A stretch of 23,962 bases of DNA from a virus. Shown in pieces: positions 1 to 23,962 of the stretch. How positions within the stretch are numbered: the stretch's first letter is position 1; every line of letters begins with the position of its first letter. The position numbers and the translations under genes are program-made. Where the stretch lies: positions 1-23,962 of the IMG/VR virus record IMGVR_UViG_3300031785_000055; one strand, 5' to 3'. Below the pieces are notes generated by a model, which saw nothing but the letters and a program-made list of their open reading frames with translations, searched no databases and was not told where the DNA came from.

Positions 1-2
1 TT

Positions 3-176
3 GACCTGCGGTTCCACGATCTTCGGCATGAGGCCCTGTCCCGGCTGGGTGAAGACGGCTATACGGTGCCCCAGATCCAACAGGTGAGCCTGCATGAGAG
101 CTGGGACAGCCTGCGGCGGTACGTGAACATGCCTGCCCGGCGCGGTGAGCGGGTGGAGTTCAATCCTCGGGCCTGA
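3..176 (+). CDS. Tyrosine recombinase/integrase, C-terminal fragment (cut by window edge)
   Basis: The visible 57 residues are the end of a tyrosine recombinase catalytic domain, the enzyme that integrates or excises a prophage by site-specific strand exchange. An HDLRHEALSRL segment at residues 5-15 carries the box II His-x-x-Arg pair (H5, R8). A His at 31 sits where the third catalytic His/Trp is expected, and RRYVNM at 38-43 supplies the nucleophilic tyrosine (Y40). The gene ends at a TGA at 174-176; its start lies before the window. It is transcribed rightward, opposite to the large operon that starts at 1290. It is probably the integrase of this prophage, but an integrase of a neighbouring element cannot be excluded because no att site is visible. 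Confidence 0.85.
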   Translation, partial: DLRFHDLRHEALSRLGEDGYTVPQIQQVSLHESWDSLRRYVNMPARRGERVEFNPRA

Positions 177-279
177 TGTGTGTCAGTTAAGAGAACTTTA
201 CAACCTTTAGTCAGCAGGCGATTGACAGCGAGGAAGTGATATCTAATAGTTGATATCGGGAAGCCGGCACCGAAAGTGC

Positions 280-308
280 TTGACAAACTAAAAAGCTTTA
301 GCTATAAA
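280..308 (+). promoter_or_regulatory. Near-consensus sigma-70 promoter
   Basis: TTGACA at 280-285 and TATAAA at 303-308 are separated by exactly 17 bases in an AT-rich stretch. This is the best promoter match in the left 2 kb and points at the small gene starting at 367. Two copies of TGATATC (237-243 and 251-257), 14 bp apart, lie just upstream and could bind a regulator; that is inference. Confidence 0.75.
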
Positions 309-366
309 GCCGGCCCATTTGGGGCACTATTTCGATGCAATCAGACATCGACCGCAGGAGACACCT

Positions 367-588
367 ATGAGCGAAAATCGGGAGTACATATTCGAAAACT
401 TGGTTCACGCTAACGTGAGATCGCCTGAAGAATTCGATAAACCGATTATGGCGAAGCGTCCGCAGTGCTTTTCTAACAGCAACGCGACCGGCGTTCTACC
501 TGCTATGACATTCGAGCAAATTGGTGCGCGTGCCGCCGAGTTTGGTAAACGTTGCCGCCAGTTGCTGCAATCTGAAGCGAAAGCATAG
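367..588 (+). CDS. Small hypothetical protein, AT-richer cargo gene
   Basis: A 73-residue protein that I do not recognise. The start at 367 is chosen because AGGAG at 356-360 lies six bases upstream. The sequence is soluble and mixed-charge with no signal peptide or membrane segment; the last third (FEQIGARAAEFGKRCRQLL) looks like an amphipathic helix. It has its own strong promoter (280-308) and its own intrinsic terminator (624-660), so it is a self-contained transcription unit between the integrase and the leftward operon. That arrangement, with lower GC than the rest of the window, is typical of phage moron genes expressed from the lysogen. No function can be assigned from sequence. Confidence 0.6.
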   Translation: MSENREYIFENLVHANVRSPEEFDKPIMAKRPQCFSNSNATGVLPAMTFEQIGARAAEFGKRCRQLLQSEAKA

Positions 589-623
589 AGCTAACATTAG
601 GTTTTAAGTATAAGCTATAAGAT

Positions 624-660
624 AATCGCCCCAGGCCGTTGGTTTGGGGCGATTTTTTTT
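624..660 (+). terminator. Strong intrinsic terminator
   Basis: A perfect 10-bp inverted repeat (AATCGCCCCA at 624-633 and TGGGGCGATT at 645-654) with an 11-base loop is followed by an unbroken T run to 660. It closes the transcript of the 367-588 gene. The T run directly touches the ribosome-binding site of the next gene (GGAGGG, 661-666). Confidence 0.85.
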
Positions 661-677
661 GGAGGGTTGCCACCGTG

Positions 678-1265
678 ATGATCTATAATAAACAACTAGA
701 ATCCGATTATATCAATATCCTTCAGTACATCGATAAGTACACTAAGGAGTTGGGTGCGGAAGATGTTCAGATCGATACTGAGCAACTAGCCCAAATTTGT
801 GGAGAGATTCGGCAAAATTTCCCTCACGCCGATGGCTTAGCCAAAGCGAGTGCTTTCAAGAAGGTAGCAAATTTCGTCTCCCACTTCTTAGCTTACAAGC
901 CCATCAAGACTACTATTCGCACAATAGAAGACGTTTCACCGGAGAAAGCGGATATTAATGCCATCGTAGCTTTCGACATCGCGATCATGTGTCTTGAGAA
1001 TTCCAAGATCGTTAAAGAGGGCGGACGAGAAATAGCTGTCGATCGGCCGATTTATATTTCTGGGCATTCCTACCGGGATGTCATAGAAGCGCTCTCAGTA
1101 AGTACCATTTCGCCTAAACATCACTACCAGATTTTAGCGGTATTTTTTGAGCAGTTAGTTTATAAAACCAATAGCCATTGCGAATATAAGGAGCATCCCA
1201 CACTGGAAACCCCCTATGGCGAACCCTTTGGGGTGGCTGGAGGGGATGAAATGTCGGGTGTTTAG
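678..1265 (+). CDS. Hypothetical protein, AT-richer cargo gene
   Basis: A protein of 195 residues starting MIYNKQLESDY; a GTG at 675 is an alternative start with better spacing from the GGAGGG at 661-666. It appears soluble and largely helical, with no signal peptide or transmembrane segment, and I recognise no family. Codon use is AT-rich compared with the phage genes to the right, suggesting separate acquisition. No promoter is obvious between the terminator ending at 660 and the gene, so expression may need read-through of that terminator; a weak TATAAG at 616-621 is the only alternative I see. Its place between integrase and early operon makes a defence or lysogenic-conversion role plausible, but this is inference only. 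Confidence 0.6.
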   Translation: MIYNKQLESDYINILQYIDKYTKELGAEDVQIDTEQLAQICGEIRQNFPHADGLAKASAFKKVANFVSHFLAYKPIKTTIRTIEDVSPEKADINAIVAFDIAIMCLENSKIVKEGGREIAVDRPIYISGHSYRDVIEALSVSTISPKHHYQILAVFFEQLVYKTNSHCEYKEHPTLETPYGEPFGVAGGDEMSGV

Positions 1266-1289
1266 GAACTGATTCAATCTGGCGGTTGA

Positions 1290-1550
1290 CTAGGCTGCAT
1301 CGTTGATTGCTCTCCATTCTCGGCACGCCTCTTCACGCTGGGCGTCCAAGTGGTCCGCGAGGTCCTGGGCGTGTACCAGCCAGGGCGCCTTTTGGCTTTT
1401 GCTTCCCCGATGTGCCGGAAAGGGCAGCGCCTGCCTGGCGGCGCGGCGCTTCGCCTGCGCTGGGCTCAGACCCAGGTACTTCTCTGCCAGGGCGTCTAGT
1501 GGAATCTCAGCAGATTCGAACTCGGCCATGATCAGGAACAGCGTTTTCAA
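1290..1550 (-). CDS. PrtN-like pyocin activator family protein
   Basis: An 86-residue protein matching the PrtN (pyocin activator) family: an N-terminal TLFLIMAEF segment, then IPLDALAEKYLGLSPAQAKRRAA (a helix-turn-helix-like part) and a C-terminal SQKAPWLVHAQDLADHLD block. PrtN of Pseudomonas aeruginosa activates pyocin genes; relatives are common at the integrase-proximal end of prophage early operons, where they may act as DNA-binding regulators or excisionase-like factors. The start is a TTG at 1550, chosen because GGAG lies eight bases upstream and because family members begin with this segment; a methionine at 1529 would remove the conserved N-terminus. It is the last gene of the leftward operon, nine bases after the cytosine methyltransferase. 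Confidence 0.8.
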   Translation of the reverse strand: MKTLFLIMAEFESAEIPLDALAEKYLGLSPAQAKRRAARQALPFPAHRGSKSQKAPWLVHAQDLADHLDAQREEACREWRAINDAA

Positions 1551-1559
1551 GGCTTACTC

Positions 1560-3137
1560 CTAGGCCGCAGCAGCGGCGGCGACGTTGGGTTGGTAGTTAA
1601 GGGAGACCAGCGCTTCGCACGGGAACGGCGAGACGCTGTTGCCGCACATCAGGTTCTGCTCTGCCTTGGTGAGGCGCCGTCCGTCCCAAGTACGGTCGAT
1701 GATGTAGTCCGGCCCGAAGCCCTGGGCGGGGAACAGTTCGTGGGGTTGGAGCATCCGCATGCCGATGTCCACGATCTGATAGGGCTGGCCCTTCACCAGA
1801 ACCAAGCCCATTCGGGCCTTCGTGGGGATGGTGTGCACGGGCTCGCGCAGGTCCGACCATTGCCCGCCTTCCCGGTAATACTTCATCAGGAACGCGCGGC
1901 ACTCGGCGTGGTGCCAGCCCCCGGCGCTGATCGTGTGCAGCGGCCCAGCTGGGTGGCTGCCAATGTTGTCGCCGCGTAGCTTGACCATATGGCTGGTGAC
2001 CAGGGAGTGGTGGTCCCGGGCGGTGATCGTGCCGATCGGCCGTTTCAACTCCGAGCCGGTGACGCCTGTGTAGTGTTTGGCGAGGAACGCCTGGACCAGC
2101 TGGCCATGGTTGCCGGTGGGCACGATAGCGGGGAGTGGCGCCCGCGCGGATCTGGTGCGCGGCCGCTGGCCCTGGGCTTCACCGTAGCGGGGCACCAGGT
2201 AGGGCACGGCCAGGCAGGCGTCGCCCTTCGAGGTGATGGTGGCCAGCGGCTCGTGCAAGCCGCGGGGGCGGGACTGGCCGGCGCGGCCGCCGCACCCGAC
2301 TATGGCGCCCGGGGGTGCGATGAACGGTTCCGGGTGCTCGAAGACGAACCGGCGCAGGCCCTCGGCGATCCGGCGCTGTGTCGCCTCGGCCAGGGGTCGG
2401 CGGACGCCGGCGGCTTTGCCCTGTTCCTTGGTCAGGAATATCGAGGGGCAGGGCAGCGACCAGTCGATGATGTCCGCCGCGCAGCGGTAGGGTTTGAGTC
2501 CGGGTCCATGCGTGGGCTCCGGCCAGAGCACTGGCAGCCCATCGCAGCGTGCTACCAGGAATAGCCGCTTGCGGATCGTCGGGGCGCCGTAGTCGTGCGC
2601 CCGCAGCTCTTTCCAGTCCACGGTGTAGCCGTGCCGGCGCAGGGCGTTGACGAAGGATTTGAAGGTGTGGCCTTTCCGTTTCGGGCAGGGCTTCCAACCA
2701 CCCTTGCCATCACGCACCACCGGCCCCCAGCTGACAAACTCTTCGACGTTCTCGAGCATGATTACCCGAGGCCGAACCGTTCCCACCCAGCGCATCACTA
2801 CCCAGGCGAGGCCGCGCACCCGGGGGCTCACCGGCTTCCCGCCCCGGGCCTTGCTGTGGTGGGTGCAGTCGGGGCTGAACCAGGCCAGCCCCACCGGCTG
2901 GCCCTTGCAGACCTTGCGCGGATCCACGTCCCACACCGACTCGCAGTAGTGACGGGTGTGCGGGTGGTTGGTTTCGTGCATCGCCAGGGCGATGGGGTTG
3001 TGGTTGATGGCAATGTCTACGGGTCGGCCTATGGCCCGCTCGATGCCGGTGGAGGCGCCGCCACCGCCAGCGAAGTTGTCCACCACCAGCTCACCGAAGT
3101 TGAGGCTCGCCTGCAGGTTGCCGCGGAAGGTGCCCAT
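1560..3137 (-). CDS. DNA (cytosine-5) methyltransferase
   Basis: A 525-residue C5-cytosine DNA methyltransferase, transferring methyl groups from S-adenosylmethionine to cytosine. The cofactor loop (motif I) is VVDNFAGGGGAST at 18-30. The catalytic cysteine is C91 in SPDCTHHS, the variant form of the Pro-Cys motif seen in a phage subfamily. ENV at 129-131 is motif VI, TIRKRLF is the motif VIII equivalent, and CGNSVSPFP near the C-terminus is motif X. It is longer than a minimal enzyme because of the target-recognition region between motifs VIII and IX. No cognate restriction enzyme is adjacent, so it is probably an orphan phage enzyme protecting DNA from host restriction. The start ATG shares one base with the upstream stop (TAATG), indicating translational coupling. 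Confidence 0.93.
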   Translation of the reverse strand: MGTFRGNLQASLNFGELVVDNFAGGGGASTGIERAIGRPVDIAINHNPIALAMHETNHPHTRHYCESVWDVDPRKVCKGQPVGLAWFSPDCTHHSKARGGKPVSPRVRGLAWVVMRWVGTVRPRVIMLENVEEFVSWGPVVRDGKGGWKPCPKRKGHTFKSFVNALRRHGYTVDWKELRAHDYGAPTIRKRLFLVARCDGLPVLWPEPTHGPGLKPYRCAADIIDWSLPCPSIFLTKEQGKAAGVRRPLAEATQRRIAEGLRRFVFEHPEPFIAPPGAIVGCGGRAGQSRPRGLHEPLATITSKGDACLAVPYLVPRYGEAQGQRPRTRSARAPLPAIVPTGNHGQLVQAFLAKHYTGVTGSELKRPIGTITARDHHSLVTSHMVKLRGDNIGSHPAGPLHTISAGGWHHAECRAFLMKYYREGGQWSDLREPVHTIPTKARMGLVLVKGQPYQIVDIGMRMLQPHELFPAQGFGPDYIIDRTWDGRRLTKAEQNLMCGNSVSPFPCEALVSLNYQPNVAAAAAA

Positions 3138-3352
3138 TACCGATCCGCCGTGCCGATGTGGCTTTGTACGGGTGCATTCGCGAGCGCAGCATCGGCCAAC
3201 TGCTCTGCCGCGTGTTTGCCTTTTGAGGCCGCCAGTAGGCCGACCAGCAGGGCCTCGTGATTATCTGCGCCTCGGTGGATCAAACTGACTACCTGACGGC
3301 ATATGGTGCAATGCCTGGAGCGTTCTAGGAGTCTGGGGTCAATGTTAGGCAT
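3137..3352 (-). CDS. Small hypothetical protein with CxxC motif
   Basis: A 71-residue protein starting MPNIDPRLLERS, with a Cys-x-x-Cys pair (HCTIC, residues 15-19) that may bind a metal. The start at 3352 is decided by GGAGGG seven bases upstream; an in-frame ATG at 3367 is itself part of that ribosome-binding site. It overlaps the preceding gene by eight bases and the following methyltransferase by one base, so it is embedded in the leftward operon. I recognise no family. Confidence 0.65.
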   Translation of the reverse strand: MPNIDPRLLERSRHCTICRQVVSLIHRGADNHEALLVGLLAASKGKHAAEQLADAALANAPVQSHIGTADR

Positions 3353-3641
3353 CACGGTGCCCTCCATGCAGACGCTCAGCGGTGAGGTGGTGCAGGCTGC
3401 GCCAGTAGCGCCAGGACACCTTGCCCGTGTTCGGGTTTTCTACCTGCAGGCGGTGGCCGTAGATGTCCGCCTCGCCAAGAGAGACGACAAGAAACCGCTG
3501 GTCGCCGTGGTGGCAGATCAGGTCCATTCCGGCGGGGAAGGCTTCCTCCAAAGCCCAGACCACGTCCTGCTCGGCTGCCCTCAGGAAGTCCTCGCGATCT
3601 GATATCACGGCGCGGAGGTGTTCATGCTTGTCCAGATTCAT
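3345..3641 (-). CDS. Hypothetical phage protein
   Basis: A 98-residue protein beginning MNLDKHEHLRAVISD. The start at 3641 is supported by the 4-base ATGA overlap with the end of the upstream MazG-like gene, the junction style used through this operon. The middle (DLICHHGDQRFLVVSL) and the tail (NTGKVSWRYWRSLHHLTAERL) suggest a small alpha/beta fold. No membrane segment, signal peptide or recognised domain is visible. Function unknown. Confidence 0.65.
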   Translation of the reverse strand: MNLDKHEHLRAVISDREDFLRAAEQDVVWALEEAFPAGMDLICHHGDQRFLVVSLGEADIYGHRLQVENPNTGKVSWRYWRSLHHLTAERLHGGHRDA

Positions 3642-4585
3642 ATCGCACCCCCGTCCGAGTAGCTGCCAGTCAATGGTTTGGCGTGGCCAGGGCAATCGGG
3701 GCTTTCGTTTTTAATGTCCTGGACGTGCTGCGGAGCGCCCCTGAACGTGTACCGGTCCAGCGATGCGAGAAACCGCAGCAGCATGGCGGCGGCTTGAAGG
3801 GCCTCTTTTTCGACGGCGCCCTCCGGGTTCTTCTCAGGCTCGTACACCGCCTGAAGCACGGCTTTGCTGAGTTCGCCCACCTCTTCGTTCACCACGCCCA
3901 TGGCGTGGAGTGGGTCGGTGGGCCAAGTCGGGAATTTACGGCAGGCCCTGTGGAGCTCATGAAGCACCACGTGCATCCGGGGCGGCAGGGCGGCTGCGGC
4001 CATATGATCATTCCACCCTCGGTCGTACTGACTGAGCGTGTCTTGCCTGCCAGCCCGGTCGAGGACGGCGCGGGCCGCCGCCAGGGCGAGATAGCCCTCC
4101 GGTGTGTTCGGATCCGCTTCCAGGGCGTTGGCGAGGGCTTCGCGGAGATCCGCAATGGTGGCGGCCTGCCGGCGCACCCAGAAAGCCGTCGGGCCGTCCT
4201 CGGTGTCGATCAGCTGCAGCAGGAACCACCCGGTGCCGGCGGGCTTGGAAGCTGCCCAATCGGCGGCTACCCCGCCATCTTCGTCACCGACTTCCTGCGG
4301 GGCGCAATCCAGCAGTTGTTCGTTAAGCCAGCGTTGGAACGGCGCTGGGTCTTCATCGAAGTGGTCTGGAATGGCAGGGTGCGCCCAGAAGCCATCATCG
4401 TCTGGTAGCACCGGCGCGGCAGTGATCAGGTGGATGCCGTGAGTCAGTCCGTCGGCTAAGGCTCTGGCTTCGGCCTCCTGCATTTCAGCGGCGTCAGCGT
4501 CCTCGTGGCCCGAGGGAGGGCGCTCATCACGCAGGTAGTCGGCGTATTGGTGGAGCATCTGCGCCGCGCGCTCGTTGACGTTCAT
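3638..4585 (-). CDS. MazG-like nucleotide pyrophosphohydrolase domain protein
   Basis: A 315-residue protein with a MazG-like domain in its C-terminal third. The metal-binding EExxE motif is EEVGE at 234-238, with a second acidic/helical block EALQAAAMLLRFLASL at 261-276. MazG-family enzymes hydrolyse (d)NTPs to monophosphates, and phage versions are thought to clear modified nucleotides or alter (p)ppGpp signalling. The N-terminal part (about 1-200) has no domain I can name; FWAHPAIP near 67 and PFQRWLNEQ near 82 recur in phage MazG-associated proteins as far as I recall. The start at 4585 overlaps the upstream methyltransferase stop as ATGA. It lies in a nucleotide and DNA-modification group with two methyltransferases and a dNMP kinase in the same operon. 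Confidence 0.72.
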   Translation of the reverse strand: MNVNERAAQMLHQYADYLRDERPPSGHEDADAAEMQEAEARALADGLTHGIHLITAAPVLPDDDGFWAHPAIPDHFDEDPAPFQRWLNEQLLDCAPQEVGDEDGGVAADWAASKPAGTGWFLLQLIDTEDGPTAFWVRRQAATIADLREALANALEADPNTPEGYLALAAARAVLDRAGRQDTLSQYDRGWNDHMAAAALPPRMHVVLHELHRACRKFPTWPTDPLHAMGVVNEEVGELSKAVLQAVYEPEKNPEGAVEKEALQAAAMLLRFLASLDRYTFRGAPQHVQDIKNESPDCPGHAKPLTGSYSDGGAI

Positions 4586-5403
4586 GCGGTGTCTCCCATT
4601 GCTAGTGCGTACTCGCCCGGCGCGATGCGGTGGTAGTGCTTGCCAGCAATCTGCCGGACTTTTTCGCGCCAAAATCGATTGGTGGTAGGGCGTCCGCCGC
4701 TCTCAAAGCAGGCGTACAGTTCGGAAAGGGTGGCTCGCCCGCCGCAGGCTTCGAGGGCTACGCGCACAGCGTCGCGCCAGCATTGGGCGGTGCTCAGGTT
4801 GCCGATCAGGTAGGCGCGCAGTCGGGGGTGCACGCCGGCGAGAAGGGCGTCCGTCTCGGTGTAGAGGAAGAAGCCGTGGAGCGTGCGCCGCTGTTCCTTG
4901 GTGAACAGCGCGAACAGCAGCGGCTTCGTGAGGCCCTGAAACAGATTGCGGGGCAGCAGCTCCTGGCGGATTGACCAGCGGTGGTGGTACCGGATGACCG
5001 TGGCGGCCGTCTGAAACAGGTAGACGGGCAGCAGCAGGCCGACCCGATCGCCGTCGCCCAGCTCGAAGTGACAGCGATCCAGGAGCGCCTGCACCAGCTC
5101 GGCCTGGAACGGCGGGTTACCCACTACCGCGGTGGGCCGGGTGGGCAGTTCAACGCTGAGGCAATCGCCGGTGATCACGGGACGGCCGGTGTTCGCCCTG
5201 GCGGCGGTGGCCTGGGCGGGATCGATCTCACTGCCAAAGGCGGGAACCTCCGGCGGGACGGCCAGCAGGAAACGGCCGTCGCCGCAGGTGGGTTCCCAGA
5301 CCGCGTCGCTCTGATCAAGGTCCGGGAAATGCCGTTGAAGCAGCAGCTCGGCGGCCCATGTCGGCGTGAAATGTTGGTCGAGGCCTGGCGCTGGAGTGCT
5401 CAT
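4582..5403 (-). CDS. N6-adenine-type DNA methyltransferase
   Basis: A 273-residue class I amino-methyltransferase. EPTCGDGRFL at 37-46 is the S-adenosylmethionine-binding motif I and NPPF at 96-99 is the catalytic motif IV typical of N6-adenine (or N4-cytosine) DNA methyltransferases. The N-terminus (LDQHFTPTWAAELLL) resembles the HFTP start of phage adenine methyltransferases. The C-terminal 80 residues (ATLSELYACFESGGRPTTN, then FWREKVRQIAGKHYHRI) look like a winged-helix target-recognition part. No restriction endonuclease is nearby, so an orphan modification role in anti-restriction or gene regulation is likely. It is joined by ATGA overlaps to the genes on both sides. Confidence 0.88.
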   Translation of the reverse strand: MSTPAPGLDQHFTPTWAAELLLQRHFPDLDQSDAVWEPTCGDGRFLLAVPPEVPAFGSEIDPAQATAARANTGRPVITGDCLSVELPTRPTAVVGNPPFQAELVQALLDRCHFELGDGDRVGLLLPVYLFQTAATVIRYHHRWSIRQELLPRNLFQGLTKPLLFALFTKEQRRTLHGFFLYTETDALLAGVHPRLRAYLIGNLSTAQCWRDAVRVALEACGGRATLSELYACFESGGRPTTNRFWREKVRQIAGKHYHRIAPGEYALAMGDTA

Positions 5404-5657
5404 CGCAGCGCCACCACCTGAAAGCCGGCGGCAGTGATCGTGTGGTCGAACTCCGCGAGCAGCTCATCAATGGCGTCGGTGGCCAGGGGCAGCACGTCGA
5501 CCAGGTAGCACTGGCCATCGGGGCGCAATTCGTGGGTCACACGGTCATCGCCGTTCTGGGCGTACAGCTTGATCTGCCAGCGGCGCGGGCCGAGACCGGC
5601 GGCGCGGTCGCTAATGCGCGGGTTCTTGTCGTGCACGGAGTAAGTGGCGACGATCAT
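5400..5657 (-). CDS. Hypothetical protein in DGR/methyltransferase operon
   Basis: An 85-residue protein beginning MIVATYSVHDKNPRIS. The start at 5657 forms an ATGA overlap with the upstream gene, and its end overlaps the adenine methyltransferase start in the same way. It contains an alternating hydrophobic WQIKLYAQNGDD stretch and a C-terminal amphipathic helix (DAIDELLAEFDHTITAAG). No family recognised. Confidence 0.6.
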   Translation of the reverse strand: MIVATYSVHDKNPRISDRAAGLGPRRWQIKLYAQNGDDRVTHELRPDGQCYLVDVLPLATDAIDELLAEFDHTITAAGFQVVALR

Positions 5658-5857
5658 GCGGCACGCTCCAGGCGGACTCGCTGCGGGGCGTTCTTGATGC
5701 GGCACAGGTGGGCGCCGTTCTGCGGGCGAACGCCGCCCAGGGCCCAGCCGATGTCCGGGTCGCAGGGCTCGCCGTGGCTGGCGCCGCAGGCGGCGCAGGT
5801 GCCCCAGGTGGCCTGTTCGTCCCAGGTGAGTTCCTTGATCGGTGCGTCGTTGCTCAT
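5654..5857 (-). CDS. Small cysteine-rich protein, putative zinc-binding
   Basis: A 67-residue protein starting MSNDAPIKELTWDE. CAACGASHGEPC (a Cys-x-x-Cys followed by another Cys) and a later HLCRIK place one His and four Cys as possible zinc ligands, a short treble-clef-like pattern common in phage small proteins. The start at 5857 overlaps the stop of the reverse transcriptase as ATGA, so its translation is probably coupled to the RT. It is immediately downstream of the RT, but I know of no DGR accessory protein with this pattern. Confidence 0.65.
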   Translation of the reverse strand: MSNDAPIKELTWDEQATWGTCAACGASHGEPCDPDIGWALGGVRPQNGAHLCRIKNAPQRVRLERAA

Positions 5858-7026
5858 GATCGGCCTCCGTACGTTTTGGTGAGGTCGCCGCTGACGGCAC
5901 GGCCCCGGCGGAATACGGCGCGGGTGAGGCGCATGCGGTCGCGTTCGCTGTGGCTGGCCTGGCGCAGCAGGCCGAAATAGCTGTTGGCGGTCTCGCGGAG
6001 CTGCCCCGCGGGGACCGTCGCGATGCGGTGTTCGGCGTGGCGCACCGTCTTGCGTCGGGTGGTGCGGTGCCAGGGCTTGATGACCTGGCCGACGAAATCG
6101 ATACCGCGGTCCACCGGCTGGATGATGGTTTTGCGTGGGTTGAGCTGGGCGGCCAGTGTCGCCGGCAGGAACGCCTCGATCTGGCGGTGGGCGTTGGTGA
6201 GCCACGCGGGGTCTCGGTGCAGCAGCACGAAGTCGTCGACGTAGCGCACGTAGTTGCGCGCTCTGAGCCGGTGTTTGACGAACTGGTCCAGGGCGTCGAG
6301 GTAGACGTTGGCGAAAAATTGGCTGCTCAGGTTGCCGATGGGCAGGCCCAGGTGGGCGGGCTGCTCGCCCAGCCGCTTGTGGGCCGGCACCCGCTCGAGC
6401 AGTTCCCGACGGCCACGCACTTCGTGGTGCTCGCGCGGGTCGTGGAACAGCACCAGGGTGGCCAGCTCGCGCCACCAGGGTTCAGGTATCTGCGCGATGA
6501 GCTGCTGGTGGAGAATGCGCTTGTCGATGCTGACGAAGAAGTTCGCCAGGTCGCACTTGAGGTAGAAGGCGCGGTGCTGCCAGTTTTCGGTGACGCGGCG
6601 CACTTTCCGTTCCAGCCGCTGGGCGGCGTAAAGCGTGCCCCGGCCGGGAATGCAGGCGCAGCTGTCGGCGATGAACCGGCGGTGGAAGCGGTCGGCGATC
6701 CGGTTGTAGAGCAGGTGGTGGACAATCCGGTCGCGGAATTCGGCGGCCCATACCTCGCGAGGTTTGGGGTGGGTCACCACGAAACAAATAGAGGGCCCGG
6801 GCCGGTAGCTGCCGTCGCGCAGCTCGGCGTCGAGTGCCACCAGGTTGCGCTCCAGGTTGATCTCGAAGTCGAGCGCGGAGCAGCTAGTGCGCTTTGCTCG
6901 GCGGCAGTCGAAGTAAGCTTGGGCCAGTTCTTCAAAAGAAAAGTCAGCATGGCCTTGCGGGTATGGATCTGCGGACGGCGCGAGCCCGAAGGGCGTTGTC
7001 CTTGTGGTCGTTGTTCTGGTTGCCAT
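5854..7026 (-). CDS. Diversity-generating retroelement reverse transcriptase
   Basis: Reverse transcriptase that copies the template-repeat RNA into adenine-mutagenised cDNA with Avd. In the 390-residue form, the palm begins with KCDLANFFVSIDK (157-169, catalytic D159), the DGR-type IGNLSSQ motif lies at 230-236 in place of the QGxxxSP of other RTs, and the active site YVDD is at 262-265. The remaining palm/thumb motifs follow (LNPRKT 295-300, IDFVGQVI 309-316). The domain really starts near HADFSFEEL (residue 26), but no ATG, GTG or TTG occurs in frame between there and the template repeat. The start at 7026 therefore lies inside the template repeat, with AGGA eight bases upstream. The same frame stays open to an ATG at 7242 that overlaps the avd stop as ATGA (462 residues). 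The enzyme is clear; the start is not. Confidence 0.93.
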   Translation of the reverse strand: MATRTTTTRTTPFGLAPSADPYPQGHADFSFEELAQAYFDCRRAKRTSCSALDFEINLERNLVALDAELRDGSYRPGPSICFVVTHPKPREVWAAEFRDRIVHHLLYNRIADRFHRRFIADSCACIPGRGTLYAAQRLERKVRRVTENWQHRAFYLKCDLANFFVSIDKRILHQQLIAQIPEPWWRELATLVLFHDPREHHEVRGRRELLERVPAHKRLGEQPAHLGLPIGNLSSQFFANVYLDALDQFVKHRLRARNYVRYVDDFVLLHRDPAWLTNAHRQIEAFLPATLAAQLNPRKTIIQPVDRGIDFVGQVIKPWHRTTRRKTVRHAEHRIATVPAGQLRETANSYFGLLRQASHSERDRMRLTRAVFRRGRAVSGDLTKTYGGRS

Positions 7027-7068
7027 TGGCAAAGTCCTGATTCCAGGCGTTGTTGGCGGAGTACTGCG
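6967..7068 (-). repeat. DGR template repeat (TR)
   Basis: A 102-bp segment between avd and the RT domain, nearly repeated at the 3' ends of two target genes. Read in the target frame on the minus strand it is Asn-rich (SANNAWNQDFANGNQNN and on), the AAC/AAT-rich signature of a DGR template. In its variable part (6996-7068) there are 26 adenines on the minus strand; 12 differ in VR1 and 15 in VR2, while no non-adenine in that part differs. The GC-rich 29 bp at the 3' end (6967-6995) equals VR1 exactly and VR2 with one change, fitting an IMH-type anchor. Homology stops beyond 7068. Confidence 0.95.
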
Positions 7069-7238
7069 CCGTATCGTGCTATCTACGTCGCCCCACCGAA
7101 GGCCGTGGCCGATCAGCGGGGAAACTGCGCGGGACCTGCCGGGCGCTGCCCGGTGGTTTCCCTGGTGCGCGTGGCGGTGGCCGGTGGCCAGCGGCACGAC
7201 CAGATTCAAAAATCGCACGGGTATGGCCGCCATGACGG

Positions 7239-7595
7239 TCATACAGCAGGCGACGCCTTTGAGTGGCGTTTCCAGCCCGTGGCTTGCCGACCGATCTGGT
7301 CGGTGATCTCCACCGCGCGGGCGTACTGCCCGGTGCTGATGAAGCGCTTGTCACGGCAGAGGCGGAGCAATAACTCCACCACCTGCAGGCGCTCCAGAAG
7401 ATCCTCGATGTGGGGCGTTTTGTTGCGGGCGGTGTTGGCCCTGAAGATCAGGACCAGCATCTCCACGCACTCCTCGCGCACCTTTTCACCTAGCAGCCGC
7501 TTGAAGTCCCGCGGGATGTTCCGCGTGACTTCAACTGCGACCGAGAGCAGGTCGTAGGAAAGCCGGTAAATCGGGAGCTGGTGATGCAATGCCAT
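7239..7595 (-). CDS. avd: DGR accessory variability determinant (Avd)
   Basis: A 118-residue protein of the Avd family (four-helix bundle related to the 23S rRNA intervening-sequence protein family). The family opening PIYRLSYDLLSVAVEVTRNIP (split: PIYRLSYDLL then SVAVEVTRNIP), then FKRLLGEKVREECVEML and VLIFRANTARNK, are characteristic. Avd forms a pentamer that binds the RT and template RNA and is required for mutagenic cDNA synthesis in the Bordetella phage BPP-1 system. Its place between the targets and the template repeat is the standard DGR order. The upstream sequence has no good Shine-Dalgarno, so it may be translated by coupling or at low level. The stop overlaps an ATG at 7242 (ATGA) that opens the longest RT reading frame. 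Confidence 0.9.
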   Translation of the reverse strand: MALHHQLPIYRLSYDLLSVAVEVTRNIPRDFKRLLGEKVREECVEMLVLIFRANTARNKTPHIEDLLERLQVVELLLRLCRDKRFISTGQYARAVEITDQIGRQATGWKRHSKASPAV

Positions 7596-7614
7596 GCTGA
7601 AAAAACTCGCGAAA

Positions 7615-7631
7615 AGGGCGCTTCGCGCCCT
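7615..7631 (-). repeat. GC-rich hairpin downstream of VR1
   Basis: Inverted repeat AGGGCGC/GCGCCCT (7-bp stem, 3-base loop) 28 bases past the 3' end of VR1. An almost identical hairpin sits at the same distance after VR2. In BPP-1, a hairpin/cruciform just after the variable repeat stimulates retrohoming; this is the likely equivalent. Confidence 0.8.
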
Positions 7632-7636
7632 AAGGG

Positions 7637-8272
7637 TTAAAGGGCTGAATGGCTAATGAATCTGCGGACGGCGCGAGCCCGAAGGGCGTAGCCCTTGTGG
7701 CCGAAGTCCTGGCCGCCATAGGCAAAGTCCTGACGCCAGGCGTTGTAGGCGGAGTACTGCGAGCTGGACCAGTAGTAGCCCGACTTCTCGAACAGCTCGG
7801 GCACCGTTGCGTAGCACAGGGCCAGCTCACGGCGCGCCGGCAGGTACCAGTCGCGGTGGCCGTAGAGTTCAAGATTGGAAGCCCAGCGGGCAGCGGGGTG
7901 ATCATTGTCAGAGGCGATCAACGCGCGGGTATTGGCGAGACCGTCGCGCTCACTCGTTGCGGCGGTCTCTTCTTTTCCCGCGCTACCCCATTTGATCTCT
8001 TTAATTTCGGCCTGCTCGACAACAGCGTGCGGGTCGACACTGGGAACGATCAGGTGGTAATCCGGCTGGCCGTTCTCGCCGCGCATCATGCCGGCGTAGA
8101 CGCCGCCCTGGCTGGGCCAAGCCTCGCCGATCGATGGCGGCACGTCGGTGGGGCGGGGCTCATTGGCGGGCAGGGACGCCAGCCAGTTGTCGATCACCGT
8201 CTGCCGGGGCAGGCGCACGGTGGCGCCGTGAATCTGAATGTCGATCAGCTCGTTGCTCTGATTCGGGTTCAT
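7637..8272 (-). CDS. DGR target protein 1, DUF1566/Lcl-like variable protein
   Basis: A 211-residue protein whose C-terminus is the hypervariable end of a C-type-lectin-fold domain. The DUF1566 (Lcl C-terminal) signature is present: GHRDWYLPARRELALCY (split as GHRDWYLPARR, ELALCY) and GYYWSSSQYSAYNAW. VR1 covers about residues 171-205 and ends in ALRARAVRRF, the conserved strand after the variable loop. An upstream part (GGVYAGMMRGENG, YHLIVPS) resembles the corresponding part of the second target, so the two are paralogues. There is no signal peptide, membrane segment or tail-fibre module, so the display location is unknown. GGGAG lies eight bases before the ATG. Like other DGR targets it would bind a varying ligand; the ligand is unknown. 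Confidence 0.9.
   Translation of the reverse strand: MNPNQSNELIDIQIHGATVRLPRQTVIDNWLASLPANEPRPTDVPPSIGEAWPSQGGVYAGMMRGENGQPDYHLIVPSVDPHAVVEQAEIKEIKWGSAGKEETAATSERDGLANTRALIASDNDHPAARWASNLELYGHRDWYLPARRELALCYATVPELFEKSGYYWSSSQYSAYNAWRQDFAYGGQDFGHKGYALRARAVRRFISHSAL
7660..7761 (-). repeat. DGR variable repeat 1 (VR1)
   Basis: Aligns without gaps to the template at 6967-7068. All 12 differences are at template adenines; they recode Asn/Asp codons to Tyr, Arg, Gly, Asp, Phe and others, nine residues in all. The 29-bp GC-rich 3' end is identical to the template. Confidence 0.95.
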
Positions 8273-8298
8273 GCTCTATCTCCCAAAAATGGCGCGCG

Positions 8299-8317
8299 AA
8301 GGGCGCTGCGCGCCCTT
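8299..8317 (-). repeat. GC-rich hairpin downstream of VR2
   Basis: Inverted repeat AAGGGCGC/GCGCCCTT (8-bp stem, 3-base loop) beginning 28 bases past the 3' end of VR2, matching the spacing and sequence of the hairpin after VR1. No comparable hairpin follows the template repeat, as expected for a retrohoming target mark. Confidence 0.8.
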
Positions 8318-8331
8318 AATGGATGAATGGA

Positions 8332-8940
8332 TTAATTGATGAGGAATCTGCGGACGGCGCGAGCCCGACGGGCGCCGCCCTTGTGGACGCAGTACTGGAG
8401 GCCACTGGCAAAGACCTGAAGCCAGGCGTTGTAGGCGGAGAACTGCGAGCTCGACCAGTAGAAGCGCGGCTGGAACGCTTCCGGGCCGTCCGCCTGAAAC
8501 TCCGCGTCGGTGGTCTGGACGGGCAGGGCGGCGGTGTACGGGTAGCCCGCCGGGACGCTGCTGGGGTTGTCCCCGTCGCGGAAGGTGGCGGCGTTGTCGC
8601 GGTCCTGCGGCTTGAACTGGCGATAGAGCATTTCCTGTTCGTCACGGGCCGGCAGGTACCAGTCGTCGAAGCCGTTGATCTCCAGCTTCTGAATGGCCTG
8701 GGCCAGTTCACTGCCGGCTTCGGCCATGGCCACGGTGTTGGCCATGCCGTCGCAGCAGCTGGTGGCCCCGATGTCCTGGCCGAACTCGCCCCACGGCAGC
8801 GGGTCCAGGTCGCCGGCTTTCGGTGATAGCACCAGGCCGTAGTGGGTGCCGGCGACGTTGATCACGCCAGCGAAGTAACCGCCCTCCATGGCGGCGCCGA
8901 TTACGAGTGCGGTGGTGGTCTTTGCGAGTGCTTCACTCAT
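8332..8940 (-). CDS. DGR target protein 2, DUF1566/Lcl-like variable protein
   Basis: A 202-residue paralogue of the first target. The N-terminal GGYFAGVINVAGTHYGLVL and a LSPKAGD turn are typical of phage DUF1566 proteins; the core holds GFDDWYLPARDEQEMLYRQF and FYWSSSQFSAYNAW. VR2 covers about residues 165-199, ending RRARAVRRFLIN. It has diverged further from the template than the first target, with aliphatic, Tyr and Cys residues at variable sites, plus one change (Leu to Arg) not explained by adenine mutagenesis. GGGGAG lies six bases before the ATG at 8940. No secretion signal or membrane segment is seen. It is the first gene of the DGR cassette and follows a tiny membrane protein by 27 bases. 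Confidence 0.9.
   Translation of the reverse strand: MSEALAKTTTALVIGAAMEGGYFAGVINVAGTHYGLVLSPKAGDLDPLPWGEFGQDIGATSCCDGMANTVAMAEAGSELAQAIQKLEINGFDDWYLPARDEQEMLYRQFKPQDRDNAATFRDGDNPSSVPAGYPYTAALPVQTTDAEFQADGPEAFQPRFYWSSSQFSAYNAWLQVFASGLQYCVHKGGARRARAVRRFLIN
8346..8447 (-). repeat. DGR variable repeat 2 (VR2)
   Basis: Ungapped alignment with the template at 6967-7068 gives 15 differences at template adenines and one at another base (position 8369, in the GC-rich anchor; CTT becomes CGT). VR1 and VR2 also differ from each other, showing independent mutagenesis events. Confidence 0.95.
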
Positions 8941-8967
8941 GGGTTTCTCCCCTTGCTTGCTTGTGGT

Positions 8968-9108
8968 TTAGAAAAGGGCGATGGCCACCAGGGCCACCGC
9001 GGTGACGGTGAGCGCCGTCGGTAAAAATCGGAGCCGGTTGCGGCCGGCCAGGGCCCGCTCGCTGGGGAGCGGGATCTGAATCGTTGTGGCGTTGTATTGG
9101 CTTCGCAT
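8968..9108 (-). CDS. Very small single-pass membrane protein
   Basis: A 46-residue protein starting MRSQYNATTIQ. Residues 28-46 (FLPTALTVTAVALVAIALF) form one hydrophobic segment at the extreme C-terminus, preceded by basic residues, so it is probably a tail-anchored inner-membrane peptide. GGAGG lies four bases before the ATG. It is between the antirepressor-like gene and the first DGR target. Function unknown. Confidence 0.6.
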   Translation of the reverse strand: MRSQYNATTIQIPLPSERALAGRNRLRFLPTALTVTAVALVAIALF

Positions 9109-9116
9109 GGGGCCTC

Positions 9117-9407
9117 CTACGCTGCGCTGTGCTTGAGCTGATGGCGCAGGTGGTCCAGGCCGGCGGTGGTGATCTCCACGCGGACGTACCATTGCGGGCC
9201 AACATGCGGATGGGTGAACTGCTCTTCGCGCTCCACCAGCCAACCGGCACGGATCCAGGCCGGGTTCGCCCGGGTGCGGCCGGTGACGCCGTCGCGTTGA
9301 AATGCGCCGGCGGCTTCCAGGTGCCGGCGCAGCGTTCGGTCGCCCACCTGGAGCTCGCGGGCGGCGTGACGGATGCGGTAGGTGCTGTCGTTGGCGGAGC
9401 GGTGCAT
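9117..9407 (-). CDS. KilAC-like phage antirepressor domain protein
   Basis: A 96-residue protein that looks like a stand-alone KilAC (phage antirepressor C-terminal) domain: an N-terminal helical AARELQVGDRTLRRHLEAAG segment, then GWLVEREEQF and a C-terminal beta-hairpin and helix (WYVRVEITTAGLDHLRHQL). KilAC domains are the C-terminal half of many phage antirepressors that relieve CI-type repression or bind DNA. The usual N-terminal Bro or AntA module is absent. The start at 9407 has GGAG nine bases upstream. An antirepressor here would fit a repressor that seems unable to cleave itself. Confidence 0.65.
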   Translation of the reverse strand: MHRSANDSTYRIRHAARELQVGDRTLRRHLEAAGAFQRDGVTGRTRANPAWIRAGWLVEREEQFTHPHVGPQWYVRVEITTAGLDHLRHQLKHSAA

Positions 9408-9417
9408 GGCAGTTCTC

Positions 9418-9960
9418 CTATGCGTTGAACGGCTCGCGGCCGATGTCGCGGCCCAGCTTGGCGTCGTGCCACCAGGCGTATTCCTCGGGGCCGTAGGGCA
9501 CCGGTTTGTATTCCTGATAGCGGTCCCCCTGGTAGAAGCCCCAGGGGTGGGCCCAGGCGCCGTGCCAGAACAGCGTCCAGGTCTCCGGCTGGATCGTGGT
9601 GATCCGGTGCAGGTCGATCTCGCGGTGGCTGCGCGCCAGGGTGTTAAACCAGCGGACCCGCCGTTCACCGAGGTTGATCACGGCATGGCCGAGCGATTGG
9701 TGCAGGGGGTACGCGATGCCGCGTTCCTCGGTGTAGCGGCCGGTCAGCACCAGGCTGTGTGCGGTATCCCACGGGTGGTCATGCAGGTGGCGTTCTGCGT
9801 CGTTGCGCAGGAAGCGGTGCAAGTACCAGAACCGGTTGTGTTTCTCGCCCAGCCAGTAGCGTTCCAGGTAGGGCTTGCCCTCCGGCTGGATCAGGCGGCA
9901 CGGCCGGTTCGCCGTGTAGTTGAACAGGGCTTTCGCTGGCAGTCGGGTGAGGGCGTTCAT
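9418..9960 (-). CDS. Cupin-like hypothetical phage protein
   Basis: A 180-residue protein with a cupin-like metal-site pattern: LHRFLRNDAERHLHDHPWD near residues 47-65 supplies several His residues, and a later LHRITTIQPETWTLFWHG block around 117-134 supplies a second His-containing strand. The sequence is beta-rich with many aromatic residues. Family members with the HDHPW motif are common phage and bacterial proteins of unknown activity; metal binding is inference from the motif. The start overlaps the dNMP kinase stop as ATGA, so the two are translationally coupled. Confidence 0.65.
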   Translation of the reverse strand: MNALTRLPAKALFNYTANRPCRLIQPEGKPYLERYWLGEKHNRFWYLHRFLRNDAERHLHDHPWDTAHSLVLTGRYTEERGIAYPLHQSLGHAVINLGERRVRWFNTLARSHREIDLHRITTIQPETWTLFWHGAWAHPWGFYQGDRYQEYKPVPYGPEEYAWWHDAKLGRDIGREPFNA

Positions 9961-10550
9961 GCCGCCACTCCCTGACCGAGCCAGCAGCGCACCATAGCCC
10001 GCACCTGCACTTCCAGGTCATCGACGGTGCCCGCGTTGAGGGCGTACAGGTCGCCCTGGTGGAAGGTGAGCGGCTGTTCGGTGCTGTGGTCCGGGGCCTC
10101 GCCCTTGCCCATGCTCGCGTCGCCCCGGCTGACGTGGATCACCAGGCCGCCGTGGCGGCGTACCCAGTTGGTCTCGGGCTCTGTGCGTATGTCGGTGATC
10201 GCCAAGATTTCCGGCGTGTCCTGAAAGTTTTCCAGCTGGGCGAGACGCGCCTCCAGGCGCTTGAGCAGGTAGTCCTGGCCGAAGGTCTGCCGCACCCAGT
10301 CGCCGAACAGCTGCAGCGAACGCCGTGGCGTGAGGTTGCCCAGGCTGGTGCTGGGTGTGCGCTTGAACGTCCGGTCCTCGCAGAGATCGGCGAGGGTCAC
10401 GGCGGTGGTGTCCATGCCGATCAAGCCAGACAGACCGTCGTATAGGGGGGCGGCGATGGCCTCGGCCTTGGTCTGCCAGTCGGTGGCCAGCGCCAGGGCG
10501 GCGGTGTTTTTGCCGACGCCGGCGGGGCCGGCGAATCCGATTATTTTCAT
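9957..10550 (-). CDS. Deoxynucleoside monophosphate kinase-like P-loop protein
   Basis: A 197-residue P-loop kinase. The Walker A loop is GPAGVGKNT immediately after the first beta strand (MKIIGFA), the layout of phage deoxynucleoside monophosphate kinases. LQLFGDWVRQTFGQDYLLKRL is the conserved substrate-region helix and ITDIRTEPETNWVRRHGGLVIHV contains the Walker-B-like strand. It would phosphorylate dNMPs to dNDPs to feed phage DNA synthesis. The start at 10550 is chosen over upstream codons because it overlaps the previous stop as ATGA and places the P-loop at the normal distance. Other nucleotide genes in the operon (MazG-like, two methyltransferases) agree with a nucleotide/DNA-modification role. 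Confidence 0.82.
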   Translation of the reverse strand: MKIIGFAGPAGVGKNTAALALATDWQTKAEAIAAPLYDGLSGLIGMDTTAVTLADLCEDRTFKRTPSTSLGNLTPRRSLQLFGDWVRQTFGQDYLLKRLEARLAQLENFQDTPEILAITDIRTEPETNWVRRHGGLVIHVSRGDASMGKGEAPDHSTEQPLTFHQGDLYALNAGTVDDLEVQVRAMVRCWLGQGVAA

Positions 10551-10858
10551 TGGGTAAGCTCCGTGCCGTCGGTGGTGTGCGTCAGGCCACCGGTGTCGAT
10601 GAGGTGTTGTTGTTCGGCCTGCCAGTCGTGCTCGCTTTCGAGCCACTGCTCCGCGTGCTGGTGAGCCAGGCTCAACAGTTCGCCGACGGTGTAGTCCTCG
10701 ATGGGCCTGCCGAGCAGAGCCACGGCGTCAGCGAATGATTGCGCCCAGCGCCCGTTGCATTCGCCGAGAGGTAGCGTCCGTCCGATGCGGACCAGGGTGT
10801 TGAGCACGTGGTCGGCGCGCCCGGAAACCGTGGTCATGTCGGGGTTGCGTAAGCTCAT
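10547..10858 (-). CDS. Hypothetical protein
   Basis: A 103-residue acidic, mostly helical protein (MSLRNPDMTTVSG start). No domain recognised. A second methionine at residue 8 is possible, but the ATG at 10858 forms the ATGA overlap with the upstream gene and is preferred. Its end overlaps the kinase start in the same way. Confidence 0.6.
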   Translation of the reverse strand: MSLRNPDMTTVSGRADHVLNTLVRIGRTLPLGECNGRWAQSFADAVALLGRPIEDYTVGELLSLAHQHAEQWLESEHDWQAEQQHLIDTGGLTHTTDGTELTQ

Positions 10859-11139
10859 GCTGCACCTCGGATGGCTTTCCGGTTGATGTGGCGCGTGATC
10901 GCGTCAGCGGCGCCGATGTACAGCAGCGCGGGCTGGTTCTGGTCCCGGTAGATCACCGGCGGGGCGGGGCAGTCGCGGTCCGTGATGTCGCGCACCCGCA
11001 GATCAATGTCGTGGCTAAACGGCGTGCTGCGGATAGCGATGCTGTGCTGGCCCAGGTGCAGCACCGTGGTGCCGCGACGGCGGATGGCTTCGCGCAGCGC
11101 CCGTTCGTCGGCGAGGCTGAATTGAAACGGTCCCTTCAT
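10855..11139 (-). CDS. Hypothetical protein
   Basis: A 94-residue protein starting MKGPFQFSLADERALREAIRR. The start at 11139 has GGAG nine bases upstream and an ATGA overlap with the preceding gene. Mixed alpha/beta composition; a basic C-terminus (ITRHINRKAIRG) could contact nucleic acid. No family recognised. Confidence 0.6.
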   Translation of the reverse strand: MKGPFQFSLADERALREAIRRRGTTVLHLGQHSIAIRSTPFSHDIDLRVRDITDRDCPAPPVIYRDQNQPALLYIGAADAITRHINRKAIRGAA

Positions 11140-11375
11140 GGGTGTGCTCCTTGCAGTTTGTTGTTCTGAGCCGCGCGGCGGCAGCGCGCGAGGTAGCGAT
11201 TCGCGCACTCAGTGAGTGCCTCGCGAGTGCGCAGGGCGGCGGTGGTATCGGGCAAGTCCCGGGTGTAGCGGTCCAGCAGCTGGCCGCTGTGGCCCATTGC
11301 GGCGCGCAGGTCACTGGTGACCGGGGCGCGGGCGAAGGCCCGGCGGGCGTTGTGCATCACGTCGCGGTGGCTCAT
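11136..11375 (-). CDS. Hypothetical basic protein
   Basis: A 79-residue protein starting MSHRDVMHNARRAFARAP, rich in Arg and mostly helical. ATGA overlaps join it to the genes on both sides. No family recognised. Confidence 0.58.
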   Translation of the reverse strand: MSHRDVMHNARRAFARAPVTSDLRAAMGHSGQLLDRYTRDLPDTTAALRTREALTECANRYLARCRRAAQNNKLQGAHP

Positions 11376-11590
11376 GCGGCCCCCGGCGGGAAGTCGTCGG
11401 GCGTAGGCGGGGTCCAGAAAGAACGTGCAAGGCGTGCTTTCAGCCGGGCGGCAGCGCTTGGGCGCTGAGCATCCTGGATCAACCGGGCGGGGCCGTTCTT
11501 ACCCAAAACGGCGACCAAACCAGTGCGGGCCTGGATGGCCTCGATGTGCTGCCGGGTGGTAGCTGTTGGGTGGATGTAGATGTTGGCCAT
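11372..11590 (-). CDS. First gene of leftward operon, small hypothetical protein
   Basis: A 72-residue protein starting MANIYIHPTATTRQHIEAIQARTG. The start at 11590 is chosen because GGAGG lies five bases upstream; a further in-frame ATG at 11602 would overlap that site. The N-terminal segment (NIYIHPTATTRQHIEAIQ) is reminiscent of small phage proteins with a short beta strand and helix. It is the promoter-proximal gene of the leftward transcript, just downstream of the operator cluster at 11604-11661, the position of early regulators in lambdoid phages. Function unknown. Confidence 0.62.
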   Translation of the reverse strand: MANIYIHPTATTRQHIEAIQARTGLVAVLGKNGPARLIQDAQRPSAAARLKARLARSFWTPPTPDDFPPGAA

Positions 11591-11603
11591 GTGTGCCTCC
11601 AAA

Positions 11604-11661
11604 AACGCGATATGCGTTAAGGAAACACAGAAATAACTACCACGTCAACACGAAATGCGTT
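11604..11661 (-). promoter_or_regulatory. Left operator cluster and leftward promoter (OL/PL-like)
   Basis: Two good copies of a 15-bp operator, AACACGAAATGCGTT at 11647-11661 and AACGCGATATGCGTT at 11604-11618, flank a half-match at 11624-11638 (AACACA perfect, other arm degenerate). Centres are 20 and 23 bp apart. TTGACG on the minus strand (11643-11648) is a -35 box overlapping the outer operator by two bases, as the -35 of the rightward promoter does. A clear -10 is not seen. Confidence 0.72.
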
Positions 11662-11703
11662 TTTCGCGGGCGCGAAAATTCAATGTGCTGAGACAGAAGG
11701 GCC

Positions 11704-12354
11704 TTAAAGTGCGATCTCTGCGTGGTGGATCACGCCAAGAATGTCGAGTTGTCCATCAACAGGGATAACTGGATAGGTGGGGTTAAGTGCCTTTAGGTAG
11801 GTCTGCCCGGCGTCCTCAACGATCATGCGGATGGTGGGGTTTCCGTTCACAGAGGCGGCGACGATTTCCCCGGTTCTCGCCTGTGCGCAGGGCTCGATTA
11901 AGGCCCAGGCGCCTGGCGTCAAGCTCGGTGCGCCGGCGGGGTTGATCATGGTGTCACCGGTAATCCGGACCCAAACGGCACCTAATGGAGCGCTTGCCGG
12001 CAGGGGGCGCATTGGACGGCCATCGTCGGTGATGTAGGCGCTATCAGCCTGTAAACGAAGGGGTAGGTCTTCCAGCGCCAGGACTGGTGCCGACCTTGCA
12101 TGGGAATAAGTTGCCTGCTCTTCGCGAACTCCGGGTGCGGTGTGCGGGTCGCCGATCCCAAGGACCAGCCAAGCCTTATTGCACCCAAGTGCTTCGGCGA
12201 TGATCTCCCAATCCCGCTCGCGGGGGGCGCGATCGCCACGTTCGTAGCCGCTGATGCGGCTTTGAGAATCCCAGCCGCAGCGCTGGGCCAGCTCGGCTTG
12301 GGACCAGCCAAGGTCGCGTCGTAGTTGGGAAATTCGGTGACCGATATCGCTCAT
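11704..12354 (-). CDS. CI-like repressor, HTH plus S24-like domain with substituted catalytic residues
   Basis: A 216-residue lysogeny repressor: an N-terminal XRE-type helix-turn-helix (about 6-45; WSQAELAQRCGW then SQSRISGYERG) and a C-terminal LexA/S24-like domain (about 90-216). In autocleaving members, Ser in G-D-S-M and a Lys about 40 residues later form the active site. Here they are T135 (ITGDTMINP) and R176 (NPTIRMIV), and the linker (SAPVLALEDLPLRL) has no Ala-Gly or Cys-Gly cleavage pair. The fold-specific YLKALNPTYP block is intact, so dimerisation is probably kept. No Shine-Dalgarno precedes the ATG; TCAAAT (minus strand of 12362-12367) seven bases before it suggests a leaderless mRNA as for lambda PRM. 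Confidence 0.9.
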   Translation of the reverse strand: MSDIGHRISQLRRDLGWSQAELAQRCGWDSQSRISGYERGDRAPRERDWEIIAEALGCNKAWLVLGIGDPHTAPGVREEQATYSHARSAPVLALEDLPLRLQADSAYITDDGRPMRPLPASAPLGAVWVRITGDTMINPAGAPSLTPGAWALIEPCAQARTGEIVAASVNGNPTIRMIVEDAGQTYLKALNPTYPVIPVDGQLDILGVIHHAEIAL

Positions 12355-12366
12355 GCCGCGTATTTG

Positions 12367-12428
12367 AACACAGGCTGTGTTGGGCGGATAACAACAAAAC
12401 GCGTTGACATATAAACGCAGAACGTGTT
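12367..12428. promoter_or_regulatory. Right operator cluster (OR-like), three sites
   Basis: Between the divergent repressor and Cro-like genes lie AACACAGGCTGTGTT (12367-12381, perfect 6-bp arms) and AACGCAGAACGTGTT (12414-12428). A degenerate site (12391-12405, ending CGCGTT) is centred between them. Centres are 24 and 23 bp apart, so the sites sit on nearly the same helix face. The first overlaps the likely repressor -10, and the last fills the spacer of the rightward promoter, the same logic as lambda OR3 and OR1. Confidence 0.82.
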
Positions 12429-12432
12429 TTTA
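12404..12432 (+). promoter_or_regulatory. Rightward early promoter (PR-like)
   Basis: Consensus TTGACA at 12404-12409 with a T-rich -10 (TTTTTA at 12427-12432, or TTTAAT at 12429-12434 with longer spacing). One operator lies within the spacer. The expected start point falls at or within a few bases of the Cro-like ATG at 12441. Confidence 0.7.
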
Positions 12433-12440
12433 ATGTGCGC

Positions 12441-12689
12441 ATGAATCGAATCAGTCACTTCAGAAAGCAGGTCGGGCTCTCTCAGTATCAGGCGGCAATC
12501 GATGCCGGGTGGGAGTACCAAAGCCGCTGGTCCTCCTATGAGCGGGGCGTTCGCGCGATCGATATTCAGACTGGGCGTCTCATCGTCCAGGTGCTGCGGC
12601 GCGCCGGTGCGCGGAACGATGAAGGGTCTCCCGTCACTCTTGATGATGTGTTCCCGGCGGATCCCGCCGCTCGAACTGCGGCGGCATAA
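12441..12689 (+). CDS. Cro-like regulator
   Basis: An 82-residue DNA-binding protein divergent from the repressor. RISHFRKQVGLSQYQAAIDAGW and QSRWSSYERG form an XRE-like helix-turn-helix that parallels the repressor's (SQSRISGYERG), including the serine/arginine recognition helix start, so both may read the same operators. It would repress the early promoters during lytic growth. The ATG at 12441 is chosen over a GTG at 12435; neither has a Shine-Dalgarno, because the promoter and operator occupy the upstream bases, and the mRNA may be leaderless. A hairpin follows the stop directly. Confidence 0.82.
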   Translation: MNRISHFRKQVGLSQYQAAIDAGWEYQSRWSSYERGVRAIDIQTGRLIVQVLRRAGARNDEGSPVTLDDVFPADPAARTAAA

Positions 12690-12707
12690 CGGCATTGTTA
12701 ATGCCGT
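12689..12707 (+). terminator. Hairpin after Cro-like gene, no T run
   Basis: A perfect 8-bp stem (ACGGCATT/AATGCCGT, 3-base loop) starts on the last base of the stop codon. There is no T tract, so it is not a standard intrinsic terminator; it may be an mRNA-stabilising or factor-dependent (tR1-like) element. Confidence 0.5.
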
Positions 12708-12824
12708 CTGACCTCGTGCGGGCAAGCTGCGTGGGGCGGGTGGGTGAGCCTGATTTCGATTCATCGTCACAGCTTAGCTAAGTAGCGGCATGGCGTAATG
12801 AGTAACCGGGGAGAGCAATTAGCC

Positions 12825-13322
12825 ATGAGAAACAAACCCATGGGCCTGATGGAGCGCGCCACGCGCACCATTCTGGACATCAAGACCGCGCTGGCGTTGA
12901 CGGCGAAGCGCCACGGCATCAACACCATCGCCGGCAAGTACGGCTTCCACCCCCAGCAGCTCTACAACAACCTGAACGTCAACGACCCCGACCGGGCGCC
13001 CACCCTCGCGCAGTTCGAGCTGATCACTGAGTTCGCCCGCGATCACAACGACCACCAGCAGATACTCGATGCGCTGTCTCGGGTGACGGGTTGCGTGTGG
13101 ATCCCGATCCCGGACGCTGAGGACGTGAGCCGCACGGAACTGTTCGGCGAGGTAGCCGAGTTGGTGGATCGGGTAGGGCGCATGTGCCGCAACACGCAGA
13201 CGGCCGTAGCCGATAACCGCGTAGACCAGGATGAAATTGCCGTCTTGGAGCGTGACCTGCTGCGGTTGATTCAGGCCGGCCACCGGTTGGTGGAAGGGGC
13301 GAAGCGGTTCGGCGAGGAGTAA
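12825..13322 (+). CDS. Phage regulatory CII family protein
   Basis: A 165-residue protein of the phage regulatory CII family (P2-like/CP76): a helix-turn-helix segment with KTALALTAKRHGINTIAGKYG and HPQQLYNNLNVNDPDRAPT, then LAQFELITEFARD. The C-terminal half is a long predicted helix (ELFGEVAELVDRVGRMCRN, then DEIAVLERDLLRLIQAGHRLV). Such proteins act early after infection as transcription or replication regulators. The start at 12825 follows GGGGAG by 12 bases; an upstream ATG at 12798 in the same frame would add nine residues. A 10-bp palindrome CTTAGCTAAG lies upstream at 12773-12782. It is the first gene of the rightward replication block. Confidence 0.75.
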   Translation: MRNKPMGLMERATRTILDIKTALALTAKRHGINTIAGKYGFHPQQLYNNLNVNDPDRAPTLAQFELITEFARDHNDHQQILDALSRVTGCVWIPIPDAEDVSRTELFGEVAELVDRVGRMCRNTQTAVADNRVDQDEIAVLERDLLRLIQAGHRLVEGAKRFGEE

Positions 13323-13325
13323 CCC

Positions 13326-14375
13326 ATGCAGCGTGAACCACTCAGCGAGCATGAAGTACGCGAAGCGCTGCAGCACATCGACCCGGATTGCGACCGCGAC
13401 ACCTGGTTCTCAGTGGCTGGGGCGCTGAAAGATGAATTCGGCGCCGCCGGCGAGGACCTTTTCGACGATTGGAGCCAGGGTGGCCAGAGCTATAAGCAGG
13501 ATTCCGCCAAGGCCACATGGCGCAGTGCCAGTGCCGGCCACTACACCATCGGCACCCTGATCAAGCTGGCCCAAGACGGTGGCTGGTCGCGTTCTCGGCG
13601 TGAGCTGTCCGCCGCTGATAGGCGCCAGCTTGCGGCGGAGCGTGATCGTCGCCGGCGTGAGCGTGAAAAAACGGTTGCGGCGGATGAAGCACGGGCCCAG
13701 ACACTGCGCGAAGCCGTTGCTGATGCGTGCGATAAAATCTGGGCGTGGAACTGCTCCACACTCGGTTCCAGCCCTTACCTGGGCACCAAGCGTGTCGGGG
13801 CTCACGGCATCGGGTTTTTCTGGCAATCGGTGGTGCTGGAGATCGATGACCAGGCGATGGCCTGCCGTATCCACTCCGGCGATCAGGTGCGCGCCTTTTT
13901 CCAGAACCTTCCAAAGCCGCAGCCGGAACACATCAGTTTCCGGCGGTGGAGCCGTGGCGTTATCGCCGTGCCGCTGCGGGACGTTGAAGGGCGCCTGTGG
14001 GCCCTCCAGGGCATCAGCGAGAAAGGCACGAAGCTGTTTCCAAAGTACGGCCGCATGAAGGGGTGTTTTCATATGCTCGGCGCGGCTGTGGCCGGCCGGC
14101 CCGTGGCGTTTGTTGAGGGGTATGCCACCGGCGCCACCGTCCATGAACTGACAGGCTGGTGCACGGTGGTGTGCTTCAACGCCGGGAACATGCAGGCGGT
14201 GGCCGCTGGGTTGGTGCCCACACTGCCCACCGGCGTCACGCTGCTCTGGTGTACCGACAATGACGCGGCGTCCACAGAGGGTAAACGCGCTGGCCCTGAT
14301 GCGGCCGAAGCCTGCCGAGAACGCTTTGGTGGTGGTGTGCTGCTTCCTGAATTCAGTCATCGGGAGGCGGCTTAA
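13326..14375 (+). CDS. Phage primase (PriCT-2 and Toprim domains)
   Basis: A 349-residue primase. Residues about 5-85 match the primase C-terminal-2 type domain (ALQHIDPDCDRDTWFSVAGAL, then DDWSQGG and KATWRSASAG); 90-130 is a charged coiled-coil-like linker. The C-terminal half is a Toprim catalytic domain with the conserved glutamate in FVEGYATGATVHE (262-274) and the DxD motif as DNDAAS (311-316). It would lay RNA primers for phage DNA replication. The stop overlaps the helicase start by one base (TAATG), a coupled pair standard in phages with VapE-type helicases. Confidence 0.87.
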   Translation: MQREPLSEHEVREALQHIDPDCDRDTWFSVAGALKDEFGAAGEDLFDDWSQGGQSYKQDSAKATWRSASAGHYTIGTLIKLAQDGGWSRSRRELSAADRRQLAAERDRRRREREKTVAADEARAQTLREAVADACDKIWAWNCSTLGSSPYLGTKRVGAHGIGFFWQSVVLEIDDQAMACRIHSGDQVRAFFQNLPKPQPEHISFRRWSRGVIAVPLRDVEGRLWALQGISEKGTKLFPKYGRMKGCFHMLGAAVAGRPVAFVEGYATGATVHELTGWCTVVCFNAGNMQAVAAGLVPTLPTGVTLLWCTDNDAASTEGKRAGPDAAEACRERFGGGVLLPEFSHREAA

Positions 14376-15793
14376 TGAGTGGGCAAACAGATTGGAACGA
14401 CCTGGCGAACGCCGAGGGCAAAGACGCCGCGAAGCGCCAGCTTGTTGAGGGGTATGAGCGCATTCGGGCGGCGAATCAGGTGCCCGAGAGTGCCCACCGC
14501 GACCCGAACGCTGCGCGGCGTGGCAATGGCCCGGAGCAGGAGTTTCCACAGTTCGGCGATTGGCGGGCCGATTTGACCAAAACCCAGACCGGTGCCTTCG
14601 CGGCCAACATCTTCAACGCCAAGCATGTCCTTGAGAACGATAAAGAGTGGGCCGGGGTGCTGGGCTACTGTGATTTCAGCTATCGGGTGATGAAGCGTCA
14701 GCCGCCGCCCTTTGACAGTGGCGAGGTGGGCGAGTGGACCGATGCCGACACAGACCGCCTGCGCATCTGGATGTGCAAACGCTACGGCTTTACACCGAAG
14801 ACCGGGGACGCGGATGGCGCGGTGGTGGTGGTGGCCCAGGCGAACCGCTTCCACCCGGTGCGTGACTATCTGAACGGCCTGGTGTGGGATAAGAAGCCAC
14901 GGGTGCGCCAGTGGCTAACTACCTACCTGGGTGTAGAGCCGCTCGGTGATGAAGACAGCGATCGGCGGCGCTATGAGCGGTACGTCTCGCTGGTGGGCAC
15001 CATGTGGTTGGTGGCGGCGGTGGCGCGAGTGATGCGCCCCCCCGTGAAAGCCGACTGCGTGTTGATCCTGGAAGGCAAGCAGGGGCTGGGCAAATCCACC
15101 GCCTTGGCGATTCTGGGCGGCCAATGGTTCACCGATACCCACTTTGCGCTCGGCGAGAAAGACGGGTACCAGCAGATGCAAGGCGTCTGGCTCTGTGAGC
15201 TCGCCGAGCTGGACGCCTTCAACAAAGCAGAGAGCACCCGGGCGAAGCAGTTCTTTGCGTCCGAAGAGGACCGCTACCGACCCGCCTATGGACGACGCAC
15301 CCAGGCGTTCGCACGGCAGTGTGTGTTCGCCGGTACCACCAACCAGGACAACTACCTGAAGGATCCCACCGGCAACCGGCGATATTGGCCGGTGTTCTGC
15401 CACAAGCTGGATCAGCAGGCCCTGGCGCGCGACCGCGATCAGTTGTGGGCGGAAGCGGTGCAGCTGTATCGCCTGAATGAGCCTTGGTGGGTGCAGGACC
15501 ACGACAAGGGTCTCTTCGAGGAGCAGCAGGAAGCGCGCTATTCGGCGGACGTGTGGGAGGACCTGATTCGCGAGTGGCTGGCCGACCCTGTCCACTCGGA
15601 CGACCACTACACCACGGCGGCCATCATGGAGGGCGCGCTCCACCTGGAGCCGTCGCACATGCGCCAGCCTGAGCAGACGCGCGTCGGCATGATCATGTCG
15701 CGCTTGGGCTGGACGAAACGGAAGAAGACCATCACCCAGCGCAACGGCAGCGCCATGCGTAAGTGGGTTTATGAGAGGCCGAAAGCCTTATGA
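14375..15793 (+). CDS. VapE/virulence-associated E-type replicative helicase
   Basis: A 472-residue P-loop ATPase of the virulence-associated protein E family. Walker A is GKQGLGKST at 234-242; the Walker B region is VWLCELAELDAF (271-282), and the family hallmarks GTTNQDNYL and DPTGNRRYWPV follow at 320-340. In phages this protein follows a primase and acts as superfamily-3-like helicase for DNA replication. It ends with an ATGA overlap into a repeat-filled reading frame. The candidate origin repeats begin four bases past its stop, which agrees with an initiator/helicase adjacent to its origin. Confidence 0.87.
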   Translation: MSGQTDWNDLANAEGKDAAKRQLVEGYERIRAANQVPESAHRDPNAARRGNGPEQEFPQFGDWRADLTKTQTGAFAANIFNAKHVLENDKEWAGVLGYCDFSYRVMKRQPPPFDSGEVGEWTDADTDRLRIWMCKRYGFTPKTGDADGAVVVVAQANRFHPVRDYLNGLVWDKKPRVRQWLTTYLGVEPLGDEDSDRRRYERYVSLVGTMWLVAAVARVMRPPVKADCVLILEGKQGLGKSTALAILGGQWFTDTHFALGEKDGYQQMQGVWLCELAELDAFNKAESTRAKQFFASEEDRYRPAYGRRTQAFARQCVFAGTTNQDNYLKDPTGNRRYWPVFCHKLDQQALARDRDQLWAEAVQLYRLNEPWWVQDHDKGLFEEQQEARYSADVWEDLIREWLADPVHSDDHYTTAAIMEGALHLEPSHMRQPEQTRVGMIMSRLGWTKRKKTITQRNGSAMRKWVYERPKAL

Positions 15794-16098
15794 AGCGTCC
15801 AACCTGTCCAACCTCTGCCCAAGGTTGGACGCGCTCTAACCCGCGCCGTTACTGGCGGTGTCCAACCTGTCCAACCTGTCCAACCTTTCCCCGCGCACAC
15901 GTGCGCGCCCGTGTGCGAGCGGTAAGCCTTGGGCTTTCTCTTGTGTGTGTAGATAAGGTTGGACAGGTTGGACAGGTTGGACAGAAGCCGTATTCATGCG
16001 GGTTTCAGCCTGTCCAACCTTTTCAGGGGTTGGACAAGGTTGGACACCCGCAATGTTCCACGCGAAACAACAACTCAACGGTAGGAGGGGAGCAATGA
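15790..16098 (+). CDS. Questionable reading frame spanning the iteron array
   Basis: An open frame of 102 residues that starts with an ATGA overlap on the helicase stop and ends with an ATGA overlap on the next gene. Its product would be low-complexity (PTCPTCPTFP, VGQVGQVGQ) because the 9-bp repeats stay in frame. No domain is visible. The precise junctions argue for translation, and the composition argues against a folded product. It may exist mainly to carry ribosomes through the repeat region. Low confidence. Confidence 0.3.
   Translation: MKRPTCPTSAQGWTRSNPRRYWRCPTCPTCPTFPRAHVRARVRAVSLGLSLVCVDKVGQVGQVGQKPYSCGFQPVQPFQGLDKVGHPQCSTRNNNSTVGGEQ
15797..16045. repeat. Array of twelve 9-bp iterons (GTCCAACCT), candidate replication origin
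   Basis: GTCCAACCT occurs at 15797, 15806, 15860, 15869, 15878 and 16012 on the plus strand. Its complement occurs at 15822, 15956, 15965, 15974, 16027 (one mismatch) and 16037. Three head-to-tail plus copies (15860-15886) and three minus copies (15956-15982) form a large inverted repeat around a 69-bp centre, which itself contains a hairpin (CGCACAC/GTGTGCG). Position right after primase and helicase genes is where phage origins lie. Confidence 0.8.
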
Positions 16099-16676
16099 AC
16101 CCGGTGCGGCTGCTTGGCAAGATGACAGCGAAAGGCGTCCGGCTGGACGGTGGGGGTGGCGGCCCGGTGTTGATTCCGGCCAGCGACGTGGCAGCGGCGC
16201 TGGGCATGGGCAGCCTGCCCCGGCAGGTGGTGCTGGTGGGGCTGGCAAAGTACGCCGACGACAACCAGAGTCAGCTGGCCCTTCGGGACTGGGTGATGGC
16301 CCGCTTCCGTCGGCGTTGTATTGAGCGCGGCTGGAAACAGAATTACGCGGACGGCCTGGCGCTGCTGGTGGTCTATGAGCTGGTGAACCCGACGCGGTGC
16401 CCGCACTGCCTGGGCCGAGGTAAGCGGTGGCTGGAGGTTCCGGTGGAGCGCGGCAGCGATGAGCGGGTGAGGCGCTGGACCGAGTGTGGGCGCTGCAAGG
16501 GCGGCGGTGTGGTTCGCCTGAGCGAGCGCGACCGCGCCGCCATTGCCGGGATCACCAAGTCGACGTTCAACGACACCTGGGCCCAGCGTGCCGACGAACT
16601 GTTTGCAGAGCTTGTTTCCCTGGAAGATCGGGTGCTTCGGCACCTCTGGAAGCAGTTTGGCGAAGAGGCCGCCTGA
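16095..16676 (+). CDS. Zinc-binding protein, likely late antiterminator (Q-like)
   Basis: A 193-residue protein with a DnaJ-type zinc module: CPHCLGRGK (C102, C105) and CGRCKGGG (C131, C134), flanked C-terminally by SERDRAAIAGITKSTFNDTW, a helix-turn-helix-like segment. This combination is typical of one class of phage Q antiterminators, which bind DNA near the late promoter and let RNA polymerase pass terminators. GGAGGGG lies five bases upstream of the ATG at 16095. The next elements downstream are a candidate late promoter and a terminator 15 bases beyond its -10, exactly what a Q protein would need, then the lysis genes. The function call therefore rests on both domain and context. Confidence 0.72.
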   Translation: MNPVRLLGKMTAKGVRLDGGGGGPVLIPASDVAAALGMGSLPRQVVLVGLAKYADDNQSQLALRDWVMARFRRRCIERGWKQNYADGLALLVVYELVNPTRCPHCLGRGKRWLEVPVERGSDERVRRWTECGRCKGGGVVRLSERDRAAIAGITKSTFNDTWAQRADELFAELVSLEDRVLRHLWKQFGEEAA

Positions 16677-16706
16677 GAGATTGTGGCGCGCTTTTTATCT
16701 TGACGC

Positions 16707-16735
16707 TTGACGACCCGGACAAAAACGCCTACCTT
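16707..16735 (+). promoter_or_regulatory. Candidate late promoter (pR'-like)
   Basis: TTGACG at 16707-16712, 17-base spacer, TACCTT at 16730-16735; a second TTGACG at 16700-16705 lies seven bases upstream of the first. It is 30 bases after the Q-like gene and immediately before a terminator, the lambda pR'/tR' arrangement. Confidence 0.6.
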
Positions 16736-16750
16736 TTTCCCATCGTGGAG

Positions 16751-16786
16751 AAAACCCGCCCAAGCACTGCTTCGGCGGGTTTTTTT
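16751..16786 (+). terminator. Intrinsic terminator just after late promoter (tR'-like)
   Basis: AAAACCCGCC (16751-16760) pairs with GGCGGGTTTT (16774-16783); the loop contains a further AAGC/GCTT stem, and seven T bases run from 16780. Transcription from the candidate late promoter would stop here unless antiterminated. Confidence 0.85.
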
Positions 16787-16802
16787 ATGCTTGTCTCCCC
16801 CA

Positions 16803-16820
16803 GGTCCGCTTCGGCGGGCC
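16803..16820 (+). repeat. Hairpin with UUCG-type loop, repeat copy 1
   Basis: GGTCCGC/GCGGGCC stem (one G-T pair) closed by TTCG. Nearly the same 18 bases recur at 16854-16871. A smaller hairpin CGGCC/GGCCG lies between them at 16831-16845. Confidence 0.6.
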
Positions 16821-16852
16821 GCCTAATAAACGGCCTTCAGGGCCGCGACAGA

Positions 16853-16878
16853 GGGTCCGCTCCGGCGGGCCCTTTTTT
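16853..16878 (+). terminator. Second intrinsic terminator before the tRNA, repeat copy 2
   Basis: GGGTCCGC (16853-16860) pairs with GCGGGCCC (16865-16872), followed by six T bases. It is eight bases before the tRNA 5' end, so the tRNA probably sits on an antiterminated late transcript. Confidence 0.78.
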
Positions 16879-16886
16879 GTTTCCGG

Positions 16887-16961
16887 CGCAGCGTAGAGCA
16901 GAGGTAGCTCGCGGGGCTCATATTCCCGAGGTCGCAGGTTCGAACCCTGCCGCTGCCACCA
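16887..16961 (+). tRNA. tRNA-Met (CAT anticodon), initiator-like features
   Basis: A full cloverleaf of 75 bases with encoded CCA. Acceptor GCAGCG/CGCTGC (2-7 with 66-71); D stem GAGC/GCTC; anticodon stem CGGGG/TCCCG with loop CTCATAT (anticodon CAT); T stem GCAGG/CCTGC with loop TTCGAAC. The first acceptor pair is a C-C mismatch, and the D stem carries A11-T24; both are marks of bacterial initiator tRNA (fMet). The third anticodon-stem pair next to the loop is G-T instead of G-C, so the initiator signature is incomplete. Confidence 0.88.
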
Positions 16962-16967
16962 AACCAT

Positions 16968-16991
16968 GGCCCGCCGTCGAGCGGGCCTTTT
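16968..16991 (+). terminator. Hairpin/terminator after tRNA
   Basis: GGCCCGC/GCGGGCC, 7-bp stem with six-base loop, followed by four T bases. It lies seven bases after the tRNA CCA end and 40 bases before the holin start. Confidence 0.65.
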
Positions 16992-17030
16992 CGTTCTGGC
17001 AATTGGGGATGCCGATTAGCTGGAGGTCTT

Positions 17031-17264
17031 ATGCAGAGCGGGAGTGACAGAGTGACTACGCCGAACCCGTCACCGCAGATCGGTACGGCGGCTCTACCCG
17101 TGGCTATGTCAGGAGCGCTCATTATGGGCCTGCCGATCGATATGTGGCTGCTGCTGATGAACATCGGTTACGTGGCGATCGTGACCATCATCGCGCTCCC
17201 GAAGCTGATCCGTGCGGTCCGTGACCTGCACGCGATGTGGACAGCGTGGAGGAAGCGCCAGTGA
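17031..17264 (+). CDS. Holin-like small membrane protein
   Basis: A 77-residue protein with two hydrophobic segments (about 17-34, IGTAALPVAMSGALIMGL, and 38-56, MWLLLMNIGYVAIVTIIAL) and a basic C-terminus ending in WRKRQ, as in class II holins. It is the first gene of the lysis cassette and precedes a SAR endolysin, a combination in which a pinholin depolarises the membrane and releases the endolysin. GGAGG lies four bases before the ATG. The stop overlaps the endolysin start (GTGA). Holins share no strong motif, so the call rests on topology and position. Confidence 0.75.
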   Translation: MQSGSDRVTTPNPSPQIGTAALPVAMSGALIMGLPIDMWLLLMNIGYVAIVTIIALPKLIRAVRDLHAMWTAWRKRQ

Positions 17265-17719
17265 AGAAGGTCGTTGCGGGTGGCCTCGCGGCTGCCGTTC
17301 TCGCCATTGCGGCGCCGGTCATCATGCACTTCGAAGGCCGCGAGCTCACCGCCTATGAAGACGCCGTGGGCGTGCCCACCATCTGCGATGGGATTACCGC
17401 TGGTGTCCAGCTGGGTGATCAAGCCACGCCTGAGCAATGCGATGAGCTTCTACAGCAAGAGATGCGCGACCACTTCGCCGGGTTGCGCCGCTGTGTCGAG
17501 GGTCAGTTATCACCGAATCAGTGGGCGGCCCTGTTGAGCTGGACCTATAACGTCGGTGTCGGTGCCGCCTGTGGCAGCACCCTGGTGGCGCTGATCAACC
17601 AGGGCGAGGGTGCCCACACCTGGTGCGCGGAGCTCAAGCGTTGGGTGTACGCAGGTGGTCGTAAGCTGCGGGGTTTGGTCCGGCGCCGCCAGGCTGAGTA
17701 CGAGATCTGCGTGCGATGA
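17261..17719 (+). CDS. SAR endolysin, GH24 lysozyme
   Basis: A 152-residue T4-lysozyme-type muramidase. The catalytic triad follows the E-8-D-5-T spacing exactly: E25 in FEGREL, D34 in YEDAVG and T40 in VPTIC. The N-terminus (VVAGGLAAAVLAIAAPVI, residues 4-21) is a weakly hydrophobic, Ala/Gly-rich signal-arrest-release segment, so export uses the host Sec system with activation on membrane release. Starts at GTG 17261, chosen because GGAGGAA lies seven bases before it and it overlaps the holin stop; upstream GTGs at 17237 and 17246 are less well placed. Cys residues at 42, 53, 76 and later could allow disulphide control as in P1 Lyz. Stop overlaps Rz as ATGA. Confidence 0.93.
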   Translation: MKKVVAGGLAAAVLAIAAPVIMHFEGRELTAYEDAVGVPTICDGITAGVQLGDQATPEQCDELLQQEMRDHFAGLRRCVEGQLSPNQWAALLSWTYNVGVGAACGSTLVALINQGEGAHTWCAELKRWVYAGGRKLRGLVRRRQAEYEICVR

Positions 17720-18177
17720 TTCAAAGCCGGTTGGTGGTCGCGGTGTTGCTGCTGGCTGTCGGGGTGGCGGTGGGATGGTTCATCAACGGATGGCGCCTCG
17801 GCGAGCTGCACGCTCAATACCAGCTGGCCCAGGCTCAGCTGGTCGCTGATACCCAGCAGGCGGCGGCTGCGAAGGGCGCGGCGTGGCGTGACCAAGTCGC
17901 CGAGCTCGACCAACACCATGCCCAGGAGCTTGAAGATGCGGATCAAGAGATCAGCGATCTGCGCCGTCGCCTTGCTGACGGTACTCACGGGATGCGCGTC
18001 GCAGCAAGTTGCGGAGACGTGCCCACCGAGACCGGCGCCGCCAGCGTGGATGATGAGCGAGCCCCCGAACTTACTGCCGCTGCTGAACAGGATTATCTGG
18101 ATTTCCGGGCCCGATACACCAGGCAGTGGCACCAGCTCACGGCCTGCCAGGAATTCATCCGAACGGCCTGCCAATGA
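17716..18177 (+). CDS. Rz-like inner-membrane spanin subunit
   Basis: A 153-residue i-spanin. Residues 5-24 form an N-terminal transmembrane segment (RLVVAVLLLAVGVAVGWFI), followed by a long periplasmic coiled coil rich in Ala, Gln and Glu (about 28-90, LHAQYQLAQAQLVADT then LEDADQEISDLRRRL). With the Rz1 lipoprotein encoded in another frame it would span the periplasm and fuse the two membranes in the last lysis step. It overlaps the endolysin stop and the HNH start, both as ATGA. Confidence 0.85.
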   Translation: MIQSRLVVAVLLLAVGVAVGWFINGWRLGELHAQYQLAQAQLVADTQQAAAAKGAAWRDQVAELDQHHAQELEDADQEISDLRRRLADGTHGMRVAASCGDVPTETGAASVDDERAPELTAAAEQDYLDFRARYTRQWHQLTACQEFIRTACQ

Positions 18178-18184
18178 GCAGTGA
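17936..18184 (+). CDS. Rz1-like outer-membrane spanin lipoprotein, embedded in Rz
   Basis: An 82-residue reading frame in the +1 frame of Rz. It begins with a lipoprotein signal, MRIKRSAICAVALLTVLTGC, whose lipobox is LTGC (Cys at 20), followed by a short Pro-rich mature part (CPPRPAPPAW), the hallmark of Rz1. GGAG lies seven bases before the ATG at 17936. Unlike lambda Rz1 it runs past the end of the host frame by seven bases, into the HNH gene. The mature part (about 62 residues) is longer than lambda's. Confidence 0.85.
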   Translation: MRIKRSAICAVALLTVLTGCASQQVAETCPPRPAPPAWMMSEPPNLLPLLNRIIWISGPDTPGSGTSSRPARNSSERPANEQ

Positions 18185-18488
18185 TCCCCGCGAATCTGCC
18201 GCCAAGCGCGGATACGGGCGGCGCTGGCGCAAGGCTCGTGAGGACTACCTGGCCGCCAACCCGTTGTGCGTGTTCTGCCAGAAGCGCGGGCGGGTGGCGG
18301 CGGCAACCGTGGTCGACCACATCGTCCCTCACCGCGGGGATATGAAGCTGTTCTGGCGACGCTCGAACTGGCAGGCGCTCTGCAAACCCTGCCACGACAT
18401 CGACAAGCAAAGGCTTGAACGAGGTGGCGCACTGCCCGGGTGCGATGCCAGCGGAATACCGATCGACCCGAACCACCACTGGAGTTGA
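18174..18488 (+). CDS. HNH endonuclease
   Basis: A 104-residue HNH nuclease. Zinc ligands are CVFC (C32, C35) and CKPCH (C70, C73); the catalytic core is VVDHIVPHRGD (H49) and NWQALC (N65). It begins RESAAKRGYGRRWRKARE, the usual start of HNH proteins encoded next to terminase genes in HK97-like phages, where they nick DNA and assist terminase during packaging. The start at 18174 overlaps the Rz stop as ATGA. It is followed by a 151-base gap before the small terminase. Confidence 0.92.
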   Translation: MSSDPRESAAKRGYGRRWRKAREDYLAANPLCVFCQKRGRVAAATVVDHIVPHRGDMKLFWRRSNWQALCKPCHDIDKQRLERGGALPGCDASGIPIDPNHHWS

Positions 18489-18639
18489 ACCCCGACCGGG
18501 CGCCAGGGGGAGGGTGCGTCGAAAGTTCACGACCCTTGCCAGGGAGACCGGAGCGGGCCCTCCGCACGTAAAACCGGGAAAAATGGGAGGGGGGTATCTC
18601 GACCCGGGTACTCCCTGAATCTTATTGGAGATCACCGCA
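18489..18639. other. HNH-terminase gap, possible cos region
   Basis: 151 bases with no gene. They are G-rich and contain GGGAGGGGGG (18586-18595) followed by GGGTACTCCC (18605-18614), giving a loose inverted repeat. In cos phages of this gene order the packaging site lies here. I cannot identify cut positions from sequence, so this is positional inference only. Confidence 0.25.
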
Positions 18640-19146
18640 ATGTCAGGAAATCGCAACTCCGGTCGGCGCCCGCTGCCGGGGAACGTCCACCTGCTGCGGG
18701 GCAATCCGTCGAAGAAGCCGGGTCACGAGCTAGATGCAACGCCGGCGCTCAAGGTCGAGCCACCGCCGTGCCCCGCCTTTCTCTCGAAAGATGCGCGGGC
18801 GGAGTGGCGCCGGATCACCGCAGACCTGGTGATTCTCGGCCTGATCGCCAAGGTCGACCGCGCCGAACTGGCCGTGTACTGCACCGCCTGGGCGGATTGG
18901 AAAAAGGCCCGCGAGAAAATGGCCGAGTTGGACGATGCCGGCTACGTGATGAACACCCCCAGCGGCTACAAGCAAATGTCCGTCTGGATGCAGGTGGCGA
19001 ATCGCGCGGAAGAGCGCATGCGCGTCGCCGGTGGCAGCTTCGGGCTGAACCCCTCGGCGCGCGCCAAGCTCGGCGCCGGCGTCGCCACCCAGGGCGAACT
19101 GTTCCCCAATGACCAAGCCGACACCGCCCGAAAATACGGACTTTGA
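18640..19146 (+). CDS. Terminase small subunit, P27 family
   Basis: A 168-residue P27-type small terminase, which recognises phage DNA for packaging. The N-terminus GNRNSGRRPLPGNVHLLRGNP and KKPGHELDATP are the family hallmark, then a helical core (AEWRRITADLVILGLIAK, then YCTAWADWKKAREKM). The ATG at 18640 is chosen with GGAG nine bases upstream; an in-frame TTG at 18625 would add five residues that do not match the family start. Its 3' end overlaps the large subunit by 38 bases in another frame. Confidence 0.92.
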   Translation: MSGNRNSGRRPLPGNVHLLRGNPSKKPGHELDATPALKVEPPPCPAFLSKDARAEWRRITADLVILGLIAKVDRAELAVYCTAWADWKKAREKMAELDDAGYVMNTPSGYKQMSVWMQVANRAEERMRVAGGSFGLNPSARAKLGAGVATQGELFPNDQADTARKYGL

Positions 19147-20848
19147 GGACCGCACCACGGCCTATGCTCGGGCCGTGGTCGCCGGTGATCTCATCGCCGG
19201 GCCCCAGGTGCGCGACGCCTGCCAACGCCACCTGACGGATCTGGAAGAGGGACCGGCGCGCGGTATTCATTGGAGCCTGGAGGCGGCCACGCGGGCCATC
19301 GGGTTTTTCGAGGAAGTGCTCAAGCTCAACGGCGGCCGTTTCGAGGGCCAGCCGTTCAAGCTGCTGCCGTGGCAGGTCTTCATCGTCGGTTCGCTGTTCG
19401 GCTGGCTCGACAACGAGGGCTACCGGCGTTTCCGGGTTGCCTACGTGGAGACCGCCAAAGGGTCCGGTAAATCGCCGCTGGCCGCCGGCGTCGGTTTGTA
19501 CGGGCTCACCGCCGACGGCGAAGAGCGGGCCGAGGTTTACGCCGCGGCGACGAAGAAAGACCAGGCGCAAATCCTGTTCCGTGACGCCGTGGCCATGGTG
19601 GACCAGTCACCGATCCTGACCACACGCATCGTGAAATCGGGCGCCGCGGGCAAAGAGTTCAACCTGGCGTACCACCGCACCAGCAGCTTCTTCCGCACCG
19701 TGTCGGCGGACGATGGGCAGTCTGGCCCGCGTCCCCACGTGGCGTTGCTCGATGAGATCCACGAGCACAAGACCGGGATGGTGGTGGAGATGATGCGGGC
19801 CGGCACCAAAAGCCGCGAGCAGGCGCTGATCTTCATGATCACCAACTCCGGTACCGACCAGCTGACGGTCTGCTGGGACTACCACGAGTATTCGCGGAAG
19901 GTCGCCTCCGGCGCGCTGGTCGATGACAGCTTCTTCGGCTTCGTCTGCTGCATGGACGACACCGATGACCCGTTCAACGATGAGGACTGCTGGTACAAGG
20001 CGAACCCCTCGCTGAGCCACGGCATCCCCGGCCTCAAGTACCTGCGCGAGCAGGTCACCCAGGCGCGGGGCATGCCCTCGAAAGAAGCCACCGTGCGGCG
20101 GCTGAACTTCTGCCAGTGGGTACAGGCCGACAACCCGGCAATCTCGCGGGACGCCTGGGTCGCCGCGCAGGATCTCGGTTACGACGTGCTGCAGCTGCTG
20201 GGCCGCCGTTGTTACGCCGGGCTCGACCTGTCGAGCACCCAGGACCTGACGTCCTTGGTGCTGCTGTTCGAGCCCACCGAGAGTGACCCGGTTTGGCGCC
20301 TAGTGCCGTATTTCTGGCTGCCCAACGAGGGCCTGGCCAGAAAGGGCGAACAGGACAGGGTGCCCTACGTTCAATGGCTGGCCGACGGGCACCTGGAGAC
20401 GACGCCCGGCAAAGCGATCAAGAAACAATTCGTGCTGCAGCGGTTGGTCGAGATCGCCGATCAGTTCGACCTGCAGGGCATCGGCTACGACCGCTGGCGC
20501 ATCGAGGACCTCAACACCTTGATCGAGGACGAAGGGGCGAGCCTGCCTCCGTTGATCCCGGTCGGCCAGGGCTTCCAATCCATGGCGCCGGCGGTGGACG
20601 AATTCGAGCGCCGTCTGATCAATGGCGAGCTTCGGCACAGCGGCCACCCGGTTCTCACCTGGTGTGCGGCGAACGCCGTGTACCAGCAGGACCCGGCAGG
20701 CAATCGGAAGGTGGACAAACGCAAGAGCACGGGACGGGTGGACGGCATTGTCGCGTCAGTGATGGCGACGGCCCTCACCCTCACCGAACTGGTCGAGCGG
20801 GGCGACCTCGACGGGTTCCTCGAATCCCCCATCATGGTAGGCGTCTAA
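19109..20848 (+). CDS. Terminase large subunit, HK97-like
   Basis: A 579-residue packaging motor. The ATPase domain holds Walker A ETAKGSGKS (114-122) and Walker B VALLDEIHEH (211-220), with a coupling motif in MITNSGT. The C-terminal nuclease domain begins with GLDLSSTQDLTSL, giving the first acidic metal ligand, and ends with a conserved aspartate in GRVDGIVASVMA. N-terminal WSLEAATRAIGFFEEVL is typical of this HK97-type family. It drives DNA into the prohead through the portal encoded next, and cuts the concatemer. The portal ATG follows the stop with no gap. Confidence 0.95.
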   Translation: MTKPTPPENTDFEDRTTAYARAVVAGDLIAGPQVRDACQRHLTDLEEGPARGIHWSLEAATRAIGFFEEVLKLNGGRFEGQPFKLLPWQVFIVGSLFGWLDNEGYRRFRVAYVETAKGSGKSPLAAGVGLYGLTADGEERAEVYAAATKKDQAQILFRDAVAMVDQSPILTTRIVKSGAAGKEFNLAYHRTSSFFRTVSADDGQSGPRPHVALLDEIHEHKTGMVVEMMRAGTKSREQALIFMITNSGTDQLTVCWDYHEYSRKVASGALVDDSFFGFVCCMDDTDDPFNDEDCWYKANPSLSHGIPGLKYLREQVTQARGMPSKEATVRRLNFCQWVQADNPAISRDAWVAAQDLGYDVLQLLGRRCYAGLDLSSTQDLTSLVLLFEPTESDPVWRLVPYFWLPNEGLARKGEQDRVPYVQWLADGHLETTPGKAIKKQFVLQRLVEIADQFDLQGIGYDRWRIEDLNTLIEDEGASLPPLIPVGQGFQSMAPAVDEFERRLINGELRHSGHPVLTWCAANAVYQQDPAGNRKVDKRKSTGRVDGIVASVMATALTLTELVERGDLDGFLESPIMVGV

Positions 20849-22129
20849 ATGGCAGACACACCGAAAACCAGAAAGCCAGGACGGGTGAAAGCCGCGATCC
20901 TGAACTGGCTGGGCGTGCCGGTCAGCCTGACCACGGGTGAATTCTGGCGGGAGCTGGGCGCCACCAGCAGCAGCGGCCAGGCCGTGAACGTCGACAAGGC
21001 ATTGCAGCTCTCTGCGGTGTGGGCCTGCGTGCGGCTGCTCTCTGAAACCGTGTCCACCCTCCCGCTGAAGCTCTACCGTCGCGGGGAAGACGGCTCACGC
21101 GAAGCGGCCACCGATCACCCCATGTACGCGCTGCTCTGTCAGCGTCCCAACGCAGAGATGACGCCCGCGCGGTTCATGCTGTTGGTGATCGCCAGCATCT
21201 GCCTCCGCGGTAACGCCTTTATCGAGAAGCGCCGGATCGGCGCACGGATCGTCGCGCTGCACCCGCTGTTGCCCCAGAACGTCACGGTAAAGCGCCTGCC
21301 CACCGGGCGACTCGAGTACACCTACACCGAGGAAGGCTCCCGGCGCGTCATCCCCGAGCGGGACATCGTCCACATTCGCGGGTTCGGCTTGGACGGCGTC
21401 ACCGGCATGATGCCGGTCAACACAGGGAAGGAAGTGATCGGCTCCGCCATCGCTGCTGACGAAGCCTCCAGCAAGGTGTTCGCCCAAGGCCTGCAGGCGT
21501 CCGGCTTTCTGTCCACGGACAAGACCCTGACCAAAGACCAGCGCGAGGATCTGCGCGAAAAGCTCACCGCCTTCCAGGGCTCCAAGAACGCCGGGAAGCT
21601 GATGGTGGCGGAAGCCGGCCTGAAGTACGAAGGCATCACCATGGACCCCGAAGCGGCCCAGATGCTGGAAACCCGGTCGTTCAACGTCGAGGAAATCTGC
21701 CGTTGGTGGCGCGTGCCGCCGTTCATGGTGGGCCACACAACCAAGCAGAGCAGTTGGGCGTCCAGCGTGGAAGGGATGAACCTTCAGTTCCTGACCAACA
21801 CGCTGCGCCCGCTGATCGAAAACATCGAGCAGGAACTCAACATGGGCCTGCTCGGTGGCGACCACCCGTTCTTTTTCGAGTTCGCCGTGGAAGGCCTGCT
21901 CCGCACGGACACCAAGGGGCGGGCCGAGTTTTACGCCTCCGCAGCTCAGAACGGCTACATGAATCGCAATGAGATCCGCCGGCGGGAGAACCAGCCCCCG
22001 TTCGAGGGCGGCGACATCTTCACCGTCCAGTCCAACCTGGTGCCCATCGACAAGCTGGGCGAGGTCCAAGAAGCCGCCAATCGCGTGGCCGCCTCGTGGA
22101 TGGCTGGCCGCAACGGCACGACCGACTAA
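20849..22129 (+). CDS. Portal protein, HK97 family
   Basis: A 426-residue HK97-type portal, the twelve-subunit ring at one capsid vertex. Family signatures are LSAVWACVRLLSETVSTLPLKLY (split: LSAVWACVRLLSE, TVSTLPLKLY), a central RFMLLVIASICLRGNAFIEK region and the C-terminal FNVEEICRWWRVPPFMVGH and SSVEGMNLQFLTNTLRP. RRRENQPPFEGGD near the end matches the crown region. The start is directly after the terminase stop (TAAATG), so translation is likely coupled. Length is normal for the family. Confidence 0.95.
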   Translation: MADTPKTRKPGRVKAAILNWLGVPVSLTTGEFWRELGATSSSGQAVNVDKALQLSAVWACVRLLSETVSTLPLKLYRRGEDGSREAATDHPMYALLCQRPNAEMTPARFMLLVIASICLRGNAFIEKRRIGARIVALHPLLPQNVTVKRLPTGRLEYTYTEEGSRRVIPERDIVHIRGFGLDGVTGMMPVNTGKEVIGSAIAADEASSKVFAQGLQASGFLSTDKTLTKDQREDLREKLTAFQGSKNAGKLMVAEAGLKYEGITMDPEAAQMLETRSFNVEEICRWWRVPPFMVGHTTKQSSWASSVEGMNLQFLTNTLRPLIENIEQELNMGLLGGDHPFFFEFAVEGLLRTDTKGRAEFYASAAQNGYMNRNEIRRRENQPPFEGGDIFTVQSNLVPIDKLGEVQEAANRVAASWMAGRNGTTD

Positions 22130-22141
22130 CCGGAGTACCCC

Positions 22142-23014
22142 ATGACGATCAAGCAGATCCCGGCCGCGCCGCAAGCGCGACCGCGCGACGGCGTGCGCTG
22201 CGATATCGCCCCCAGCGCCCTGGAGCGCTGGAACCCAAGCCTCATGGCCGCCGAGGACGGCGAGGGCGAAAACACGATCTCCATCATGGACCCCATCGGC
22301 TTCGATCTCTGGGGCGACGGCGTCACCGCCAAACGGATTCAGCAGGACCTGCGCGCCATTGGCAACCAGGACGTCACCGTGCTGATCAACAGCCCCGGCG
22401 GCAACGTCTTCGAGGGCCTGGCCATCTACAACCTGCTGCGCCAGCACAAAGGGCACGTCACCACCAAAGTGATCGGCCTGGCCGCCAGTGCCGCGTCGTT
22501 CATCGCCCAGGCCGGCGACGACCGGCAGATCGCCCGCGCCGCGTTCCTGATGGTGCATAACTCCTGGGTCTGCACCTGCGGCAATCGTCACGACCTGCGC
22601 GCCATCGCCGACTGGCTGGAGCCCTTTGACCTCACACTGGCCGACATCTACGTCGCGCGGACGGGCCTGGGCCTCGACGACGTCAAAGAGGCGCTCGATG
22701 CCGAAACCTGGATCGGCGGCAGCGAAGCCGTGAAAGCCGGCTGGTGCGACAACCTCTTCAGCGGTGACGACGTCCGCGAGTCCGCCGACAACCGCCACAC
22801 CGATACCGTCGCCGCCCGCAAGCTGGACGTCATCCTGGCCCGCGCCGGCGTCCCGCGCAGCGAGCGGCGGTCCCTGATGCAAGATCTCAAAACCGGCACG
22901 CCCAGCGCTGCCGGCCCCGGTACGCACGACGCTACCGACACCCAGGCCGAAACGGCCGCTGTCGCCGAGATGCGAGCGCTGCTCGAGCGACTCTCACCAT
23001 CCCAACCCGCGTAA
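22142..23014 (+). CDS. ClpP-type prohead maturation protease
   Basis: A 290-residue serine protease of the ClpP/S14-like phage head-maturation type. The oxyanion/substrate strand is LINSPGGNVFEGLAIYNLL (81-99), the nucleophile is S116 in GLAASAAS and the catalytic His is H139 in MVHNSW. The C-terminal 80 residues are a linker-like, Ala/Asp-rich extension that may act in scaffolding or targeting. It would cleave the capsid protein delta domain. It follows the portal by 12 bases with GGAG before the ATG. Confidence 0.93.
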   Translation: MTIKQIPAAPQARPRDGVRCDIAPSALERWNPSLMAAEDGEGENTISIMDPIGFDLWGDGVTAKRIQQDLRAIGNQDVTVLINSPGGNVFEGLAIYNLLRQHKGHVTTKVIGLAASAASFIAQAGDDRQIARAAFLMVHNSWVCTCGNRHDLRAIADWLEPFDLTLADIYVARTGLGLDDVKEALDAETWIGGSEAVKAGWCDNLFSGDDVRESADNRHTDTVAARKLDVILARAGVPRSERRSLMQDLKTGTPSAAGPGTHDATDTQAETAAVAEMRALLERLSPSQPA

Positions 23015-23026
23015 CCGGAGAACACC

Positions 23027-23962
23027 ATGGCTGACAAAACCAACGCCGAGCTTCTCAAAGAAGCCACGGCCCAGCTGGAGAAAGTCTCCAGCGAATTCAG
23101 CAAGCAGGCCGAAGCCGCAATGAAAGAAGCGCAGCAATCCGGCCAGCTCTCTGCTGAAACCAAGGATGCGGTCGACCGCATCGCCACCCAACACAACGGC
23201 CTGGCCGAGTCTGTGAAAACCCTGCAGGCGAGCCTCGGCGAACTGGAACAGGACTTCGCCCGCATGCCGCTGGGCCGGGCCCAGGAAGTGGCCAAAAGCG
23301 CCGGGCAGATCGTCATCGCCAACGAGAAGATGAAGCCCTTCGCCAGCGGTCTGGAGCAGGGCCGCAGCCTGCGCGTGCCGGTGCAGGACGCCCTCACCAG
23401 CCCGGACGTGCCCGACGGCATTGTGGAGCCCCAGCGCCTGCCCGGCATCGACGTGATGCCCAAGCAGCGTCTGTTCATCCGCGACCTGATCTCCCCCGGC
23501 CGCACCGGCGCGCCGGCGATCTTCTGGGTCCAGCAAACCGGCTTCACCAACAACGCCGCGACCGTGGCCGAAAACACCACCAAGCCGTACAGCGACATCG
23601 CGTTCAACTCCAAGATCACCCCGGTGCAAACGGTGGCCCATATGTTCAAGGCCTCCAAGCAGATCCTGGACGACTTCGCCCAGCTCGCGTCCACCATCGA
23701 CGCCGAGATGCGCTACGGCCTGAAGTACGCCGAAGAGCAGCAGATTCTGTTCGGCGACGGCACCGGCACCAACCTGGAAGGCATCGTGCCGCAGGCATCC
23801 GCGTTCAACGCGGCGTTCGCTGTCGATCAGCAGAACGGCATCGACGACCTGCGCCTGGCCATGCTGCAGGCGCAGCTGGCCCGGTTCCCCGCCAGTGGCC
23901 ACGTCCTGCACTTCATCGACTGGGCTAAGATCGAGCTCACCAAAGACACCCTGGGCCGCTAC
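23027..23962 (+). CDS. Major capsid protein, HK97 family (cut by window edge)
   Basis: The first 312 residues of an HK97-fold capsid protein; the 3' end lies beyond the window. Residues 1-80 are a coiled coil (NAELLKEATAQLEKVSSEF and on), the delta domain that scaffolds assembly and is removed by the protease. The shell part starts about residue 105 and shows the conserved RDLISPGRTGAPAIFWVQQTG (split: RDLISPGR, TGAPAIFWVQQTG), FKASKQILDDFAQLAS and AEEQQILFGDGTGTNLEGI segments. The ATG at 23027 has GGAG seven bases upstream and is 12 bases after the protease stop. Confidence 0.95.
   Translation, partial: MADKTNAELLKEATAQLEKVSSEFSKQAEAAMKEAQQSGQLSAETKDAVDRIATQHNGLAESVKTLQASLGELEQDFARMPLGRAQEVAKSAGQIVIANEKMKPFASGLEQGRSLRVPVQDALTSPDVPDGIVEPQRLPGIDVMPKQRLFIRDLISPGRTGAPAIFWVQQTGFTNNAATVAENTTKPYSDIAFNSKITPVQTVAHMFKASKQILDDFAQLASTIDAEMRYGLKYAEEQQILFGDGTGTNLEGIVPQASAFNAAFAVDQQNGIDDLRLAMLQAQLARFPASGHVLHFIDWAKIELTKDTLGRY

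Follow-up and report, generated by a model that had tools for sequence, protein, structure and literature searches.

The window analysed here (23,962 nucleotides of viral DNA, IMG/VR record IMGVR_UViG_3300031785_000055) carries an evidently active diversity-generating retroelement (DGR) of a type marked by the structured RNA RT-15, and its two target proteins are most likely cytoplasmic binding proteins of the lysogen or of early infection, and not tail adhesins (we put the probability of this reading at roughly 60%). The complete two-target cassette proposed in the initial annotation was recovered by ORF, Pfam, PHROG and repeat searches in the order given there, all on the minus strand. Target gene 1 (VP1, 202 aa, 8332-8940; Pfam Lcl_C 6e-9, PHROG 4245 1e-29) and target gene 2 (VP2, 211 aa, 7637-8272; Pfam Lcl_C 1e-9) encode Lcl_C/DUF1566 proteins, both Lcl_C scores being over the Pfam cut-off. 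They are followed by avd (118 aa, 7239-7595; Pfam bAvd 8e-15, PHROG 3206 "Avd protein of DGR" 7.5e-33), the template repeat (TR, 6967-7068) and the reverse transcriptase (RT) gene (390 aa, 5854-7026; RVT_1 1.9e-13, PHROG 1423 reverse transcriptase 3e-115), the product of which has the IGNLSSQ and YVDD motifs read earlier and is 66% identical to the RTs of phage DGRs that have TR/VR pairs. The TR overlaps the start of the RT coding frame: this frame is open to 7242, and its sole in-frame ATG near the conserved RT core, at 7026, lies inside the TR. Such a start is not a strict rule, as in relatives the RT begins after the TR, upstream of it, or beyond an intervening gene. At the 3' end of each lectin-fold target gene lies a VR (VR1, 8346-8447, 84% identity to the TR; VR2, 7660-7761, 88% identity) with a DNA hairpin downstream, namely AAGGGCGC-GCA-GCGCCCTT after VR1 (8299-8317, 8-bp perfect stem) and AGGGCGC-GAA-GCGCCCT after VR2 (7615-7631, 7-bp perfect stem), each closed by a G-N-A triloop. 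Unlike the two VRs, the TR is followed by no hairpin.

The mismatches to the TR are located at TR adenines in 15 of 16 cases for VR1 (binomial P = 5e-8) and in all 12 cases for VR2 (binomial P = 2e-7). The TR/VR scan tolerates A mismatches by design, but control scans that tolerated mismatches at C, G or T instead recovered the same repeats, with mismatches still outside the tolerated base, so the A bias is real and not made by the scan. Relatives that are nearly identical to each other tell the same story. In one pair, the template-A sites of the VRs differ at 32 of 66 positions (48%) versus 4 of 3470 (0.1%) elsewhere, and in another at 14 of 52 versus 7 of 3535; the VR A-sites are hypervariable, whereas the TR and the rest of the cassette are not. 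Thus, the VRs are not fixed across strains, an outcome that the initial annotation had named as one that would count against its reading. It could be argued that the cassette of the window phage is decaying or inactive and that its VR differences are old. Among related phages, Aurca01 and Medea1 do have targets but no RT, and D3 has a frameshifted VR relic. We consider such decay highly improbable here, as the RT, avd, the TR, the hairpins and all ORFs and motifs of the window are intact, and as one relative (L005) has a TR identical to that of the window despite 15% divergence over the rest of the cassette, with VR A-sites differing at 46%. Diversification of the targets by this DGR is, from sequence comparison, close to demonstrated.

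The structure model of VP2 (pLDDT 90.7) is closest to the C-terminal domain of Legionella pneumophila Lcl (PDB 8q4e; Z 12.8, 27% identity over 122 residues), and a Bacteroides fimbrial protein is also among the nearest structures. VP2 is therefore predicted to have a C-type lectin fold, and from VP2 the same fold is expected for VP1. The targets come as old paralogue pairs: of 58 loci, only 1 has an avd-adjacent target whose closest match is its own partner, and recent tandem duplication was therefore rejected. Lcl is a surface adhesin, and with surface adhesins as the nearest structures one might think of adhesion or receptor masking at the surface of the lysogen, a place of action that had been suggested initially. 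We did not retain surface export, for neither VP1 nor VP2 has a signal peptide, a lipobox or a membrane segment, and although 16 of 185 relatives have hydrophobic N-terminal stretches, these resemble strands of the domain. A role at the lysogen surface is accordingly improbable.

The gene neighbourhood is that of the early region between cI and the integrase, all on the minus strand. Upstream of the DGR is a CI-like repressor gene (HTH + S24, 11704-12354; Pfam Peptidase_S24 1.3e-15, HTH_3) and, upstream of the targets, a KilAC/ANT-like gene (9117-9407; Pfam ANT 1.1e-8). Downstream of the RT are a DNA-methyltransferase-like gene (4582-5403; PHROG 5172 5e-28, PHROG 799 DNA methyltransferase 1.8e-8), a C-5 cytosine DNA methyltransferase gene (1560-3137; Pfam DNA_methylase 5.6e-20, PHROG 116) and, at the end of the leftward gene run, an excisionase gene (1290-1550; PHROG 1300 excisionase 2.1e-26). 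The placement between antirepressor-like and DNA-modification genes, as first described, thus holds. Control of the DGR by the CI-like repressor, also proposed then, is suggested by position only. No sigma-70-like promoter was found between the repressor gene and the DGR, and since the CI-like gene is upstream on the same strand, the DGR could equally well be transcribed in the lysogen, by read-through from cI, or be expressed early under repression by CI; where a gene lies does not tell when its product acts.

The DGR belongs to a clade carried by temperate gamma- and betaproteobacterial phages, for which we collected > 100 loci; a search for plasmid relatives gave three weak matches only. 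In annotated relatives, the DGR shares the early, cI-proximal strand with genes for integrase, recombination and DNA methyltransferases and is not with tail genes, so that the early placement pointed out in the initial annotation is conserved. The distance from tail genes and the small size and stand-alone nature of the targets, also noted there, hold as well. Extra, distant targets are often near cI or other repressors, and proximity to cI is also seen in D3; this position is the one observation that bears on the action against other phages raised in the initial annotation. The Pseudomonas phages LPPA56, Haboob, phPA-G and Cruim01, the Burkholderia phage Magia and the Shewanella phage vB_Sb_QDWS have DGRs of the same clade, with RTs 63-67% identical and the same gene order, RT-15 and early-strand placement, but they differ from the window in number, length and distance of the targets. 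The database records of these six phages report nothing functional, and the literature searched contained nothing on this early-region DGR group. The annotators of Magia had already flagged lectin-fold "possible DGR targets".

The main rival to an intracellular role is that the targets are virion adhesins, decorations of the tail tip or fibre made from an early operon, with the DGR switching host tropism as in BPP-1. Viral DGR targets are mostly tail proteins in a survey of >30,000 DGRs (PMC8144416), a probable full-length structural relative lies within the tail module of Halomonas phage QHHSV-1, and some phage tail fibres contain related domains of the Lcl type. We nevertheless hold this to be unlikely: in annotated relatives it is the cI-side strand that carries the targets, distant from and opposite to the structural genes, neighbour tallies around the relatives contain hardly any structural genes, and the structure model reveals no tail-attachment domain in these small proteins. 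The position between cI and the integrase, the lack of export signals and the survival of stand-alone target homologues in the early region of Aurca01, Medea1, PAN70 and D3, which have no RT, make cytoplasmic proteins of the lysogen or of early infection the most likely. Our best reading of gene position and missing export signals is that the targets act within cells that are lysogenic or newly infected.

The window also has a full-length match to the Rfam structured RNA RT-15 (RF03018, 7067-7255, minus strand; 186.9 bits against a gathering cut-off of 82, model positions 1-192 of 192), which would form the 5' leader of the template RNA. The entry describes RT-15 only as an sRNA, and the element had escaped the initial annotation. 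The ~190-nt RNA is directly 5' of the TR in 62 of 66 related records. All 48 records of relatives that were tested contain it, ending at the TR, and compensatory changes occur at 30 of its 47 consensus pairs. A search of 369 genomes of the class for RT-15 returned only the seed genome. The literature searched, in which the paper that probably defined the RT-n motifs was not included, contained nothing on RT-15 as a DGR RNA. Regarding this RNA step alone, RT-15 might instead regulate the expression of avd or of the RT in cis, given that it always adjoins avd as well, beginning within the final avd codons, and that in the window it overlaps a possible upstream part of the RT frame. This is rather doubtful, as RT-15 stays on the TR when a different gene stands between TR and RT, as it ends exactly at the TR in every member, and as DGR RTs are known to require a structured RNA joined to the TR (PMC12875486). 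RT-15 as part of the template RNA is thus preferred, most likely in the role of the BPP-1 3' spacer, in which it would fold and recruit RT-Avd or set the 5' end of the cDNA. A 3' spacer hidden inside the RT gene was rejected, as excess synonymous constraint was not seen past about ten codons and no long stretch of it follows the TR. A nearly invariant helix between UCUGGU of the leader and ACCAGA of the TR was proposed by RNAalifold; we do not claim it, as several diverged relatives (L090, L091, L117, L119, L122 and L126) break it uncompensated and as ACCAGA overlaps a conserved Gln codon. Nor does pairing protect TR adenines: the CAG adenine is changed in 1 of 185 VRs and neighbouring adenines of the same predicted helix in 48-73%, so that its constancy is attributed to selection on Gln.

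One transcript would thus bear avd, the RT-15 leader, the TR and the RT. RT and Avd would copy the TR RNA into cDNA with misincorporation at adenines, and in both target genes this cDNA would replace ~100 homologous nt at the 3' end, each replaced end being marked by the downstream DNA hairpin that the TR is missing. The ligand-binding face of two paralogous lectin-fold proteins would be rewritten and the scaffold Gln, Lys and Gly residues kept, presumably against a fast-evolving partner, which might be a rival phage or a protein of host defence or regulation. One might speculate, tentatively, that lysogens make a self-diversifying pair of cytoplasmic lectin-fold binders directed against rival phages or host defences, from an RT-15-led template RNA. 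Viral DGRs are mostly linked to tail adhesins; a widespread clade with small non-tail lectin-fold targets among the lysogeny genes suggests that hypervariable recognition takes place within infected cells. The orphan RNA RT-15 gains a probable job, and DGR template RNAs may, it seems, have their structured part on either side of the TR. Cultured phages with such a DGR exist (LPPA56, Haboob, Magia, Cruim01 and vB_Sb_QDWS).

Among known systems, the C-terminal domain of Lcl shares its fold with VP2, but Lcl works at the surface and the window targets are small stand-alone proteins that lack an export signal. The RT-15 family is linked here with the TR of a single DGR clade. In a survey of bacterial DGRs (PMC6642488), no named target domain is commoner than DUF1566, and several targets per TR are common; the text of that survey does not mention prophages, and we saw in it no link with either the lysogeny region or RT-15. 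With the BPP-1 DGR (mtd, avd, TR, brt), the window shares the target-avd-TR-RT order on one strand, adenine-specific mutagenesis, a C-terminal VR, a hairpin after the VR, a lectin-fold target and Avd, the two RTs being 32% identical. The hairpin loop is a GNA triloop in the window and a GRNA tetraloop in BPP-1, and BPP-1 has one tail target where the window has two non-tail targets in the cI region, none next to tail genes. In BPP-1, the TR directly follows avd and precedes a 144-nt structured spacer before brt, which matches Rfam Phage_DGR; the window has no Phage_DGR match and no spacer RNA between TR and RT, but 171 nt of RT-15 between avd and a TR that overlaps the RT. With the structured RNA 5' of the TR here and 3' of it in BPP-1, the layout of the predicted template RNA is the reverse of that of BPP-1.

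The template repeat (TR, 6967-7068, minus strand) matches without gaps the variable repeats (VRs) of both target genes, and the mismatches fall at TR adenines in all 12 cases for VR2 (7660-7761, minus strand; 12/12, P 2e-7) and in 15 of 16 for VR1 (8346-8447, minus strand; P 5e-8). Among the relatives, 204 distinct TR/VR pairs hold 2518 mismatches at adenines versus 67 elsewhere. Our scan tolerates adenine mismatches by design; when it was rerun as a control with C, G or T as the tolerated base, nearly the same repeats were found and the mismatches still avoided the tolerated base. The annotated TR and VR of Bordetella phage BPP-1 were recovered by the same scan. Both targets match Pfam Lcl_C over the cut-off, the accessory gene avd matches Pfam bAvd, and the reverse transcriptase (RT), which carries the IGNLSSQ and YVDD motifs, matches RVT_1 and the PHROG reverse-transcriptase family. 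The cassette is a diversity-generating retroelement (DGR) on every feature that could be tested.

In pairs of relatives (L-numbers denote their records), variation at VR adenine sites far exceeds that at all other positions. L046 and L070 differ at 32 of 66 such sites, against 0 of 109 positions in the TR and 4 of 3470 in the remainder of the cassette; for L076 and L078 the figures are 14 of 52 VR adenine sites versus 7 of 3535 in that remainder, and for L005 and the window 26 of 56, with 0 of 102 in the TR and the rest 15% different. The first targets of the soil phages Cruim01 and Aurca01, from one host strain, differ mainly within the VR; Aurca01 keeps both targets and has no RT, avd-TR-RT having been lost or never gained. 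These near-identical phages of one soil and host strain (L087 and L084) form a natural before/after pair. Where a TR adenine belongs to a conserved Gln or Lys codon it is almost never changed (one CAG adenine in 1 of 185 VRs), as against about 30-75% of VRs for most other TR adenines, which shows that the scaffold is under selection while diversification goes on. That A-mutagenised cDNA retrohomes into the two lectin-fold genes is close to shown.

Downstream of both window VRs lies a perfect GC-rich hairpin with a G-N-A triloop (8299-8317 after VR1 and 7615-7631 after VR2, both minus strand), and no such hairpin follows the window TR. Stems of at least 7 bp were found behind 40 of 176 VRs, compared with 1 of 88 TRs and 1 of 176 shuffled flanks. 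Homing in BPP-1 needs a hairpin after the VR, there with a GRNA tetraloop instead of the triloop (PMC3240598).

On the 5' side of the TR, the Rfam RNA RT-15 (RF03018) matches at full length (7255-7067, 186.9 bits), from the last bases of avd to the first bases of the TR. All 48 relatives' records examined have a match above the cut-off, as do 14 of the 18 host genomes that carry related RTs; the other four have more distant RTs (45-48% identical). None of the 14 control genomes contains it, and the seed genome is the sole match in a class-wide sample of 369. Compensatory changes support 30 of the 47 consensus pairs in a 60-member alignment. We infer that RT-15 and the TR form one template RNA. 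On the 3' side, RT coding sequence begins almost at once, and extra synonymous conservation past the TR stops after about ten codons. In the window no start codon follows the TR ahead of the conserved RT core. The ATG at 7026 sits within the TR, and a reading frame open to 7242 is present as well. Stops force an RT start within the TR in several relatives (e.g. L034, L039, L053), the start must be upstream in others (L009, L027, L050), and in a few it comes after the TR. Another gene separates TR and RT in L045 (about 9050-9990), L118 (about 4990-6040), L122 (about 8870-9940) and L120, RT-15 still lying on the TR, so that TR/RT overlap is not essential. By reading of their translations, these genes are putatively methyltransferase-like or PAPS-reductase-like, of DNA-modification or nucleotide type.

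In Vibrio phage VP58.5 (L142), a weak Rfam RT-14 match (1364-1483) starts right at the 3' end of the TR (1250-1365), so that the DGR group of this phage may have RT-14 as its 3' spacer RNA. In Bacteroides phage F2 (L141), 129 nt separate avd from the TR (1348-1455) and about 34 nt separate the TR from the annotated RT, so its DGR may also have a 5'-structured template; no Rfam match was found there.

In the 23,962-base IMG/VR record, replication, endolysin, terminase, portal, protease and capsid genes run rightward, and the DGR lies downstream of a CI-like repressor (11704-12354, minus strand), in a minus-strand run that includes a deoxynucleotide kinase gene and, preceding the DGR, a KilAC/ANT-like gene (9117-9407, minus strand). 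DNA-methyltransferase-like genes and an excisionase (1290-1550, minus strand) lie beyond it. Upstream of the antirepressor-like gene, 9418-9960 (minus strand) matches the PHROG 'cysteine dioxygenase' family (6.7e-27); among the ORFs sampled upstream of the targets in relatives, two belong to the same family. A tRNA-family match lies between the replication and lysis genes (16887-16958, plus strand). The C-terminal end of a tyrosine integrase at 3-176 (plus strand) points right, whereas the excisionase and the DGR are on the other strand, and may belong to the phage's own integrase or to the flank.

The annotated relatives LPPA56, Cruim01, Magia, vB_Sb_QDWS, phPA-G and Haboob all carry the DGR on the strand of cI and the integrase, at a distance from the structural genes, which, where annotated, are on the opposite strand. 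Neighbour tallies over about 50 loci (rough counts, the ORFs being called by a simple rule) give integrases, DNA methyltransferases and ParB-like proteins after the RT. Before the targets, families without a name are commonest, followed by RecE-like exonucleases, SSB and repressors; a single, weakly matched structural family turns up there, in four ORFs. Targets several kb away are found near repressor genes, one repressor PHROG accounting for 11 matches among 57 upstream ORFs. Burkholderia phage Magia has a third target with a VR (L088, 5761-6141), located 7 kb from the RT and immediately downstream of its immunity repressor.

Loci carry one to four targets, usually two. In the 58 two-target loci, the upstream target belongs to its own clade in 35, and in only one does the avd-adjacent target have its own partner as nearest relative; the pair is therefore old. 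Stand-alone relatives of the targets occur in the early region of Medea1, PAN70 and Pseudomonas phage D3, all without a DGR RT. In D3, the gene next after cI, orf68 (NC_002484.2, 44080-44640; L145, 16081-16641), encodes an unnamed Lcl/DUF1566 protein; its VR-like 3' end, frameshifted by a 2-nt deletion, resembles the TRs of Haboob and of the Detrevirus relative phPA-G, with differences mostly at TR adenines. It looks like the remnant of a DGR target in a phage that has no RT.

We propose that the targets would be cytoplasmic proteins, made from the cI-side gene run and binding a fast-changing partner; together with DGR retrohoming, we give this picture a probability of about 0.6. The predicted structure of the avd-adjacent target VP2 (7637-8272; pLDDT 90.7, high confidence) best matches the C-terminal domain of Legionella Lcl (Z 12.8) and also a Bacteroides fimbrial protein (Z 12.4). 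The targets might instead be a surface protein of the lysogen, which we regard as improbable; an export signal was looked for in them and none was seen. That they are a virion adhesin is somewhat less doubtful, though still unlikely: a relative in Halomonas phage QHHSV-1 does sit in the tail module, contrary to the placement of the DGR away from structural genes in the six annotated relatives. Cytoplasmic targets remain our preferred reading.

Multi-target DUF1566 DGRs are already known (PMC6642488), and a global survey mentions viral DGR targets of both structural and non-structural kinds (PMC8144416). In the literature searched, we found no description of lysogeny-region placement as a clade trait, nor of RT-15 as the 5' leader of a DGR template, and we thus regard the system as a variation on known DGRs. 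BPP-1 has the order avd, TR, 144-nt spacer, brt, in which the spacer (Rfam Phage_DGR) has been described as the structure responsible for recruiting bRT-Avd and for priming cDNA synthesis (PMC12875486). The structured RNA of the window, in contrast, lies on the opposite, 5' side of the TR, and its DGR is not of the BPP-1 type in either RNA architecture or target position.
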